Below, one piece after another: positions 1 through 64,000 of a stretch of DNA of 64,000 bases. The position numbers and the translations under genes are program-made. Below the pieces are notes generated by a model that was not told the DNA's origin, searched no databases, and saw nothing but the letters and a program-made list of their open reading frames with translations. Numbering within the stretch: position 1 is the stretch's first letter; the number at the start of each line of letters is the position of its first letter. This DNA comes from Desulfoscipio geothermicus (GTDB taxonomy: Bacteria > Bacillota > Desulfotomaculia > Desulfotomaculales > Desulfallaceae), in contig JAENZP010000003.1 of NCBI GenBank assembly GCA_016841205.1, positions 1-64,000 of the forward strand. The letters run 5' to 3'.

Positions 1-21
1 TTGCCGGAATTAATTTTAAAT

Positions 22-50
22 AACCCCCTGGTTTTGTGCCGGGGGGTTGT
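22..50. terminator. Hairpin terminator at the window edge
   Basis: Seven-base arms AACCCCC (22-28) and GGGGGTT (42-48) close a short loop. The flanking words (ttgccgga, attaatttt) are shared with intergenic copies near 1.48, 6.08 and 9.18 kb, so this is the right half of a repeated intergenic element. Which gene it served lies outside the window. Confidence 0.5.
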
Positions 51-142
51 TGCTTAAACCGCTGCATGTGGATATTACACTTATCAACTAATAATAGCAT
101 GTTGATGTGATGATTAGAGCTAACCTTACTTGGGCAAAACCG

Positions 143-567
143 CTACCTTTTGAAAATCCTGCCCATGGTCGTGGTCATGAGGGTGGATAAAGCAATGATA
201 TCAACTCCAATTTTTTTCGCTTTTTTTACAAAATTGACAGGGGGGGGACGTCTCGGCCTAAATCAACAACCTCAAAACCCATGATTTCAATCATGATTTT
301 CACCAGGTTTTTACCGATATCGTGCGTATCGCCCTCAACCACAGCAATGACCGCCTTATACTTATGTTCACCGGCTGTTTTAGATAAATGAGGACTTATC
401 ATATCCATACCTGCGTACAAAGCATCTGAGCACATCAATAACTCCGGAATATAATACTCTTCTTCATACAATTTACCCGCTCTGCCCATGCCGTGGGCCA
501 TTCCTGAAGCAATGGCCTCATAGGGCTCATAATTGGTATTTGCTTCAAAACTAACGAAGGTATAAAA
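143..567 (-). pseudogene. Decayed methyltransferase corrinoid (B12-binding) protein
   Basis: Reading leftwards from about 567, the frame contains the cap-domain pattern YEPYEAIASG and EYYIPELLMCSDA, then the B12-binding motif EGDTHDIGKNLV and GFEVVDLGRDVP. In MtbC/MtaC/MttC-type corrinoid proteins the His of DxHxxG is the lower cobalt ligand; it is present here. The frame stops at 226 inside a run of C residues. One base over, the protein continues as FVKKAKKIGVDIIALST and MTTTMGRIF to a stop at 143-145. The N-terminal half of the cap domain is missing, because an in-frame stop at 568-570 precedes the homology. Truncation plus frameshift make this a relic. It indicates methylamine- or methoxy-type methyltransferase chemistry in the lineage, but no partner methyltransferase is seen in the window. 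Confidence 0.8.
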
Positions 568-834
568 TTAATCCTTATTTTGGATTACATGCTTGTATTT
601 TCGTTTATGAGTTCCAATGCTAGTGGAGAGAAGCTCCGTTGGCCTTGAATTGCCCTATTAATCCGACCTATAGCATATCCAGTCAACCAAAAAACGTATT
701 GACAACGATGTTAGTATAGTTGTTTTTTTGTCCAGGAGGCTGATATAAGTGTACTTCTTAAAATTTATCGACATTTAATTGCCTAAATAGTGTATCATGG
801 TATGAAGGAAGATTGTTAGTAATAAAAATTTAGC

Positions 835-1314
835 ATGATGAGGTTAAAAATGATTTTTTCAGTACTTAGTATTGGAGCTATATTAATTGTAGTTTTTATC
901 GTTCTTATATTTGCGGGGGTTAAGGTTGAAGCGGACAAAGGAGGGAAAGACGTGATTAAAAATGTTTACATATACTTGGTGCTATTTGCTACATTAATGA
1001 TGACCATTGGCGGAAGTGTAGGTGCTTTTATGGCGATTGCTGATATAGTCTCACCTGTTCCATACTACCAAACTTTTGAGGAGTTCAAACACCTTGATAG
1101 TGAAAAACCCCGTACCGGTACGGAGACAATAGATAAGAGTGCAAATCCGTCGGAAGAAGAGCTAACACAGCAATATGAAGCAATGGTATTAAGGGAAAAG
1201 GTAATTCAAGTTAACAGAGCCAAGAATAACCTTATTAAAAGCTTTGGCTGGATCATAATCCCCTTACCGGTTTTTATATATTTTCAGCGTCATTTAGTTA
1301 ATAAAGAAGTTTAA
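835..1314 (+). CDS. Predicted membrane protein, function unknown
   Basis: The 159-residue protein has a hydrophobic segment at the N terminus (roughly residues 5-27) and a second around 43-70. A charged cytosolic-type stretch rich in Glu and Lys follows, then a C-terminal hydrophobic segment (about 137-150). I do not recognise a catalytic motif; the N-terminal part loosely resembles small DUF5671-like membrane proteins, which is only an impression. The ATG at 835 lacks a good ribosome site; an ATG at 847 is preceded by GAGG and is an alternative start. A shortened copy of the gene lies at 5653-5931, with about 85% of the shared C-terminal residues identical by eye. Because the second copy is internally deleted, this one is the reference form. 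Confidence 0.55.
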   Translation: MMRLKMIFSVLSIGAILIVVFIVLIFAGVKVEADKGGKDVIKNVYIYLVLFATLMMTIGGSVGAFMAIADIVSPVPYYQTFEEFKHLDSEKPRTGTETIDKSANPSEEELTQQYEAMVLREKVIQVNRAKNNLIKSFGWIIIPLPVFIYFQRHLVNKEV

Positions 1315-1401
1315 AATACGATTGCTCTGGCTTTTTTCCAGAACAATCGTGTTTTAAATATTGACACCGGTTGCTACACCCAATGTGATGATATAATACT
1401 T

Positions 1402-1515
1402 GGGCTTCTGCTCCGCTGCGTGCCCCGATTGTGTCCCGAAGGGGTGAAAGGGTAGGAGAGTAGGTTGTTGCCGGAACTAATTTTAAACAACCCCCTGGTT
1501 ATGCCGAAGGTTTGT
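1402..1515. repeat. Intergenic repeat element, copy A
   Basis: A word set beginning cttgggcttctgctccgctg, then gggtgaaagggtaggagagt, then ttgccggaactaatttta and a C-rich/G-rich hairpin. The same order recurs at 6012-6120 and, more diverged, at 9108-9226; the right half alone occurs at 1-50. Each copy ends in a terminator-like hairpin, so it may be a mobile or duplicated 3'-end module. Confidence 0.7.
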
Positions 1516-1519
1516 TATC

Positions 1520-1707
1520 TTTTAAAACCCACAACAGTGAGGAGACTCTGTCAAGGTATCTATTACCCTCTATATCATAAAGATACTTCCTCCCCCTTTT
1601 TCAATGATCAGCGGCTTTTCCTTTTGCCATTGGCGCATCTGGGTAAACGGATGCCAGACATATTGCTTATCCCACTGTTCCAATTGTTCCGGCTGATAAT
1701 TATTCAT
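1520..1707 (-). pseudogene. bioA: bioA 5' remnant
   Basis: The first roughly 60 codons of bioA are recognisable on the minus strand: start ATG at 1705-1707, then MNNYQPEQLEQWDKQYVW and HPFTQMRQWQKEKPL. They are nearly identical to the intact bioA starting at 7516. A one-base deletion near 1590 shifts the frame, and the homology ends at about 1520, where it joins sequence that in copy 2 lies downstream of the bioA stop. The rest of the gene was lost in a deletion of about 1.2 kb. The ribosome site (GAGGAACAT) is still intact, so a short dead peptide could be made. No function is expected. Confidence 0.85.
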
Positions 1708-1750
1708 TATGTTCCTCCTCTTAATCATTTATTTAAATTATGTTTAAAGA

Positions 1751-2704
1751 CTAATTTTTCCAGCGCAAAAGATATTTTTCCACACGTCCCATCAAAGATG
1801 TACACACAATAACAACCAGACTGATATAGATAATTCCAACAATAACTTTAGTATAATCAGCAAAATCAGCAAAATATTTAATATACCAACCTAAACCGGC
1901 AACAGCGCCAATCATTTCTGCCGAATTTAATAGGATAAAAGAAAGCAATAACCCGATATTTATACCACTCATAACAGATGGCATAATTCCTGGCAAAATA
2001 ACCTTAAATAGCATTGTTGCTTCGCTAACATTCAAAGCCCTTGCTGAATCAATAATTCTTCTTTCTATATTTAATGTGCCACTTAAGGTATTTACAAAAA
2101 TAGGCCAAAAAGCACCGATAAAAATAATAAAAATTGAACTCATTTTAAATGTAGGGAAAATAGCGATAGCATATGGAATATAAACAATTGGTGGGATCGG
2201 CGCCAAGACCCTTGAAATTGGGCTTGCTACCTGATAAAGACGTCTACGCCAACCAACAATAAGTCCTAAAGGAATTGCAGTAACAACAGCCAATAGATAG
2301 CCTGTTATAAGCAATTGGGAAGAACTGACAAGATTAGTAACAAAAGCGGGAAATTCTTGAATTAATTCATACACAATATAACCGGGGGCAGGAAATAAGA
2401 ACTTTTTTATCAGGTCAAGCCTTGTAGTAAAAAGGTCAAATAAAAGTAAAAAACCAAAAACAATCATTATGATATCTGCCGCTGATTGCAACTTAAACCT
2501 ATCCGTTCTAACACAGAAGCACCAAATCATAAAGATAAATTGCAAAAAGATCAACAACCCCATATAATAAACTTCATATTGCTCCATATTTTCTCTAGCA
2601 ACGGGTAGAAATGTTACAATAAAGGCAGCCAAAAAAAGTATGGCCCCTTTGTTTATAAAAATTTGCACATAATTTATTTGCCCTTGATGTTCTTGTTTAC
2701 TCAC
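1751..2704 (-). CDS. ABC transporter permease, SsuC/TauC/NrtB type
   Basis: A 317-residue inner-membrane permease of the BPD_transp_1 superfamily used by nitrate, sulfonate, taurine and thiamine-precursor importers. About seven hydrophobic segments are visible. The cytoplasmic coupling loop has the EAA-like pattern (RALNVSEATMLFKVILPG) around residues 215-235. It is about 50-60 residues longer than typical SsuC because of an extra N-terminal region with two or three membrane segments. The start is GTG at 2704, seven bases after GGAGG. The ATPase gene stops 17 bases upstream, so the two are co-transcribed. The substrate cannot be read from the sequence. Confidence 0.85.
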   Translation of the reverse strand: MSKQEHQGQINYVQIFINKGAILFLAAFIVTFLPVARENMEQYEVYYMGLLIFLQFIFMIWCFCVRTDRFKLQSAADIIMIVFGFLLLFDLFTTRLDLIKKFLFPAPGYIVYELIQEFPAFVTNLVSSSQLLITGYLLAVVTAIPLGLIVGWRRRLYQVASPISRVLAPIPPIVYIPYAIAIFPTFKMSSIFIIFIGAFWPIFVNTLSGTLNIERRIIDSARALNVSEATMLFKVILPGIMPSVMSGINIGLLLSFILLNSAEMIGAVAGLGWYIKYFADFADYTKVIVGIIYISLVVIVCTSLMGRVEKYLLRWKN

Positions 2705-2721
2705 AAAGCGACCTCCTTAGC

Positions 2722-3558
2722 TTATAATGCGACCTCATTATTCTCTATTTCTGCATAAAGCATGTTTACCAAATTATCCCGTAAATCATTAAATTCCTCG
2801 GAATTAACTAATTTCTCATGTTCTCTGGGTCTAGCAAATGGAATTGGTACATCAGCAATAATTGAATGTTCTGTATTGGACATGATGATTACCCTATCGG
2901 AAAGTAAAATTGCCTCTGTAATATCATGAGTAACAAAGAATACTGTTTTGCCTACCTTACCATTTTCTTTTTTTTGCCATAACTCCAAAAGCAAATCCTG
3001 CAAATCCATTCTATTCTTTGCATCCAAAGCACTGAAGGGTTCATCCATCAATAAAATTTGGGAATCCATAGCAAAGGCTCTGGCAATAGCCACTCTTTGT
3101 TGCATACCTCCGGATAATTGTAAAGGATATTTATTCTTAGAATTGGCAAGACCAACTAAATCTAAATATTTTTCAGCCTTCTCATGCATTTTTACCTTTG
3201 TCGTCTTGTTTTTAAGCTGAGACAAAGCAAAAACAATATTATCTTTTGCCGTCATCCAGGGAAATAAAGAATAATCCTGAAATACCACTCCGCGTTCTAT
3301 GCCAGGAGCATTAATTTCTTTACCATCTATCAGAATATGTCCCGACGTAATCTTTCGTAAACCTGCTATAAGATTAAGCAAGGTGCTTTTACCACAACCG
3401 CTTCCCCCAACAACACTTACGAAACCACCTTCTTCAATAGACAAATTCAAATTCTTTAGTACGAATTCATCTGTTTCTTCATCTTCATATTTAAAAGTTA
3501 AATTTTCTATTTGTATTTTTGATAGAATCTTATTCATTGCCGAGTTGCTATCCAGCAT
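2722..3558 (-). CDS. ABC transporter ATP-binding protein, SsuB/TauB type
   Basis: The nucleotide-binding subunit that powers the adjacent permease (278 residues). Walker A is GGSGCGKST (about 51-59), the Q-loop is VVFQDYSLFPW, the signature is LSGGMQQRVAIARA (about 149-162), Walker B is ILLMDEPFSALD and the switch His lies in FFVTHDITEA. All catalytic positions are intact. ATG at 3558 follows GGGAGGTATTA. It lies between the binding-protein gene upstream (264-base gap holding a hairpin) and the permease downstream. Family membership is clear; the transported compound is not. Confidence 0.9.
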   Translation of the reverse strand: MLDSNSAMNKILSKIQIENLTFKYEDEETDEFVLKNLNLSIEEGGFVSVVGGSGCGKSTLLNLIAGLRKITSGHILIDGKEINAPGIERGVVFQDYSLFPWMTAKDNIVFALSQLKNKTTKVKMHEKAEKYLDLVGLANSKNKYPLQLSGGMQQRVAIARAFAMDSQILLMDEPFSALDAKNRMDLQDLLLELWQKKENGKVGKTVFFVTHDITEAILLSDRVIIMSNTEHSIIADVPIPFARPREHEKLVNSEEFNDLRDNLVNMLYAEIENNEVAL

Positions 3559-3759
3559 TAATACCTCCCGAATAAAAGATAAAATTACGTTAGCTAATTT
3601 ATATATTTACACCATCAACATTGTTTGTCTAACATATTTTTATATGCTTTTTAATAAATTATTTAATTATTATTATATTTTTCTAGGTTGTAGTATTTTA
3701 AAATATTATCAGTATATTTCAAGACATTCTTAATATATATTTAATAAATACATGTTTAA

Positions 3760-3801
3760 GCAAGGGTACCTATATTTACTTTAATGTCCTGATACCCTTG
3801 C
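3760..3801 (-). terminator. Intra-operon hairpin after the binding-protein gene
   Basis: Arms GCAAGGGTA (3760-3768) and TACCCTTGC (3793-3801) pair perfectly around a 24-base loop, about 20 bases past the stop of the binding-protein gene. A hairpin here, between the binding-protein and ATPase genes, is a common way to give the binding protein in excess; no strong U-run follows, so it may stabilise the 3' end rather than terminate. Confidence 0.5.
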
Positions 3802-3821
3802 CTTAGTTCTTGCTAACTACC

Positions 3822-4895
3822 TTAGTTTTGTATTGCAAATTCTTCAGCTAGTTTTTTATAATTTTTATTGTTAGGATCTTCCTTAAGCAATATATCTAAA
3901 GCTGCTTTATAAATGTCCGTGTTAATATGATCGTTAATATTAATATCTGATTTAACAAAACCAGTTTGGTTCATAATATTCCAGAATTTATTTATAGACT
4001 TTCTCATTGGATCAGGGCTGCAAACCATCGTTGCATTATCCGCATAAGTTTCTTTTTCTAAATATTTTTTATCGACTTTTACGTATTTAGCAGTAGCATT
4101 AATGGTCTCCTCATGGTTGGTTTGATAGAAATCATATGATTTAATAAGTGCTGCCATGAAATCCTCCCAAAGCTCTGGGTTCTCTTCAAATTTTGTTTTT
4201 AAAAGTGTTTGACGACAACATACATTATTTTCAAATAAATCGGTGATATACATTGCAATTTTTACACCTTGATCTTCTGCCATTGCTACATATGGCGTCC
4301 AAATCAATGCAGCATCTACACTACCTTTTTTTAGTGCCTCCATCGTAGCAGCAGGTGATTCCATTTCGATCATTTGTGCTTCGCCTTTTTTCCAATCGAT
4401 ACCTGCATCCAGTAAAGCGCCTCTAAAGATTACATCTGCTGTAGAAAGCCTAACACTGGCAATTTTTTTGCCATTATAATTTTTAACGTCCTTCAGCTCC
4501 TCATATCTTTCCGGCATACATACAAGCGCACATGCCCCAGAATTTTGTCCCCCAATCATCAAAATATCTTCACCTTTAGCCGTAAAAACAAGTGGTGCGG
4601 ATACACCGAAAGTACCAACATCAATCTTCCCTGCAACAATTGAATTTAGCCCTTCCGCAGAGTTTGTAAACTGAATTAACTCTGCATCAATACCTTCCTG
4701 CTCAAAAAATCCTTCTTCTTTAGCTACAAAATATAGTAAATCTTCCGGAGATGGCAGATAACCAACTTTCATTTTAGTTAGTGTTTTTCCTTGCTCCGTA
4801 TTACTGCCACTAACCTTCTGGCTACTGTCACATCCAGTAAGCATAATGCTCCCAATGAGTGAAACAAGCAATAATAGAATCAATTTTCTTTTCAT
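3822..4895 (-). CDS. ABC transporter substrate-binding lipoprotein, NMT1/SsuA type
   Basis: A 357-residue extracytoplasmic binding protein. The N terminus is a lipoprotein signal: MKRKLILLLLVSL, then a lipobox ending in TGC, which would be acylated on Cys. The mature part has the NMT1/THI5-like pattern: KVGYLPSPEDLLYFVAKEEG near the start, then FFEQEGIDAELIQF and GSVDAALIWTPY. Start chosen at 4895 (ATG after GGGAGAG with usual spacing) rather than an ATG 21 bases upstream. It is first in the operon with the ATPase and permease. The ligand could be a sulfonate, nitrate-like anion or pyrimidine; no riboswitch was recognised upstream to decide. Confidence 0.85.
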   Translation of the reverse strand: MKRKLILLLLVSLIGSIMLTGCDSSQKVSGSNTEQGKTLTKMKVGYLPSPEDLLYFVAKEEGFFEQEGIDAELIQFTNSAEGLNSIVAGKIDVGTFGVSAPLVFTAKGEDILMIGGQNSGACALVCMPERYEELKDVKNYNGKKIASVRLSTADVIFRGALLDAGIDWKKGEAQMIEMESPAATMEALKKGSVDAALIWTPYVAMAEDQGVKIAMYITDLFENNVCCRQTLLKTKFEENPELWEDFMAALIKSYDFYQTNHEETINATAKYVKVDKKYLEKETYADNATMVCSPDPMRKSINKFWNIMNQTGFVKSDININDHINTDIYKAALDILLKEDPNNKNYKKLAEEFAIQN

Positions 4896-5221
4896 TAAAA
4901 TCTCTCTCCCTTTCAATATTATTGTTGATTCTAGAACCCAAATGTTTTATAGACTCAATGATGTTTACCAGACCAATGTTTGCCCAGAGAAAGGTGGCTC
5001 CTATCTTGATAAATAGGATTAATTTCCATGTAAATTATACTGCTATGCAGCACTGTTCATATAAATGCCTCGCTCGGGATTGATCCGACATCCAGTCCAA
5101 CCGTAAGCAATAATTAGGCCACCTCCTGCTATTCTTTTTATAAAGGTTGAGATTCTGGTTTGAACTGTTTCAGATTGAGTTGGAGTAATTGTAATCGGTT
5201 TCCATCTGGATGTAGTAAATA

Positions 5222-5504
5222 CATGATCTTCAACTCTTTAAGCCACCACGCGATCGCCGCCGCCTGTTCGTCCCCTGGGGCAGGTGCATTCATATGGAGG
5301 GCTTATATCCCTTTTAACAGCTCAAACATTTTTCTTGCCGTCGCAGGTAGTGTCGACCACGATGAAATCTGAAAACCGGAAGTACGGGCAGATATTGGTG
5401 ATAGCGATGCAAGCTTGATTTAAACGCGGACACAGGTTGCAGAGCAGAATTTTTCCCGCGGTATAAGGGCATATCTGACACATCCTATTTGCGACAAATT
5501 GCAT
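5222..5504 (-). pseudogene. 2-hydroxyacyl-CoA dehydratase subunit fragment
   Basis: The minus strand encodes CPYTAGKILLCNLCPRLNQA, NICPYFRFSDFIVVDTTCDG and then KK. This is the TTCDGKKKM region that carries a cluster-ligating Cys in the D-component (HgdB/FldC/BcrB-like family). A one-base lesion in the A run shifts the frame; the continuation FELLKG, then LHMNAP and AIAWWLKELKIM, is in the next frame with an extra stop. The N-terminal third and the whole C-terminal half are absent. It therefore cannot encode an active dehydratase. It sits just outside duplication copy 2, next to the ABC operon. Confidence 0.75.
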
Positions 5505-5652
5505 GTTTATATTATAAACTCATAACTTTATTAGATGTTAATTATAAAATAATTTTATTTATAGTAAAATGAACATAGTAATTAATTATTCAGATGTCCC
5601 GTACATGAAAATATAAAAGTTTATCGACATTTAATTGCCAAAATAGTGTATT

Positions 5653-5931
5653 ATGGTACGAAAAGAGATTGTTATTAATAAAAATTTGACTTTTGAGGAG
5701 TTCAAACGCCTTGATCGCGAAAGACCCCTTACCGGTACGGATACAATAGATAAGGGTGCAAATCCGTCGGAAGAAGAGCTAAAACAGCAATATGAAGCAA
5801 TGGTATTAAGGGAAAAGGAAATTCAAGTTAACGGAGCCAAGAATAGCCTTATTAGAAGCTTTGGCTGGATCATAATCCCCTTACCGGTTTTTATATATTT
5901 TCAACGTCATTTAGTTAATAAAGAAGTTTAA
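5653..5931 (+). pseudogene. Internally deleted copy of the 835-1314 membrane protein
   Basis: The open frame of 92 codons fuses about 12 codons of former upstream sequence (starting at an ATG that in copy 1 is non-coding) to the C-terminal 80 residues of the membrane protein. The deletion removed both N-terminal membrane segments, leaving the Glu/Lys-rich part and the last hydrophobic segment. The shared residues stay highly conserved and in frame, so a short protein could still be made. I treat it as a deletion remnant rather than a selected gene, because the new start has no ribosome site. Confidence 0.7.
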
Positions 5932-6011
5932 AACACGATTACTCTGGCTTTTTTCCAGAACAATCGTGTTTTAAATATTGACACCGGTTGCTGCACCCAA
6001 TGTGATAATAT

Positions 6012-6120
6012 AATACTTGGGCTTCTGCTCCGCTGCGTGCCCCGAAGGGGTGAAAGGGTAGGAGAGTAAGTCGTTGCCGGAACTAATTTTAAACAACCCT
6101 CTGGTTATGCCGAGGGTTTG
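6012..6120. repeat. Intergenic repeat element, copy B
   Basis: Near-identical to 1402-1515: cttgggcttctgctccgctg, gggtgaaagggtaggagagt and gttgccggaactaatttta in the same order, ending in the hairpin at 6095-6119. Confidence 0.7.
6095..6119 (-). terminator. Terminator downstream of bioA
   Basis: Arms AACCCTC (6095-6101) and GAGGGTT (6112-6118) around a ten-base loop, 18 bases past the bioA stop on the minus strand. A likely end of the bioFA transcript. Confidence 0.55.
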
Positions 6121-6136
6121 TTATCTTTTAATTGTT

Positions 6137-7516
6137 TTAGCAAAGGGCTTCATCCTCAGTTACTTTTTTAATGGCTGCGTAGGTAATATCTAAAACCTGC
6201 TGTAGTTCTGCAATGCTCATTGAAAGAATGGGCATAAGTACCATTACATTGTCCAGCGGCCTCAATATTAAACCATTTTTTCTGGCTTCCAAAACTATAC
6301 GATGCGGGATGTTATACTTAACTGGAAAAAGCTCTTTGGTTTCCTTATTTTCCACAATTTCAATGCCGGCCATCAAGCCCTTGTGACGCACATCACCCAC
6401 GTAATGAAGTTCTCTAAATTTTTTCAGACCATTAGCAAATAATGAAACTTTGTCCTGCAGGGCCGTAATTAAATTATCCTTTTCAAAAAGCTCTATATTA
6501 GCCAGGGCGGCAGCACTAGCTAACGGATTACCGGTATAAGTATGACCATGATAAAACGTTTTACATTCGTCCAATTCTCCTAAGAAAGCATTGTATATTT
6601 CATCAGTAGTCATAGTGGCCGCAAGGGGCAAGTAGCCTCCTGTAATCCCTTTGGCCAAGCACATTATATCCGGTCTTACATTTTCGTGGGTACAGGCAAA
6701 CATTTTTCCGGTACGTCCAAACCCCACAGCTACCTCGTCAGCAATAAGTAAAACGTTGTAACGGTTACAAAGTTCCTTTACTTTGGCTAAATAACCTTCC
6801 GGGGCTACCAGCATACCAGCTGCTCCCTGGACCAAGGGTTCAATTACAACCCCGGCAATTTCATGGTGTTGGTGCGCTAAGAGGGACTCCATTTCATTAA
6901 TACAATCCATTAAGCAAGTTTCCTTCTTTAGATGCAAAGGACAGCGGTAACAGTAGGGTGATGGTGCATGTACAGTTTCAAATAATAGCGCAGCAAATAT
7001 TTTATGAAATAGATCGATGCCGCCAACACTTACCGAACCAATAGTATCCCCATGGTAGGCGTTTACCAGGGAGACAAATTTACGCTTATTCTTATATTCT
7101 TCTTTCCCTTTTTGCTGCCAGTACTGATAGGCGATCTTAAGCCCTATCTCCACCGATGTGGAACCACTTTCGGAATAAAATACTTTGTTGAGACCCTCCG
7201 GGGTTATTTCCACTAATTTATGGGCTAGTAGTGTTGCCGGTACGTTAGCTAGCCCTAGCAGGGTACTGTGTGCCAGTTTATTCATTTGTTCTGTAATAGC
7301 TCGGTTTATTTCTTCTTTACGATGCCCGTGCACTGTAACCCACAGTGAGGAGACTCCGTCAAGGTATCTATTACCCTCTAGATCATAAAGATAGCTTCCT
7401 TCCCCTTTTTCAACGATCAGCGGCTTTTCCTTTTGCCATTGGCGCATTTGGGTAAACGGATGCCAGACATATTGCTTATCCCACTGTTCCAGTTGTTCCG
7501 GCTTATAATTATTCAT
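6137..7516 (-). CDS. bioA: Adenosylmethionine-8-amino-7-oxononanoate aminotransferase
   Basis: BioA converts 8-amino-7-oxononanoate (KAPA) to 7,8-diaminononanoate with S-adenosylmethionine as amino donor, the third of four late biotin steps. The 459-residue protein is full length for the family. Visible features are WHPFTQM near residue 18, the class III aminotransferase motif LLIADEVAVGFGRTGKMFAC (about 255-275) and the PLP lysine in CLAKGITGGYLPLAA (about 287). ATG at 7516 follows AGGAGGAACAGT. The gene lies downstream of bioF, with a 200-base gap that holds a dead bioD. The 5' end was duplicated (1520-1707). Probably transcribed from the BirA-controlled bioF promoter. Confidence 0.93.
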   Translation of the reverse strand: MNNYKPEQLEQWDKQYVWHPFTQMRQWQKEKPLIVEKGEGSYLYDLEGNRYLDGVSSLWVTVHGHRKEEINRAITEQMNKLAHSTLLGLANVPATLLAHKLVEITPEGLNKVFYSESGSTSVEIGLKIAYQYWQQKGKEEYKNKRKFVSLVNAYHGDTIGSVSVGGIDLFHKIFAALLFETVHAPSPYCYRCPLHLKKETCLMDCINEMESLLAHQHHEIAGVVIEPLVQGAAGMLVAPEGYLAKVKELCNRYNVLLIADEVAVGFGRTGKMFACTHENVRPDIMCLAKGITGGYLPLAATMTTDEIYNAFLGELDECKTFYHGHTYTGNPLASAAALANIELFEKDNLITALQDKVSLFANGLKKFRELHYVGDVRHKGLMAGIEIVENKETKELFPVKYNIPHRIVLEARKNGLILRPLDNVMVLMPILSMSIAELQQVLDITYAAIKKVTEDEALC

Positions 7517-7616
7517 ACTGTTCCTCCTTTTCTCCTAAATTAATCTATTAACCAGCTTGTCGGCAGGGAAATCTTTTTCCAATCTATATCAAGATCGGCC
7601 ATTAAATGCCGACCTG

Positions 7617-7700
7617 TTATTGGCACCATAATGCCGCCAGGCCGGCAATAACAGCAGTTTTACCTGCACCTGTGTCGATATCAGTGATAAAAAAGCGTGC
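7617..7700 (-). pseudogene. bioD: bioD fragment (dethiobiotin synthetase N terminus)
   Basis: Between bioF and bioA the minus strand reads ARFFITDIDTGAGKTAVIAG and then LAALWCQ before a stop. This matches the N-terminal P-loop of BioD, whose usual form is FFVTGTDTGVGKT. No start codon precedes it in frame and about 200 codons that should follow are gone. The position between bioF and bioA is where bioD often sits, so this is an in-place deletion. It leaves the operon without dethiobiotin synthetase; a second bioD elsewhere, or loss of biotin synthesis, are the alternatives. Confidence 0.8.
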
Positions 7701-7717
7701 TTTGTATTCCCCCCTTG

Positions 7718-8884
7718 TTAAAGAACTCCTAATATTTGACCGGCCTGCGCAAAGGCAGCCAAGGCCTTGTCCAAATCATCCCGGGTGTGCGTGGCCATTA
7801 CCGCAACTCTCAATCTGCTCATGCCCGGCGACACTGTGGGCGGCCTTATGCCCGGAGCAAAAACGCCCAGGGAAAGCAACTGTTGGGCCATTTGCATGGC
7901 TTTGTTCGCATCGCCGATTAATACAGGTATTACCGGTGATTCTTCAGTCAGTATGGTAAAGCCCATTTCCTTCAGCCCGGACCTGAGGTATTGAGCATTC
8001 AGATGCAGATTTTCACGTATCTGTGGGTTTAGTTGCAGCACTCTAAAGGCCGCCAAAGCAACGGCAATTACAGATGGGGGGAGAGCTGTCGAATAAATAA
8101 AGCTGCGCGCTTTGTTCCTCAGGTAATCAATTAAATCATAAGATCCGGCCACAAAGCCGCCTGAACTGCCGATTGCCTTGCTCAAGGTGCCTATTTGGAC
8201 AGGAATCCTGCCTTCGAGGCCGAAATGCTCGGCCGTACCGGCACCCCGGTGCCCCATTACTCCGGTAGCGTGGGCATCATCTACCATTAGCCAAGCGTTA
8301 TATTTTTCTGCTAATTCTACCAGCCGGGGTAACGGAGCCAAGTCGCCATCCATACTAAAAACTCCGTCGGTAATGATAAGCATACGGCGGTAACCAAGAT
8401 TTTGTTGTAACAATTCTTCAAGCACGCCGGTATTTTTATGAGGATATATCATGGTTTTAGCCTGGCTGAGCCGGCACCCGTCAATAATACTGGCGTGATT
8501 TAGCTCATCACTGAAAATAATGTCATCCCGGCCCGTTAGTGCGGTTATCGCTCCCATGTTAGCCATGTAACCGGTATTAAATATTATGGCTGCTTCTGTA
8601 CCTTTAAAACAAGCGATGGTTTCTTCCAGTTCTTCGTGGAGTCTGAAATTTCCCGTGATTAAACGTGACCCTCCCGAACCAGTACCCCAAAGATCCACGG
8701 CATCTTTGGCTGCCGCTTTTAATTCCGGATGTTCGGTAAGCCCCAGGTAATTATTAGAGGACATTAAAATACATTCTTTCCCGTTAACCATTGTTCTTGA
8801 GGCTTGTGCAGCGTTCATTGTATTAAGGTGTCGGTAAAGGTCCTGCCGTTTGAGATTTAACAGTTCCTCTTTTAAGGATTTCAT
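7718..8884 (-). CDS. bioF: 8-amino-7-oxononanoate synthase
   Basis: BioF condenses pimeloyl-thioester with L-alanine to give KAPA, using PLP, in the cytosol. The 388-residue length is typical of the alpha-oxoamine synthase family. Motifs are SSNNYLGLTEHP near residue 43, GTGSGGSRLITGN (about 69-81), the PLP contact DDAHATGVMG (about 202-211) and the Schiff-base lysine in GTLSKAIGSSGG (about 236). Kbl (2-amino-3-ketobutyrate CoA ligase) is a close relative, but the neighbouring bioA and bioD relic favour BioF. ATG at 8884 follows GGAGAT. Two BirA-like operators lie 57-165 bases upstream. Confidence 0.9.
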   Translation of the reverse strand: MKSLKEELLNLKRQDLYRHLNTMNAAQASRTMVNGKECILMSSNNYLGLTEHPELKAAAKDAVDLWGTGSGGSRLITGNFRLHEELEETIACFKGTEAAIIFNTGYMANMGAITALTGRDDIIFSDELNHASIIDGCRLSQAKTMIYPHKNTGVLEELLQQNLGYRRMLIITDGVFSMDGDLAPLPRLVELAEKYNAWLMVDDAHATGVMGHRGAGTAEHFGLEGRIPVQIGTLSKAIGSSGGFVAGSYDLIDYLRNKARSFIYSTALPPSVIAVALAAFRVLQLNPQIRENLHLNAQYLRSGLKEMGFTILTEESPVIPVLIGDANKAMQMAQQLLSLGVFAPGIRPPTVSPGMSRLRVAVMATHTRDDLDKALAAFAQAGQILGVL

Positions 8885-8940
8885 TTAATAATCTCCTTTT
8901 AGTTTACTGGCAAATTCACCTTCCGTTATGTAGCTCAAAA

Positions 8941-8970
8941 TGTTAACCAATCCATAAACTTAAGTTTACA
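8941..8970. promoter_or_regulatory. BirA-like operator, proximal
   Basis: Half-sites TGTTAAC (8941-8947) and GTTTACA (8964-8970) are separated by 16 bases, the arrangement of BirA (biotin repressor) operators; one of the seven paired positions is mismatched. It lies 57 bases upstream of the bioF start. A perfect 14-base palindrome (TAAACTTAAGTTTA, 8955-8968) overlaps its right half. Confidence 0.65.
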
Positions 8971-9017
8971 TTTTAGTTATAAAAACTTTCTTTAATATTA
9001 CCAAAGCATATAAAGAA

Positions 9018-9047
9018 TGTAAACCTTGAATTAAGATGTGGTTTACA
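9018..9047. promoter_or_regulatory. BirA-like operator, distal
   Basis: Perfect half-sites TGTAAACC (9018-9025) and GGTTTACA (9040-9047), again with 16 bases between the 7-mer cores. This is close to the classic bio operator. Two sites with equal spacing upstream of bioF suggest biotin-dependent, possibly cooperative, repression of bioF-bioA. Confidence 0.75.
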
Positions 9048-9107
9048 ATTAAGTTTAAGGAACAATAGGCCAACATGAAAATTAAGCTCATCAAGGCCGT
9101 TGGTACT

Positions 9108-9226
9108 TGGGTTTCTGCCCTGCTGCGTCCCCCGATTGTGTCCCAAAAGAGGTAAAGGGGTAGGAGAGTAGGTCGTTAAGGAATTAATTTTAATAGCCCC
9201 CCCGGTTTTGTGCTAGGGGGCTATTG
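9108..9226. repeat. Intergenic repeat element, copy C, with terminator
   Basis: A diverged copy of the element at 1402-1515 and 6012-6120: acttgggtttctgccctgct, gtaaaggggtaggagagtag and ggaattaattttaa in the same order. It ends in a strong hairpin, AATAGCCCCC (9192-9201) with GGGGGCTATT (9216-9225), which can terminate the minus-strand glutaredoxin gene that stops at 9236. Confidence 0.65.
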
Positions 9227-9235
9227 TTCTATTCA

Positions 9236-9574
9236 TCACGGTGTCACTTCAAAAGCATGCTTGCACTTTGGACAGGTAGCTTTAATAGTGCCTTTATCGA
9301 TTGGCACACGCAGATTGGCATGGCATTCTTCACATTCGATTATCCGATGATCGACGAGCTTCAGGATTTTTGCCTGATCAAATCCAACCACCATATCGTC
9401 GCCAATTTTAAATGCAGGTACTGCCATTATATTTCTGCTTATTAACTCGGATGCCGCTTGCGCATCAACATTAACATCCTTTTCATTAAAGTGAATTTTG
9501 TGTTGGGAAAGAAACTTCTTCGCCGTCTTACAGTGTGGTCAGGTTTTAGTTGTATACATAATGACATCCTTCAT
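9236..9574 (-). CDS. Selenocysteine-type glutaredoxin fused to a zinc ribbon
   Basis: The frame starts at ATG 9574 (after AAGGAGG) and runs 112 codons if the TGA at 9539-9541 (codon 12) is read as selenocysteine. The N terminus is then MKDVIMYTTKT-U-PHCKTAKK, where U replaces the first Cys of the glutaredoxin CxxC. MAVPAFKIGDDMVVGFD follows, the cis-Pro part of the fold. Residues 81-104 add two CxxC pairs (CEEC, CPKC), a zinc-ribbon-like tail. After the TGA, an RNA hairpin can form with GG(C)GAAG pairing to CUUUCC and a small loop carrying G about 24 nt downstream, as bacterial SECIS elements require. Selenoprotein glutaredoxins with a Uxx motif are known in Firmicutes. The alternative is a nonsense mutation of TGT/TGC; the intact remainder argues against it. 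Confidence 0.75.
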
Positions 9575-9802
9575 AGATTAAACCTCCTTAACGTTCTTCA
9601 TGTGCCTATTACTACCTAGTTATTATTCCACGACAACTGTAACTTCCTGCAGAATTGATCACTATAAAAGATTAAAATATACTTATATTCTCCATAGTAT
9701 ATATGCCTCACCAGCGTTCAAAACAGGATTCCCTGCTTTATCTGCTCTACCAATATGAAAATTAAATATTTGAACAACGCTCAAAATTTAATCTCTAAGA
9801 TT

Positions 9803-9846
9803 AAAAACAGCCGAATTCCAATACGGTTAGGAATTCGGCTGTTTTT
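9803..9846 (-). terminator. Terminator of the Fe-S protein gene
   Basis: Perfect 17-base arms (9803-9819 and 9830-9846) with the sequence AAAAACAGCCGAATTCC on the left, and a ten-base loop. The A-run and T-run flanks make it work in both directions. It lies seven bases past the stop of the gene at 9853. Confidence 0.9.
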
Positions 9847-9852
9847 TACTAT

Positions 9853-10980
9853 CTATCCGACTTTGCCTCTTTCCTTGGCAATGCGGGCTAATAGCTCCGT
9901 TTTATTCTCATGCGGAACGTATATTTCCGTTCTGCGGGACATGGTTAGCGCACCGCTGGGACAGGAGGCGGCACAAACGCCACAGCCAAGGCAGCGTTCT
10001 TTATCAAACTCAGGCACCCCAGCCCCGCTCCCGTCATCACGCATGGTAATAATCTTGATCTGACAGCTATCGGCACAGGTACCGCACCCAACGCAGCTGT
10101 CCCGATCTAAAGCCGGCATGAAATTACTGGGTTGAGCAGGTAATTTATCTTTCCCTATGGAAGGATGCAGAGCTACGCAGCAGCATCCACAGCAATGGCA
10201 GAGAAAAGTTGGCTGGGTAAGTACGTTATCAGCCAGGTGAACCAGCCCCAGCTTGGTCGTTTGGTCCAAAACCCGCAGCAATTCGTCAACTGTAGCCGGC
10301 CTGGCTATGCCCCGGCGCACCAGCCACTGTGCGGAGGGACCCAGGGAGGTGCAGACGTCTTCAATTGGACCACCGGCTTCACAAGGCTTACCCAGGTGAC
10401 TGGCCCTGTGACGGCAGGCGCACATGGCCAACGCCCCGCCACCGGACTTGCGGATGATTTCGGAGGCCCGCTCGTAGTCCAAAACCTCTGTGTCCACTAC
10501 AGCCGGGATCAGGCTTTCATAGACCATCGACCTCACCAATTTGGTGTTGCCTTCGCCAAAGAACTCTTCCCATACCCCGGGCGTTTCAATATATACGGTA
10601 AATAGTTCGGCCAGTTCCTTCATGTCTATTTCTGCGCGCACCCGCATGAAGGTAAACTCAAAAAAGCCTACCATCATCGGGGCTAGCATATAGTAAGTAC
10701 CGTCTTGCAAAGGAAGATCCAACACTAGCCCTTTGGGAGCCATATTTTCCAGTATTGGCAATAATTCCTTTTCTTCCAGGCCAGTGATGCCGGCGATCTT
10801 ATCCAGCTTCATGGGTACCATCGGAAATTTACTTCCAACCATAGCCTCGCTTTCGGTATAGAGGCGGTGAAGTATTTTCATCAATAGCTCGTTAACTGGC
10901 GCTCCCACCGGATTACTATTCAAACGATCAGCCAATACCCTGTAAACCTCTTCTTTATGGTCCACTACTATATGTCCCAT
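9853..10980 (-). CDS. Iron-sulfur protein with two 4Fe-4S domains and extra Cys motifs
   Basis: A 375-residue cytosolic protein. The N-terminal 150 residues are helical without Cys and look like a winged-helix or scaffold region. A Cys/His-rich middle follows (CACRHRASHLGKPC, about 195-208; CHCCGCCC, about 270). The C terminus is a classic 2[4Fe-4S] ferredoxin: CVGCGTCADSC (about 298-308) and CLGCGVCAASCPSGAL (about 332-347). This architecture occurs in anaerobe electron-transfer proteins of undefined partner; I cannot name the reaction. ATG at 10980 follows GGAGGGGATATAT. A MarR-family gene is 130 bases upstream on the same strand, and the gap contains a copy of the operator also found before marR. 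Co-regulation by that repressor is likely. Confidence 0.75.
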   Translation of the reverse strand: MGHIVVDHKEEVYRVLADRLNSNPVGAPVNELLMKILHRLYTESEAMVGSKFPMVPMKLDKIAGITGLEEKELLPILENMAPKGLVLDLPLQDGTYYMLAPMMVGFFEFTFMRVRAEIDMKELAELFTVYIETPGVWEEFFGEGNTKLVRSMVYESLIPAVVDTEVLDYERASEIIRKSGGGALAMCACRHRASHLGKPCEAGGPIEDVCTSLGPSAQWLVRRGIARPATVDELLRVLDQTTKLGLVHLADNVLTQPTFLCHCCGCCCVALHPSIGKDKLPAQPSNFMPALDRDSCVGCGTCADSCQIKIITMRDDGSGAGVPEFDKERCLGCGVCAASCPSGALTMSRRTEIYVPHENKTELLARIAKERGKVG

Positions 10981-11068
10981 ATATATCCCCTCCTAAAAAT
11001 TGTTGCGAACATCATCCGCCCCCAATACTTAATATTTAGTTAGTCATTTTTTATCACTTTCTTCCTCC

Positions 11069-11092
11069 TAATATATGTATATACACATATTA
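11069..11092. promoter_or_regulatory. Putative MarR operator before the Fe-S gene
   Basis: A 24-base near-perfect palindrome (22 of 24 positions self-complementary) centred on GTATATAC. It differs by one base from the box at 11610-11633 upstream of the marR gene itself. Confidence 0.7.
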
Positions 11093-11113
11093 GATCAAAA
11101 ATTTTTTACATCC

Positions 11114-11581
11114 TCATTTTTCCTTAAGTAACTGAGACAAATTATGCAGGTCTTTCAAAAGATTAGTTATCCTCTCTTCTCCAAGTTCACCGGCTAAACT
11201 TTCTTGTACCCCCTGCCACAGTGGCAGCGCTTCCTGCAAAACAGAGACCCCACTATCAGTTATTCTTATTCTTTGCTGTCGCCGGTCTTCTCCCTCTTCT
11301 ATCGTTACTAGCCCTTTTTTTTGAAGAACTGCGATATTTCGGCTCAAAGTAGAACGTTCCATACACAGTGGCTGGGATAGTTCCCCAATCGTTGCATCTT
11401 TATAACCGGCAACCGCCATCAGCAGGGAAAACTGGGTTCCCTTCAGACCAATTGGCTTAAAGGCCTGATCGTAGAGCCGCATTAATAACCGGGATGTCTT
11501 GCGCAGGTTGAAACCCACACATGCATTGCCAGTTCTTATCGATAATTCGTTTAATTCTTGGTCTATTTTACAGGATACCAT
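11114..11581 (-). CDS. MarR-family transcriptional regulator
   Basis: A 155-residue winged-helix repressor. The recognition region reads GTQFSLLMAVAGYKDATIGE, followed by LSQPLCMERSTLSRNI and a wing, VTIEEGEDRRQQRIRIT. The DRR...IRIT signature is characteristic of MarR wings. A Cys at residue 4 and another near residue 21 could be redox sensors, but that is speculation. ATG at 11581; the upstream SD is weak. The paired 24-base palindromes at 11069-11092 and 11610-11633 are the natural binding sites, implying autoregulation and control of the adjacent Fe-S protein. The effector is unknown. Confidence 0.85.
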   Translation of the reverse strand: MVSCKIDQELNELSIRTGNACVGFNLRKTSRLLMRLYDQAFKPIGLKGTQFSLLMAVAGYKDATIGELSQPLCMERSTLSRNIAVLQKKGLVTIEEGEDRRQQRIRITDSGVSVLQEALPLWQGVQESLAGELGEERITNLLKDLHNLSQLLKEK

Positions 11582-11609
11582 ATAAGCAATACCTCATTAT
11601 TTATTCCTT

Positions 11610-11633
11610 TAATATAAGTATATACACATATTA
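11610..11633. promoter_or_regulatory. Putative MarR operator before marR
   Basis: A 24-base palindrome centred on GTATATAC, matching the box at 11069-11092 in 23 of 24 positions. It lies 29 bases upstream of the marR start, consistent with autorepression. Confidence 0.7.
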
Positions 11634-11755
11634 ATTCATGTCAAGCACACAAAAATTTAGCCCGCCCATCGCAAAATTGTCTTATCTTGCCGACATAACC
11701 ACAGTTAGCCCGTTGCAAACTAAGTTTTACACAGTTAAACAAGGAGCGTGCTTTA

Positions 11756-11960
11756 ATGATAAAGATAAATAACAGGCTCATATTGGGCGCAGTTGCTGGT
11801 TTTAGTGATAACCTAATCAAGCTAACCATTTGAAAATCGGCCATAAAAATGAACCTGGCCGAGCTTGATGGACTACCACAAAGGGCTGCTGGAATGCTAG
11901 TCCCAGCGCATAAAATTGCAACTCCCTAAGGAAAGATTGTCGGTTATATGTTTTGTGTGT
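11756..11960 (+). pseudogene. Truncated, frameshifted conserved membrane protein
   Basis: AAGGAG precedes ATG at 11756 and the frame gives MIKINNRLILGAVAGFSDNL, then IKLTI and a stop. In the next frame the sequence resumes as MNLAELDGLPQRAAGMLVPA, HKIATP, an in-frame stop, then GKIVGYM. This looks like the N terminus of an integral-membrane protein of unknown function that I associate with Peptococcaceae; that association is from memory. The homology stops right at the 58-base hairpin (11964), suggesting the hairpin insertion or an associated deletion removed the rest. Confidence 0.55.
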
Positions 11961-11963
11961 TTT

Positions 11964-12021
11964 GGGGTCAGACCTTGACATTTGACACGTAGTTTAGTGT
12001 CAAATGTCAAGGTCTGACCCC
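11964..12021. repeat. Perfect 25-bp inverted repeat, REP/MITE-like
   Basis: The arm starting GGGGTCAGACCTTGACATTT (11964-11988) is perfectly complementary to 11997-12021 around an eight-base loop. Hairpins with this GGTCAGACC...TGACA type sequence are seen beside IS200-like and REP-associated tyrosine transposases, so a transposase-mobilised element is the best guess. No transposase gene is present here. Confidence 0.8.
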
Positions 12022-12060
12022 CACAAAAAAATAGCAACGCAGGGAGAGGGGAAAGTCCTT

Positions 12061-12288
12061 GCAGCAGTGCTATAAACAGGCCAAAGAATTCACGGATTGA
12101 TTTGAACCGGCCTGGCGCTATCTTAGTGATACCGAGCAATTGATGTTAAAGGAATTTTACATGAGAGATTTACGGCGCTCGGGAGCAACGGCCGGCTGCG
12201 GGTCAAGCTGGGATACAGCGAGCGGAATGTTGATAAAATACGCGGCCGTACCCTTGGCAAACTGGACAAGCTGATCTATGGCGGTTAA
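12061..12288 (+). pseudogene. Decayed phage-type regulator (ArpU / sigma-70 region 4-like)
   Basis: The two forward frames carry pieces of one helix-turn-helix protein: QCYKQAKEFTD and AWRYLSDTEQLMLKEFYM in one, then NGRLRVKLGYSERNVDKIRG and RTLGKLDKLIYGG in the other. The pattern, an acidic helix then LGYSxRxVxxIRxxALxKLxxLLxG, is that of ArpU/Xpf-like phage late regulators. An in-frame stop and a frameshift near 12180 break it. It is evidence of a lost prophage or integrated element at this locus. Confidence 0.4.
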
Positions 12289-12296
12289 TATTTAAG

Positions 12297-12467
12297 ATGA
12301 TCATTAAAATGTATCAGAAAGGTGGGAAAGTAGGGGTAAGCTATTCCCACAATATGTTCCGGTGGATATTGCGGTTAGCGAATGTGGCCCCGCGTCAAGT
12401 TGCGGCAGTCTTTGACAAGATTTGCTTTCCCGCTCTGGAGAGGTATTACCGGTTTTACTTATGTTGA
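12297..12467 (+). CDS. Small hypothetical ORF, 56 codons
   Basis: ATG at 12297 opens a frame reading MIIKMYQKGGKVGVSYSHNM and ending FPALERYYRFYLC. It begins nine bases after the phage-regulator relic. There is no clear ribosome site and I recognise no family. It may be another degraded piece of the same element; low support. Confidence 0.2.
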   Translation: MIIKMYQKGGKVGVSYSHNMFRWILRLANVAPRQVAAVFDKICFPALERYYRFYLC

Positions 12468-12508
12468 TAGACAAAGCTTTCGGTTCAAACTGAAGACAAC
12501 ATAAATTG

Positions 12509-12545
12509 ACCCCCTGGTGGATAACAGCCAGGGGGTTAGTTGTTT
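12509..12545. terminator. Hairpin terminator
   Basis: Arms ACCCCCTGG (12509-12517) and CCAGGGGGT (12528-12536) around a ten-base loop, with a T-rich stretch to the right. It can serve the minus-strand gene that ends at 12571 and any rightward transcript. Confidence 0.7.
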
Positions 12546-12570
12546 TTAAGATTCCTGGCAATGGAATAAT

Positions 12571-12816
12571 CTATTCATATTGCAAACTAAATTTGTCACA
12601 TATGACATCCAAACAATCAGCTATAACGGCACATATACAGTCACAATCGACGAATTTGAATTTCCTGTCTATCGTACTTACTAGAAGATTACCAACAACA
12701 GCCACGACTTTCACCAGCTCTTTGTCCCCTGATTCAAGTATAATTATGACTCTTTCGCCCTCTAATTTTTTTAAAATGTCGCATATTGTCTCGGGAATAC
12801 ATTGATTCTCAGACAT
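12571..12816 (-). CDS. Small hypothetical protein, SH3/Lsm-like
   Basis: An 81-residue protein with alternating hydrophobic beta-strand pattern (GERVIIILESGDKELVKVVA, LLVSTIDRKFKFVD), then CDCICAVIADCLDVICDKF, giving five Cys in about 20 residues. The N-terminal part has the look of a small five-strand barrel found in spore-associated proteins of Firmicutes, but I do not recognise a named family. ATG at 12816 has a strong site (GGAAAGGAGG) and the gene is closed by the hairpin at 12509-12545, so it is a real, independently expressed unit. Confidence 0.6.
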   Translation of the reverse strand: MSENQCIPETICDILKKLEGERVIIILESGDKELVKVVAVVGNLLVSTIDRKFKFVDCDCICAVIADCLDVICDKFSLQYE

Positions 12817-13054
12817 ATTAATTACCTCCTTTCCTTTTCTTTGCTATATTTTATGTTGACAGGTGGAAAGTGTTACTAATATTATTACATCGTAATATGT
12901 GGTTTGCTAATAATCATCATCGACCCCACAACATAATTTTCCGCTGGAGAAGCATCTATTTACATCAATATTAGTTGACCACTGGTTGTTCGGTGCTTAA
13001 TTATTAGTGTGCAACGCTAATGAGCTTAAATTATATTAAAGCGGAGGAAATAAA

Positions 13055-13969
13055 ATGAAATACTTAGTAGTTGGAGCCGGCGGTACAGGTGGAAGTATCG
13101 GGGCATTTATGACAGAGGCGGGCTATGATGTAACCGTTATTGCCAGAGGAAAACATTTAGAGGCGATTCAAAATAATGGTATTAAGATGGAAGCAACAGC
13201 TAAAGGAAGTTATACAGTTTATCCTATAAAGGCTTGCGATATGGAACATTACAAAGAACAACCGAATGTAATATTCACCTGCGTGAAAGACTATTCCCTG
13301 GAGGATACCATTCCTTTTATCAAAAGAGTAGCTCGCAAAGATACCGTAGTAATTCCTATGTTAAATATCTATGGCACTGGGAGCAGGATGCAGGAACTGC
13401 TGACTGATTTACTGGTGACAGATGGATGTATTTATATAGCCGCACAGATTAAAGAACCCGGAACCATTTTGCACAATGGGGATATTTTTCGAGTGGTATA
13501 CGGGGTGAGAAGACCAGAAGAGTACCGGCCTGTTCTTGAACAAGTGGCCACGGATCTTGAGGACAGCGGGATCAGAGCAATAGTATCGGAGAACATCAAA
13601 AGAGATGCGCTGCAGAAATTCTCCTTTGTGTCACCGATGGGTACCTGCGGCATCTATTATGATATTGAAGCTAGTGCGGCTCAGCGGGAAGGAAAAGAGA
13701 GGGATACTTTTATTGCGCTGGTACGTGAGATTGACAGACTGGCGCAGGCTATGGATATTCACTTTGCTGTAGATATCGTGGAGACCAATCTAAAGATTTT
13801 GGACAATCTCTCACCCACATTTACTACCTCCATGCAGAGGGATTTAAAACAGGGTAAGAATTCCGAGATAGACGGACTCGTATTTGAAGTAGTCCGTTTA
13901 GGCAAACAGTATGGTGTGCCTGAACCAACTTATGAAATGATTTCAGAAAAGTTTGGATTTAAAGCCTAA
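13055..13969 (+). CDS. panE: Ketopantoate reductase family protein (PanE/ApbA)
   Basis: 2-dehydropantoate 2-reductase uses NADPH to make pantoate for coenzyme A. The 304-residue protein has the N-terminal Rossmann motif VVGAGGTGGSIGAFM (about 5-19), the region YLVVGAGG...VIARGKHLEAI, and the ApbA C-terminal helical domain ending in KNSEIDGLVFEVVRLGKQYG, where the Lys-Asn-Ser-Glu stretch is a family signature. The usual catalytic Lys is expected near DALQKFSFVSP (about 188-198) and is present. Good GGAGGAAATAAA site before ATG 13055. Several paralogues in this family act on other 2-ketoacids, so the exact substrate is uncertain. dtd starts 42 bases downstream. Confidence 0.8.
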   Translation: MKYLVVGAGGTGGSIGAFMTEAGYDVTVIARGKHLEAIQNNGIKMEATAKGSYTVYPIKACDMEHYKEQPNVIFTCVKDYSLEDTIPFIKRVARKDTVVIPMLNIYGTGSRMQELLTDLLVTDGCIYIAAQIKEPGTILHNGDIFRVVYGVRRPEEYRPVLEQVATDLEDSGIRAIVSENIKRDALQKFSFVSPMGTCGIYYDIEASAAQREGKERDTFIALVREIDRLAQAMDIHFAVDIVETNLKILDNLSPTFTTSMQRDLKQGKNSEIDGLVFEVVRLGKQYGVPEPTYEMISEKFGFKA

Positions 13970-14010
13970 AGCCGGCACCCTAACACATTCTGTGGCAAAA
14001 GGAGATTGAT

Positions 14011-14462
14011 ATGCGTGCAGTTATTCAAAGAGTAAAAAAGGCTCAAGTTCTTATTAATGGACAAGTGTTTCGCAAATATCCAAAGGGTTGTTGGTTCTTA
14101 TTGGTATTGGAATCAATGACACTAATAATTCTGCAGATTATTTAGCTAAAAAAATTATAGATTTAAGAATTTTTGAAGATTCCACTGGAAAAATGAATTT
14201 ATCTCTTCAAGATATAAATGGTGAGTTATTGGTAGTTTCGCAATTTACACTATATGGAGACTGTAGAAAAGGAAAACGTCCATCTTTTTCAGTTTCTGCT
14301 AAGCCGGAATTAACGAATGCAATTTACAATTACTTAATAGACAAGTTTTGCAGTTTAGGTATTTCGAAAGTGCAATCCGGAGTTTTTGCTGCGCACATGA
14401 ATGTAGAACTTATAAATGATGGTCCCGTTACAATTCTGATGGATAGTGATAAAATTTTTTAA
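14011..14462 (+). pseudogene. dtd: D-aminoacyl-tRNA deacylase, frameshifted
   Basis: AAGGAGATTGAT precedes ATG 14011 and the frame begins MRAVIQRVKKAQVLINGQVF, typical of Dtd, which hydrolyses D-aminoacyl-tRNA. The frame is lost in an A run near 14073. One base added there restores KGLLVLIGIGIND and the rest of the protein to the stop at 14462, including the catalytic-site motifs LVVSQFTLYGDCRKGKRPSF and VQSGVFAAHMNVELINDGP. Apart from the single indel all conserved positions look intact, so this is either a very recent mutation, programmed slippage, or a sequencing error in a homopolymer. Confidence 0.85.
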
Positions 14463-14831
14463 TTTTATGTGTACGTCCATAACTTTCCATCGCGAGTATC
14501 TTGCAGTGCATCTAAAATTTTTAAATGGCTTTATTATATTTATAAGAGGGTAAACAAGATCCAAAACCAGGGCAAGCTGAAAGACCAAGGAGAATTAAGT
14601 GCTCTATTTAGAAAAGAAGGGCATAAAAATTATAAAGAACGTGAAGATTAATACGTATATGACTTGTCCACTTGCGAAGGACACCCTGGGCGGCCATATA
14701 TAGCATTTTTAATACGTAATGTTACAGTTGAAAATAAAGTATCTAGTTAATTAGCTGCTTTAAATATAAACATAATACTACAGATGTATATTTCTATACT
14801 CTTGTAATATTTAATTACGGGGGCGGTAAGC
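14463..14831. other. Gene-free stretch
   Basis: AT-rich. A 60-codon frame at 14469-14651 has no ribosome site and no recognisable family. I see no convincing promoter or terminator. Confidence 0.4.
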
Positions 14832-15944
14832 ATGAAGTTTCTTTCGCAAGTCTCAGCAATAAGAAAATATATCCTGCTGCTCGCTGCAGCCATGCTCGTC
14901 ATAAATCTATCAGGTTGTGCCAAAGAAGAGGAGGCTGCCGAAAGTGAGCCGACGAAAGCAGTAAAAGTAATCACTATTGCCGAATCTCAAGAACCTGTAG
15001 CTTTAGATTATATTGGTAATATAGATGCCAAAGAGCTGATTAAATACAGCTTTAAAATGGCCGGTCAGATAAAAAAAATATATGTAACCGAGGGAGACCG
15101 GATAAAAAAGGGACAAGCTTTAGCTGAACTTGATACCACTGATTTAAATTTTCAGGTTGCTGCTGCTAAAGCGACGATGGATACTGCAGAGGTCAATATA
15201 AAAAAAGCGAAAGCTTCCTTAACCTATAACAATAGCCTGTATGAGAAAACTAATACTTTATATGAAAGTAACGCGGTAGCCAAGGATGCCTTAGAGCAGA
15301 TCCAGTTAAAGAAAGATGTCGCTGCCTCTGAATACGCGCAGGCCAAATCACAATATGAACTGGCCAAAACTGATTATGCCTATAAAGCGGATTTGTTAAA
15401 TAATTCTGTATTATATTCCGAACAGGATGGCTTTGTAGCCTCAAAGCTTTTTAATGCCAACGAGCGGGTAGGTGCTTATACACCTGTTGTGGTGGTGCGT
15501 AGTATAGAACAAATAGTGAATATCGGTGTTCCGCAGCAGGAGCTAACCCGGATTTCGATAGGTTCAAAAGCGACAGTAACTGTTGATAAGGAAATTGCCC
15601 AAGGTGTAGTTACGAATATAGCTGCTATACCAGATGAGAGCACACGTACTTATGTAGCGGAAATATCCGTTTCCGGCCAAACCTTCTCACTGGGTTCAAT
15701 TGCCCGGGTAGCCATTGCTATTGGCCAGCAAAAAGGCGTATGGATCCCGATGACAGCAATATTATCCGATGGCGAAAATTATGTATATATTGTCAAAGAC
15801 GAAAGAGTCTCTAAAAGGATTGTCGAAATACAAAAAGTTAGTAATGACAAAGTACTGGTCACCAAATTAAAGCAGGGTGAATTATTAGTTGTCAGTGGCA
15901 TGGCAAATTTAGCTGATGGCACAAAAGTCCAGGTACATAAATAG
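14832..15944 (+). CDS. RND efflux periplasmic adaptor (HlyD/AcrA-type) lipoprotein
   Basis: A 370-residue membrane-fusion protein. The N terminus is a signal peptide ending in a lipobox, LSGC, so it is probably lipid-anchored. The barrel-sandwich hybrid halves are visible: IKKIYVTEGDRIKKGQALAE (about 85-104) and SVLYSEQDGFVASKLFNANE (about 195-215). A coiled-coil hairpin of Ala/Lys/Glu-rich helices lies between them (about 120-190). A beta-barrel domain follows. ATG 14832 follows GGGGGCGGTAAGC. It is nine bases upstream of the RND pump gene and forms a two-gene efflux operon. In a Gram-positive cell such pairs export lipids, peptides or drugs; the substrate is not determined. Confidence 0.88.
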   Translation: MKFLSQVSAIRKYILLLAAAMLVINLSGCAKEEEAAESEPTKAVKVITIAESQEPVALDYIGNIDAKELIKYSFKMAGQIKKIYVTEGDRIKKGQALAELDTTDLNFQVAAAKATMDTAEVNIKKAKASLTYNNSLYEKTNTLYESNAVAKDALEQIQLKKDVAASEYAQAKSQYELAKTDYAYKADLLNNSVLYSEQDGFVASKLFNANERVGAYTPVVVVRSIEQIVNIGVPQQELTRISIGSKATVTVDKEIAQGVVTNIAAIPDESTRTYVAEISVSGQTFSLGSIARVAIAIGQQKGVWIPMTAILSDGENYVYIVKDERVSKRIVEIQKVSNDKVLVTKLKQGELLVVSGMANLADGTKVQVHK

Positions 15945-15953
15945 GAGCAACCA

Positions 15954-18900
15954 ATGTATAAGCTAATTGATCAAGTAATTAAAAATAGAAAAATCAACCT
16001 GTTTTTAACAGTTATTATTGCCTTGATCGGGCTATATACTTATTATCTTTTGCCCCGGCAGGAAAGCCCTCATGTTTTAGCTCCGGTAGCGATGATTATT
16101 ACTCCTTATCCAGGGGCTTCAGCCGATGACGTTAAGGATTTAGTGACTGAAAAAATTGAAGATGAGTTGAGCGATCTGGATGGCTATGACTATTGTAAGG
16201 GGATCAGTAAAGAAAATGTATCCATTGTTACTGTATGGTTTAACAGTAATGTTGATAACGAAAGAGCCATGCAAGATGTAAGAAACGCGATATTGGACGT
16301 GCAGGATGATTTACCCAGCGATACTTCGTCAAGTACAGTAAATACTGATTTAGCTGAAACAGCAGGGATTATCATTAGTCTTTCCGGGGAAAATTACTCT
16401 TACGATCAACTGGAATCTTTTGCTGATATATTCAAAGATAAACTGCGTGATGTCAGTGGTATCTCCAAAGTTAAAATAGTTGGCAAGCTGGATAAAGAGG
16501 TACAAGTTGACCTCAGTATGGCTAAATTAAATCGATTAGGTCTATCTTTTGAAGATATTTGCACCATCTTAGCCTCCCAAAATGTGCAAATTCCTTCGGG
16601 AAATATTGATTATCAAAATGGTAAAATTTCCGTTACTACCCCCGGAAACTATAGTTCAATTGAAGACATTAAAAACACGATCATTGCCGTATCCTCAGCC
16701 AATGGAGTAATAACCAGGCTTCAGGACATTGCCGATGTACATATGGAAACAGAAGATGGGGCCCAACAGATAAAAGAAAATGGTGTTGATGCTGTTTTAT
16801 TAACCGGCTACTTTGTGGATAATCAAAATGTGGTAATTATCGGCAAAGATGTACGTAAGGCTCTCGAAGAGGTGAAAGCTGCTCTTCCACCGGATTTAAC
16901 GGTGCATGAAATTATTTACCAACCGGATACGGTAAGCCAATCCACAAATGAATTCATGTTTCATTTACTGCTGGGTATTTTACTGGTGCTGCTAATCGTG
17001 TTTTGGGGTCTGGGCTTACGCAATGCCTTGGTGGTTTCCACGGCCATTCCTTTATCTATCCTGACCACCTTCATCATGATGTACTTAAACGGGGTACAAA
17101 TACATCAGGTTTCCCTTGTCGCACTGATCATTGCATTGGGTATACTGGTAGATGATGCCATTGTTGTATGTGATAATATCCAGGTACATCTGGACAAAGG
17201 CGACGACCGCCTGCTAGCTGCTTATAACGGAACAACGCGTTGTACCATACCAAATCTTTCTGCTACCGTGGCCATTATTGTTGCTTTTGCACCCCTGCTG
17301 GGCATTCCCGGTGCACCAGGCCAATTTATGCGGGCTATTCCATGGGTATTAATTGTGTCTGTAACTGCTTCATATTTAGTAGCCATGTTTGTAGTGCCAT
17401 CTTTGATGGCTAGTTTAGCTAAAAAGGCAGAGCAAAAAAAGGCTAACCAAAAAAACAAAGTCAGGTTATTCTTTCGGCGTCTCTTAGAAATTGGCTTAAA
17501 GCGCAAGAAGACCACCGTATTTTGTGCATTTTTAGGGTTAGTTTTAACTATCTTAATGATCATGCCTCAGCTTACCTCTCAATTTTTCCCTTATGTCGAT
17601 AAGGATTATTTTTGTATCGAGATAAACTCAGAAAAGGCTGCCGATCAAGCTGCTACTGAACAACTGGCTGATGAGATAGAATTGCTTTTAAAACAGCAGC
17701 CAGAAATAAAGGATTGCACCCTATCCATAGGCGACGGCATCCCAAAGTTCTATATTACCATGATGCCCTCAAAACCAATGGCAGATTATGCCCAAATTCT
17801 GGCCAAGTTTGATTTAGCAGCCGGCTCCCGGTTTACCAGCAACGAGGAGCTGGCTAGTTATATCCAGCTTTTGCTGAATCAAAACATCAGCAGCGGCAAG
17901 TGCAGGGTTATGCTTATGGAATATGCCGTTCCTACAGATGCCAAGGTTATTGTCAGAATAACCGGTCAGGATATTAACACGATGACCCAGGTATCCGCGG
18001 CCTTGCAAAGTGAAATTTCTAAAATAAAAGGAACCGCTAATATTCGAGATAATTGGATCGATGACAGCCTGCAGATTAAAGTTGCATTGGATGATGACAA
18101 AGCCAGTAATTTCGGTATATCCAAATATGATGTACAAAAAGAGATTAATATGGCCTTGTATGGCTATGATGCTTCCATCTATAGAAAGGATGGCCTTGAA
18201 TATACCATCAGGGTTAAGGGTGACATCAAGGATGTAGCTATGCTGGAAAACTTCAAGATTAAATCAGCCCTTACCGGCAACAAGATTCCCTTAAAGGAAA
18301 TTGCCACTATTGGTTATAGCACTAAAATAAATACGCTCAACACCTATAATGGAGATTTAGCTGTTGAAATCCTAGCCGATCCACTGCCTGATTATGATGC
18401 AACTGAAATTGAAAATCGCATTGAAACCGACATTGTACCTCGGATTGATCTTAGGGGCACCAAAATCAGCTTTGCCGGAGAGCGGGAGGATATCAAAGAA
18501 AACTTTACCGCCCTGGCCATCCTGGCGGTGGCGGCAATATTTTTAATTTATATCATTTTGCTGCTAGTGTTTAAATCTTTTATCCAGCCACTGGTGATAC
18601 TCACCACCATTCCACTGTCACTGATTGGTTCGGTGATCGGTTTGTATGTTTTTAAGCAGCCCTTATCCCTGACCGCTTTCCTGGGGGTCATTGCCTTAAT
18701 TGGTTTAGTGGTTAAAAATGGGATACTATTGATTGATTTTATCAACGAGGCGAGAAGCAACGGCGCTGCAGTTGATAACGCTTGTATGGATGCGGTCGGC
18801 AAACGCTTTAATGCAGTAATATTAAGCGCCCTGACCATTATTCTGGCCTTAATCCCCTTAGCTCTTTCAGGCAGCAGCTTGTTTATGCCGATGGCTGTAG

Positions 18901-18980
18901 CCCTGATGTCCGGTTTAACGGTTTCCACCTTTTTGACCATGGTGGTTGTTCCAGTTATCTATAGCCTTATCGAAGGATAG
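15954..18980 (+). CDS. RND family efflux permease (AcrB/HAE1-like)
   Basis: A 1008-residue proton-driven pump of standard length. It starts with one membrane segment (about 13-30) and a large outer loop with PGASADDVKDLVTEKIEDEL. The membrane bundle follows with LGILVDDAIVVCDNIQVHLD (about 395-415), which carries the Asp-Asp pair of the proton relay. The second half repeats this plan, with GLVVKNGILLIDFINEARSN near 920-940; the Lys of TM10 is present (VVKNGI). Stop is at 18980. The adaptor gene is directly upstream and the start has AGGAGCAACCA. No outer-membrane channel gene is nearby. Confidence 0.9.
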   Translation: MYKLIDQVIKNRKINLFLTVIIALIGLYTYYLLPRQESPHVLAPVAMIITPYPGASADDVKDLVTEKIEDELSDLDGYDYCKGISKENVSIVTVWFNSNVDNERAMQDVRNAILDVQDDLPSDTSSSTVNTDLAETAGIIISLSGENYSYDQLESFADIFKDKLRDVSGISKVKIVGKLDKEVQVDLSMAKLNRLGLSFEDICTILASQNVQIPSGNIDYQNGKISVTTPGNYSSIEDIKNTIIAVSSANGVITRLQDIADVHMETEDGAQQIKENGVDAVLLTGYFVDNQNVVIIGKDVRKALEEVKAALPPDLTVHEIIYQPDTVSQSTNEFMFHLLLGILLVLLIVFWGLGLRNALVVSTAIPLSILTTFIMMYLNGVQIHQVSLVALIIALGILVDDAIVVCDNIQVHLDKGDDRLLAAYNGTTRCTIPNLSATVAIIVAFAPLLGIPGAPGQFMRAIPWVLIVSVTASYLVAMFVVPSLMASLAKKAEQKKANQKNKVRLFFRRLLEIGLKRKKTTVFCAFLGLVLTILMIMPQLTSQFFPYVDKDYFCIEINSEKAADQAATEQLADEIELLLKQQPEIKDCTLSIGDGIPKFYITMMPSKPMADYAQILAKFDLAAGSRFTSNEELASYIQLLLNQNISSGKCRVMLMEYAVPTDAKVIVRITGQDINTMTQVSAALQSEISKIKGTANIRDNWIDDSLQIKVALDDDKASNFGISKYDVQKEINMALYGYDASIYRKDGLEYTIRVKGDIKDVAMLENFKIKSALTGNKIPLKEIATIGYSTKINTLNTYNGDLAVEILADPLPDYDATEIENRIETDIVPRIDLRGTKISFAGEREDIKENFTALAILAVAAIFLIYIILLLVFKSFIQPLVILTTIPLSLIGSVIGLYVFKQPLSLTAFLGVIALIGLVVKNGILLIDFINEARSNGAAVDNACMDAVGKRFNAVILSALTIILALIPLALSGSSLFMPMAVALMSGLTVSTFLTMVVVPVIYSLIEG

Positions 18981-19530
18981 AAATCTCCTACCCCATAAAT
19001 TAAGCATCAATTACCGATCCGCCAAAAAGATAATCCTATCCTTCAGGTATTGAGGCTGGTTTGCATGACCGGAATGGCAAGGAGGCCTGGCAAAGCGATC
19101 TGCAGGTAACCTATCAGATTAAAAGACGGCGGCCCGCAGGCCAGTATGAATACCGGTTTTTTTAGGCCGAGAGACATGTCTTTCATGGTCCTACTTTTAA
19201 GATTTCAGCTTTTTACATTAATTATTTAACATAAGCAACCTTAACTTCACTCCCAATAAGTTGTCCTTTTTGATTATATCATTCTCGTACTTCGGAGTGT
19301 CTACTTTTAGAATATCACATCATGTAACTACTGCAATTATTAAATGGACAAGTTGAACAGAACCCATTTCTCTTTAATAAACGGGAAGTTGGCTGTAAAA
19401 CCTGCTAGGGCTGAGGCTGGGTATTAAAGGTCAACAAGGATCAGGTAATTCATGCGTTTAAGCTTTTGACTTAAGATTCACTTCAATATACAATAATCAC
19501 GGTTCACTACATCAAGTATTAAGGGGTAGC
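18981..19530. other. Gene-free stretch with a short coding-like relic
   Basis: About 550 bases without a supported gene. From about 19048 one forward frame reads NGKEAWQSDLQVTYQIKRRR and then PAGQYEYRFF before a stop, which looks like the end of an old protein gene that I cannot identify. Confidence 0.35.
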
Positions 19531-19870
19531 AAGAGTATATTAACAGTTAAAAATGTAACACACGGCTTTGGCACCAGGGCTATTTTGGAGAATGCGTCCT
19601 TTACGTCCTTTCGGCTATAAAAGGAGAACATGTAGGGCTGGTGGGGGCCAATGGAGAGGGAAAAATTAGCTTTTTAGATATTATTACCGGAAAACCAACC
19701 CCGGATAAGAGAAAGGTAGAATGGTCAAGACGTGTCACTGTTGGTTACCTTGACCAGCGTACCGCTTTAACCAAAGGAAAGACCATTAGAGAGGTACTAA
19801 GAGAAGCCTTTCAAAGGCTGTATAATTTGGAAGCAGAAATGTTTCAGATTTACGAGAAGATAGGCGAAGT
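19531..19870 (+). pseudogene. Truncated ABC-F ATPase
   Basis: The forward strand encodes ILTVKNVTHGFGTRAILENA, a one-base lesion, then KGEHVGLVGANGEGKISFLD and VTVGYLDQRTALTKGKTIRE, REAFQRLYNLEAEMFQIYEK. These are the first roughly 110 residues of an ABC-F protein (ribosome-protection or antibiotic-resistance type). The Walker A Ser-Thr is changed (GKIS instead of GKST), the start codon is gone, and the remaining 400 or more residues are absent. Non-functional. A TetR gene follows about 130 bases on; such pairs are common in resistance loci. Confidence 0.8.
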
Positions 19871-19972
19871 GTCCGTAATTCATCTTGCATTAAACGTTGG
19901 TAACCATTCCTGCGAGTTTTTGACAATATCCGAGCACTGTGATATTATTTTTCTGCTTTCTAAATAAATATA

Positions 19973-20638
19973 TTGAAGGGAGCAATAGGGGATTTGACAG
20001 TGACAAGACAGCACAAAAAAGTAGAGACCTTAATTAAGAAAAGCTGGCTGCTTGATAAAGCTGGAATGCTCTTCTGGCAGCAAGGGTATCATGCCACAAG
20101 TATGAAAGATATTGCTAACGCATGTAACTGCAAGCCCGCCAATCTTTATAATTATTTTAAGAATAAAGAAGACATATTATACGAAGTAATTAGAAGTATT
20201 ACCGAACAAGGTGTATCTTCAATTAGATATCTGGAGAAAGATGAAGATACAAGTCCGGTTGAGCAATTACGGTCACTAATCAAGAGCCATTTCAGATTTC
20301 TGGCTGGTATGAAGCAGTCAAGCATATTGTTATCCGACACAGGAATAAAAGACTTATCTATTGAACACCAAAAAGAAATTATCAAGCTGCGTGACACATA
20401 TGACCGTATTCTCCGTAAAATCATAGAAAGAGGTATTAATGATGGCTACTTTGCCCCCATAGATATCCAGGTTGTCAGTAACCTAATTGCTTCTGTAGTT
20501 ATTCGGAGCAGCTTCTGGTTCTCGAACAAAGGAAGGTTAACTATAGACGAGGTCGGCGAGATTATGTTTAGCTTTGTTTGCAATGGCATTTGGGGGAACA
20601 GCAATATCTACCCTGCACCTAAACAAGAATCCAACTAA
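19973..20638 (+). CDS. TetR/AcrR-family transcriptional regulator
   Basis: A regulator of up to 221 residues. The DNA-binding helices are clear: KAGMLFWQQGYHATSMKDIA, then NACNCKPANLYNYFKNKEDI (about 30-68). The C-terminal ligand domain is typical of fatty-acid/CoA-type TetR proteins (DTYDRILRKIIERGINDGYF near 140-160), but the ligand is unknown. Start is uncertain: TTG 19973, TTG 19994 (11 bases after AAGGGAG) and GTG 20000 are all possible. The gene is followed by a perfect palindrome (20788-20817) and then a 20-base motif repeated at three sites in front of the molybdenum genes; these are candidate operators. It could equally serve the upstream RND pump. Confidence 0.85.
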   Translation: MKGAIGDLTVTRQHKKVETLIKKSWLLDKAGMLFWQQGYHATSMKDIANACNCKPANLYNYFKNKEDILYEVIRSITEQGVSSIRYLEKDEDTSPVEQLRSLIKSHFRFLAGMKQSSILLSDTGIKDLSIEHQKEIIKLRDTYDRILRKIIERGINDGYFAPIDIQVVSNLIASVVIRSSFWFSNKGRLTIDEVGEIMFSFVCNGIWGNSNIYPAPKQESN

Positions 20639-20787
20639 ACTGATGTATTGTCGGACAGACAATCTAATTAGTTATAGTTTAGCGTAAGGGATGCACTTCA
20701 TTAGCTTCGATACAATGCTACTTCATCTCAGAATATCCAATTATTTTTATTACTGGGTATTATTTTTTTGTTGCAATTGTATTAGGC

Positions 20788-20817
20788 ATATGATAACATA
20801 ATTTTAAGTTATCATAT
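20788..20817. promoter_or_regulatory. Perfect 10-bp inverted repeat
   Basis: ATATGATAAC (20788-20797) pairs perfectly with GTTATCATAT (20808-20817) around ten bases. It abuts the first copy of the 20-base motif at 20819. The size and symmetry suit a TetR-type operator. Confidence 0.5.
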
Positions 20818-20818
20818 A

Positions 20819-21125
20819 GTTAATGGTCGTTAATTAACTTTTTAACTAAATTAATTAGAACCCCAACATTATTAATACATAATGAAAGTTAAGCAGCATC
20901 AAAACCAGCTAATGCTTGTGATTCATACCTAATAAAAACAGAATCTGGCTGAAACTAGTTATCAAAGGGGGGGTGCCATTAGAGATACTATAGCATTAAT
21001 GTACCCTTTTAGGTTAATGGTCGTTAATTAACTGTTTACTAAGTAACCAGAATTTTTAACACTATGAAGTTAAGTAGCACTAAAACCAGCAATATTTGGT
21101 GATTACATACCTAATAGCAACAGAA
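20819..21125. repeat. Tandem leader units before the mobA operon
   Basis: Two head-to-tail units. Each starts with the motif GTTAATGGTCGTTAATTAAC (20819-20838; 21013-21032). Each continues through a gaagttaag-type word, an aaaaccagc word and cctaata (20928; 21108), then acagaa. The stretch 20928-21052 is also closely repeated at 22698-22820 upstream of the molybdopterin oxidoreductase. The order and spacing of short conserved words, rather than of codons, suggest a regulatory DNA or RNA element. Confidence 0.7.
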
Positions 21126-21246
21126 TTATTGTCAGAAAAAAGGCTTGGCGGTAGCTGAAGAATTACCCTATTAGTTAGGATGATATTCTCATCTGGAATA
21201 GAGCAAGTTATAAGATAAATACAAAAGTATCAAGGTGACTTAAGTA

Positions 21247-21444
21247 ATGGCTGATAGGTTAAATAAAATATACTTAATAATTGGTAACCTAGTTGACTAT
21301 AGTATTATTCGCTTGGCTAAAATTGCCCTAAAGGGCTGGGAATTTGCCAAGTGGCTTGGAACCGGAATAATGGAGGACGAATTAACGAGTTATAAAAAAA
21401 TTATAAGGTATAAAATAAAGTGTGCAGCTATCGATAGGAGTTGA
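21247..21444 (+). CDS. Small hypothetical protein upstream of mobA
   Basis: A 65-residue frame starting at ATG 21247 after AAGGTGACTTAAGTA. It contains LIIGNLVDYSIIRLAKIALK and GWEFAKWLGTGIMEDELTSY, amphipathic helices without a recognised family. It overlaps the first codon of mobA, which suggests translational coupling. Coding status is plausible but unproven. Confidence 0.4.
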   Translation: MADRLNKIYLIIGNLVDYSIIRLAKIALKGWEFAKWLGTGIMEDELTSYKKIIRYKIKCAAIDRS

Positions 21445-22061
21445 TGATCCCTTTGTTACCTAAAGCAGCAGCTATTTCCGGGGTAATTCTGGCAGGCGGC
21501 AAAAGTGCCCGGATGGGTACTGACAAGGCTCTGCTTAAGCTGGGACCGTATTATGTAATTGAGCGTATTGCCGGTGTTTTAAGAACGATGGTGGATGAAA
21601 TAGTCATTGTAACCGACCGCCCGAGAAGGTATGCAAAATATGGGGATAGAACCGTCAGTGATATTATGCCCGGGCATGGCCCACTAGGCGGCTTACATGC
21701 CGGTCTGATGCAGGCCTCCCATCCCTGGGTGTTGGTAGCGGCCTGCGATCTGCCCTTTGTTAGTGTCCCGGTGGCTGGTTTAATGATTCATTGCGCGGCA
21801 GATTATGATGCAGTAGTGCCCCGCCACCGGGGATATGCTGAGCCGTTGTACGCACTGTACAATAAGAGATGCATAGAGGTCATGGAACAGCAACTAGTCC
21901 AGGGGCTGGGTAAAATAACCCGATCATACGATGAGTTAAGGGTCAGGTACCTTACGGAAGAAGAGATGTCCTTTGTGGAACCGCACCTGGAACAATCTTT
22001 TTTAAATTTAAACACGCCTAAAGATATAATAAAAGCACAAGCATTGGGTGCTAAACTTTGA
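21441..22061 (+). CDS. mobA: Molybdenum cofactor guanylyltransferase
   Basis: MobA attaches GMP from GTP to Mo-molybdopterin, giving the bis-MGD cofactor used by DMSO-reductase-family enzymes such as the one encoded 0.8 kb downstream. The nucleotide-binding loop GVILAGGKSARMGTDKALL (about 14-32) is canonical, followed by VTDRPRRYAKYG, MPGHGPLGGLHAGL and ACDLPFVS (metal-binding Asp). Length 206 residues is normal. TTG 21441 or ATG 21444 could start it; GGAG lies only three bases before the ATG. The tandem leader units upstream probably control it. Confidence 0.9.
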   Translation: MMIPLLPKAAAISGVILAGGKSARMGTDKALLKLGPYYVIERIAGVLRTMVDEIVIVTDRPRRYAKYGDRTVSDIMPGHGPLGGLHAGLMQASHPWVLVAACDLPFVSVPVAGLMIHCAADYDAVVPRHRGYAEPLYALYNKRCIEVMEQQLVQGLGKITRSYDELRVRYLTEEEMSFVEPHLEQSFLNLNTPKDIIKAQALGAKL

Positions 22062-22582
22062 AATTTCATACAGAAAGGTTGTTGGCCATGGAAAAATATA
22101 AGCAGATGTTACTGGATATGGGTTCTAATAGTGTAACAATGATAGAACCTAAATCAATTGTATCTGCTCCCTGGGTAATTTATAAATGCCAATTTGGCTG
22201 TGCCTTTTATGGGAAAAGTCATTGTTGCCCGCCGCAAACCCCGACATATAAGGAAACACAAGAGATGATAGACAGCTATACAAAAGCTCTTATCTTTAGG
22301 TGCCCTAATAGTTTGACAATGGCAGCTGACATAGCTGTTAAAGTGGCTAAAGAAATGTTCTTTGACGGATACTATAAGGCAATTGTCTTTGGGGCTGGCC
22401 CATGTCTAAAATGCAAGGAATGCAATCCTGAAAAGTGTAACTTCCCAGGAGCGACAGCACCATCTATGGAAGCATGTGGCATAGATGTTTATCAAACGGT
22501 GCGCAATAATGGCTATCAACTTGATCCTATAAGAAGTAAAGATGAAGCTTTCGATTGTTTTGGTCTAATACTTGTAGAGTAG
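22058..22582 (+). CDS. DUF2284 predicted metal-binding protein
   Basis: A Cys-rich cytosolic protein of the DUF2284 family (174 residues from TTG 22058; 164 from the better-placed ATG 22088). Conserved elements are CQFGCAFYGKSHCCPPQTPT near the N terminus and CLKCKECNPEKCNFPGATAP, then SMEACGIDVYQTVRNNGY. The Cys spacing suggests an Fe-S cluster or metal site. Such proteins travel with molybdopterin or corrinoid enzymes in anaerobes, but no reaction is established. It overlaps the end of mobA by four bases if TTG is used, so it is in the same transcript. Confidence 0.8.
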   Translation: MKFHTERLLAMEKYKQMLLDMGSNSVTMIEPKSIVSAPWVIYKCQFGCAFYGKSHCCPPQTPTYKETQEMIDSYTKALIFRCPNSLTMAADIAVKVAKEMFFDGYYKAIVFGAGPCLKCKECNPEKCNFPGATAPSMEACGIDVYQTVRNNGYQLDPIRSKDEAFDCFGLILVE

Positions 22583-22697
22583 TTGGAATCAAATAATTAT
22601 TCCTGCATTGGGAAATAATGTCTGCCTATTAAAAAATGAATAATACCCAGGATGTAGGGGAAAAGGAACAAAAAGAGTGGGTTTCCTATTAGGGTTG

Positions 22698-22820
22698 CCT
22701 AATAGCAAGAATCTGGCTGAAACTAGTTACCAAAGGGGGGTATACCATTAGAGATACTATAAAATAAACGCACCTTTTAAGTTAATGGTCGTTAATTAAC
22801 TATTTTAATAAGTAACCAGA
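22698..22820. repeat. Third leader unit, upstream of the molybdopterin oxidoreductase
   Basis: Near-copy of 20928-21052: aatctggctgaaactagtta, then accaaaggggggt and ccattagagatactata, then the motif GTTAATGGTCGTTAATTAAC (22781-22800) and aagtaaccagaa. It ends 65 bases before the start of the oxidoreductase gene, so it is placed as a promoter/leader. Confidence 0.75.
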
Positions 22821-22884
22821 ACTCAAAAGCGCTGGTTTCAGGTTTAAAAAGCTGGCATATAAATTATGTTAAGGAGTGAGTATA

Positions 22885-24939
22885 GTGGTCGAACGCAAAA
22901 CCGTAGTAAGCGACTGCATGTCATGTGTGTGGGACTGTGGCATTAAAGTTACGCTGGAAGACGGCAAGATGGTTAAGGTAGAAGGATTACCTGAACATCC
23001 GGTAAGCAAAGGGTATATCTGCCCTCGTGGAGAGTTTCTCCCTGAATTTGTGTATTCACCAGATCGCATTAAATATCCTATGCGCAAGGTGGGTAATACC
23101 TGGGAGCGGCTCAGTTGGGATGAGGCATTGGACTATGCCGCCGAAGAATTAGGCAAAATTAAAGAAAAGTATGGCGCTAAAGCTCTGGCCATTTTCTGCG
23201 GCTCAATGGGTGTGGAAAATATTGAAGTGGCAGGGTTTGCGCAGAGGTTTAAGTCGGCCTACGGTACCCCCAACCTGTTATCAGTAGAAAACATTTGTTA
23301 TCGTGCCCGTATCATGGCCCGTCAGTTGACCTTTGGCCGGTATCCGATGGATTACCCGGCTGATGCACATTGTATCGTTCTCTGGGGTCATAACCCGGAC
23401 GGCTCCAAGGGTATGCTGGCCGAAGATATTAGGGAAAAAGCAGAAAATAGAGTACTTGACTTGATTACGATTGACCCCAAACGGACGGAGTTATCCGAGC
23501 TGGGTCTGCACCTGGCAATCCGGCCGGGAACTGACGGAGCACTTGGGTTGGCCATGCTCAATGTAATTATTAACGAAGGTTTATATGACAAGGAGTTTGT
23601 CGATGGCTATACTACCGGTTTTGAAGAACTGGTGGCGCATGTTCAGCAGTATACACCTGAGTGGGCGGCAGAAATTACCTGGCTGGGCGCGTCGGACATT
23701 AAATCGGTAGCCCGTATTTATGCCCAGTCCAAGCCTGCCTGTATCGTGCAGGGGATCAATACACTAGATCAACACGTCAACGGGTTGCAGCTGTCCAGGT
23801 TGCTGAACATCCTGCAGATTGTTACCGGCAATATCGACAAGCCGGGTACATGGGTAACCATTCCCTATCTTCGCATGACCGACCTACGTTTGCCAATGGA
23901 TGAAGTGCCTATCGGTGCCGATCAATACCCGTTGTTCTATTCTTTCTGGGGCAGAAAATCTCCTTACGGCATCGCCACTTTGTTCCCGCAGGCAGCACTA
24001 GAAAGCAAGCCTTATCCGGTCCGTGGCGCCATTGTTGCCGCAGCCAACCCGGTGGTTTCTTTCCCGGAAGCGAACAAGTTTATCGATGCGTTTAAGTCGA
24101 TGGACTTTATGATGGCTATTGATCTCTTTATGACCGACACTGCTGAGCTGGCTGATTTAGTATTGCCTGCCTGCACTTTTATGGAGAAGGACGCTGTGTC
24201 CTACGTTTATGGCGTAGTGCACGGCGAGCCCTTTGCCAGTTACCACAGGAGAGTTATTGAACCAGTAGGGGAGTCTAAGCCTGACTGGTGGATTTGGACC
24301 CAACTGGCCCGTCGTTTGGGATTTGGCGAGTTATTCCCCTGGAATTCAGACGAAGAAGTGATGGACACTCTACTGGAACCCAGCGGTATTACTGAACAGC
24401 TAAAAGCAACCGAAATGGGCATTTATTTTGCTGAGCAAGACTACTATGCTTATAAGAATAAGAAGATCGGCACACCTAGCGGCAAAATTGAAATATATTC
24501 CAAGACCCTGGAAGATGCCGGCTATGATCCGCTGCCTAAATATTATGAACCGGCACAAAGCCCGGTAAGCACACCTGAACTGGCCAAGGAATTTCCGATA
24601 ATTCTAATCAGCGGGGCCCGGCGGCAAGCGTTTACCCACACCCAGATGCGGCATGTCCCGCAACTCAGAGCGCAAGAGCCGGAGCCATTTGCCGAGATGC
24701 ATCCGGCAACCGCTAGCCGTTACAACGTTAAGGACGGGGAGCGTATTCGTCTTTCCACCCGCAATGGCAGTATCATTATGCGGGTTAAGGAAGAGCCAAG
24801 GTTGATGCCTGGAATAGTGTCGGTACCGCATGGCTGGTCTAATGCTAACGTCAACCTGCTGACTGATATGGATGTGCGTGATCCCATTACCGGTTATCCC
24901 GATTTTAAATCCCTGCTGTGTAAGATTGAGGCGGTATAA
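22885..24939 (+). CDS. Molybdopterin oxidoreductase (DMSO reductase family)
   Basis: A roughly 684-residue molybdenum/tungsten enzyme. An N-terminal [4Fe-4S] site is formed by C11, C14, C18 and C46 (CMSCVWDC ... GYICPRG). The likely metal ligand is C138 in ENICYRAR. Bis-MGD-binding blocks are seen at LWGHNPDGSKGM (about 170), DLITIDPKRTELSE (about 193) and the C-terminal domain MHPATASRYNVKDGERIRLS. No Tat or Sec signal is visible, so it is cytoplasmic. Start taken at GTG 22885, eight bases after AAGGAG; GTG 22876 overlaps the SD. Closest types are formate dehydrogenase-like and hydratase-like enzymes; the Asp after the second Cys that marks acetylene hydratase is absent. Substrate unknown. 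Confidence 0.85.
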   Translation: MVERKTVVSDCMSCVWDCGIKVTLEDGKMVKVEGLPEHPVSKGYICPRGEFLPEFVYSPDRIKYPMRKVGNTWERLSWDEALDYAAEELGKIKEKYGAKALAIFCGSMGVENIEVAGFAQRFKSAYGTPNLLSVENICYRARIMARQLTFGRYPMDYPADAHCIVLWGHNPDGSKGMLAEDIREKAENRVLDLITIDPKRTELSELGLHLAIRPGTDGALGLAMLNVIINEGLYDKEFVDGYTTGFEELVAHVQQYTPEWAAEITWLGASDIKSVARIYAQSKPACIVQGINTLDQHVNGLQLSRLLNILQIVTGNIDKPGTWVTIPYLRMTDLRLPMDEVPIGADQYPLFYSFWGRKSPYGIATLFPQAALESKPYPVRGAIVAAANPVVSFPEANKFIDAFKSMDFMMAIDLFMTDTAELADLVLPACTFMEKDAVSYVYGVVHGEPFASYHRRVIEPVGESKPDWWIWTQLARRLGFGELFPWNSDEEVMDTLLEPSGITEQLKATEMGIYFAEQDYYAYKNKKIGTPSGKIEIYSKTLEDAGYDPLPKYYEPAQSPVSTPELAKEFPIILISGARRQAFTHTQMRHVPQLRAQEPEPFAEMHPATASRYNVKDGERIRLSTRNGSIIMRVKEEPRLMPGIVSVPHGWSNANVNLLTDMDVRDPITGYPDFKSLLCKIEAV

Positions 24940-25433
24940 AAATTCAATAAACCTAAAGACAAATAAAAGAATTTAAGGGAGTACCGCAAAACTACTTTTT
25001 AAGTAGTGAGCGACACTCCCTTTGTATTAGAGCACAAAAGAGGCTGTTGCACTACGAACTATTAATTATAAGTTGAGTTATTGTGTGGATAGCGAAGAAC
25101 CCGGATAACAGCCAACCTTAACGAAAAGTTAAACACTTATTTTGCTGCGAGTAGCAAGAAAAACTGTGCACCTTTGACGGGTGGTGTCCCCTGCCCACAA
25201 CTAATCGCTTGCCGCTTGTCGGGAGGAAGCGGCAGAGCCGGTCAGCCGATTGGCCACTGAAAACAACACTGAAGCACAACAGATGAAGGGCCTCAGAGCC
25301 AACAACGAAAAACTGCAGGATAAAGAAAATCATCCTTGAACTTCAGATACGCGTGGAGGATACTGGTTAACTGGCCTATCTTTAAGGCAATCCAAATGGG
25401 AAAATAACGAATTATTTGCCATATGCCAATTAA
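24940..25433. other. Gene-free stretch
   Basis: A hairpin at about 24975-25021 (GGGAGT pairing with ACTCCC) may end the oxidoreductase transcript. Around 25240-25340 one frame reads LATENNTEAQQMKGLRANNE, a coiled-coil pattern like the N terminus of IS66-type transposases. It has no start and stops at once; I regard it only as a possible transposase relic. Confidence 0.35.
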
Positions 25434-25481
25434 CTCCCCTCTTTTCATAGCCAAAATTTCAGCTATATAAAAAGAGGGGAG
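25434..25481 (-). terminator. Long hairpin downstream of the repeat protein
   Basis: CTCCCCTCTTTTCATAGC pairs with the complementary stretch ending GAGGGGAG (25462-25481) with one small bulge. The A/T-rich inner arms and position 50 bases past the stop at 25533 fit a terminator for the minus-strand gene. Confidence 0.7.
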
Positions 25482-25532
25482 GACAACGAATTAATCGCTA
25501 TAAACGGGTTGTTTCAAAGCTTTAATATACGG

Positions 25533-26579
25533 TTAATTATAATTGCTATTAAAAAATTCGGGATGCTGCTTAGCTAATTCCTCAAGCTCCGCCACAGTAG
25601 CCTCGGCGCCTGCTTCACCTTGCTTATTAGCCAAAGTAACCAGCCCATTGATAAATCTAATTAAAACCTCATCATTATCCGGGTGTTGCTTAGCTAATTC
25701 CCGAAGCTCCGCCACGGTAAACTCCGCACTTACTTCGTCTTGCTTATAAGCCAGATCGAATAGCCCAAATGCCAGGGCAACAGCAAACTCCGCAGAATAG
25801 GGGTGCTGATCAGCTAATTTCCTTAGCTTCGCCACTGTATTCTTGGCGTCTTTTTCATTTTGCTTATTAGCCAGATTGACCAGCCCTTTGGCTAATTCAA
25901 CAACAATTTCCGAATTATCGGGGTGCTGGTTAACTAATTTCCTAAGCTTCTCCACAGCAGCTATTGCCCCTGATTCATTTTGCTTATTGGCCAGATCGGC
26001 CAGCCCATAGGCTAATGAAACTATAACCGTCGGATTATCAGAGTAACGGTTAGCTAATTTCCTAAGCTTCTCCACAGCAGCTATTGCCCCGGCTTCATCT
26101 TGTTTATTGGCCAGATCGACCAGCCCATAAGCTAATGAAACTGCCACCACCTCATTATGGGGGTGCTCCTTGGCTAATTTCCCTAGCTCCTTCACAGTAA
26201 CCTTGGTGCCGGCTTCATCTTGCTTATTAGCTAGGTTAACCAGCCCCTTGGCTAAGGCAGCAACAACCTCCTCATAATCGGAGTGCTGCTTAGCTAGTTT
26301 ACTTAGTTCCACCATAGTAGTCCTTGCGCCTATTCCATCCTGCACACAAGCCAAATTGAATAGCCCTTGAGCTAATCTAACTATAACGTCCATATAATCG
26401 GGGTGCTGCTCAGCTAATTTCCCAAGCTCCGCTACAGCAGCCTTGGTGCCGGCTTCATCTTGCACACATGTCAAATTAAACAGCTGTTGGGCTAAGCCAA
26501 TTATAACCTCTGGATTATCGGGTTGCTGGTTGGCCAATTCACTTAGCTCCGCTGCAGTAACCATTGCATCTTCAGCCAA
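25533..26579 (-). CDS. Protein made of about nine 40-residue helical repeats
   Basis: A 348-residue protein composed almost wholly of a 40-residue repeat. Its consensus is LA.QHPDN.EV.V.LA.GL.NLANKQDE.GA..TV.ELRK. At DNA level the period is exactly 120 bases (equivalent words at 25561, 25681, 25801 and so on to 26521) with no indels. Two helices per unit and the HPDN turn place it among TPR-like solenoids, a protein-binding scaffold. TTG 26579 is chosen because AGGAG lies nine bases upstream. There is no signal peptide or membrane segment. Exact periodicity suggests recent expansion by unequal exchange. Partner unknown. Confidence 0.75.
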   Translation of the reverse strand: MAEDAMVTAAELSELANQQPDNPEVIIGLAQQLFNLTCVQDEAGTKAAVAELGKLAEQHPDYMDVIVRLAQGLFNLACVQDGIGARTTMVELSKLAKQHSDYEEVVAALAKGLVNLANKQDEAGTKVTVKELGKLAKEHPHNEVVAVSLAYGLVDLANKQDEAGAIAAVEKLRKLANRYSDNPTVIVSLAYGLADLANKQNESGAIAAVEKLRKLVNQHPDNSEIVVELAKGLVNLANKQNEKDAKNTVAKLRKLADQHPYSAEFAVALAFGLFDLAYKQDEVSAEFTVAELRELAKQHPDNDEVLIRFINGLVTLANKQGEAGAEATVAELEELAKQHPEFFNSNYN

Positions 26580-27431
26580 TTATTATCGCTCCTTTAGGTA
26601 AATATAATTCCCTTAGTTCTGGCAAAATAACCTCTGCTCCTGCTTTAGCCCGCATATTGGTCAAATTCAAATGCGCAATACATTCATGTCGAATTTGAAG
26701 GCTTTTATAGCATTGCATATAATATTATAATAGATTTATCCATTATTTTTTAGCACGTTTTGCATCTCGTTGGCAATCTTCCGCATGATAACACCTCGGC
26801 TTCGTATGGTTTGGGGTGGTTTCATACGGATTTTATCATATTCTTGTCTCTTTTTCAGCTTCTTGACTCTTTTTCAGCTTAAATTTAGTGGCATTATTGG
26901 GTGCGAAACTTAATATTCCTCTATCAAGAAAGGAACGTTACCAATGCAACTATCTGATAGTAGCCAGAAGGTGTTTGACGTTAGATATGCCGGCAGATAC
27001 GAAAACGACGCTATCATCGCAACCTTTGAGTAAGCTGTAAGCAGGTTGGCTGCAACGGTTATTACGGTTGGTAAAAAGAAACAAAAGATGGCCGCAGAAC
27101 ACCGTCACAATGATACCTGTAGAGGGCTGTTATAGTTGTCCGGTGTATGGTAATAGCCACTGTTAGATTAATCAAGATATTATTCAAATGATTGAGGGAT
27201 AAGGTGTAGGCAGATTCCGAAAAGGAATATCAAGCCTACCCCTTTTCAGAAATATCCACACGGGAGGGTTAACTTACAGGGTTTCTAATGACATAATAAG
27301 TAATGATAATGTTTTTATACATATACTTTATTGAAAAATAGAAATTGCATACTTAAAACTTTAGAAAAAGTGATGAATATATGTTCTGCATGGAAATCTT
27401 ATTAAGTTCCACTATCGAATATGGCACCTAA
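26580..27431. other. Gene-free stretch with a repeat-protein relic
   Basis: On the minus strand at about 26600-26665 a frame reads MRAKAGAEVILPELRELYLP, resembling half a unit of the adjacent repeat protein and suggesting the array once extended further. The remaining 750 bases contain no supported gene, RNA or repeat that I can identify. Confidence 0.4.
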
Positions 27432-29372
27432 TTAAATATTAATTATACTTACGTGCTCACCACCATCATTACGAAATTCTACAGGCCCCATGGTACTGGT
27501 AAGCTCAAGTCTACGTCCTCCCACATTGATAATCACTCCGTCATAGATTTTTTTAAGAATTTTAATTTTACCGGACTCTGATTTTAAAATAGTTCTAGTA
27601 CCGATTTCCGAACCAGCTTCCTTTACTATAATTGACTCTATCGCATTAACTTCGCCACCCCGTATCACTCCATCAATAAATACGTTTCCGCCTGCAGTTA
27701 TTTTTGTATTGAAACAGCCTTGACCTGCAATATGCACATCATTGGTGGCAGCTATCACACCGTTAAAAGCATAATCTACATGCACATCAGCCGAAACATT
27801 GCTTAGCTGAGCAAAAAAATCTTTGGCTAATTCCACATAGTCTATTAATATTTTTAGTTTATTTTCGGTAAGGTTCCTGGGTGGAATCTGCTTTTTAATC
27901 ATCTCCAAAAGGGCTTTGACTTCTGAAGACATATCTACGGGTGTAATCTCTAAAAAATGAACGGTTTCCTTTAAAAGCTTAGGTATTCTATTAAACTTTT
28001 TTTCTATTAACGTTAAAATAATTTGTGCCGTCTGATTTTTATACTTGTTTAGTTTAGAATTATCCAGAAGCACATTAACCGTACTAAACAGTCCCTTGAG
28101 GTCGGTATGTAGTTCCTTGAGAGTAATATAACAATTACCAATATAATGGCTATCCCCTCCGGCCTGCACCAGTGACCCAATACATTTACCGACTTTGACG
28201 GATTCCATAGCTATCACTTTGGCTTGGCTAACACAGCCTATGATGTGAATATTTCCACCGGCACTCACCGTCATTCCGTCGCAAATATCGCCGTAAACTT
28301 CAATATTGCCACTAAAGTTCTGGTTTCCAGTGGATAAATTGATATCCCCATGGTGCCTTAAATAAGGCTCTACAGAAAAGAGCCACACTGATCCATTCCT
28401 TTTGACCATCGGGCGTCCGGACATATCGGCAAATACCATATTTTCCTCCACCCTCACACCCTTTCCTGCCCGTACGATTAACTTTTTGGGCTCTCTGGGT
28501 AAAACTACCTCCTCGAATACCGATAGTCCCGACTGGCCTATTTCTCCCTCACGTCTTACTGCCAGTAAGTTATCAGCATCTACAGAAGGAATGGACTTAC
28601 AATTGAAAAAATCTATTTTTTCATTGTCTGAATATTGGTGTTTTATCACTTCCTCCGGAAACAGCACCTCAACGACATCATCCCTGGAATCAGTCGGGAG
28701 AACACCACGGGCAATTACAATCTTGCCATCCTGGGGGTTGGCTAAAAATTGCTGAATAGCCGGAAAATCTATGCCGAGTTTTATACCTTCATTTTCAATT
28801 CTGGTTAGTATTTCATCCATACCAATAGGGCAATATTTTTTTGTAATAGTGGTAGTTATTAAATCCAGGCACTGTTTTGGTGGTTGATCCACAAGAACAT
28901 ACTTTTTTTCAATTTGTAATTGAACCGACATATACGCAGTTAATCCATCTTCAGATGTATGTATTGTTAGAGCAAACGGTTTCTCATAAACTTGCAAATC
29001 TACACGTATATTATCGTATTCGGATACTGCTACTTTACTTTTAACTGGTTGATCATTGATAAATATATCTACGTCCTCTGATGGGTTAATATACGGCAGG
29101 ATATTGTGTCCAGGCAGTCCCTCCACATAAATCTCGTTGTCTTTTACCCTTACCTGACCGAAAGAAAGCTGTTCTGTATCAGTATTAACATGACCCGGCG
29201 GATTGGAGCTGTCATTAGAATCATTTTTGTTCTTTTCAATTTCCTTGGGGCTTATCTCTATCTCTTGGTATAAACTGTCCACCTCTTTGTCTTGATTCTG
29301 ATTTCTCTCTTTCTTTAACTTCAGATTTAGTAAATGATCAATTGTATTGGATAGTGTCTTTCCGAAAGCCAT
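27432..29372 (-). CDS. FapA (DUF342) family protein
   Basis: A 646-residue protein with the FapA/DUF342 architecture. A variable charged N terminus (about 1-70) precedes a beta-rich domain starting FGQVRVKDNEIYVEGLPGHN. The long beta-helix follows, with repeated GGNIHI/GGNVFI turns (SAGGNIHIIGCVSQAK; ITAGGNVFIDGVIRGGEVNA). Family members in Bacillus and Vibrio are linked to flagellar assembly or cell polarity, with unclear mechanism. ATG 29372 has GGGGTGAT upstream. No flagellar genes are nearby. It is divergent from the Wadjet relic at 29.4 kb. Confidence 0.85.
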   Translation of the reverse strand: MAFGKTLSNTIDHLLNLKLKKERNQNQDKEVDSLYQEIEISPKEIEKNKNDSNDSSNPPGHVNTDTEQLSFGQVRVKDNEIYVEGLPGHNILPYINPSEDVDIFINDQPVKSKVAVSEYDNIRVDLQVYEKPFALTIHTSEDGLTAYMSVQLQIEKKYVLVDQPPKQCLDLITTTITKKYCPIGMDEILTRIENEGIKLGIDFPAIQQFLANPQDGKIVIARGVLPTDSRDDVVEVLFPEEVIKHQYSDNEKIDFFNCKSIPSVDADNLLAVRREGEIGQSGLSVFEEVVLPREPKKLIVRAGKGVRVEENMVFADMSGRPMVKRNGSVWLFSVEPYLRHHGDINLSTGNQNFSGNIEVYGDICDGMTVSAGGNIHIIGCVSQAKVIAMESVKVGKCIGSLVQAGGDSHYIGNCYITLKELHTDLKGLFSTVNVLLDNSKLNKYKNQTAQIILTLIEKKFNRIPKLLKETVHFLEITPVDMSSEVKALLEMIKKQIPPRNLTENKLKILIDYVELAKDFFAQLSNVSADVHVDYAFNGVIAATNDVHIAGQGCFNTKITAGGNVFIDGVIRGGEVNAIESIIVKEAGSEIGTRTILKSESGKIKILKKIYDGVIINVGGRRLELTSTMGPVEFRNDGGEHVSIINI

Positions 29373-29407
29373 TATATTATCACCCCAATCCGAATAAAAA
29401 ACTTTAA

Positions 29408-29737
29408 GCTGTACGACATTTAAGCAACCATTGCCTGACAGAGGACGTTGTAGTACTTAAGGATGAGATCCACCAAAAATACAGCATGCTCAAAATTGAA
29501 GCCAAATTAAACCTCGAAAAAACTACTCTAAGGGATACCACCCGACTTTTCAAACGGTACAATATCCTCACAAATATTGACCGTGATGTTACGATGTCAG
29601 ATACAAGGATTAAAATATACCCATTGGTCCTGTTTGCCATACCCAATTATAACCTAAACAGTATTTACGACATAAATGAGAAGCTGAAACAATATGCGAT
29701 GGGGAGTGAGTCAAATGATGATGAAGACATTAACTAG
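29408..29737 (+). pseudogene. JetB/MksE-like (DUF4194) C-terminal fragment
   Basis: An open frame from about 29408 encodes AVRHLSNHCLTEDVVVLKDE, then TRLFKRYNILTNIDRDVTMS, DTRIKIYPLVLFAIP and an acidic tail ending at 29737. The IKIYPSILFAI-type block followed by an acidic end, overlapping the start of a MukB/JetC-like gene, is the layout of the second gene of Wadjet (JetABCD) / MksBEF plasmid-defence operons. The N-terminal two thirds and the jetA gene are absent. Assignment of this piece rests mainly on its neighbour. Confidence 0.5.
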
Positions 29738-29810
29738 GATTAGGCTGATCAACTGGCATTATTTTGTGAATGAAACCAGCTGGAACATAACAGCAACCAG
29801 GCGCTTGTAG
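29715..29810 (+). pseudogene. JetC/MksF-like condensin ATPase, N terminus only
   Basis: ATG 29715 overlaps the JetB fragment by 23 bases. The frame reads MMMKTLTRIRLINWHYFVNE, then TSWNIT, and breaks before the Walker A. The block LTRIRLINWHYF is the start of MukB-like SMC ATPases of Wadjet systems, where it is normally followed by the nucleotide-binding loop. About 1000 codons and jetD are missing. This is a defence system deleted from both ends. Confidence 0.65.
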
Positions 29811-29914
29811 AGTTAACCGTAGAGTTGGTGATAGCCCGGGCATGTTTTAATAAACCGCCGATATAGGGGTACCACCACCAACATTTTAACGAAATATACG
29901 CTAAAACAAATATT

Positions 29915-29940
29915 ACCAGCTATGTGGCTGGTTTTTTTGC
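29915..29940 (+). terminator. Hairpin plus T-run
   Basis: ACCAGC (29915-29920) pairs with GCTGGT (29927-29932), followed by seven T. It points rightward, fitting the end of the former Wadjet transcript, and it overlaps the stop codon of the small minus-strand gene ending at 29920. Confidence 0.65.
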
Positions 29941-30072
29941 TCTAAGACAGTTATTACCATATAACATAATCCCATTAGGGTAAATATACCAATTTCCTTT
30001 AGGCCGGACTGAAACGACTATTCTATCTCTAACTTTTATTTGTGCCACATAATCTTTGTACTGCGCTGCCAT
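29920..30072 (-). CDS. Small hypothetical protein, 50 residues
   Basis: ATG 30072 lies three bases past the stop of the upstream gene (30076). The frame reads MAAQYKDYVAQIKVRDRIVV and SVRPKGNWYIYPNGIML to the stop at 29920. Short beta-rich basic protein without a recognised family. Tight spacing with the preceding small gene suggests a two-gene unit. Confidence 0.4.
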   Translation of the reverse strand: MAAQYKDYVAQIKVRDRIVVSVRPKGNWYIYPNGIMLYGNNCLRAKKPAT

Positions 30073-30075
30073 CGT

Positions 30076-30306
30076 TTAATCCTCTTTATTTTCATGTGCC
30101 CATAGATCAAACAATCTGTGAACTTTAATTTCGCCCGTTTTTATATCAATGAGAAGAATCGGATTTTGGAATTGCTCAGCTAGCTTTATCGTCTTAGGCT
30201 GGGGTACCAGCCACAGGGCTGTTGTTTTGGCCGGTTCCTTTTTGGTATGCTTCCTCCTCGGTTCATATGTTTTGGTAGTGTTTTTTATGATCTCGGTTAA
30301 TGTCAT
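30076..30306 (-). CDS. Small hypothetical protein, 76 residues
   Basis: From ATG 30306 (GAAGGTGG upstream) the protein begins MTLTEIIKNTTKTYEPRRKH, has a basic middle, then FQNPILLIDIKTGEIKVHRL and a charged end. A longer frame to 30360 lacks a ribosome site. I recognise no family. It precedes the 50-residue gene by three bases. Confidence 0.45.
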   Translation of the reverse strand: MTLTEIIKNTTKTYEPRRKHTKKEPAKTTALWLVPQPKTIKLAEQFQNPILLIDIKTGEIKVHRLFDLWAHENKED

Positions 30307-30671
30307 TTTTGCTTCGCCACCTTCTCTATTCTGGTATTTACTCTTTTTCGGCAAAACCATATATGAACTGCAAATGGGAATAAATCACAATTGAGATCAA
30401 ACTGTCGACAGTGCCAGTAATATTTGTCTTAGCGCATGTTTTTAAATGTTGGCGGTACCCCATATAGTAATATGTTTCTTTGCTTAACTGCAAGTCACCG
30501 TTTTCGTCATAAAAGGCGTTGTTATTCCCTTTGAACAAAGACTGGCATGCCGCTGCTGCTCTATAGAGGTTTTACCTAAATCGTAAAGAATGGTACCTGA
30601 AACAGCATATCATAACCGGCTGGTTTAGCATTTTTATTTTCTTCTGGCCTGAGCTAGCATGCTTGTTCAAA
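30307..30671. other. Stretch without a supported gene
   Basis: A minus-strand frame at 30338-30538 (66 codons, containing ETYYYMGYRQHLKTCAKTNI) lacks a ribosome site and resembles nothing I know. It may be a relic. Confidence 0.35.
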
Positions 30672-30947
30672 TCAAGACATAAGTGTTTGTTTTAGTTTTT
30701 TACCTGGGACAAAGACCGGCACTTCTTTTGCCAAAATCTCAACTTGTTCCCCAGTCTTAGGGTTCCTTCCAGCCCTAGCAGCCCGGCTCCGGACCTTAAA
30801 GGTTCCAAAACCTACAAGCCGTATTTCATTTCTTTCTTTTATAGCTTCCGATACAACCTCTGTAAATGCATTGATAATTTTAGTTGTTTCTTTCTGGGTT
30901 ATACCCGCTTTTTCAGCAACTGCAGCCACTAACTCGCTCTTGTTCAT
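30672..30947 (-). CDS. hup: HU-family DNA-binding protein
   Basis: HU is the small histone-like protein that bends and compacts DNA. From ATG 30947 the 91-residue protein is standard: MNKSELVAAVAEKAGITQKE, then IRLVGFGTFKVRSRAARAGR, then NPKTGEQ and VFVPGKKLKQ. The arm motif GRNPxTG that intercalates into the minor groove is intact. The longer upstream frame is ignored because the family begins at MNKSEL; AAAGG lies upstream with slightly long spacing. A structured region at 31116-31198 lies in its presumed 5' leader. Confidence 0.92.
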   Translation of the reverse strand: MNKSELVAAVAEKAGITQKETTKIINAFTEVVSEAIKERNEIRLVGFGTFKVRSRAARAGRNPKTGEQVEILAKEVPVFVPGKKLKQTLMS

Positions 30948-31115
30948 TTTTTTAATCATTCCTTTCGCTTTGCCCAAGGCATAAAACGGCATGAAACCGT
31001 TGCCTTTGAACTTTTTTTGTTTTAAAACTATTTTATTGAGATAACAGGAATTACAAATCACGTTAAAATGAGTGCGCTACTCCTTCGGTAGTAGACCGTT
31101 ATTTTTATATGTGTA

Positions 31116-31198
31116 GACTGTCCTTTCAAGCACAAATAAGTGTGCCTTTGCACGAAGACTTATCTTTGTATAAACAACTCGTTTATAGCTGGACAGTC
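31116..31198. ncRNA. Candidate structured RNA, three-way junction
   Basis: Three nested helices fit together. P1 is GACTGTCC (31116-31123) with GGACAGTC (31191-31198). P2 is ACAAATAAGT (31132-31141) with ACTTATCTTTGT (31158-31169, one bulge), extended by GTGC/GCAC around a CTTT loop. P3 is ATAAAC (31170-31175) with GTTTAT (31181-31186). P2 and P3 are directly adjacent, as in coaxially stacked junctions. Strand is undetermined; on the minus strand it would be the 5' leader of hup. No known family recognised. Confidence 0.45.
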
Positions 31199-31262
31199 AG
31201 TCAATGCCTATTATTCTCAATAAATTTTTTTTGCAAAGGAAGAATTTGATGCTAAAAATTGT

Positions 31263-31601
31263 TTACTCAATATGTATGTAGTGTAATATTTTTGCTATTA
31301 AAGATTGAACATGAAGCCGGCTTTTTGTATTTTGGGTACCACCGTCACCAACAGCCCCCGATTCATTTTCAGTTATTTCTTCACGAAAAATACTCACTAA
31401 ATTGTCTGCATCTAAGTCAAGGAAACGAGCATAAGAACGTAAAAAACCTTCCGTATAAACCAAACCGGGAAGAACGTAGTAATCCCCTTCTTCCAACGCT
31501 TGCAAATATTTACTGTTAATCTTGGTAGCTTCCTTAACCTCTTTTAACTCTATTCCTTTAGCTTGCCTAGTTTTACGCAACTGCTCGGAAACTCTGTCCA
31601 T
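31263..31601 (-). CDS. XRE-type helix-turn-helix protein, RodZ N-terminal-like
   Basis: A 112-residue protein consisting of a single HTH_25-type domain: VSEQLRKTRQAKGIELKEVK, then EATKINSKYLQALEEGDYYV and LPGLVYTEGFLRSYARFLDL, the pattern of RodZ cytoplasmic domains. The membrane segment and periplasmic part of RodZ are missing; after residue 75 the chain is short and polar. It may be a truncated RodZ paralogue or a stand-alone regulator. ATG 31601 follows AAGGTGG. A cyclic-di-GMP riboswitch and terminator (31671-31813) lie immediately upstream on the same strand and should set its expression. Confidence 0.75.
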   Translation of the reverse strand: MDRVSEQLRKTRQAKGIELKEVKEATKINSKYLQALEEGDYYVLPGLVYTEGFLRSYARFLDLDADNLVSIFREEITENESGAVGDGGTQNTKSRLHVQSLIAKILHYIHIE

Positions 31602-31670
31602 GTATGTATCACCCACCTTAAGAGAAACTTGCCATAGAAGACTGCCAACAGCTTACCAAGTAAATAAATA

Positions 31671-31708
31671 AAAAACCCTTTACCAGAGATACTTAGTCCC
31701 GGTAAGGG
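31671..31708 (-). terminator. Riboswitch expression-platform terminator
   Basis: On the minus strand CCCTTACCGG (31708-31699) pairs with CTGGTAAAGGG (31686-31676), followed by a run of T. It begins about ten bases after the riboswitch aptamer and ends 70 bases before the HTH gene, the layout of ligand-controlled termination. Confidence 0.8.
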
Positions 31709-31717
31709 CTTATTTTA

Positions 31718-31813
31718 CGTTCCCCGGCAACCTGGCAATCATGGCAGTAAATTTGCTGCTGTAGACCCATGGCTTTGCGTCACACCCTTTCGGATGTTTT
31801 GCCTTTATCTGGT
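31718..31813 (-). promoter_or_regulatory. Cyclic-di-GMP-I (GEMM) riboswitch
   Basis: Read on the minus strand, the order is AAAGGCAAAAC, the GAAA tetraloop in CCGAAAGG, GACGCAAAGCC, then GGGTCTA, a variable stem with CAGCAG/CTGCC, and finally GCCAGGTTGCCG. These are the conserved core, tetraloop and tetraloop receptor of GEMM-I aptamers. The terminator at 31671-31708 is the expression platform. It controls the RodZ-like HTH gene at 31263-31601. Confidence 0.92.
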
Positions 31814-31966
31814 AATATATTTAATAAATGTAAAAATATCAATATTTATGATCAAACAAATGTTAATATTGTCACATTATATCAGTAACTGTCTTTTAGT
31901 GTATTTTAACACTATCTACCAATGAATTCAACAATTTTTTGTAACCAATAATTTAATGGGCTATCG

Positions 31967-32179
31967 ATGCAAATTATACAAAAATCCTTCAATTATGCTT
32001 TTGTCAAAGGGATTAAATTTTTTTCTTTGGCTGATGGAAATATAACGTTTTCCTTTTCCGATGACGACATTTTAAATGGTTACGTTGGGGCAAAAATACT
32101 TAATCTTTATGATGAATTAAAAAAGGCATTAACTTGGTCTTCTAGAATAGGTCTTTCATATGACGTTAGTAAATTATAA
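31967..32179 (+). CDS. Small hypothetical ORF
   Basis: A 70-codon frame (MQIIQKSFNYAFVKGIKFFS, then LADGNITFSFSDDDILNGYV) with no ribosome site. The codon pattern is AT-rich like neighbouring intergenic DNA, unlike the GC-rich genes that follow. It reads like part of a globular protein but I recognise no family. Confidence 0.3.
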   Translation: MQIIQKSFNYAFVKGIKFFSLADGNITFSFSDDDILNGYVGAKILNLYDELKKALTWSSRIGLSYDVSKL

Positions 32180-32238
32180 ATTAATAAAACCAATAAACAA
32201 CTGCTGAACATTTCATCTTAATAACTGAGGGTGTAGCA

Positions 32239-33366
32239 ATGATCAAACTTATGCATTTGGCGGACCTTCATCAGGGTTGGGAGCCAAAATACTTACCTGA
32301 CGACAAAAAGAGTATCCGCCGGAGAGAACGGGATCAGCTGCTTCAGAAAGCTGTCGACTACGTACTGGCACCGGGCAATGGCATCCAAGGGATACTCATT
32401 GTTGGGGATTTGTTTGAAAAATACAAACCGGAGGACGCTCTGGTGCGTGAAACCATGCGGCAGCTGAGCCGCCTGACTGCTCAGGGCATGCTGGTGGTCA
32501 CTATTCCGGGCAACCATGATGAAATCACCTACCGGGAGTCAGTCTACCGCACGCAGGGCACAGCCTGGCCGGGGATTCTAGTGACCAATCCAATGCCGGA
32601 ACATTGCCTGAGCCATACGCTCGAGGGCACAACCGTACATATCTACTCCCTGGCTTACACTGGCGGTCTCACCAAAACTGCCGCCCTTGATGATTTTCCG
32701 TGTCTCGCTGAGCCGGGCTTCCATATCGGCGCCTTCCACGGTTCGCTGGACTGGGAGGGGCTTGGTGATCGAAGCCTGTCGCTCAATTCGGCCAGGCTGT
32801 CAAGCGCAGGCTATCACTACATAGCGCTGGGCCACTACCACCAATTCAGCAGCAAAGCCATCGGCAGTAGCCTGGCTGTTTACCCGGGCGCGGTGGAATT
32901 CAAAAGCTTCAGCGATTCGGGAGCAGGCCACTTTACCATTGTCTGCTGGGATGGCAGCCAGGTCACCCTGGAAAAACCGCCTGTTGCGCTCAGGCCCTGG
33001 CAGAGCCTTACTCTGGATGTGTCCCTGGTCGAAAATTACCAGGCCCTTAAAACCCGCTGCCTGAGCTGCGCCGATCCGGGAATAATGCTTCAGTTAACTT
33101 TGACCGGCACGCCCAGGTTCCATATCCAGGAGGAGCAACTGCTGGAAGATTTGGCAGGGGCCTTTTTCTACCTGGAATTGAGCAATGCAGCACGGTATTT
33201 CTCAGACAGTTTTTTAGACGCCGTATCCGGTGAACCTACTATCCGGGGACTGTTCACCAGGCGGATTCGGGAGCGGCTGGCCGCAACCAGTGATGAACGG
33301 GAACGAAAGGTGCTGGAGCAAGCGCTGCTGCAGGGCCTAGCGGCGCTTGAAGGAGACGTCGGCTGA
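32239..33366 (+). CDS. SbcD/Mre11-like exonuclease (YhaO type)
   Basis: A 375-residue metallophosphoesterase that, with the adjacent ATPase, processes DNA ends. Metal-binding motifs are in order: MHLADLHQGW (D, H), LIVGDLFEKYKP (GD), TIPGNHDE (GNHD), GAFHGSLDW and ALGHYHQF (GHxH). The C-terminal capping region is variable. ATG 32239 follows GAGGGTGTAGCA. The stop overlaps the start of the SbcC-like gene (TGATG), so the two are translationally coupled. Markedly GC-richer than flanking DNA, hinting at acquisition from a GC-rich donor. Confidence 0.88.
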   Translation: MIKLMHLADLHQGWEPKYLPDDKKSIRRRERDQLLQKAVDYVLAPGNGIQGILIVGDLFEKYKPEDALVRETMRQLSRLTAQGMLVVTIPGNHDEITYRESVYRTQGTAWPGILVTNPMPEHCLSHTLEGTTVHIYSLAYTGGLTKTAALDDFPCLAEPGFHIGAFHGSLDWEGLGDRSLSLNSARLSSAGYHYIALGHYHQFSSKAIGSSLAVYPGAVEFKSFSDSGAGHFTIVCWDGSQVTLEKPPVALRPWQSLTLDVSLVENYQALKTRCLSCADPGIMLQLTLTGTPRFHIQEEQLLEDLAGAFFYLELSNAARYFSDSFLDAVSGEPTIRGLFTRRIRERLAATSDERERKVLEQALLQGLAALEGDVG

Positions 33367-36300
33367 TGGCAGGAAACACTGTTGTTTTTGAAAAACTCAT
33401 TCTGCAGGGTTTTGGACCCTACCGGGAAGCAACGACCTTTAATTTTACGCCGGAGGTCAACGGGTATATAGCCGCCAATGAAGCAGGCAAGACCTCCATG
33501 ATGGCGGGTTTGCTGGCTACCATCTTTGGCCTGACCCACCGCCATCGTGGTGTATCCGCCTTTAACCTGGACAGGTTCCGCAACTGGGATCAGCCTGCCG
33601 CTTGTCGCGGCGAATTATTTTTGTCCTCCGCCGGCAAAAGGTATCAGCTACAGCGTGATTTTGATACCCACCACATAGCGCTCTGGGAACTGTCGGACGA
33701 GCTGTCCCCTCGCCGGCTGGTGGTGGAAGGGCAGCACAACCCGGAGGCCCGCAAGCCTCTGCGAAGCTATGAAGAAGCAGTGCACCGGATTCTGGGCATC
33801 AGCCGCCAGGAGCTTTTTGAAGCTACCTTCTTTGTAGCCCAGCCCTTGCCGGAAGTAAGCCAGATCAGCGCTGACCTCCAGGGTCTGCTGGCGGGAGGCA
33901 AAGGCGCTTCTTTTCAGGATGCGTTAGCAGGGCTGCTGGCCAAGCTGAAAATTCTGACCAAATACACCGGCCCCAACCACCGGGGAATCACTGGCAGAAA
34001 CATGAGCAAAGACGGTGTCCTAGAGCAGCTGGCGGAGCAGCTCCAAGCCCTGCAGGAGCAAATAACCGCCGGCCAGCAGGCCGCTGATAGCTTGATCGAT
34101 GTCCAGCTCAATGTTAGAGAAATTGAAGAAGAGCTCAGCCAGGCCCGCAAGGCTTTGGAGCAAAAAAACAGCGCCCGGCAGGCCTGGTCAGGCTGGCAGC
34201 TGCTGGCCAGCCAGTACGCCGCGGCTGCTAGAGAACGCGCTAATTTAGACTCTGCCCTAGTAGAAGTGAATAAATTAACGAATGAATTGGCTGAGTTAGA
34301 AAAAGCTTTGCAGGCGCAATACCTGGAGTTTGCCAATGCCTGCCCGGAGCTGGCAGAAGGCCTTGAAAAACTGATCTATCTAAACCAGGAAATCGGGAAG
34401 GCTACTGAAGCGGCCGGGAACTGGCCGGACAGCCAGCAGCAGCGGCTCGAGAGACTCTCAGAGTTGGCTGCCTTAATTGATAAATACCGGGGCTGGGACC
34501 TGCTTGGCGCTGACCCGGCCGAAAAAATCAGGGGGACTCGGCGCACTGCTGCAGTCTGTATAAAGAGTTGGGCAGCCTTTCAGGCTGACCGCAAAAAATT
34601 AACCGTCATAAACCGGCGGCTGACAGACCGCTACGGTCTTTTTAGCGCAGCCACTGCAAGCGAGCTGACCACGATCAGCAACATCAGCCAAACCCGGACC
34701 GCTCTGGCTGCGGAAGCAGAAAAAGCCGGACAGGCTTACATAAGTGCGGAACAAAAAGTCAGGGCCTGGGAGGATGCCCTAAGAGAACACCTCGCTAAAT
34801 TCGGCGATTTGAGGGAGCTGCCGGCCCATGCCGCCGAAGCAGCCGCTGCTAAATGGCAGTTGCTTAAAAAACAGCGGGAGCTGGAGAAGCAGCTGCGGGA
34901 GCTTGGTACGCCCCCCAAAGTACCGGTCGGGGTGCGCCTGGCTGGCGGGGCCATCCTGGCTGCAGCTGCCTTTTTCCTGCTGGGTACGGGCAGCCTGATC
35001 ACGCTGGTCTTGGGCCTGGTCCTGGCTTTCCTTATTGGCGCGGCAGGCGTGGGGTTGTTTTACGGCAAAACCAAAGCAGCGCCCAGCGGCAAGCATCAGG
35101 CTGTACAGCGTGAGCTGGCCAGGCTTAAGGAGCAGATGGCTAAATATGATCAGCAGCTCGGCTCTTTTTCCCGGGCGGATGATCTGGAACTGGCCCGGTT
35201 AGTGGAGCGGCTGAAGCATTATGCAGAGGAAGAACGCCGGTTAAGGACCATCCAGGAGGAACTGGCGGCCCTTGACCCGGCTGCTTTAAAACAGCGCTGG
35301 CTGGAAAAGCAGGCAGCCCAGGCCAGCTTCCAGCGCTCCATCAAAAAATTCACCGATGCCTATGTGGATGTTCAGGCAGCCTATCAAGAGTGGAGAGATT
35401 TGGCCAAAGAGCAGCAGCGGCTGGCAGCTGCGGTCGATCAATTCGCTGAGGCGGCCTTTGGCTGCCGGGCAGAAGTGGCCAAGTCAGCCGAGTTAAACAG
35501 CGTCGGCACCGATGAGCAATGGCGCGAGCTGGCCGCTGCCCTGCAAGCCATACTGGGGGAAGAGCTTGTCGGGAGCATCAATAGTATTGGTACACTGGTT
35601 AACCAGCTAGCTGAACTTACCGACGCCTGGTGGCAGGAACGTGAAGCGGAGGCTACTCAGCTGGTTACATTAAGGAAAGAACATGCCACCCTGCAGCATC
35701 AGCTGGCTACCACCGAAAAACTAATCGAGGTTGAAAAGGGGAAAATAGCCCGGCTGCAGCAAGAGCAGCGAGCATGGAATGAAAAGTTGGACCCGGTGCT
35801 GCAAGTCAATGGAAACAGCCCAGAGCAGGCCCTGCGGAAATATAAAAAGCGCCTGGAGCAGGTTAGACTTAAAGATGACGCTAACACTAAGCTGGAAACT
35901 TTACTGAACAATTATCAAGCCGCCGGTATGGGCCAGCTGATGGCTAAATATCAGCTCGCCAATGACGAGGTGGCCAGCCGAATGCTGCAGTGGCAGCAGC
36001 ACACGGATAAATTTCCAGGTCTGCCGGCGCCGGCCCAGGCGAGTGATCCGGGATTAGTGCAGCAAAAAATGCGGGAAACCGAGGCAGCCATCCAGGCTAT
36101 CGGAGATAATATCAGTGTTTTAGATACCCGGAGATCGGTACTCTACCGCCAGTTGGCCCGGTTGGAGGGCGTAAACCCGATCAATATCGCTGCCGCTGAG
36201 GTGGAAATCCAGGAATTAAAAGCAGAGCAAGCCCGCCTGGAGCTGCAGGCCGATGCTCTTGCTATAGCCTACCGGGAGCTTAGCGCAGCTATTACTGAGT

Positions 36301-36683
36301 ACCAGCAAACCTACCAGAAACGGTTGGAAGATCAAGCCACGGCATACTGCCGGGAGATCTCGAGCGTGCCTGACCGGCAGATTGTGTTGGATGATCAGTT
36401 AAACCTGGGCATCAAGGAAAGCGGGTGTCCAATCACCATGGAAAGCCTGAGCAAAGGTGCCCGTGACCAGGTCTACCTGTCACTGAGGTTTGCCATTGCT
36501 GATCTTTTGGCGGAAGAGTTAAAATTGCCCTTGATCTTTGACGACCCTTTCACCAGCACTGACGCTGTAAGATTGGTAAGAATACAAGCGATCCTGGAAA
36601 GTCAGGCACCTGAACGTCAATTCTTCATCTTGGCCCATGCTGATCATTATACCAGTTGGGGTAAGGCTATTGACATCAGCTAA
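33366..36683 (+). CDS. SbcC/Rad50-like ATPase (YhaN type)
   Basis: A 1105-residue SMC-like ATPase, partner of the upstream nuclease. The N terminus has the modified Walker A (AANEAGKTS, about 38-46). Long Glu/Gln/Ala/Leu-rich coiled coils fill about 190-500 and 590-1000. The signature LSKGARDQVYLSLRFA and Walker B LKLPLIFDDPFTS lie at the C terminus. Near residues 520-565 are two adjacent hydrophobic segments (LAGGAILAAAAFFLLGTG; LITLVLGLVLAFLIGAAGVG), making a membrane hairpin at the coiled-coil tip, as in YhaN proteins. No zinc-hook CxxC is seen. This would tether the complex to the membrane. Confidence 0.88.
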   Translation: MAGNTVVFEKLILQGFGPYREATTFNFTPEVNGYIAANEAGKTSMMAGLLATIFGLTHRHRGVSAFNLDRFRNWDQPAACRGELFLSSAGKRYQLQRDFDTHHIALWELSDELSPRRLVVEGQHNPEARKPLRSYEEAVHRILGISRQELFEATFFVAQPLPEVSQISADLQGLLAGGKGASFQDALAGLLAKLKILTKYTGPNHRGITGRNMSKDGVLEQLAEQLQALQEQITAGQQAADSLIDVQLNVREIEEELSQARKALEQKNSARQAWSGWQLLASQYAAAARERANLDSALVEVNKLTNELAELEKALQAQYLEFANACPELAEGLEKLIYLNQEIGKATEAAGNWPDSQQQRLERLSELAALIDKYRGWDLLGADPAEKIRGTRRTAAVCIKSWAAFQADRKKLTVINRRLTDRYGLFSAATASELTTISNISQTRTALAAEAEKAGQAYISAEQKVRAWEDALREHLAKFGDLRELPAHAAEAAAAKWQLLKKQRELEKQLRELGTPPKVPVGVRLAGGAILAAAAFFLLGTGSLITLVLGLVLAFLIGAAGVGLFYGKTKAAPSGKHQAVQRELARLKEQMAKYDQQLGSFSRADDLELARLVERLKHYAEEERRLRTIQEELAALDPAALKQRWLEKQAAQASFQRSIKKFTDAYVDVQAAYQEWRDLAKEQQRLAAAVDQFAEAAFGCRAEVAKSAELNSVGTDEQWRELAAALQAILGEELVGSINSIGTLVNQLAELTDAWWQEREAEATQLVTLRKEHATLQHQLATTEKLIEVEKGKIARLQQEQRAWNEKLDPVLQVNGNSPEQALRKYKKRLEQVRLKDDANTKLETLLNNYQAAGMGQLMAKYQLANDEVASRMLQWQQHTDKFPGLPAPAQASDPGLVQQKMRETEAAIQAIGDNISVLDTRRSVLYRQLARLEGVNPINIAAAEVEIQELKAEQARLELQADALAIAYRELSAAITEYQQTYQKRLEDQATAYCREISSVPDRQIVLDDQLNLGIKESGCPITMESLSKGARDQVYLSLRFAIADLLAEELKLPLIFDDPFTSTDAVRLVRIQAILESQAPERQFFILAHADHYTSWGKAIDIS

Positions 36684-36687
36684 CAAA

Positions 36688-36915
36688 TTATAATTCATTA
36701 TTGTCGTTTATTGGTGGTAAATTATTTTTCCCGATCAACTTTATTAATTCATCCATCTTTTCTATCATTTCTCTATCATTTTGATTCTTTTCCTTCATAA
36801 AGTTAATTGCCGTTAAAACAAAATATATGCTTGAAGTAGCACCAAGCCAAAATATAATAATACGAATAAAAAGGTACTGCCGGCAAACGTTTTTTATACC
36901 CCCCTTCCAAACCAT
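36688..36915 (-). CDS. Small single-pass membrane protein
   Basis: A 75-codon frame with one membrane segment (FIRIIIFWLGATSSIYFVLT, about 16-38) and a charged C-terminal helix (EKNQNDREMIEKMDELIKLI). ATG 36915 lacks a clear ribosome site. It converges on the SbcC-like gene, ending four bases from its stop. Unknown function. Confidence 0.4.
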   Translation of the reverse strand: MVWKGGIKNVCRQYLFIRIIIFWLGATSSIYFVLTAINFMKEKNQNDREMIEKMDELIKLIGKNNLPPINDNNEL

Positions 36916-36979
36916 TTAAATAGTAGTATTTCTGCATGATAACAGACATACTACACAGTTTATAACAAAATGTACAACA

Positions 36980-36997
36980 GGAGCCTAATGAGGCTCC
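36980..36997 (-). terminator. Short hairpin downstream of the FAD oxidoreductase
   Basis: GGAGCC (36980-36985) pairs with GGCTCC (36992-36997) around six bases, 29 bases past the stop at 37026. The T-run is better on the plus strand, so it may be bidirectional. Confidence 0.5.
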
Positions 36998-37025
36998 TTT
37001 CATTATATATCTTTACCTGTAATAT

Positions 37026-38153
37026 TTACCTATCTACTAAATCTCCAACCATACTGGCCAAACTTAGTGATGAAGTTAAACCAGGCGATTCAATTCCAAT
37101 TAAATTGATCAACCCCTCAAAGCCACAGTCAACCTCATGCTTAACCGCAAAATCCTGCACAGGGTCCCCTGGTCCCTGTATCTTGGGTCTGATGCCGGCC
37201 ATATCGGGATGCAGGTCTGCAAAATCAACAAAGGGCAGGTAAGTTTTTATAGAATTATAAAATTCTAAAGCATGACCCTCATCAACACTATAATCTAGAT
37301 TATCAACATAAAAGGCGTTAGGACCAAACCTTAACCGGCCATCCAGGGTTTTAGTGGCATGAATTCCCAGACCCTTTAATTCTTTCAATGGCGGGGGATA
37401 AACCAGCCGGCTAACCAGGCTAGACTTGGCATTAGAAACGCCAAAATATTCCCCTTTACAAGGATAGATTCGGTAGGCAGCCTGATCAATATCCATCCCT
37501 AACCAGGACGGGATTTTATCAGCGCCTAAACCAGCGCAGTTAATTAACCATTTACATAAAATCTTGTCTTTGCGACCATCGGGGCCGCGGTAAGTTACTT
37601 GATAGCCATTGCTTCCATACTCAACCATAGTAACTTCATGATTATAGGCAAACATTGTCCCTTGTTGACGTGCCAGCCATTCCAAACGTGACATTAAACT
37701 GTGTGAATCGATAATTCCTGTTGAGGGGGATAAAACAGCCGCTACCGCTTTAATGTGCGGTTCTAATTTCCTTGCCTGGTCTGCGTTAAGCAGTTCCAGG
37801 TCGAAAACCTTGTTATCCAACCCCTTTATTAAAATAGACTCCAATACCGGTATTTCTTCTTCAGTCCGGGCAATGATTAATTTACCCAGGCGGTTATGTG
37901 GTATATCCCATTCCTCACAGAACCGGTATAAACGTTTATTGCCGTCAACACATAATTTGGCTTTGAGGCTGCCGGTAGGATAATATATCCCCCCATGAAT
38001 AACTTCACTGTTCCGGCTCGATGTCTCCTGGCCAAACTTATTATGCCGTTCTACAAGCACGATTGATTTATCTTCAAATTTACCTGATAACTCAGAGGCA
38101 ACTGCTAAACCAACCACACCTGCACCTATAATTGCAATGTCAACTTGTTTCAT
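37026..38153 (-). CDS. FAD-dependent oxidoreductase, LhgO/L-2-hydroxyglutarate oxidase family
   Basis: A 375-residue flavoprotein. The FAD-binding Rossmann motif is at the extreme N terminus (DIAIIGAGVVGLAVASELSG, about 5-24), followed by VLVERHNKFGQETSSRNSEV (about 33-52). The ligand contacts resemble L-2-hydroxyglutarate dehydrogenase: HGGIYYP, SPSTGIIDSHSLM and GIRPKIQGPGDP near the C terminus. Members of the DAO superfamily also include glycerol-3-phosphate dehydrogenases, so the substrate is presumptive. ATG 38153 has only AAAGG upstream. It appears monocistronic. Confidence 0.8.
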   Translation of the reverse strand: MKQVDIAIIGAGVVGLAVASELSGKFEDKSIVLVERHNKFGQETSSRNSEVIHGGIYYPTGSLKAKLCVDGNKRLYRFCEEWDIPHNRLGKLIIARTEEEIPVLESILIKGLDNKVFDLELLNADQARKLEPHIKAVAAVLSPSTGIIDSHSLMSRLEWLARQQGTMFAYNHEVTMVEYGSNGYQVTYRGPDGRKDKILCKWLINCAGLGADKIPSWLGMDIDQAAYRIYPCKGEYFGVSNAKSSLVSRLVYPPPLKELKGLGIHATKTLDGRLRFGPNAFYVDNLDYSVDEGHALEFYNSIKTYLPFVDFADLHPDMAGIRPKIQGPGDPVQDFAVKHEVDCGFEGLINLIGIESPGLTSSLSLASMVGDLVDR

Positions 38154-38275
38154 CTATATAAACCTTTCAGTATTCTTATATTACTTTTTTAAATTATAGC
38201 ATACTTATTTATTCTGTTCCGTTTAAGTTTTCCCCTAATACAATAGGAAATTGCTTTCCGTCAGATCCGATTAGC

Positions 38276-38375
38276 CGGTTTTTCAAAGGCTTGGAGAGCG
38301 CTGCCAAAGAAGCCCTTAATCCAAGTGCAATTCCGGCTGCTGGCAAATAGCCCTATAGATACAGGCACAACCATT
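38276..38375. repeat. Diverged about 100-bp repeat, copy 1
   Basis: Shares ggtttttcaaaggct, gagagc/tactgccA, ccaagtg, ccggctgc and gcaaat.gcc with 39757-39860, in order. The two copies flank the mscS gene. Protein-like frames exist on the minus strand of both, so they may be relics of one gene family. Confidence 0.5.
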
Positions 38376-38441
38376 AATAGTAACCGAGCTAGAAATTTCC
38401 ATTAAAGATTGTTGTAGCAAAGCAGCTCTTATATTCCTTTT

Positions 38442-38608
38442 TGTTCTTTAAAAATTCAAAGATGGCTCATTTGACAAGTTAAAATCTAATTGTTATTCTT
38501 AAATAATTAATCAAATAACTTTATTATTTGTTGCAAGTTGGATAGATAGCTTAGTAATCGTTTGAGAAAGATATATATCTTGGTCAAGCGAGGTGAAAGT
38601 TTAATTAC
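38442..38608 (+). promoter_or_regulatory. Conserved promoter-leader element of mscS
   Basis: About 167 bases that align with 44119-44291 read on the opposite strand, upstream of ablA. Conserved in order are tgttctttaaa, the promoter (TTGACA 38471-38476, 17-base spacer, TATTCT 38494-38499), aattaatca, tttgttg, atagcttagtaatc and the palindrome AAGATATATATCTT (38568-38581), ending in ttaattac. Most of the similarity lies after the likely transcription start, so a leader RNA as well as a shared promoter is implied. Both downstream genes answer osmotic stress. Confidence 0.75.
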
Positions 38609-38629
38609 TTAAATATTAAATAGCTGTAA

Positions 38630-38667
38630 CTCCGGTCCATCCTCATCTGGAAGAGACGACCAAGGAG
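38630..38667 (+). promoter_or_regulatory. Hairpin covering the mscS ribosome site
   Basis: CTCC-GGTC (38630-38637) can pair with GACC (38658-38661) and GGAG (38664-38667), the latter being part of the AAGGAGG ribosome site. This could repress translation until opened, perhaps by the conserved leader upstream. Confidence 0.4.
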
Positions 38668-39621
38668 GTGGGGTTAATTTTTATTGATTTCTGGCAAGAT
38701 GGGTATCAGTTAATCATAAAATACCTCAATGTTAATTTTCAGTTCGTATTAGCTAAATTGTTGTACACCGGTGTTATTTTATTCATTACTTATTTGTTGC
38801 TTAAACTGCGGGTTACTGTTGTTAATAAAATATTTGACCGGTCTACTAACGATATTAATAAAGCCAAAACACTGAAGACGCTGCTGCTTTCGGGAACCCG
38901 CTATATTATTTATATTGTGGCAGTTCTTACTCTGCTGGCCATTTTTGAAATTAACATTACCCCCATGCTGGCCAGTGCCGGTATTGTTGGTTTAGCCGTT
39001 GGTTTTGGTGCGCAAAACCTGGTCAAGGATATTATTACCGGTTTTTTTATCATGTTTGAAGACCAGTTTCATGTGGGTGATTTTATCGAAGTCAACGATC
39101 AGACTGCCGGTACGGTGGAGGAATTGGGTTTGCGCATGACCACTATTAGGGAATGGAGCGGTAAAAAATTCTATATCGCTAATTCGGAAATTAAAACAGT
39201 TAGAAACTATAACCGCGGCCACCTGCGTACCGTCGTTTCTGTCTCAGTACCCTTTGAGGTAAACCTGCAAAGAGTATTTACTACGCTGGAAAAAGTCTGC
39301 CAGAACATCACCAGTATACATGCCGATAAGCTGATTAGACAGCAAGATGGTTCTTTTGTTGAATCCCCCCAGATTTATGGCATTACGGATATTAACAAAG
39401 ATGAGCGGGGGGTGGTGTTCACAGTGATAGCCGTAGTTGATCCCGCTTACTACTGGTTTTTAGAAAGGGAATTTAGGAGAGCAATTTTGGAATATTTCCA
39501 GGCTGCAGGAATTACCATAGCATACCCGCAATTAAATATTAATATTAAAACAGCCCAGAACTTTGAAACTTTGCATGGTACTAGCCAGGGCGGGGCAGTT
39601 GATTCTGAGACTTTGGCTTAA
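38668..39621 (+). CDS. mscS: Mechanosensitive channel of the MscS family
   Basis: A 317-residue small-conductance channel that releases solutes on hypo-osmotic shock. Three membrane helices lie in about residues 20-130. The pore helix is ASAGIVGLAVGFGAQNLVKD (about 103-122), with the Gly/Ala packing pattern of MscS TM3. The beta domain follows (FHVGDFIEVNDQTAGTVEEL). The start is unusual: GTG 38668 overlaps the AAGGAGG site, and the next in-frame candidate with good spacing is an ATT at 38677. A non-canonical AUU start is possible. A conserved promoter-leader shared with ablA lies upstream, linking the gene to osmoadaptation. Confidence 0.88.
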   Translation: MGLIFIDFWQDGYQLIIKYLNVNFQFVLAKLLYTGVILFITYLLLKLRVTVVNKIFDRSTNDINKAKTLKTLLLSGTRYIIYIVAVLTLLAIFEINITPMLASAGIVGLAVGFGAQNLVKDIITGFFIMFEDQFHVGDFIEVNDQTAGTVEELGLRMTTIREWSGKKFYIANSEIKTVRNYNRGHLRTVVSVSVPFEVNLQRVFTTLEKVCQNITSIHADKLIRQQDGSFVESPQIYGITDINKDERGVVFTVIAVVDPAYYWFLEREFRRAILEYFQAAGITIAYPQLNINIKTAQNFETLHGTSQGGAVDSETLA

Positions 39622-39756
39622 AAATGTATAGTACATGTATGTAAATCTAGAAGAAATTATCCATGATATTTTTGTTACGAATTAGCAAAAAAGAAAATTT
39701 GGAAATTGTATTGGGAGGGCGGTAGACTAACAGTTCAGAAAATTTTGTCAGATATA

Positions 39757-39860
39757 CTTAACAGGTTTTTCAAAGGCTTTGAGAGTACTGCCACAACAAC
39801 CCCGAAACCAAGTGTAACCGGCTGCAAGCAAATGGCCATACAGGTACCGGAAAAACACTA
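39757..39860. repeat. Diverged about 100-bp repeat, copy 2
   Basis: Second copy of the element at 38276-38375. The minus strand reads RYLYGHLLAAGYTWFRGCCG, then STLKAFEKPV, which looks protein-derived but is not identified. The 39622-40142 stretch otherwise holds no gene. Confidence 0.5.
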
Positions 39861-40142
39861 CCACAACCGCCCCTAACTAGGGCTGCCACCGTGCGGTAAA
39901 ATCTCCTCAGAGACAATTATTGCATAGGTAATTGAAAACACTGCAATATCTGACTTCCCACCCCAGAAGCCTGCATTCCTTGAAAACAAGTCTAGTTTAA
40001 GCTTGCCCAACACAGTAATATGCTATATAATTTTTTAATAAACATAACACTGGATAATGATGCCGGTCAACCCATACTTCAGATCACGTGCGAATAGATG
40101 GCTATTGGCAGAAGAAATAAGCATATAAAGGAGACGGAAGCT

Positions 40143-40580
40143 ATGATTAAAAAAATACTGGTTGCTTACGACAACGGAGTAAAAGCCCAAAAAATTCTGG
40201 AAACTGCGATTGAGATTGCCAAAGGTTGCCAAACAGAAATTTGCCTTCTAACCTCAGTAAAAATGCCGCATTTTATATCAGACGTCGCTAGTCCTGATAT
40301 GTGTAATGATCTGGAAGAACAAACTCGCCGATATTTTACAGAAATTCATAAAGAAGCTGAAGCCATGATTACCAAAGAAGGTATTCCTGTAAGTTCGGTT
40401 ATCCTTAATGAAAGTCCTGGAGAAGCGCTTGTACGCTATGCTGACCAGGAGAAATTTGACCTGATTGCGATAGGTTCAGCTAACCGGGGAGCCATAGAAA
40501 GGGTGCTCCTGGGGTTAGGTAGTGTGTCTAATTATGTATTGCATCACGCTAAATGTCCAGTCTTGATTATTAAGGACTAA
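40143..40580 (+). CDS. Universal stress protein, UspA family
   Basis: A 145-residue single-domain Usp. ATG 40143 is chosen because AAAGGAGACGGAAGCT precedes it and the family begins MIKKILVAYDNG. The ATP-binding signature G-2x-G-9x-G(S/T) is visible in AIGSANRGAIERVLLGLGSV (about 108-127), so this is an ATP-binding type. It ends HHAKCPVLIIKD. A short copy of its C terminus lies at 54296-54349. Located in the osmotic-stress group between mscS and ablAB, with its own terminator. Confidence 0.9.
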   Translation: MIKKILVAYDNGVKAQKILETAIEIAKGCQTEICLLTSVKMPHFISDVASPDMCNDLEEQTRRYFTEIHKEAEAMITKEGIPVSSVILNESPGEALVRYADQEKFDLIAIGSANRGAIERVLLGLGSVSNYVLHHAKCPVLIIKD

Positions 40581-40692
40581 GTCTAGAGTACCGATTTGTG
40601 CTTAACCATAATTCTGATCTACCTCCGATTTTAGGTCAATTTCAATATTAGTCTAGAAGGGAATGCCATCTTAAATCCTAACCCACAACATT

Positions 40693-40730
40693 AAAATTTA
40701 GCCCCTCTGTTTTCAGGAGGGCTAAATTTT
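40693..40730. terminator. Bidirectional terminator
   Basis: AAAATTTAGCCC (from 40693) pairs with GGGCTAAATTTT (to 40730), with an extra CTC/GAG step inside. It lies between uspA and the convergent HPP gene and can end both. Confidence 0.85.
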
Positions 40731-40891
40731 CCTATTTTATTTCAGTGATTTTTAGCCTCCACTCGGTTCAACTGAAGCCGGGTCCTTGTCAGCAGTCATA
40801 ATTGATTCGTTTATTTGAGAAATACTTTAAATAATGGTACCACCAAATTAAGCACTCAATCTTATGCTACAGAAATTATACAAACGCTAAA

Positions 40892-41461
40892 TTAATACCA
40901 GTAATCAGGATATTTACGTTGGCTTGATATGTTATTAACTAATAAGGCAATGATGAGTAGGCATATTATACCTAGTCCCACGGGTGATACGATGAAACTA
41001 TAACCTTGGCCTGTGTAAATAGCTAAGAAGGCTGTTGCCCCACCGGGTGGGTGCAGGGTATATGTTAATGTCATAACAATAATGGCCAGCGTTACACCAA
41101 GTGGGATAACCCACCAAGCATTACCAAAGAGCCAATATACCGAAACGCCTATAAATGCAGAGATTACATGCCCACCTAACACATTCCTGGGTTGAGCCAT
41201 TGGTAAATGGCAGGCCGCATAAAGCAGTGCTGCCGATGCGCCAAAGGAAGGAAGTAATAATGGCAGGTTATAATGATCAGCCAGTGCAGCCACCAATCCT
41301 AACCCGGCGAAACTGCCCAGGGCAGTGACAAAGATATTGGAAAAAGATATCTTTGGCATGCTGGCACAGTGTCCCCCCTTCATTTTACACAGGTAAACGG
41401 CAAGTGTTTTCCATATAAAGGGGTAAGTATCCTGCATAGTCCGTTCAACGGAGTTTTTCAT
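40892..41461 (-). CDS. HPP family membrane protein
   Basis: A 189-residue integral membrane protein of the HPP family. Four to five hydrophobic segments are seen, and the signature motifs are LLPSFGASAALLYA (about 75-90) and HPPGGATAFLAI (about 145-156), which name the family. Some members transport nitrite in chloroplasts; bacterial roles are unclear. Start taken at ATG 41461, ten bases after AAAAAGG; longer frames to 41470 and 41506 are possible. The N terminus has two Cys (CKMKGGHC). Confidence 0.8.
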   Translation of the reverse strand: MKNSVERTMQDTYPFIWKTLAVYLCKMKGGHCASMPKISFSNIFVTALGSFAGLGLVAALADHYNLPLLLPSFGASAALLYAACHLPMAQPRNVLGGHVISAFIGVSVYWLFGNAWWVIPLGVTLAIIVMTLTYTLHPPGGATAFLAIYTGQGYSFIVSPVGLGIICLLIIALLVNNISSQRKYPDYWY

Positions 41462-41750
41462 TAATATCATCCTTTTTCTGCGCTTGATGTCATATATTCT
41501 AGTCACGCCTTCTTATAGTGTATTGTATGCCTTTAGCAAACGATGTGTATAAAAAAATAGCAGATATAACATAATTTTCTCCGTTAAAGTACAAAATCCT
41601 TCCCCAGTTAGTATATAGGTCTATCCATGCACATAGCGCATAATGCTTAAGATGACATCCTATAGCGAGTGCGTTCCCTATCGCGTTAATATGGCCCGTT
41701 GCCTCGAAGTATTAGGAGATAATAATAGCAACCACTCACGGAAGTAAAAA

Positions 41751-41778
41751 AACCTCTCCGTTATAATACAGAGAGGTT
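41751..41778 (-). terminator. Terminator of ablA-ablB
   Basis: AACCTCTC (41751-41758) pairs with GAGAGGTT (41771-41778); on the minus strand a T-run follows. It is 31 bases past the ablB stop. Confidence 0.85.
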
Positions 41779-41808
41779 CAAAGAAAAAGTGTCTGAGGGA
41801 GCAGTACC

Positions 41809-42654
41809 CTACAAATACCAGATGTTCATATTTTCATACCCACCACTAATGTGGCAGTTATTTTTCAATGTCCCGCCAAAAACATACCCATGCCGGTAAA
41901 AAACACTGTTCATTCCGAAGGAAGAGGCCCGGGCCAGGCTGAACAAGCAGTTTATACCCAACCCCCGGCACGCTCTTCCCATTTTGTCCAGCAGCACAGA
42001 AGCAAGTCCCTGCCCCCTGTATTCAGGCAAGGTGGCAAAATCGGTCATTTCAGCCCTGCTGTTCCGGTAATCAATTTCCGCAGAAGATATGGCGGCTATC
42101 TTTCCGTAAATTATAGCCAGCCAGAATTTATCGCCATCTTTCATTCTCTTTATCAGGTACTCAGGTTGAAATACCGGGCTGGGGTACGTTTCAAAAACTC
42201 TGCTGAACACCTCTGTCATTTCCCTGGTATCGTCCTGGGAGGCGTCTCTAAATTCATAACCTTCGGGTTGGTATACTTTTTTATATTCCTTTTGTATTAC
42301 TTCATCCAGGAGCTTTCTCTCATCCATCAGGCTTGGACTTAGCCCCCGGCGGGGCTGGGTATAGCCGGCCAAAAAAACCGCGTCTTTTCCATTAAAGTAT
42401 CCCTTAATTCGTCCTTCCGGCTTAAACATGCCATAATTCTCTTCTTCCATTACCGGAAGAATTATTTTTTCCAGCCCCGATTCAACAGCGTATGAGTAAA
42501 GATAATCTTGCATTTCTAATACGTCTTGATACTGGCATCGGATAACCCAGATCCTCTTATTCCTGTAGTCAGCAGTTGCCTCCAGGTCAAAGGCTTTTGA
42601 CTTGTACACCCATAAGCTATTGTTTGTTTCTGTTTTTTTTTCGTTAACCGCCAT
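41809..42654 (-). CDS. ablB: Beta-lysine N6-acetyltransferase
   Basis: AblB acetylates the N6 of beta-lysine with acetyl-CoA to give N-epsilon-acetyl-beta-lysine, a compatible solute of methanogens and some anaerobes. The 281-residue length fits. The C-terminal GNAT domain carries the acetyl-CoA loop TLPEYRGQGLASVLLDKMGR (about 208-227) and ends with FYRHGYVFGGTLKNNCHISG. The start codon directly follows the ablA stop (TAG-ATG), so the pair is translationally coupled. Together with mscS it forms an osmotic-stress group. Confidence 0.9.
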   Translation of the reverse strand: MAVNEKKTETNNSLWVYKSKAFDLEATADYRNKRIWVIRCQYQDVLEMQDYLYSYAVESGLEKIILPVMEEENYGMFKPEGRIKGYFNGKDAVFLAGYTQPRRGLSPSLMDERKLLDEVIQKEYKKVYQPEGYEFRDASQDDTREMTEVFSRVFETYPSPVFQPEYLIKRMKDGDKFWLAIIYGKIAAISSAEIDYRNSRAEMTDFATLPEYRGQGLASVLLDKMGRACRGLGINCLFSLARASSFGMNSVFYRHGYVFGGTLKNNCHISGGYENMNIWYL

Positions 42655-43881
42655 CTAACCTACCACTCTCTTATTTATTGGAGGACTTACTTTACCATAT
42701 TTCAATACAGCGGCAATCCCGGTTAAGTTGTTTTTTTCATTCCGGCAGTGTTTGCAATTACATTTTTCCTTTTCAGAGGAAGGCTCTGTATAGACGTATA
42801 TATTTCCCTCGAAATTACGGAGAACAATTTTGTCTTCAGACTGAGATAGTACATATTGGGGCAATAGCGGGATTTTACCTCCACCCCCGGGAGCATCGAT
42901 GACAAAGGTTGGCACTGCCAGGCCACTGGTATGCCCTCTGAGATTTTCCATTATTTCAATGCCCTTGCTGACCGGGGTGCGAAAATGTCCGATCCCCTGG
43001 GATAAATCGCACTGGTAAATATAATACGGCCTTACCCGGTTCCGGACTAATTTTTGCATTAGTTCCTTCATTATTCCCGGACAATCATTGACTCCCTTTA
43101 ACAAAACCGTTTGGTTACCTAATGGGATACCGGCGTCCGCCATGCGCGCGCAAGCTGCGCTGGCCTCGGCGGTCAACTCCGCCGGGTGGTTAAAATGGGT
43201 GTTAACCCAAATTGGGTGGTATTTCTTTAACATATTACAGAGCTCTTTGGTTATCCTCTGGGGCAAAACCACGGGCGCCCTGGTGCCGATACGAATTATT
43301 TCCACATGCTTGATGGAGCGTAGTTGTCTTATAATATTCTCCAAGGCATGGTCAGACAAAGTAAGTGGGTCGCCACCCGACACCACGACGTCCCTTATTT
43401 TGCTATTTGACTGGATGTAGGCGATAGCCCTGTCTATTTGGGTTTTGGGCAAAGCTCTATCCCGGGAACCGGCAAGTCGCCGCCGAGTGCAATGCCTGCA
43501 ATACATAAAACATTGGTCGGTTACTAAAAATAGTACCCGGTCCGGGTAACGGTGGGTAACCCCGGGCACCGGAGAGTCTACCTCTTCATGCAAAGGGTCG
43601 TGCATATCCTCACAGCCTTGATGTAATTCCTCCAGCGTCGGCACAGACTGCTTGCGGATGGGGCATTGGGTATTATCCACGTCTATGAGCGATGCATAAT
43701 AGGGAGTTATAGCCATCTTGAATTTGTTTAAACACCTGTTAATGTCCATTACTTCCCTGGAACCCAAATTCAGTACTGTAGAAAGCTGCTCACCGGTAGT
43801 TATTCTATTGCTCAATTGCCACTGCCAGTCATCCCATTTTTCCTTTTCATGACAACCCGTAACTATCATTCCAACCTCCAT
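42655..43881 (-). CDS. ablA: Lysine 2,3-aminomutase
   Basis: AblA converts L-alpha-lysine to L-beta-lysine by radical-SAM and PLP chemistry, the first step of acetyl-beta-lysine synthesis. The radical-SAM triad is C124, C128 and C131 (CFMYCRHC), followed by RRRLAGSRDR. Substrate and PLP motifs follow: VVSGGDPLTLSDH, RIGTRAPVVLPQR, and the PLP lysine region FVIDAPGGGGKIPLLPQYVL. A Cys-rich C-terminal tail (CNCKHC) provides extra metal ligands as in KamA. Length 408 residues is normal. A conserved promoter-leader lies 240-410 bases upstream. Pairing with ablB excludes a purely catabolic role. Confidence 0.92.
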   Translation of the reverse strand: MEVGMIVTGCHEKEKWDDWQWQLSNRITTGEQLSTVLNLGSREVMDINRCLNKFKMAITPYYASLIDVDNTQCPIRKQSVPTLEELHQGCEDMHDPLHEEVDSPVPGVTHRYPDRVLFLVTDQCFMYCRHCTRRRLAGSRDRALPKTQIDRAIAYIQSNSKIRDVVVSGGDPLTLSDHALENIIRQLRSIKHVEIIRIGTRAPVVLPQRITKELCNMLKKYHPIWVNTHFNHPAELTAEASAACARMADAGIPLGNQTVLLKGVNDCPGIMKELMQKLVRNRVRPYYIYQCDLSQGIGHFRTPVSKGIEIMENLRGHTSGLAVPTFVIDAPGGGGKIPLLPQYVLSQSEDKIVLRNFEGNIYVYTEPSSEKEKCNCKHCRNEKNNLTGIAAVLKYGKVSPPINKRVVG

Positions 43882-44118
43882 TCTTAACTATTACAAATAC
43901 CATCCTGCCAACTCATTTTATAATAATAGGTTGCCAGTATCAATAAGAATATATCCCCTTATAGGTTGGTTTTGAACTATTAGGTTATAATAACTCTTTT
44001 AAAACCTGTTAAAACTCCCGTTTTTGTAAAATTAATTTACACGTTTATTACGCTACTTCAATATCAGCTAAATTGAAATATCCAAATAACTTGACCAGCC
44101 TATTAATATTTACTTTTA

Positions 44119-44291
44119 GTAATTCAACTTATACCTCCCTTGGCCTTAGGGAGAAGATATATATCTTATCTCATTTGATTATTAAGCGATCCATGAACTT
44201 TTAACAAACATTAAGTTGTCTGATTAATATTTTTGAATAACAATTAGATATTAATTTGTCAAATGTACAATCTTTATATCTTTAAAGAACA
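44119..44291 (-). promoter_or_regulatory. Conserved promoter-leader element of ablA
   Basis: Minus-strand counterpart of 38442-38608. The promoter reads TTGACA (44262-44257), 17 bases, TATTCA (44239-44234). The palindrome AAGATATATATCTT is at 44154-44167. Immediately after it a small hairpin CTCCCT/AGGGAG forms (about 44134-44153). By eye about 70% of bases match the mscS copy. About 240 bases of further leader precede the ablA start. Confidence 0.75.
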
Positions 44292-44422
44292 ACAATAAAA
44301 CCATCCAAGGAGTGGATATGTTCTTATTAATGCCGGCAACTCATTATTGTAAAATAGGTTGTCAGGTTAATGTTTATTATAGTATAGTATAAAATATACT
44401 AGAAAAATGCCAGGGAGGAAAA

Positions 44423-44837
44423 ATAGCTTTTCTTTTTACCAAAGTGCATGGATTGGGCAACGATTTTATTCTGGTAAACAAAAATGGGGTACAGGATTTG
44501 CCCGGTGATCTGGCCGGGCTGGCAAGTAAAGATTTGCGACCGTAATTTCGGGGTGGGTGCAAACGGGCTGATGCTGATCGGTTCGGGTAAAGAGGCCGAC
44601 CTTTGGAAACACATCCGGCCTTTTCCCGTAAAACTAATGTGGAGTTTGTTCAGGTTTTAAATGAAAATGAGGAATGGGTATACCGGCAGAACCGTCCGGG
44701 TGCACCTCTATAACGGGGCACTGGATATAGAGTGGGCGGCGGATAATGACGGGCCCTGCCGAGTAGATTTTAACCAGCGATTATCCCATCAGCTAGTGAA
44801 GGCCGTAAATCTAGTTTGGCAGGTAAATGGTTTATGA
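44423..44837 (+). pseudogene. dapF: Diaminopimelate epimerase, decayed
   Basis: GGGAGGAAAA precedes what was the start (now ATA 44423). The frame reads IAFLFTKVHGLGNDFILVNK, then DLAGLASK. A one-base insertion shifts it to CDR-like NFGVGANGLMLIGSG. A large internal deletion then joins to TNVEFVQVLNENE and RTVRVHLYNGALDIEWAADN, ending VWQVNGL at 44837. Both catalytic Cys regions are lost (the second lay in the deleted part). In many dapL-containing organisms dapF precedes dapL, as here. Lysine and peptidoglycan synthesis need another dapF copy elsewhere. Confidence 0.85.
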
Positions 44838-44871
44838 AACAATGATTGTGTTAAGTTAGGAGGGTTTTGTT

Positions 44872-46056
44872 TTGAACATGCAATTTGAACAGGCGCAAAG
44901 GATCAAAAGATTGCCACCTTACTTGTTTGCCCGTATTGAGAAATTAATTAAAGAAAAGCGAGATGCCGGAGTGGATATCATTAGCCTTGGTATTGGCGAT
45001 CCCGATATGCCCACCCCGGATTACATTATAGAAGAATTGCAAAAACAAGCTGAGATCGGAGCCAACCACCAGTATCCTTCTTCGGCAGGCATGCTGGCAT
45101 ACCGGAAGGCCGTGGCCCAGTGGTACAAAAACAGGTTTGGTGTGGAGCTTGACTCCGCTAGTGAAGTGGTTTCCCTTATTGGCTCTAAAGAGGGGATTGC
45201 GCACATATCCTTTTGTTATTTAAACCCCGGCGATACTGTTTTGGTGCCTGACCCCGGGTATCCGGTGTACGCAGGCGGTGCCATATTAGCCGGTGCCGAG
45301 CCCTACTATATGCCCTTAAAGGCGGAAAAGAGCTTTTTGCCTGATTTAAGCGATATTCCTGTTGATGTGGCTCGCCGGGCTAAAATGATGTTTATCAATT
45401 ACCCAAACAATCCTACCGGTGCCGTGGCCGGCGAAGAGTTTTACCGGGAAGTGATCTCTTTTGCTAAAGAGTATAATATTTTAATTTGCCACGATGCTGC
45501 TTATTCGGAAATTGCCTACGATGGCTATGAACCACCAAGTTTCCTGCAGTATCCCGGTGCCAAGGAAGTAGGCATAGAGTTCCACTCGGTATCCAAGACT
45601 TACAACATGACCGGCTGGCGCATTGGCTGGGCCGCCGGACATCCCCAGGTGGTTGAGGCGCTGGGCAGATTAAAGTCAAACATTGATTCAGGGCAGTTTC
45701 AGGCCGTTCAATATGCCGCCATCCAAGGACTGACCGGACCTCAAGATGCCGTGCTGCAGATGCGGAAAGTCTACCAGGAACGGCGGGATATTCTGGTGGA
45801 TGCCTTAAATAGTATGGGCTGGCAGTTGGAAAAACCGAAGGCTACGTTTTATGTATGGGCACCGGTTCCTGCCGGCTATACTTCGGAATCTTTTGCCGAG
45901 CTGGTTTTAGATAAGGCCGGCGTGGTGATCACCCCGGGCAGCGGGTATGGCAGCAATAGTGATGGCTTTTTCCGAATTGCGTTAACGATGGAAAAGGAGC
46001 GGATGATAGAGGCTCTGGAGCGAATGAAGAAAAATATCGGTATGGTTGAGTTTTAA
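44872..46056 (+). CDS. dapL: LL-diaminopimelate aminotransferase
   Basis: DapL converts tetrahydrodipicolinate directly to LL-diaminopimelate with glutamate as donor, the short lysine route used by Peptococcaceae, plants and others. The 394-residue class I aminotransferase shows [15 protein letters not shown] (about 34-48), YPNNPTGAV (about 178-186), [12 protein letters not shown] and the PLP lysine in [17 protein letters not shown] (about 241). TTG 44872 is seven bases from GGAGGG and is preferred over ATG 44878. The opening [20 protein letters not shown] is typical. It follows the dapF pseudogene by 34 bases and ends at a strong terminator. Confidence 0.92.
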
Positions 46057-46148
46057 GTAGGTCTGTTGTAGTATTGGCAAGTATCCCTGTTAAGTAAGTC
46101 ATATTACTATTATTTTTGGTAAAAACCTCCTCTCCTCTCTATATTCCA

Positions 46149-46180
46149 AAACCGGGACAACCTCCCGGTTTCGTTTTTTT
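46149..46180 (+). terminator. Terminator of dapL
   Basis: AAACCGGGA (46149-46157) pairs with TCCCGGTTT (46163-46171), followed by CG and eight T. Confidence 0.92.
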
Positions 46181-46257
46181 TGTGCCCTTTTGGATGCCAG
46201 TGGTATCAAGAATATTTAGCATCGCCAAAGCTTAAACTAAGTTCGGAGGTTTATTGA

Positions 46258-46452
46258 ATGGATGTGAACTGGCTTTCATTAGCACCGCCATTGGTAACTC
46301 TAGCAACCGCTATTGCTACAAAAAGAATAATCATCTCGCTCACCCTCGGGCTTTTAGTAGGTGGTATGCCGGTTTCCCGAAATATTTTTAAAGGAGTGAT
46401 TAAGGCCACGTCCACAATTCTTTTTGTTGTCGTGCAAGCCATAGTAAATAGC
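46258..46452 (+). pseudogene. Truncated NhaC-like Na+/H+ antiporter
   Basis: CGGAGGTTTATTGA precedes ATG 46258. The protein starts MDVNWLSLAPPLVTLATAIA, then TKRIIISLTLGLLVGG, the first two membrane segments of NhaC/YufR-type antiporters. After about 64 residues the homology ends at the ribosome site of the M42 gene. About 400 codons are missing. The surviving promoter and start may now drive the peptidase gene. Confidence 0.65.
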
Positions 46453-46468
46453 AGGGGAGGTCATGCAG

Positions 46469-47557
46469 ATGAAAGAAAACTCGATCCAAATACTAAAAAC
46501 CTTAACCGAAACGCCGGGGGTTTCTGGGTATGAGGCACCTATTCGCAAGGTGCTGGCAGACTATTTGGCACCACTGTCCACCCAGCTTAAAACCGATAAG
46601 CTTGGCAGCTTAATCGCCATCAAGGAAGGGAAAAGCACAGACCCGAAAATCATGCTGGCCGCCCACATGGATGAGGTGGGACTTATGGTGACTCAAATCA
46701 CCGATGCAGGTTACATTAAATTTCAGGACCTGGGCGGCTGGTGGAGCCAGGTGCTCCTGGACCAGCGGCTTGAGATCTTAACTTCCGGCGGGAAGGTAAT
46801 GGGCGTAATCGGCGCTAAAGCTCCTCATATCCTGACCGAAGAGGAATTAAGGCAGCCTATAAAGCTAAAGAACATGTTTATCGACGTGGGTGCCACCAGC
46901 CGGGAAGAAGCTGAAAAAATGGGCATCAGGCAGGGCGATCCCATTGTGCCCTACAGCTCGTTTATAATGTGCAAGAATTACAAAACCTTTATGGCAAAAG
47001 CCCTGGACAACAGGGCCGGCTGCGCTATACTGGTCGAGCTGTTCCAACGCATTAAAGAAGTAGACCACCCCAACACCATTTACAGCGTAATGACCGTACA
47101 AGAGGAGGTAGGGCTGCGAGGCGCCGCCACCAGCGTAGACGTGGTGAAACCGGATCTAGCCATCGTAGTTGATGTGACAGTGGCCACAGATACACCGGGG
47201 ATTGACGACAACGATGTGGCTACCAGAACCTACCTGGGTAAAGGGCCGGTAATTGGTTTTTACGATGCCAGCATGATCCCGCATATCCCTTTCCGTGATC
47301 TGGTGGTACAAACAGCGGTGGAAAACAACATCCCCTACCAAGTGGAGGTAATGTCCGGGGGTGGGACGGATGCCGGCAAAATCCATGTCTACAGGCAGGG
47401 CGTGCCGTCGGTGGTCATCGGCATCCCGGTGCGTTGCATCCATAGCCATGTGGGACTGGCCCACCTGGACGATTACCAAAACTCAGTGGAATTGATTTCC
47501 GCTTTGGTGAAGAAGATTGATTTGAAGACTTTAATTGAACTGCTGGATAATCTATAA
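46469..47557 (+). CDS. M42 family metallo-aminopeptidase
   Basis: A cytosolic dinuclear-metal aminopeptidase (362 residues; often annotated CelM/FrvX/YsdC). Metal ligands are all present: AAHMDEVG (H), KALDNRAGC (D), VQEEVGLRGA (E, E), VDVTVATDTPG (D) and RCIHSHVGLAH (H). The C-terminal pattern GGGTDAGKIHVYRQGVPSVV is typical. ATG 46469 has GGGGAGG nine bases upstream; an ATG at 46463 is too close. Members release N-terminal residues from peptides and form dodecamers. It directly follows the truncated antiporter. Confidence 0.9.
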   Translation: MKENSIQILKTLTETPGVSGYEAPIRKVLADYLAPLSTQLKTDKLGSLIAIKEGKSTDPKIMLAAHMDEVGLMVTQITDAGYIKFQDLGGWWSQVLLDQRLEILTSGGKVMGVIGAKAPHILTEEELRQPIKLKNMFIDVGATSREEAEKMGIRQGDPIVPYSSFIMCKNYKTFMAKALDNRAGCAILVELFQRIKEVDHPNTIYSVMTVQEEVGLRGAATSVDVVKPDLAIVVDVTVATDTPGIDDNDVATRTYLGKGPVIGFYDASMIPHIPFRDLVVQTAVENNIPYQVEVMSGGGTDAGKIHVYRQGVPSVVIGIPVRCIHSHVGLAHLDDYQNSVELISALVKKIDLKTLIELLDNL

Positions 47558-47878
47558 GCTAAAGCCGCGTATATGTTCTTTTTACGTCATTCCCGGATAA
47601 AAAATTTGCTTTTAATAATAAATGTAACAGGGGGTTAATAGACATGATTGATTCTGGAGGAAATGTTTGTTGCACCATTAGTAGCTGCCACTATTGGAGT
47701 CAGGGCAACCTATGCAGTGCGTCTAAAATACTAGTTACCTCGGATACAATGTCAAAAAACCTGCCTGATAAAATTAATGCCCCCTACGCATCTCAAATAA
47801 CCCAGACTCCTGTAAGTAAAAGCTATGAATCCTGTTGTAAGACATTTGTTTTAAAAACGGATTACAATCAGAATCTGG
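47558..47878. other. Stretch without a supported gene
   Basis: A 23-codon frame (MFVAPLVAATIGVRATYAVR) follows TGGAGGAA at about 47658 and soon stops; it may be the stub of a lost gene. An 84-codon frame at 47644-47898 lacks support. Confidence 0.35.
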
Positions 47879-50269
47879 ATGGCATTATTAAAAAATAAAG
47901 AAACATATCCAAAAAAATCGGGGGGATACCGGTTGGAAACAGTGGGTATCGGCGTAAGTATTCCAAGAAAGGAATCGCCCGACAAAGTAACCGGACTGGC
48001 AAGGTATAACACTGATTTTACCTCTCCTGGACTTCTTTACGCATGGATGGTTACAAGCATTTACGCCCATGCCAATATAAAATCTATCAACATATCAGAT
48101 GCAATAAAAATTTCCGGTGTTCATGCAGTTATTACCGGGGATTCTTACAGTCTTTTATGCGGCCCGGTTATCGAAGACCGTCCGCCTCTGGCTAAAGGGA
48201 AAGTCAGATATTTTGGTGAGCCGGTTGCCGTCGTAGTGGCCGATAGCGAAGAAAAGGCCAAAGAGGCGGCAGGAAAGATAATGGTGGAATATGAACCGCT
48301 ACCGGTTGTAAATTCCATCAAAGGTGCCATAAAAAAAGGCTCCCCTTTGGTTCACGAAAACCTTGCCTTTTATAAACAGGTTAAACCTAACGAAATATTC
48401 TTCAAACCCGGAACAAATATAGTGCAGCACGTCAAAATCAGAAAGGGCGATTTAAAAAAAGGTTGGGAGCAAAGCGAAATAGTAGTAGAAGCTGAGTTCT
48501 CCTTACCGCAGTCAAATCACATAGCTATGGAGCCTAGAAATGTAAGGGCCGAAATAAAAGGAGACGGGCAGGTGGTTATCAACACCTCCACCCAGGCGCC
48601 ATTTGACGTGCAGGAAATGCTAGCTCAATATTTCAACCTTGACGCTACCCGGGTTATTGTCCACGTTCCCCTGGTAGGCGGGGGATTTGGAGGAAAAACC
48701 ACTGCCCAGTTAGAAATAATTGCCTATCTGGCTTCGAAGGCTGTAAACGGGAGGCCTGTAAAACTTATTGAATCAAGAGAGCAGGACATGACCAGCTCAC
48801 CCTGCCACCTGGGTTTGGAGTCAAAGGTAAAAATCGGCGCGTCCCGGGATGGGAAAATACAAGCCGCACAATTTACCTTTATTGTTGATGTGGGGGCTTA
48901 TGTCGACTCCGGGTCAAAAATGACCCGGGCTATGGCGGCAGATTGCACAGGCCCGTATAAAATTGATAATGTCCGGTGTGACTCCTACAGTGTTTATACA
49001 AATCATACCTACGTCACGGCTTTCAGGGGCTTTGGCAGGCTTTCCTATGTTTTTGCTATTGAAAGAACAATGGAAAAGCTAGCCTTCGCCTTGGGGATGG
49101 ACCCTCTGGAATTAAGACTTATAAACGCGCTCAAGCCCGGTGATACCACACCTACATTGGTTGGGTTGAATTATAGTAATATAGGTAATTTGTCCGAGTG
49201 CCTTTCCAGATTAAAAACTTTAATTAACTGGGACGAGGGCGTCAGGACAGAAACCGGAAATTATAAGGTAAGATCCAAAGGAGTTAGCTGCCTATGGAAG
49301 ACTTCCAGCAGCCCCCCTGACGCTACCTCCGGGGCCATCATTACCATTAACAGGGATGGTACCTTAAATCTTAACGTCGGGGCGGTAGAAATCGGCCCGG
49401 GCACAAAAACCAGCCTGGCTCAGATACTGGCTGAGAGATTGAAAATGGACGCAAATAAAATACATGTGGCCATGGAGGTCAACACCGGGGTCAGTCCCAA
49501 TCACTGGAAGACCGTTGCCAGCATGACTAATTATATGGTAGGAAACGCAGTGCTGGATGCAGCAGAGGATCTTATTCATCAAATACTGAAAATAGCTTCC
49601 ATTGTGCTGATGTGTCCTCCGGAGGTTCTGGAAGTAGGCGGGGGAAAAGTGTACATGAAGGAAGAACCTCAGATTTCTATTGATATAAAAGAAATTGGCA
49701 ATGGCTACGAAAACCCCAACGGACACTCCATAGGTGGTCAAATTATTGGGCGGGGTAATTTTATCATGCACCAGCTACTTCCCATGGACCATGCTACCGG
49801 CAGGGGTAGGCTAGGCCCGGCTTGGGCGGTGGGCGCCCAGGCAGTAGAGGTGGAATTTGACACCAGGAATTGCACTTATAAAATACTAAAAGCCGCTACC
49901 GTAATAGACGCTGGAAAGGTCCTAAACCCCAAATGCGCTAAGGGCGTGGTTATGGGAGGAATGTGTATGGGCCTGGGCTATGGCAGTAGGGAACAAAATC
50001 TTTACGCGCAAGGGGGAAAGAGGGAAAACCCTCAGTTAAGGACTTATCACCTTATGCGCTTTGGTGAGAATCCCGAATACATAGTAGATTTCGTTGAAAC
50101 CCCCCACGTAATAGGGCCCTACGGAATGCGGGGTATAGCTGAACATGGAATTATCGGCATCCCGGCGGCCCTGGCCAATGCCTTGTCGGTCGCCGCCCAG
50201 GTGGAGCTGAACTGCACTCCCCTGACCCCCGAAGTGATCTGGAGGACAAAAAAGGGGGAAAGCAAATGA
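47879..50269 (+). CDS. Molybdenum hydroxylase large subunit (xanthine dehydrogenase/CoxL family)
   Basis: The 796-residue catalytic subunit that binds the molybdopterin-cytosine (or plain) cofactor. The N-terminal Ald_Xan_dh_C domain begins KESPDKVTGLARYNTDF. Cofactor-binding GGGFGGKT lies near residue 266. AFRGFGRLSYVFAIERTMEK (about 382-400) is the conserved substrate-pocket block. The catalytic Glu is in RGIAEHGIIGIPAALANALS (about residue 754). No signal peptide, so cytosolic. ATG 47879 has a weak ribosome site. It is first in a tight operon with the FAD and 2Fe-2S subunits. Residues that would tell purine from aldehyde or nicotinate substrates cannot be judged by eye. Confidence 0.9.
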   Translation: MALLKNKETYPKKSGGYRLETVGIGVSIPRKESPDKVTGLARYNTDFTSPGLLYAWMVTSIYAHANIKSINISDAIKISGVHAVITGDSYSLLCGPVIEDRPPLAKGKVRYFGEPVAVVVADSEEKAKEAAGKIMVEYEPLPVVNSIKGAIKKGSPLVHENLAFYKQVKPNEIFFKPGTNIVQHVKIRKGDLKKGWEQSEIVVEAEFSLPQSNHIAMEPRNVRAEIKGDGQVVINTSTQAPFDVQEMLAQYFNLDATRVIVHVPLVGGGFGGKTTAQLEIIAYLASKAVNGRPVKLIESREQDMTSSPCHLGLESKVKIGASRDGKIQAAQFTFIVDVGAYVDSGSKMTRAMAADCTGPYKIDNVRCDSYSVYTNHTYVTAFRGFGRLSYVFAIERTMEKLAFALGMDPLELRLINALKPGDTTPTLVGLNYSNIGNLSECLSRLKTLINWDEGVRTETGNYKVRSKGVSCLWKTSSSPPDATSGAIITINRDGTLNLNVGAVEIGPGTKTSLAQILAERLKMDANKIHVAMEVNTGVSPNHWKTVASMTNYMVGNAVLDAAEDLIHQILKIASIVLMCPPEVLEVGGGKVYMKEEPQISIDIKEIGNGYENPNGHSIGGQIIGRGNFIMHQLLPMDHATGRGRLGPAWAVGAQAVEVEFDTRNCTYKILKAATVIDAGKVLNPKCAKGVVMGGMCMGLGYGSREQNLYAQGGKRENPQLRTYHLMRFGENPEYIVDFVETPHVIGPYGMRGIAEHGIIGIPAALANALSVAAQVELNCTPLTPEVIWRTKKGESK

Positions 50270-51114
50270 TTCCCTTTGATTTTGAGTATTACAGGCCGGA
50301 TACCCCGGAAGAGGCGGTAATGCTTTATGATGACCTTTATAAAGAGGGGAAAAACCCGCTCTATTACGGCGGAGGCACTGAGATAATCAGTTTTTCCAGG
50401 CTGTACCAGCTTTATCCGGGGGCTGTCATTGATATAAAGGGCATTCCGGAGTGCAACGTGCTGGAACAAAAGAATGGGTATCTGGTAATTGGCGCAGCCC
50501 TAACCTTAAGCCAAATTCAGGAATCAAATATTTTTCCCCTCCTTATCCACTGCGGAGGCCGGGTAGCAGACCATACAATACGAGATAAAATTACCTTGGG
50601 AGGGAACATCTGCGCTAAAATTCCTTACCGTGAGGCGGTACTGGCCCTGCTGACATGCGATGCGGATATTATGATTCAGGGAACGGACGGAAAAAAACGT
50701 GTTAACATACACGAGGTTTTTAATCAGTTCCTCCGCATTAATAAAGGGGAGTTTCTTCTGCAGGTTATCATCAATGAAAAGATAGCACGATTACCCTTTG
50801 CCAGCTATAAGACCACAGCTGACGGGGCAGTGGCCTACCCTCAGGACAAGATTGGCTACCCGGTTGTGTCTGGGGCCGGAATAAATAAGGATGGTAAATT
50901 GAGGGTAGCAGTAAGCGGGGTCTGCAATTATCCAGTCCGGCTAGCTGAAGTTGATAACGCCCTTAATGACACCGGAATACCAAGATTCGAAAGAATAAAC
51001 AATGCGGTAGAGTTTTTTCCCATTATAAGCGATATGGAAGGATCTGCCGACTACCGAACGTTTGTGTTAAAAAATATATTATTTGATATGATGGAAAGGT
51101 TGGAGTATTATTAA
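50266..51114 (+). CDS. Molybdenum hydroxylase FAD subunit (CoxM/XdhB)
   Basis: A 282-residue FAD-binding subunit that passes electrons from the 2Fe-2S protein to NAD or another acceptor. FAD contacts are YYGGGTEIISFS (about 36-47) and the second loop, HTIRDKITLGGNICAKIPYR (about 105-124), matching the usual TLGGN motif. The C-terminal CO_deh_flav_C domain is shortened. The start overlaps the upstream stop by four bases (ATGA) and the stop overlaps the next start (TAATG), so all three subunits are translationally coupled. Confidence 0.88.
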   Translation: MIPFDFEYYRPDTPEEAVMLYDDLYKEGKNPLYYGGGTEIISFSRLYQLYPGAVIDIKGIPECNVLEQKNGYLVIGAALTLSQIQESNIFPLLIHCGGRVADHTIRDKITLGGNICAKIPYREAVLALLTCDADIMIQGTDGKKRVNIHEVFNQFLRINKGEFLLQVIINEKIARLPFASYKTTADGAVAYPQDKIGYPVVSGAGINKDGKLRVAVSGVCNYPVRLAEVDNALNDTGIPRFERINNAVEFFPIISDMEGSADYRTFVLKNILFDMMERLEYY

Positions 51115-51596
51115 TGTTTTCCCTGCAAAAAAAAGAGTTTATGGATTTAAATATAAATGGAGAAAAAAAATCAGTGGTCATTAGGTCGGCCGATACCCTT
51201 CTGGATGTGCTCAGGAACCAGCTAGGGTTAACTGGGGCCAAGCCAAGCTGTAAAAACGGTGATTGCGGGGCTTGTACCGTATTGATTGACGGGTGGCCGG
51301 TAAAGTCCTGCCTGATGCTGGCAGTTGAGGCCGTCGGGCATGAAATAACCTCTATTGAAGGACTTAAAGAAACCGCTATGCAAAAAACTTTTATCGACTG
51401 TTTTGCCTTTCAGTGCGGTTACTGCACCTCAGGCTTTATTATGAACTGTCACGGGCTATCGCGGATTCACCCGGGAGCTGATTACGGGATCATACGTGAA
51501 TGGCTGCAGTCAAATCTGTGCAGGTGCACCGGATATGAGGAGATAACTGACGCTATAAAGAGTGTTTTAGATCAAAACGCAGCCTTAGAACAGTAG
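51114..51596 (+). CDS. Molybdenum hydroxylase 2Fe-2S subunit (CoxS/XdhC-type small subunit)
   Basis: A 160-residue protein with two [2Fe-2S] clusters. The plant-ferredoxin site is CKNGDCGACTVLIDGWPVKSC (C-x4-C-x2-C...C; about 45-65), shown here as its first and last residues with 12 residues between the last two Cys. The second, helical site is CGYCTSGFIMNC and CRCTGYEEI. All eight Cys are present. The ATG at 51114 overlaps the previous stop; an internal ATG at 51141 starting MDLNINGEKK matches the usual family start better. Completes the LMS trimer. Confidence 0.9.
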   Translation: MFSLQKKEFMDLNINGEKKSVVIRSADTLLDVLRNQLGLTGAKPSCKNGDCGACTVLIDGWPVKSCLMLAVEAVGHEITSIEGLKETAMQKTFIDCFAFQCGYCTSGFIMNCHGLSRIHPGADYGIIREWLQSNLCRCTGYEEITDAIKSVLDQNAALEQ

Positions 51597-51619
51597 CAGT
51601 ATTAGTATCTGTTAGCTAA

Positions 51620-52039
51620 ATGACACTATTGGTGAAAATGCCTTTGGATAAAAACAATTTATCAGCTATCGTTCTGGCAGCAGGATTTTCTTCTCGAATG
51701 GGAGATTTCAAGCCACTTATAAAAATAGGGGAATGCAGCGTTAACGAGTAAGTGGTAAGATGTTTTAAAACTGCCGGCATCGAAGATATCAGGGTGGTGG
51801 TAGGTTATAGATCTGGAAATATTTCTAATTTGCTACGGGATACTAATGTAATAGTAATTAAAAACAACCATTACGAGGAGAGTATGTTCACCTCAGTTAT
51901 GACCGGCATAAGAAGCCTCAACCATTCTGTCAAGGGATTCTATTAATGCCTGCGGACATACCCTTGATAAAAAATAGTACAGTGAACATACTGGCGGAGG
52001 TTTATAAAAAGATATGACCGGGTATTGTTTATCCAATGG
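51620..52039 (+). pseudogene. mocA: Molybdenum cofactor cytidylyltransferase, broken
   Basis: MocA adds CMP to the cofactor of molybdenum hydroxylases. The frame begins MTLLVKMPLDKNNLSAIVLA, then AGFSSRMGDFKPLIKIGECS, the intact nucleotide-binding loop. A TAA at 51749-51751 interrupts VNE-VVRCFK. The frame then runs IRVVVGYRSGNISNLLRDTN and is shifted near 51943, after which LMPADIPLIKNSTVNILAEV is in another frame. A TGA and then a terminator end it; the C-terminal third is missing. With at least three lesions it cannot be active, unlike the structural genes just upstream. Confidence 0.88.
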
Positions 52040-52069
52040 CTCCCTCGTAGAGGGAGTTTTCGTTTTTTC
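52040..52069 (+). terminator. Terminator after mocA remnant
   Basis: CTCCCT (52040-52045) pairs with AGGGAG (52051-52056), followed by TTTTCG and six T. It ends the molybdenum hydroxylase transcript. Confidence 0.85.
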
Positions 52070-52181
52070 ACAATAAAATGAATTACGTCGGTTTGATAAG
52101 AATAAGTTTTAATAAGGACAACACCTTATTTTTTACTTTTAAATATGAATTTAAAAAAGGTCATAAAAGGTGGAGAACTAA

Positions 52182-53204
52182 TTGAAAAAACAAATGATAA
52201 ACGTGCAAGATTCTGTTGGTAAAATTCTTTGTCACGATATGACCGCCATAATACCCGGTGTGTTCAAGGGCCCCCGTTTCAAAAAAGGGCATATGATCAG
52301 GCAGGAAGATGTTAATGATTTGCTGCTTATGGGCAAAAAACGAATTTATATCATTGAGCTGGGAGAAGACGATGTACACGAGGACGAAGCAGGTCTAATA
52401 CTTGGTCGGGGAACGGCCGGACCGGGGGTAGTGATTATGGGTCCGGTAGAAAGTAAAGTAAACCTTATTTCTGAAATAAGGGGAGTATTAAAAGTTAACG
52501 TTTCTATTTTGGAAAAGCTTAACTACCTGGAAGATGTGATTATCGCCACCCTGCCATCAAACAGAGTGGTGGAACAGGGAGAAAAGGTTGCATCCACCAA
52601 GGTTATTCCCCTGGTAGTTCATAAAAACATCATTTTACAAGCCCGGGAAATAATGAAGGAAGGCCCGATGGTTCAGGTCAAGCCCTTTATTAAAAAGAAG
52701 GTAAGCCTCATAATAACCGGGGGGGAAATATACAGCAACAAAATAAAAGATTCCTTCAGCCCTGTTTTGACAGACAAAATAAACGCCCTTGGGTCAGAAG
52801 TGACCTCCTTAGATTTTGTTAAAGACGATGCAATTATTATTAAAGAACTAATTATTAAAAATGTTGTCTCCGGGGCAGACATTGTAATGGTTACCGGGGG
52901 GATGTCGGTTGACCCGGATGATGTTACACCGGAGGGAATAAAAATGTCCGGGGCTGAAATAGTGAAATACGGGGTGCCTATATTACCGGGGGCCATGTTT
53001 ATGATAGGCTACATTGGAGAAACGGCTGTCATGGGTGTACCGGCATGCGGAATGTATTACCGCACATCTATTCTTGATTTGATTTTACCAAGAATAATAG
53101 CCGGGGAAAAAATTTCGAAAAATGATTTAATCGGAATTGCACATGGAGGTCTGTGCCGTTCCTGCGAGATTTGCCGTTTCCCAATGTGTTCATTTGGGGC
53201 CTAA
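52182..53204 (+). CDS. Molybdopterin-binding (MoaB/Mog-domain) protein with Cys-rich tail
   Basis: A 340-residue protein with a MoCF-biosynthesis/MoeA-like domain in its second half: SLIITGGEIYSNKIKDSFSP (about 180-199) and ADIVMVTGGMSVDPDDVTPE (about 235-254), the canonical GG...D.T metal-MPT pocket. The first half resembles the regulatory region of stand-alone molybdopterin-binding proteins found with xanthine dehydrogenases. The tail HGGLCRSCEICRFPMCSFG has five Cys, probably an Fe-S or metal site. TTG 52182 follows AGGTGGAGAAC. It is probably a Mo-insertion or cofactor-maturation factor for the hydroxylase upstream. An XdhC-type gene follows 14 bases on. Confidence 0.8.
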   Translation: MKKQMINVQDSVGKILCHDMTAIIPGVFKGPRFKKGHMIRQEDVNDLLLMGKKRIYIIELGEDDVHEDEAGLILGRGTAGPGVVIMGPVESKVNLISEIRGVLKVNVSILEKLNYLEDVIIATLPSNRVVEQGEKVASTKVIPLVVHKNIILQAREIMKEGPMVQVKPFIKKKVSLIITGGEIYSNKIKDSFSPVLTDKINALGSEVTSLDFVKDDAIIIKELIIKNVVSGADIVMVTGGMSVDPDDVTPEGIKMSGAEIVKYGVPILPGAMFMIGYIGETAVMGVPACGMYYRTSILDLILPRIIAGEKISKNDLIGIAHGGLCRSCEICRFPMCSFGA

Positions 53205-53218
53205 GGGGGAAAGCCGGT

Positions 53219-54202
53219 TGAATATAAATGTTTATAAAAAACTTCTTGCCGAGATCTATGATGGTAAAAGAAATGCTTTAATCACTATCTTTAAACATTC
53301 TTCACAAGCTTCCCGAAAGATTCTAATAACTGAAAAAAGTTTGGGCAATATAAGTCCTACGGAGGATATTCTTCTTTCGGACTTATACACAAAAGCAAGA
53401 ATCATCCTTGAAACAGGCTGTATTTATTTTGGGCCCCTGGATGAATATGAAATGGTGTTAATTGAGCCTTTTTATCCTGAGCCGGCTAGTTATTCTCGGG
53501 GCCGGCCATATAGCCGTGCCCTTGGCTGAACTGGGCGCCGGGCTGGGCTACAGGGTAACCGTTGTAGATGACCGGCCATCCTATGCCAACAGGGACCACT
53601 TTCCTACGGCTAGTAAGATTATCTGTCAGGATTTTAATAATAGTTTTGATATTCTCGGGCTTAATAGTTTTTCTTTTGTTTCTCGCAGGAAAGTACAGTA
53701 CATAAAGGGACAGCTTATTGCCGAAGGTCAAAGCGAATTAAAATTAAACAAAGTTCATGCTCCCATAGGCATAGATATTGGAGCAGTTACACCTGGGGAA
53801 ATATCAATATCTATAATGGCCCAGATTATTTCTGCCAGAAGGACTAGTGGTTTTTTTAGCGCTACGTTAACCACGGTAAAGATTTGGCCCGAACTTGACC
53901 TAGATGTCATTTGGGAAATGGCTATAAATGAGGGTAAAAGCGGAGCCCTTGTTTCAGTGGTACATTCGACAGGGTCAGTACCTAGAAAAACAGGCGCAAA
54001 AATGTTTGTGCAGCCAGATGGTAAGATAACCGGAAGCATCGGAGGCGGAACAATCGAGGCAATGGCTATCCGCGAGGCTATAATGGTTATGGAAACTGGG
54101 GGTTACAGGTATAAATGTTTAGATATCAATGGGGAACTATCGGAAAATGATGGTATGATATGCGGTGGTTCGATCGGAGTTGTTATCGAATCCTGTAATT
54201 GA
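53219..54202 (+). pseudogene. XdhC/CoxI-family maturation factor, frameshifted and internally deleted
   Basis: XdhC proteins bind and sulfurate the molybdenum cofactor before insertion. TTG 53219 (after AAGGGGG) opens a frame, MNINVYKKLLAEIYDGKRNA, to FYPEP. At about 53487 it must shift by one base to reach LVILGAGHIAVPLAELGAGL, the Rossmann motif. Next, near 53685, DILGLNSFSFV joins SRRKVQYIKGQ with about 30 residues of the conserved domain missing. The C-terminal part, GKSGALVSVVHSTGSVPRKT, is an intact XdhC_CoxI domain. Two lesions make the protein non-functional, although a C-terminal product from 53462 could be made. Confidence 0.8.
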
Positions 54203-54295
54203 AGGAAAACTAATAAACCTTCGATTGCAGTTTTTCTTAGTTTATTAATTTCCTAGTCATTAAAGCTAAAATATCCTTTTTTTGCAAAAGGTGCT

Positions 54296-54349
54296 TATGT
54301 ACTACAACACGCTAAATGTCCCGTCTTGATTATTAAGGACTATGTCTAA
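54296..54349 (+). pseudogene. uspA C-terminal fragment
   Basis: Eighteen codons, YVLQHAKCPVLIIKDYV and stop, match the end of the UspA at 40143-40580 (YVLHHAKCPVLIIKD) in protein and almost base for base in DNA. It has no upstream homology, so it is the scar of a lost duplicate or of a recombination event. Confidence 0.75.
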
Positions 54350-54356
54350 GATTCCA

Positions 54357-55796
54357 TTACACTAACGCTCGTGGCCGCCTGAACCGGACAATAAATGTGG
54401 TTCCCGCAGAGCTGGTTTCCACTTTTATTGCGGCATTGTACCTGGCAGCGATACTGTAACAAACCGCCAGCCCCAGGCCCGTCCCATGATCCTTGGTGGT
54501 AAAAAAAGGAACGCCTATTTTCTCTAATATATCGGGTTCAATTCCTGTACCCTGATCGTAGACGGCCAAGACTATCTCTTCGCCGTCTACGAACGTTTTT
54601 ATGATTAGATTTCCACCGGGAGACATTGCATCTAGACCATTGTGTACGAGATTTAGTATAAGATGGCGTATTTCTTTTTCATCAAAATATAAATCCGGAA
54701 TCTCCGTGAGCTCCAAGTTAATAAATTTTTCAGAGTTCGCGGCATCGGCCCGCATTAGCGGAAACACGGCTTCAATAACGGAATTAAGATTCTGTTTCTC
54801 AACATCTACGGCTTTATCCTTAGCGACGAAAAGATATTCGGAGATTATTGAATTAACTCCATCAAGTTCTTTGATCATAAGTTCAAGATGTTTACTAAAT
54901 TGACTTAACTCGTTATTGTTTTTAAATATCTGTAAAAAACCGCGTACTGTGGTCATCGGATTTCTGATTTCACGAGCAATGCCGGCAGCCATTTCCCCAA
55001 TCAGGTTCAGCCGCTCCAAACGGGCCATCTCTTGTTCCATCTGTTTGCGCGCCGCCTCTGCCCGCTTGCGCTCGGTAATTTCCTGTTTTAGTTGTTCATT
55101 AGCCGTTATAAGTTCGTTGGTGCGCTCCGTTACTAACTCCTCAAGATGATCACGGTGTTTTCTTAGTTCATCCTCAATCTGTTTGCGTTCAGTGATGTCG
55201 ATGCCGGTCCCGATGATATGCTGTACTAAGCCCTCATTGTCGAAAAGGACGGTGTTTGACCAAGCAATCAGTCGCCGGTCGCCATTTCTGGTTACCAGGT
55301 TGTTTTCGTACTGGATAGGAAAATCACTGGTTTTTATCCTTTCAAAGACGGTCTTAAATGCCTCCACCTCTTCTGAAATCAGAAACAAATTCCATACATA
55401 TATGTCTTTCACTTCATTAAATGAGTAACCGGTTATTTTCTCGCAAGTGCGATTAAACCTTATAATACGGCCCTCGCGGTCAACAACATAAACCAGTGCG
55501 CCTGCGTTATTAACCACGGCTGATAAAAATTTTAGTTCATGTTCCAGCAACTCCTCAGCTTGTTCTCGCACCCGCATTTCGTGCCGCAGTAGAAAGTATA
55601 GAAACAAGCCGGTACTTGCCATATAAAACCACCCTTTATAGGTTTGAAGTTCCATTAACTGTTTTGGATCACTTACCAGTAGGTTGAGCAGGCGGTCAGA
55701 AAAAGCAATCCAGAGAATGCCCAGGATGGCATAAAGCAGGCATATCCGCATAACCGGTAATAAATATGGGTTTTTTATTATTTTCAATAAATTCAT
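54357..55796 (-). CDS. PAS-domain histidine kinase lacking the phospho-accepting His
   Basis: A 479-residue membrane-bound sensor kinase of the sporulation-kinase type. Two membrane segments lie at about 15-35 and 52-68, a PAS domain spans about 85-205 (FNRTCEKITGYSFNEVKDIY), a coiled coil about 205-260, then the dimerisation helix and a HATPase domain. The ATPase N, G1 and G2 boxes are intact (LILNLVHNGLDAMSPGG; VYDQGTGIEPD; FTTKDHGTGLGLAVC). The H box, however, reads GIAREIRNPMTTVRGF: the usual His is Arg 275 (codon at 54972-54974). Autophosphorylation should therefore fail. ATG 55796 has AGGTGGGATAACTA. No response regulator is adjacent. Confidence 0.88.
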   Translation of the reverse strand: MNLLKIIKNPYLLPVMRICLLYAILGILWIAFSDRLLNLLVSDPKQLMELQTYKGWFYMASTGLFLYFLLRHEMRVREQAEELLEHELKFLSAVVNNAGALVYVVDREGRIIRFNRTCEKITGYSFNEVKDIYVWNLFLISEEVEAFKTVFERIKTSDFPIQYENNLVTRNGDRRLIAWSNTVLFDNEGLVQHIIGTGIDITERKQIEDELRKHRDHLEELVTERTNELITANEQLKQEITERKRAEAARKQMEQEMARLERLNLIGEMAAGIAREIRNPMTTVRGFLQIFKNNNELSQFSKHLELMIKELDGVNSIISEYLFVAKDKAVDVEKQNLNSVIEAVFPLMRADAANSEKFINLELTEIPDLYFDEKEIRHLILNLVHNGLDAMSPGGNLIIKTFVDGEEIVLAVYDQGTGIEPDILEKIGVPFFTTKDHGTGLGLAVCYSIAARYNAAIKVETSSAGTTFIVRFRRPRALV

Positions 55797-56230
55797 TAGT
55801 TATCCCACCTTTTTTAGCACGCAAGCATCAACTCATTATCTAAGATTTAAACATTTATAAATAAATTACCTTTGGGAATTATATCGAATAATGTCTTATT
55901 GGAAAATTTAAGGATGGTCTCCTAAATGCTCTCCAAGCCTGGAAATTCGATGACATTGGTTGGAGCGGGAGGTAAATTTATTTTGTTTTTTTGTTGACAT
56001 TTTGTATTATTTGTCGTATTATATGTGAGAACTCATTTTTATTTCCTCAATCTCTAGTACCTTTTTACTGGTTATCTTTATAATCAGTAAAATAGGTATT
56101 TTTTTTGTATTAACCGATGTTAAGCTAAATGCTCCTAGAAGAAACGAGAGGAGATAGCAATCTATGTAAACAAAGCCCCCAGCCCCCATGAATGGGGGTC
56201 CGAGGGTTGAAAGGAAATGCACCTACCGAA
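55797..56230. other. Leader-like stretch with terminator and an ATG-TAA
   Basis: A rightward hairpin at 56058-56098 (ACCTTTTTACTG with CAGTAAAATAGGT) is followed by eight T, as in an attenuator. At about 56147 AGGAGATAGCAATCT precedes ATG directly followed by TAA. A CCCCCAT/ATGGGGG hairpin (56183-56198) comes next and could end the minus-strand gene at 56231. No plus-strand gene follows, so this may be the leader of a deleted gene. Confidence 0.4.
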
Positions 56231-56482
56231 TTATTCTTTTAATTTAGCTACGTAATTTTTATATTCTGTGTATAAAGCTCTCTTGTATTGTTCTTCAGCG
56301 CATTCAGGGACATAATTTCTTCTTTCCACTAATTCCAATAGTTTTTCAGCTGCTTCATCACCATTTAAGTCAAGGTCCATTACATCCAGAAAAGCCTGTT
56401 CTACTCCAGCTAACCCTATCATATCGCCGCAAACGTCTAGCTTATAGATTTTTGGTGCATCAGGATCACAACAACCAGCCAT
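56231..56482 (-). CDS. Small CC-motif protein linked to a permease
   Basis: An 83-residue protein beginning MAGCCDPDAPKIYKLDVCGD, with an N-terminal Cys-Cys and a third Cys at about 18, then a helical acidic body (GDEAAEKLLELVERRNYVPE) with one more Cys. I do not recognise a named family. ATG 56482 follows AAGGGGG. It lies directly downstream of a decayed YraQ-type permease on the same strand, which suggests the two once formed a metal- or thiol-related export unit. Codons and reading frame appear intact. Confidence 0.6.
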   Translation of the reverse strand: MAGCCDPDAPKIYKLDVCGDMIGLAGVEQAFLDVMDLDLNGDEAAEKLLELVERRNYVPECAEEQYKRALYTEYKNYVAKLKE

Positions 56483-56499
56483 ATCTGTTTAACCCCCTT

Positions 56500-56785
56500 T
56501 TAAAATATAAAATTGAAGAAATATCCGGCTAGTATTGCCACCATCAGTATAGTAGCCACAAATGCAACGACCAGCTTGCGACGGAAAATGGAGGCCAGGA
56601 TAATTACTTCCGGGATACTAGCTCCGGCACCGCCGATAACCAGTGAGTCACAGCCCCTATACTCATGCCCTTGCCTATAAGTACGGCGCTGATGGGTATG
56701 ATGGTTTCCACTCTAATGTACATGGGTATGCCGATCAGGGCGGCTACCAGTATAGCCCAGGGGATTGCCGGGTCCACCCAATTTG
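56500..56785 (-). pseudogene. YraQ/DUF318 permease, C-terminal relic
   Basis: On the minus strand one frame reads DPAIPWAILVAALIGIPMYI, then RVETIIPISAVLIGKGMSIG. After a one-base shift another frame gives GGAGASIPEVIILASIFRRK, then LVVAFVATILMVAILAGYFF and the stop at 56500. This is the C-terminal half of a predicted permease of the YraQ/ArsP-like family. The N-terminal half is absent. Frameshift and truncation make it inactive. Confidence 0.75.
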
Positions 56786-57155
56786 ATTATCAGGCACAAA
56801 GCCATGAAGGTTTAGCTTCATTCGAGCTGAGTGACTGAAAATCACTGGAGTGAGTTAGGAAAATAAACTTGCCCCAATTACCGATTTTTACTTGAGTTCG
56901 TACACTTTTCTATATTAACCTTTTTACTTGGCCGAAAGAATTATCGGCTTTTTTTATTGGATCGCTGCCCATGCCCATTATTGTATGGACTGCGATTTCT
57001 TTTGTATTCTTACCTCAACCGTAAAGCCTTCCCATAAAATGATCTCGCACAAGGCTTCTCACCATTATACACCACGTATGTCTCCGTTATCATCGGCCAA
57101 CGGCAATGGAAAAGATATTGGCAACCTAGAATAGTTTAGCATAAAAAAATCCCAT
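56786..57155. other. Gene-free stretch
   Basis: Contains short inverted words (GAAGgtttaGCTTC near 56805 and GTGACtgaaaatCAC near 56831) but no gene that I can support. Confidence 0.35.
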
Positions 57156-57374
57156 ATGGGAATTAATATCTATGGTTGGGGGGTAGGCATCGCATCCGCA
57201 ATACTATGTTTACGAACTACAAACCCTGGATCTAACCAAAGCAAAAGAATTGTTAAAGCTTTTGAAAAAGCGAAAAAACGTAAGGACTTTGTTAGATTAG
57301 TAAATGAAGGAGCACCCGGAATTAATTTATCAAGGCATACTCAAAGGCCTATTATACTAAGGAGGAATTTATAA
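57156..57374 (+). CDS. Small hypothetical ORF
   Basis: A 72-codon frame ending one base into the ATG of the next gene (TAATG). The second half (SKRIVKAFEKAKKRKDFVRL) is basic and helical; the first is hydrophobic. No ribosome site precedes it. Overlap with the next start is the main support. Confidence 0.3.
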   Translation: MGINIYGWGVGIASAILCLRTTNPGSNQSKRIVKAFEKAKKRKDFVRLVNEGAPGINLSRHTQRPIILRRNL

Positions 57375-57643
57375 TGACCAAACCAGTAAGCTTAGTACTA
57401 ACAACCGCCGATGGAAAAGACTACAAGTGTGTCCCTTTAAATCAAGGCATTGACAGAAATATAATCAACTATGCCAATGAGAAGGACATGCAACCAGAAA
57501 AGGTGCTTGAGCATGCTCTGGAAATCGGCATTAGCCAACTGAATGAAAATAAGTTATTTCATGGAGTTGATTACGAAGCAAGGTATGATAAATCCAATGA
57601 CGAACGCTTAATGGAAACAATTAATACTATATCCGGGCAGTAG
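57374..57643 (+). CDS. Hypothetical protein, 89 residues
   Basis: ATG 57374 follows AAGGAGGAATTTATA, a strong site. The protein reads MTKPVSLVLTTADGKDYKCV, then NYANEKDMQPEKVLEHALEI and GISQLNENKLFHGVDYEARY. It is an alpha/beta-looking soluble protein without a family I recognise. A further in-frame-like tail (IRTIKITGHLAEDHTVEIKK) lies downstream at about 57652-57720 in another frame and may be a second tiny gene. A terminator follows. Confidence 0.6.
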   Translation: MTKPVSLVLTTADGKDYKCVPLNQGIDRNIINYANEKDMQPEKVLEHALEIGISQLNENKLFHGVDYEARYDKSNDERLMETINTISGQ

Positions 57644-57721
57644 AAACATTAGAACAATCAAGATAACAGGACACCTTGCCGAAGATCATACGGTTGAAAT
57701 AAAAAAAGCTATAAATGAATA

Positions 57722-57745
57722 AACCACCGCAAGGTGGCTTTTTCT
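57722..57745 (+). terminator. Terminator
   Basis: CCACC (57724-57728) pairs with GGTGG (57733-57737) around GCAA, then CTTTTTCTTT. Confidence 0.8.
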
Positions 57746-58085
57746 TTATCTACATGTCTCAGCCCTTTATCCTATTACAGATTATACCCTTATGGCGGTG
57801 TTGCGTGTAGAGGCAGCCTTGTAGTTTTTGATCTTTATATAAAGCTAGAAAATGGTGGGTAAGACCGGAGCAAATGTTTTGGGGTAATACCAGCATTGTG
57901 ACCGCTTATCAGTATTTTTGTTTAACATACTAAACCGCGTTTTATTGGTGAAGCAGGATAATAAATCTTGATCAGTGATTGTATAGTTGGTACTTTCCGG
58001 CCTTGATGAAAGGCATAAAGTCAGGGATGGCTTCCTCAAGTTACTACTGTTTTTAATAAAGCCGTGCAAAATAACGACTGTCCCA
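57746..58085. other. Gene-free stretch
   Basis: About 340 bases. A minus-strand frame at 57845-58069 has no ribosome site or recognisable motif. Nothing else is supported. Confidence 0.35.
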
Positions 58086-58919
58086 TTAAACTAATCCCAA
58101 AAGCCGTTTAGCGTTATCTCCTAGTATTTTCGAAATTGCCTCTTGAGGAATATTTAAGTTCCTAATTAATTCGATGTTCTTTTTAACATCCACACTGGGC
58201 CAATCAGTACCAAAAATAAACTTATGGGCAAATCGCCCCATATCAGGGAAGAATTCTATAAGCTTTTTCGGAGGTAAGCCTGAAACATCAATATAAACAT
58301 TCTCGTGAAGACGAACCAAGTTTAATGCTTCTTTATACCACAGGCCCCGCCCACCGTGTGCCATAATAATTTTCATGTTAGGAAAGTCTATAGCAACATC
58401 ATCTAAAAAAATGGGATTCGCATACTTTATGCGGACGCCTGAAAAAATTGAGGATCCCGTATGAAAAAGCACAGGTATGTCAAGTTTTTCGGCAACAGCA
58501 TACAACGGGTAAATGAAATTGTCATTGGGATAAAAATAATTGTATGGGGGAAGAAGCTTAAGCCCCGTAAAACCATGATTTAAACATAAATCCTCCAATA
58601 TTTTGCCCATATTCGGGTGCAGATAAGGATTTATCGTGCAAAATGGTATTAATCTCGGACTCACCCGACAAAAAGCTTCTACCATTTCGTTTGTGCAAAC
58701 ACCGGTTGACACGGGCGAAATTTCTGCTAATACAACAGAATAATCTACTCCGTTTTGATCCATCAACTGCAAGAAGGCATGGGGGTCACTATGTTTTTTA
58801 CAAAAGTTAACATACTCTTCTCTGGAAGGGAAAGCACTTGCAAAGAAATTAAAGGCATCTACACTAAAGGACTCGTATTCTGATAGGTGAACATGAAAAT
58901 CAATTACAGTATTTTTCAA
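58086..58919 (-). CDS. Amidohydrolase-2 family metal-dependent hydrolase
   Basis: A 277-residue TIM-barrel hydrolase/decarboxylase-like protein. The metal-binding HxH is in VIDFHVHLSEYESF near the start. Later landmarks are GFTGLKLLPPYNYFYPNDNF, IPVLFHTGSSIFSG (His ligand), IIMAHGGRGLWYKEAL and FGTDWPSVDVKKNIELI (Asp). These match PF04909. Start set at TTG 58919, ten bases after GGAG, since the HxH motif normally lies near residue 10. A longer frame to 59012 is AT-rich and unlikely. Substrate is unknown; relatives act on cyclic amides or carboxylated aromatics. No operon partner. Confidence 0.8.
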   Translation of the reverse strand: MKNTVIDFHVHLSEYESFSVDAFNFFASAFPSREEYVNFCKKHSDPHAFLQLMDQNGVDYSVVLAEISPVSTGVCTNEMVEAFCRVSPRLIPFCTINPYLHPNMGKILEDLCLNHGFTGLKLLPPYNYFYPNDNFIYPLYAVAEKLDIPVLFHTGSSIFSGVRIKYANPIFLDDVAIDFPNMKIIMAHGGRGLWYKEALNLVRLHENVYIDVSGLPPKKLIEFFPDMGRFAHKFIFGTDWPSVDVKKNIELIRNLNIPQEAISKILGDNAKRLLGLV

Positions 58920-59399
58920 TTCTAAACCACTCCAATAGGCATTTACATTAATTATATATACGAAGAAAAGATGAAAAGGTAGCCGCATTGGAAAAGCTTT
59001 AATACTTGACATCTTTTTGATACAAGTTTCTATTAAGGCCTTATCCCAAATTGGGGATAATACATTTTAGGGAAGATTTATTTTCTCGCAATCTTTACTC
59101 ACTTACAAAGTAGCTTTGACAGTAGTGCAATCGATTTTATCCCCCTTAATCATAACATTGGTAAGACGTTATTTAATATAGCTATTGTTGTTGATTTTAT
59201 GTTAAAGGTTACGAAGGGAAAAGCAATATATTTTAGTTTAACCAGGTAAATTACCTGGTTTTTATCATTTAAGCGGTTTTCTATCGTTTCAGGTTAACGG
59301 GATACTAAGGTCCAATCTACATATAATAACCTCTATACAAAGAGAAATTTCCCTACAGTGAAAAAATGCATAATGAATGTTGTTTTCGGAGGTGACTGT
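58920..59399. other. Intergenic region with two hairpins
   Basis: TTATCCC/GGGGATAA (about 59040-59060) and ACCAGGTAA/TTACCTGGT followed by TTTTT (about 59239-59263) are hairpins; the second resembles a rightward terminator although no rightward gene precedes it. It might attenuate transcription into the hydrogenase operon. Confidence 0.4.
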
Positions 59400-59999
59400 A
59401 TGAAAGTAACAACCAAACAAGAATATCCCCACGGCGAACAGGGAATAGTTCCGCTGATGCCTGAAGCCGAAACAAGGCCGGAGAAGAGGGAAACAGTAGA
59501 TACCAAAGACCACAGGTATAGGGAACTGGACAAGGTACTGGATCGTTACCGGGGTGAAAAGGGTGAGTTAATCCGGGTGCTGCACAGCGCCCAAAAAATA
59601 TTTGGCTACCTGCCCCAGGAAGTGCAAGCCTACGTGGCTTTGAAAATGGATATCCCGGTTAGTGAAGTTAACGGGGTGGTAACTTTTTACACACTCTTTG
59701 TCACTGAACCCAAGGGCAAGCATACCGTCAGTGTCTGCATGGGAACCGCCTGTTATGTTAAGGGTGCCCAGGATGTCATGGATAAGCTAAAAGAGGAATT
59801 AAAGCTGGACGCCAGGGAAACCACTGCCGACGGCATGTTTACCGTAAGAAGTACCCGCTGTATAGGTGCCTGCGGCATGGCTCCGGTAATGACTGTAGAC
59901 GAAGAGGTACACGGCAAATTAAACGCGGATGATTTGACCGGCATATTAAAAATATACCAGGAACAGGATGCAGGTGAAAAGCATGATCAAATCCATTAA
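59400..59999 (+). CDS. hndA: NAD(P)-linked [FeFe]-hydrogenase, NuoE-like 2Fe-2S subunit
   Basis: The smallest subunit of a trimeric electron-bifurcating or NAD(P)-reducing hydrogenase. The 199-residue protein carries the thioredoxin-like [2Fe-2S] fold: SVCMGTACYVKGAQDVMDKL (C-x4-C; about 115-134) and TRCIGACGMAPVMTVDEEVH (C-x3-C; about 157-176). The helical N-terminal domain reads VLHSAQKIFGYLPQEVQAYV. ATG 59400 is chosen for GGAGGTGACTGT; an upstream frame to 59358 is not needed. Overlaps the next gene by 17 bases. Confidence 0.9.
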   Translation: MKVTTKQEYPHGEQGIVPLMPEAETRPEKRETVDTKDHRYRELDKVLDRYRGEKGELIRVLHSAQKIFGYLPQEVQAYVALKMDIPVSEVNGVVTFYTLFVTEPKGKHTVSVCMGTACYVKGAQDVMDKLKEELKLDARETTADGMFTVRSTRCIGACGMAPVMTVDEEVHGKLNADDLTGILKIYQEQDAGEKHDQIH

Positions 60000-61938
60000 A
60001 GACCTGGAGGCCGCTAAGGAAAAATACCAGCCCTCTATACAATTAAGGCTAGGCAAAGCTAGCCAACAGTCACAAACTCACGTGCTGGTCTGTTCCGGGA
60101 CCGCCTGCACCTCATCGGCCAGCCAGGCAGTGCGGGAAGAGCTATTACACCAATTGCAAAAGCATAACCTGGAAGAACGGGTAAAAGTAATAAAAACCGG
60201 CTGTTTTGGTTTTTGCCAGCGGGGTCCCATTGTAGTGGTACAGCCGGATAATGTTTTTTACTGCCAGGTGGAAAGAAAAGATGTCAATAAGCTGGTAGAA
60301 AAACATCTCATTGGAGGACAAATAGTAGAGGAATTGCTGTTTCAAGAACCGGATACAGGAGAGCGGCATCAAAAAATGGAAGAAATCCGTTTTTTCCACA
60401 ACCAGCAGCGGGTGCTACTGCAAAACTGCGGACTAATAAATCCCGAAGATATAAACGAATATATCGCCCGGGACGGCTATTTTGCTCTGGCCGGTATTCT
60501 AAACCAACAACCTGAAGAAGTAATTGATCAGGTCATAAAGTCCGGTTTGCGTGGCCGTGGTGGCGGTGGATTTCCTACTGGTAGGAAGTGGGATATTGCC
60601 TCCCGGCAAGAAGTTACTCCTAAATATGTGATATGTAACGCTGATGAGGGAGATCCGGGAGCCTTTATGGACCGCAGTATCCTGGAGGGAGATCCCCATG
60701 CTGTGTTGGAAGGCATGGCTATCGCCGCTTACGCCATAGGTGCCTCCCAGGGTTATATCTATGTAAGGGCTGAATATCCCATTGCTGTAGACAGGTTGGA
60801 GGTGGCCATCCGACAGGCCAGGGAAGTTGGGTTGCTAAGTCATAACATCCTGGAAACAGATTTTTCCTTTGACATAGGCATCAAGCTGGGAGCAGGGGCT
60901 TTTGTATGCGGTGAGGAGACAGCTCTGCTGCACTCAGCAATGGGTGCGCGGGGAGAGCCGCGCCCACGGCCGCCCTACCCGGCCCAAGAAGGTCTCTGGA
61001 GCAAACCTACCATAATTAACAACGTGGAGACCCTGGCCAATGTACCCCTTATTTTTAGAAAGGGTTGGGAATGGTACACGGGACAAGGCGTAGCCACCAG
61101 CACCGGGACCAAGGTATTTTCCCTGGCCGGTAAGATTAACAATACCGGGCTTATTGAAGTGCCTATGGGCACCAGCCTGCGCACCATTATATTTGATATC
61201 GGAGGCGGAATACAGGGCGGACATCGCTTTAAGGCGGTGCAAACCGGCGGCCCTTCAGGGGGGTGTATCCCGGAAGAACACTTAGATAGACCGGTGGATT
61301 ACGACTCACTTAAAGAAATCGGATCCATGATGGGTTCCGGAGGGCTCATTGTAATGGACGACCGGGACTGCATGGTGGATATAGCCCGTTTTTACATTGA
61401 ATTTGCTCAGGACGAGTCCTGCGGTCGCTGTACGCCTTGCCGTGTAGGTACAAAGCGACTTCTGGAAATATTACAGCGCATTACCAAGGGTCAGGCGGAA
61501 ATGGAAGACTTGGAACTAATGGAGGAACTAGCCTATGATATCCGGGACGCATCTCTCTGCGGTCTGGGGCAGACTGCACCTAACCCGGTTCTGTCTACCC
61601 TTCGCTATTTTCGCGAGGAATATCTGGCCCACATCAGGGACAAGCACTGCCCGGCAGGAGTATGTAAGGAACTGCTGCATTACCAGGTGGTGGAGGAAAA
61701 ATGTATAGCCTGTGGCATCTGTGCCAAAGCCTGTGGCGTAAATGCTATTACCGGGGAAAAGAAAAAGCCGCCCTATAAAATTGACCCGGAAAAATGTGTT
61801 CGCTGTGGCGCCTGCCTGGCCAAGTGTCCCAAAGAAGCAATTATTAGAGGCGGACTGCAGGTACCCGCTGCTGCCGCTGCAGTACAGGAAGGGGTGACAA
61901 AGCATGCCCGAAGTGCCGGAATTTACACCAACGCCTGA
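59983..61938 (+). CDS. hndC: NAD(P)-linked [FeFe]-hydrogenase, NuoF-like flavoprotein subunit
   Basis: A roughly 651-residue subunit that binds FMN and NAD(P). The N-terminal 2Fe-2S thioredoxin-like domain is VLVCSGTACTSSASQAV ... KTGCFGFCQRGP. The NuoF core has the NADH/FMN motifs GLRGRGGGGFPTGRKWDIAS (about 187-206) and CNADEGDPGAFMDRS, then the N3 cluster site ESCGRCTPCRVGTKR (about 480-494). Two C-terminal [4Fe-4S] ferredoxin motifs follow (CIACGICAKACGVNAI; CVRCGACLAKCPKEAI). ATG 59983 follows AGGTGAAAAGC. It overlaps both neighbours, so the operon is translationally coupled. Confidence 0.92.
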   Translation: MIKSIKDLEAAKEKYQPSIQLRLGKASQQSQTHVLVCSGTACTSSASQAVREELLHQLQKHNLEERVKVIKTGCFGFCQRGPIVVVQPDNVFYCQVERKDVNKLVEKHLIGGQIVEELLFQEPDTGERHQKMEEIRFFHNQQRVLLQNCGLINPEDINEYIARDGYFALAGILNQQPEEVIDQVIKSGLRGRGGGGFPTGRKWDIASRQEVTPKYVICNADEGDPGAFMDRSILEGDPHAVLEGMAIAAYAIGASQGYIYVRAEYPIAVDRLEVAIRQAREVGLLSHNILETDFSFDIGIKLGAGAFVCGEETALLHSAMGARGEPRPRPPYPAQEGLWSKPTIINNVETLANVPLIFRKGWEWYTGQGVATSTGTKVFSLAGKINNTGLIEVPMGTSLRTIIFDIGGGIQGGHRFKAVQTGGPSGGCIPEEHLDRPVDYDSLKEIGSMMGSGGLIVMDDRDCMVDIARFYIEFAQDESCGRCTPCRVGTKRLLEILQRITKGQAEMEDLELMEELAYDIRDASLCGLGQTAPNPVLSTLRYFREEYLAHIRDKHCPAGVCKELLHYQVVEEKCIACGICAKACGVNAITGEKKKPPYKIDPEKCVRCGACLAKCPKEAIIRGGLQVPAAAAAVQEGVTKHARSAGIYTNA

Positions 61939-63781
61939 AATCAAAGAGCCCGGCAATCTATTTGAACACGATGAAATAGAAATGAAAACAGCAAAACTAA
62001 CCATTGACGGGCGGGAGGTCAATGCGCCCGAGGGTACATCCATTCTGGAAGCCGCCCGGTCGGTAGGGATCGAAATACCCAGCTTGTGCTATTTGAAAGG
62101 CATTAATGAAATAGGCTCCTGCCGGGTTTGCCTGGTGGAAGTGGAGATTAAAGGGGCCAGGACCCTACAGGCCTCCTGTGTCTACCCGGTATCTGAAGGT
62201 CTAACCGTATACACTAATTCGCCCCGGGCCAGAAGGGTAAGACGTACTATGGTAGAATTGCTGCTGTCGGACCACCACCGAGAGTGTACCACCTGTGTAC
62301 GCAATTTAAACTGTGAGCTTCAGAACATAGCTGATGACCTTGGTATCAGAAATATCAAATATACCGGTGAAATGAACGACGTTCCTATCTTTAATGACAA
62401 TCCCTTTATCATGCGGGATTATAACAAGTGCATCAAGTGCCGCCGTTGCGAGGCTATCTGCAGCAAGGTACAAGAAGTTAATGTTTATTCCGGCCTCGGG
62501 CGGGGCTTTGAAATGAAGGTGGCACCGGCCTTTATGCAGGATCTGTCCAAAGTGGCTTGTATTACCTGCGGCCAATGTGTAATTGCCTGTCCTACCGGCT
62601 CTCTGGTGGAAAAGGAATGTATTGATTCGGTATGGGAAGCCCTGGAGGACAAAGATAAATATGTAGTAGTACAAACAGCTCCATCCATTCAGGTCACTAT
62701 GGGTGAGTCCTTCGGCTACCCGGTGGGTACCATTGTGACCGGTAAATTAGTGGCCGCCCTGCGCCGGCTGGGCTTTGACAGTGTCTTTGCCACTGACTTC
62801 AGCGCTGATTTAACCATAATGGAAGAGGCCAATGAGCTGCTGGAACGACTGGATGGGCACGGTAAGTTACCCCTATTATCCTCCTGCAGCCCGGGCTGGG
62901 TAAAATTTTGTGAACACTTTTACCCGGAATTTATTGAAAATTTATCCTCGTGTAAATCTCCGCATGAGATGTTTGGAGCGCTGACTAAGACTTATTTTGC
63001 GGAAAAAGAAGGGTTGGACCCGGAGAAAATCGTAGTGGTAGCTATTATGCCCTGCACTGCTAAGAAATTCGAGGCTGCCCGGCCGGAATTCGGCACTAAG
63101 CGCTTTAAAGATGTCGATTGGGTGCTGACCACCCGGGAACTGGGCAGGATGATCCGTCAGGCCGGGATCAAGTTCCATGACATTCCGGATGAGGACTATG
63201 ACACGCCATTGGGCATCTCCAGCGGAGCCGGGGCTATTTTCGGTTCCACAGGGGGAGTTATTGAAGCGGCCGTGCGTACAGCCTATTACCTGACCACCGG
63301 TAAGGAAATGGATTTACTGGATTACTATGAATTCCGCGGCATCAGCGGCCTTAAGGAAATGGAAGTAAAGCTGAAGGGGCAGACTATCAAGGTGGCCATT
63401 GCCCACGGTACCGGTAATGCTAGAAAGCTGATGGATCGTCTAAAAGCCGGAGAAAAATTTCACTATGCGGAAATCATGGCCTGCCCTGGCGGCTGTGTAG
63501 GGGGCGGTGGCCAGCCTATCTTTGGTACCAGGGATCACAAGGAGATTTCCCTGAACTACCGGCACAACCGGGCAGACGCCCTGGACCGTATTGATTATTC
63601 TAAGGAACTCCGCAGGGCCCATGAAAACCCGGCAGTCAAAAAGATGTACGAGGAATACTTAGGTCATCCCTTAAGCGACCGGGCCAGAGAGTTATTACAC
63701 ACTTACTACACACCACGGGGCAAGCTGCCGGGTTTTGAGCTCGAAAATCTTTCCGGCGAGCCTAATAAGTATTTACATTGA
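61904..63781 (+). CDS. hndD: [FeFe]-hydrogenase catalytic subunit
   Basis: The 625-residue catalytic subunit that produces or takes up H2 in the cytosol. From the N terminus: a [2Fe-2S] plant-type domain (SLCYLKGINEIGSCRVCLVE), a His-ligated cluster (HHRECTTCVRNLNCEL), two [4Fe-4S] sites (CIKCRRCEAIC; CITCGQCVIACP), then the H-cluster domain with SSCSPGWVKFCE (L1), MPCTAKKFEA (L2) and MACPGGCVGGGGQP (L3). L1 has Ser at the second Cys position of the common TSCCP, seen in other trimeric hydrogenases. The C-terminal small-subunit helix block (YEEYLGHPLSDRARELLHTY) is present. Last gene of the operon; hydrogenase maturases are not in the window. Confidence 0.95.
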   Translation: MPEVPEFTPTPEIKEPGNLFEHDEIEMKTAKLTIDGREVNAPEGTSILEAARSVGIEIPSLCYLKGINEIGSCRVCLVEVEIKGARTLQASCVYPVSEGLTVYTNSPRARRVRRTMVELLLSDHHRECTTCVRNLNCELQNIADDLGIRNIKYTGEMNDVPIFNDNPFIMRDYNKCIKCRRCEAICSKVQEVNVYSGLGRGFEMKVAPAFMQDLSKVACITCGQCVIACPTGSLVEKECIDSVWEALEDKDKYVVVQTAPSIQVTMGESFGYPVGTIVTGKLVAALRRLGFDSVFATDFSADLTIMEEANELLERLDGHGKLPLLSSCSPGWVKFCEHFYPEFIENLSSCKSPHEMFGALTKTYFAEKEGLDPEKIVVVAIMPCTAKKFEAARPEFGTKRFKDVDWVLTTRELGRMIRQAGIKFHDIPDEDYDTPLGISSGAGAIFGSTGGVIEAAVRTAYYLTTGKEMDLLDYYEFRGISGLKEMEVKLKGQTIKVAIAHGTGNARKLMDRLKAGEKFHYAEIMACPGGCVGGGGQPIFGTRDHKEISLNYRHNRADALDRIDYSKELRRAHENPAVKKMYEEYLGHPLSDRARELLHTYYTPRGKLPGFELENLSGEPNKYLH

Positions 63782-63834
63782 TAGTAAACTCAAAAGTTGA
63801 GTATTCATAATAATGGGTAAAAATTAATTCTACT

Positions 63835-64000
63835 ATGAAAAAGATTAAACTTTGGATTAACAATCGTTTTACCGAGGTAATGAAGGGATCAACCTTCTGG
63901 AGGCTGCCAGAAAAGAAGTCATTAAAATACCTACCCTTTGATACTTAAAAGACGTAAGCGCACCAGGCACATACCGCGTTTACCTGGTAGAAGTAGAAAA
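63835..64000 (+). pseudogene. Second hydrogenase/NuoG-like N terminus, decayed (runs off window)
   Basis: ATG 63835 opens MKKIKLWINNRFTEV. After a one-base loss the next frame continues EGINLLEAARKEVIKIPTL, TGA, YLKDVSAPGTYRVYLVEVE. This aligns with residues of the upstream hydrogenase domain EGTSILEAARSVGIEIPSLC, YLKGINEIGSCRVCLVEVE. The first ligand Cys is a TGA and the next two are Tyr, so the [2Fe-2S] cluster could not form. A tandem duplicate now dead; the rest lies beyond the window. Confidence 0.8.

Follow-up and report, generated by a model that had tools for sequence, protein, structure and literature searches.

The closest described system is that of BusR, a c-di-AMP-driven repressor combining GntR and RCK_C domains, which recognizes the operator GAC-N22-GTC (PMC8517857). 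As described in that paper, known BusR operators include pAB1 and pAB2 of busA in Streptococcus agalactiae, with others in Lactococcus lactis and Tetragenococcus halophilus, and residues Trp159 and Phe182 lock the apo protein. In such descriptions, BusR represses a single betaine transporter. In Dehalobacter sp. CF, a tandem Na+/c-di-AMP riboswitch precedes the gene for lysine 2,3-aminomutase, and dapB is another target (PMC9337991). Ectoine uptake and catabolism are controlled by EnuR/EhuR, of which EnuR is a MocR/GabR-type protein that uses PLP and responds to catabolic inducers; the review describing it names BusR in passing (PMC5924519). Among the matches listed in mostly non-subscription literature, no title joined BusR to the control of ablA, beta-lysine, or mscS.

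We analyzed a 64,000-nucleotide stretch of Desulfoscipio geothermicus DNA (here, the window) in which an earlier note had described two stretches of ∼170 nt, ∼70% alike, upstream of mscS and ablA. The channel gene mscS (38668 to 39621, +) has a GTG start and encodes Pfam MS_channel domains, scoring under the NCBIfam equivalog cutoffs. The genes for lysine 2,3-aminomutase (ablA; 42655 to 43881, −; TIGR03820, 602.9 bits against a cutoff of 525.4) and beta-lysine N-acetyltransferase (ablB; 41809 to 42654, −; TIGR03827, 271.2 bits, cutoff 205.1) lie divergently from dapL (44872 to 46056, +; TIGR03540, 622.8 bits, cutoff 593.25), encoding LL-diaminopimelate aminotransferase for lysine supply. The repeat proved to be real: copy 1, 5′ of mscS (38442 to 38619, +), and copy 2, the distal copy 5′ of ablA (44103 to 44291, −), aligned at 77% identity with an E value of 1.1e-31. 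The local alignment score of the pair was 158, whereas 1,000 first-order Markov sequences modeled on copy 2 averaged 21.7 and reached at most 39. In the genome as a whole, no third place scored better than E 0.012; the next-best places were the palindrome region on the opposite strand (E 0.012) and a 42-base match on contig C11 (E 0.024). Copy 2 had no match at E 0.01 in phage and plasmid collections, and an origin from such elements was rejected.

The sequence features reported for the two copies were also borne out. Each carries a predicted promoter at the matching place, TTGACA-17-TATTCT in copy 1 (38471 to 38499, +; hexamers 38471 to 38476 and 38494 to 38499) and TTGACA-17-TATTCA in copy 2 (44234 to 44262, −; hexamers 44262 to 44257 and 44239 to 44234), and the greater part of the conserved length lies 3′ of it. 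The perfect palindrome AAGATATATATCTT is present in both (38568 to 38581, +, in copy 1; 44154 to 44167 in copy 2) and is missing from the copy in the congeneric genome G003. That copy 2 is the promoter of the ablA operon must be corrected, as some 230 nt separate its end from the ablA start downstream, and a second promoter-like sequence, TTGATA-17-TAAAAT (43943 to 43938 and 43920 to 43915), lies in between. A small leader peptide following the GAGGTG block was rejected, since the reading frames differ between the copies and the TTG is replaced by TTT in the mscS copy (by eye).

Homologous leaders were found to precede ehuB and the ectoine-uptake operon in three congeneric genomes (G001, G002, and G003), where the promoter is kept with a spacing of 18. 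A leader search of 150 genomes returned, besides the genome itself, G002 (query positions 1 to 167 of 182), G003 (13 to 115), and G029; the last match lies inside an ORF resembling a DNA methyltransferase (function assigned by eye) and was taken as an AT-rich chance hit. In G002, the ehu genes are followed by mscS, and copy 1 is the probable orthologue of the G002 ehu leader; window positions 38399 to 38543 match locus L063 at 8354 to 8499, including the flank 5′ of the promoter. Since a search of the D. geothermicus genome for ehuB came up empty at E ≤ 1e-50 while congeners carry the leader before ehu, the mscS copy would most simply be an ehu promoter left behind after ehu loss. Judged from the alignments, the ablA copy is a paralogous duplicate of this leader. 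The orphan promoter before mscS and the copy at ablA suggest that an operator region was reused upon loss of an uptake operon.

The earlier note had proposed, as one option, a leader RNA acting as a sensor of ions or of an osmotic second messenger. A structured, riboswitch-like leader in both mRNAs would suit a conserved stretch lying mostly 3′ of the promoter, as well as the mscS leader, whose predicted fold is clearly more stable than those of its shuffled versions (z = −2.98; 1/200); c-di-AMP and Na+ riboswitches also occur in this genome, the latter in the window itself. However, Rfam gave no match in either leader, at the gathering threshold or at E ≤ 5. The c-di-AMP riboswitch model RF00379 found two elements elsewhere in the genome and no covariance-model match in the leaders, whose bases had been noted not to resemble the ydaO core, and the only window match of the Na+ riboswitch model RF03071 (39952 to 40012, −) falls outside both leaders. 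The remaining three leader copies gain little stability over their shuffled versions (z = −0.70 to −1.11), and their predicted shapes differ; the four-copy consensus fold is weak (−3.84 kcal/mol) and rests partly on promoter bases. A hairpin said to hide the mscS ribosome site is at chance level (z = −0.60, with 57/200 shuffles folding as well or better). The downstream blocks are absent from the G001 copies: those before ehu and opu both lack the block 3′ of the operator. The arms of the inverted repeat described below show no covariation (0.064 observed versus 0.068 shuffled). The RNA sensor is not supported, and we regard it as highly improbable.

What is most widely conserved in the leader is an inverted repeat, GACAACTT-N12/13-AAGTTGTC, located just 3′ of the −10 box and close to the published BusR operator GAC-N22-GTC. 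Among the proteins of the genome is a BusR orthologue with an N-terminal GntR winged-helix domain (PF00392, 46.8 bits) and a C-terminal RCK_C (TrkA_C) domain (PF02080, 63.7 bits). Its PDB matches are 7wjg (9e-27) and 7b5t (4e-24), the latter nearly full length, and two diadenylate cyclase domains are encoded in the same genome. With residue numbers taken from PMC8517857, which we infer to differ by two from those of the chain, the 7b5t alignment keeps the DNA-contact residues Arg38, Arg53, Gly70, and Gly72, while Lys54 is replaced by Arg and Lys36 by Phe. On the same numbering, Arg and Lys stand at the positions of the apo-lock residues Trp159 and Phe182, so the ligand response may differ.

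To score candidate operators we used a profile, R1, trained on 20 sites of relatives (13 genomes), with the window and ehu sites left out. The best sites of the window adjoin the repeated element and do not lie inside it. The top-scoring site in the whole genome is in the dapL promoter region (44335 to 44363, +; wider 44333 to 44366; 3/16 letters off consensus; 24.6 bits; E 1.6e-6 in the window and 8.8e-5 in the genome). The ablA proximal site (43907 to 43935, −; wider 43904 to 43938; 4/16 off; 23.1 bits; E 4.7e-6 and 2.6e-4, respectively) lies on the −10 box of the TTGATA-17-TAAAAT promoter (43943 to 43915). Both have a spacing of 23, and of the outer GAC/GTC triplets one is present at dapL and neither at ablA. 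With the weaker distal site in copy 2 (GACAACTT-N12-AAGTTCAT; 44193 to 44220, −; 3/16 off; 13.9 bits; E 0.0044 in the window and 0.22 in the genome), which keeps GAC and a spacing of 22 with CAT in place of GTC, the divergent ablAB-dapL region holds three candidate sites: proximal ablA, the duplicated ehu-type leader, and dapL. The candidate in the mscS copy, AATAACTT-N13-AAGTTGGA (38514 to 38542, +), is degenerate: 4/16 letters are off, its outer triplets are AAT and GGA with a spacing of 23, and it is absent from the R1 list of the window at E ≤ 10. With its site degraded, mscS may now be driven by a plain, unrepressed promoter.

Such decay at mscS is one point in favor of mere descent, in which the leaders would be recent copies of an ehu promoter with no common regulator today and their conservation would reflect age only; the long leader similarity is, moreover, confined to congeneric genomes. 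Against this, the inverted-repeat core stands before other osmolyte operons, far past the range of leader homology, and we consider descent alone unlikely. The core recurs 5′ of ablA, opu, dapL, and dapB genes, and in relatives also of ehu; in many relatives, including those with sites at ablA, it covers the predicted −10 box. In D. geothermicus itself, R1 also detected the opuAC-AB-AA betaine transporter operon (E 0.0066) and a busR-adjacent ABC transporter (E 0.044 and 0.045). Of the 30 ablA loci with the highest scores, 23 had a site 5′ of the gene, as did 11 of the 18 loci outside training, the window's own locus counted. G003 and G002 also have ablA-upstream sites (L015 and L016), and the dapL site has a counterpart before dapL in G003 (L131, 844 to 872). 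The suggestion of an osmotic regulon element or shared operator is supported by the leaders before ehuB and by these site contexts, most strongly for ablA and dapL.

The distribution of sites also bears on which regulator is involved. At E ≤ 0.05, a site was detected in 25/38 genomes with BusR and in 0/22 without it, although the latter are phylogenetically apart from the family; after removal of the 13 training genomes the contrast was 12/25 versus 0/22 (p = 1e-4). The other 13 BusR genomes had no site at this threshold in the R1 search, which was run with stricter filters. Across 80 busR loci taken from named records, 11 sites reached E ≤ 0.2, of which 10 fell inside 6.2% of the sequence (p = 9e-12), namely, the stretches of up to 500 nt that precede busR, ablA-type, opu, SBP3, mscS, ehuB, or dapL matches. 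The eleventh, a perfect GACAACTT-N12-AAGTTGTC and hence GAC-N22-GTC, lies between busR and opuAA matches in a Clostridiaceae MAG. Among the matches listed for these loci, EhuB was not found and MscS occurred in only three of the 80. A loose pattern search (≤2 mismatches) found no site in the D. geothermicus genome, and its 30 matches in 16 family genomes were below the reversed control (36). We therefore relied on R1, on the 11 near-perfect sites (≤1 mismatch; a count for the real pattern alone, not the reversed control), and on the comparison with genomes lacking BusR, which for the loose pattern gave 7 against 34 (p = 0.003).

An operator for some other regulator, such as a MarR-type osmolyte repressor, would accommodate the MarR-family gene after ehuA in G001 (L066, 4218 to 4700), a spacing that is mostly 23 rather than the published 22, and the 70/80 busR loci with no nearby site at E ≤ 0.2. 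Yet sites adjoin busR in Desulfosporosinus (L211 and L212), a Desulfitobacterium MAG (L217), Desulforamulus aeronauticus (L206), a Desulfotomaculum MAG (L208), and the Clostridiaceae MAG (L218), and site presence tracks BusR presence across genomes. The long two-arm geometry agrees with the BusR ruler as described (PMC8517857), and a spacing of 22 is seen at the Clostridiaceae and Desulforamulus sites, as well as at those next to busR in genomes G000 and G003. We find another regulator improbable. The arms without covariation, together with the absence of sites from all 22 BusR-less genomes at E ≤ 0.05, indicate that the inverted repeat is a DNA operator. The central element of the shared promoter is thus probably bound by a salt-responsive repressor of the known BusR family and is not a new RNA sensor. 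Overall, we favor, with a probability of roughly 0.74, a promoter-operator region derived from the ehuBCDA promoter, whose core is a predicted site for the BusR orthologue.

From the leader homology, motif, orthologue, regulon context, and co-occurrence, we infer BusR binding and repression. By analogy with BusR of Streptococcus and Lactococcus, BusR carrying its ligand (c-di-AMP in those systems) would sit on the repeat under low osmotic stress and block the promoter; upon osmotic upshift, its release would allow expression of genes for osmolyte uptake and synthesis. The ligand here is presumed by analogy, and a continuing response of mscS is conjectural. If the predicted sites are functional, they would link BusR, in the anaerobic Clostridia of the Desulfotomaculum group, with the synthesis of acetyl-beta-lysine, the supply of lysine, the uptake of ectoine, and perhaps a mechanosensitive channel, and an explicit predicted operator is now provided. 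We tentatively raise the possibility, at somewhat less than even odds, that a BusR clade in Desulfotomaculales and their neighbors is a global osmoregulator and does not repress one operon alone; its ruler would measure 23 bp instead of 22 bp, its apo-lock would be changed, and its ligand may not be limited to c-di-AMP. Its regulon would comprise betaine uptake, ectoine uptake, N-acetyl-beta-lysine and beta-glutamate synthesis, lysine supply (dapL and dapB), betaine synthesis, and, via the ehu-mscS linkage, a mechanosensitive channel, making it a protein counterpart of the Dehalobacter ablA c-di-AMP riboswitch.

Compared with the described systems, the predicted sites resemble pAB1 and pAB2 in having two inverted half-sites separated by roughly three turns of the helix, placed over and 3′ of the promoter, and differ in the longer half-site GACAACTT and the prevailing spacing of 23. 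As in the busA system, a GntR/RCK_C repressor is paired with an osmolyte transporter target; in contrast to it, the apo-lock residues are not kept and the predicted targets extend to ablAB, dapL, dapB, ehu, and perhaps mscS. The protein shares with EnuR its GntR-superfamily membership and, as a predicted target, ectoine uptake, but unlike EnuR it carries an RCK_C domain (PMC5924519). The predicted c-di-AMP-linked control of beta-lysine synthesis parallels that in Dehalobacter sp. CF, as far as described (PMC9337991); whereas that control is exerted by RNA, here it would be exerted by protein on DNA, in a window that has no c-di-AMP riboswitch and whose Na+ riboswitch lies outside the ablA leader.

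The leader upstream of mscS (copy 1, 38442-38619, + strand) and the distal leader upstream of ablA (copy 2, 44103-44291, - strand) are homologous. In a search of the organism's own 3.38-Mb genome they aligned at 77% identity (E 1.1e-31), with no other match better than E 0.012, and their alignment score of 158 compared with a maximum of 39 in 1000 Markov-model controls. These values bear out the ~170-nt similarity described in an earlier note, as does the presence in both copies of the promoter TTGACA-17-TATTC(T/A) and the palindrome AAGATATATATCTT. With copy 2 (182 bases) as the query against 150 genomes, own genome included, the matches outside the own genome were in two congeners, G002 (query positions 1-167) and G003 (13-115). 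One further match, in G029, is AT-rich and falls within an ORF, and was discounted.

In both congeners, the leader lies upstream of an ORF matching TIGR02995 (ectoine_ehuB) above cutoff, and in a third, G001, a shorter homologue (85 bases at 74% identity to the window, E 6e-7) precedes ehuB. The gene order in G002 is leader-ehuB-ehuC-ehuD-ehuA-mscS (stretch L063, 8397-12862), where ehuC was tested as a partial ORF (195.3 bits, just under the model cutoff of 196.95), ehuA matched the general ABC_tran domain only, and ehuD was named from its position. An ehuB match at E≤1e-50 was found in 3 of 31 genomes searched, and the own genome had none at this threshold. On the mscS side, similarity to G002 starts ~43 bases ahead of the leader (window 38399-38543 versus L063 8354-8499); on the ablA side, it stops at the leader edge. 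This difference suggests, most simply, that copy 1 would be the orthologous ehu promoter, brought beside mscS by loss of ehuBCDA (a loss based on three relatives), and copy 2 a duplicate placed ~230 nt ahead of ablA. The ehu operon of G003 is close to ablAB, but no leader copy was found directly upstream of ablA there. Compared with G003, the window carries ablAB in the opposite orientation (41778-44026 versus L062 7941-10198), while the neighboring HPP and USP stretches run the same way; one end of the inversion lies near copy 2.

Several other features were observed in the window. At the likely ATG start of mscS, relatives in G002 and G004 have TTTCTATGGAT; the window (38668-38690) has TTTTTATTGAT, and given this change from ATG to ATT, the start codon in use may be GTG 38668 or the ATT. 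Two similar remnants (TTTTCAAAGGCTT.GAGAG..CTGCCA...), seen by eye on either side of mscS (38275-38380 and 39770-39900), are perhaps fragments of a single minus-strand gene that was once duplicated and has decayed. A Na+ riboswitch (RF03071) matched well at 39952-40012 (-; 50.5 bits). Downstream on the same strand, as far as 38153, the only ORF of ≥70 aa lies antisense to mscS, and the 200 bases after the riboswitch resemble, by eye, a decayed membrane-protein C-terminus. G003 carries a degenerate version (L062 10375-10440), not called by Rfam. The dapL leader has ~340 bases more (44455-44790) than that of G003 (L131 780-1060), with both ends matching by eye. A c-di-GMP-I riboswitch (RF01051) lies at 31723-31813 (-; 81.3 bits).

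The leader RNA sensor put forward in the earlier note found little support. No Rfam family matched either leader, and predicted folds differed among copies, being clearly better than shuffles for the mscS copy only. The consensus fold of four copies was weak and took in promoter bases; 4 of its 24 pairs had a double change in one sequence. A sixth, weak leader relative precedes an opuAC operon in G001 (nhmmer E 2.5e-5, trained on the other five copies with this one left out). Conservation across all six is limited to the promoter and, 3' of the -10 box, the inverted repeat AACTT-N12/13-AAGTT; the blocks beyond the repeat are absent from the G001 copies. In an alignment of 20 sites, pairing between the arms holds in 88.1% of cells, yet covariation is no higher than in shuffles (0.064 versus 0.068), so it is the letters that are conserved rather than the pairing. 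Across genes, the repeat lies over the predicted -10 box in some and 3' of it in others. A putative DNA operator explains both this variable position and the letter conservation, which a leader RNA does not.

The motif CAACTT-N11..14-AAGTTG, with at most one mismatch, occurred at 40 places versus 5.2 expected under a Markov model in 71 sources, comprising the window, longer stretches, and the loci fetched around ablA and busR, some of them overlapping or repeated. At least 8 of these places lie upstream of ablA, where they cover a predicted -10 box and read TATAATAAGTTG or TATAATGAGTTG. The consensus of the predicted operator is GACAACTT-N13-AAGTTGTC, of which the mscS site has lost 4 of 16 letters, so that mscS may have escaped control. 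Twenty sites from relatives, with window sites and ehu leaders excluded, were used to train R1, a profile of the candidate operator. It matched the window at 44333-44366 (E 1.6e-6), 43904-43938 (4.7e-6) and 44199-44223 (0.0044); the mscS site was absent from matches at E≤10. Genome-wide, 18 matches reached E≤1, strands counted apart; the best 11 (E 0.22 and better) include, with the E value of the better strand for each place, the dapL site (8.8e-5), the proximal (2.6e-4) and distal (0.22) ablA sites, a busR-adjacent transporter (0.044 and 0.045), and C9:1203 (0.0066), which precedes an OpuAC-OpuAB-OpuAA operon.

Predicted sites track BusR, a GntR/RCK_C repressor with orthologues in 38 of 60 relatives (E≤1e-8). 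An upstream site (E≤0.1) was present in 23 of the 30 best-scoring ablA loci; 12 of the 23 were training sources, and the remainder stands at 11/18, the window's own locus included. Loci L036, L039 and L042 have further sites elsewhere. Where BusR status was tested, 20/21 ablA loci with BusR had a site versus 0/3 without. By genome (E≤0.05), sites occurred in 25/38 with BusR versus 0/22 without (best, 0.06), or 12/25 versus 0/22 minus 13 training genomes, although the BusR-less genomes are phylogenetically apart and these counts are therefore not independent trials. The plain pattern at ≤2 mismatches gave 30 places versus 36 for a reversed control in 16 family genomes, all with BusR, and none in the own genome. 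Eleven of the 30 had 0-1 mismatch, 10 upstream of ablA, opu or ehu and 1 within an ORF. In the 22 BusR-less genomes there were 7 places against 34 for the control, and each of the 7 carried more than one mismatch.

Of the best 80 of 367 busR loci found in named records, 10 carried R1 sites at E≤0.2, giving 11 distinct sites in all, and 70 had none. Ten of the 11 fall within the 6.2% of bases lying ≤500 nt upstream of busR, ablA-type, opu, SBP3, mscS, ehuB or dapL matches. The eleventh, a perfect GACAACTT-N12-AAGTTGTC, lies between busR and opuAA matches in a Clostridiaceae MAG. L144, L147 and L149 come from the same or near-same genomes as G003, G007 and G010, and the sites counted there are outside the training set. 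AblA-type genes occur in the fetched flanks of 13/80 loci and mscS-type genes in 3/80; the AblA-type gene of Desulforamulus aeronauticus (L206) is a glutamate 2,3-aminomutase (TIGR04368, 651.1 bits versus cutoff 650). Further predicted sites lie at opu-type operons in G001, G006 (two), G007, G008, G012 and G015, and at dapL in G003. Ten R1 matches were hand-picked and fetched for their neighbors, and seven adjoin a fitting gene: opu (own genome), ablA (G002), glutamate 2,3-aminomutase (G022), an OpuAC-type gene (G027), a sarcosine/dimethylglycine methyltransferase-like gene (G032; 188.8 bits, far below the model cutoff of 550), and, both in G046, dapB and an ablA-type gene with an SBP3 transporter. 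Three (L257, L261, L263) adjoin no clear osmotic gene.

The BusR orthologue of the own genome is a GntR+TrkA_C protein (C19:128597-129259); its top-scoring PDB entries are 7wjg and 7b5t, the latter being Streptococcus agalactiae BusR. Immediately 3' of busR, and upstream of an amino-acid-type ABC transporter, a related promoter element carrying the repeat occurs twice. The two copies stand in tandem, 137 bp apart, each as a promoter plus GGCAACTT-N12-GAGTTGCA (L071 2050-2330); one such site was found in G003. The organism probably makes c-di-AMP, since its genome has diadenylate cyclase domains and c-di-AMP riboswitches, two of each. By analogy with known BusR proteins, the ligand-bound repressor would hold target promoters down at low osmotic stress, and osmotic upshift would relieve repression.

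The inverted repeat resembles the published BusR operator, GAC-N22-GTC, for which one site over the promoter and another closer to the gene are described (PMC8517857), although spacing in this clade's predicted operators is mostly 23. Trp159 and Phe182, reported to lock apo-BusR (PMC8517857), are not kept in this BusR clade. Na+ riboswitches are described at dapB and ablA, and in Dehalobacter sp. CF, a Na+/c-di-AMP tandem riboswitch at lysine 2,3-aminomutase (PMC9337991); the predicted sites here would do comparable work through a protein.
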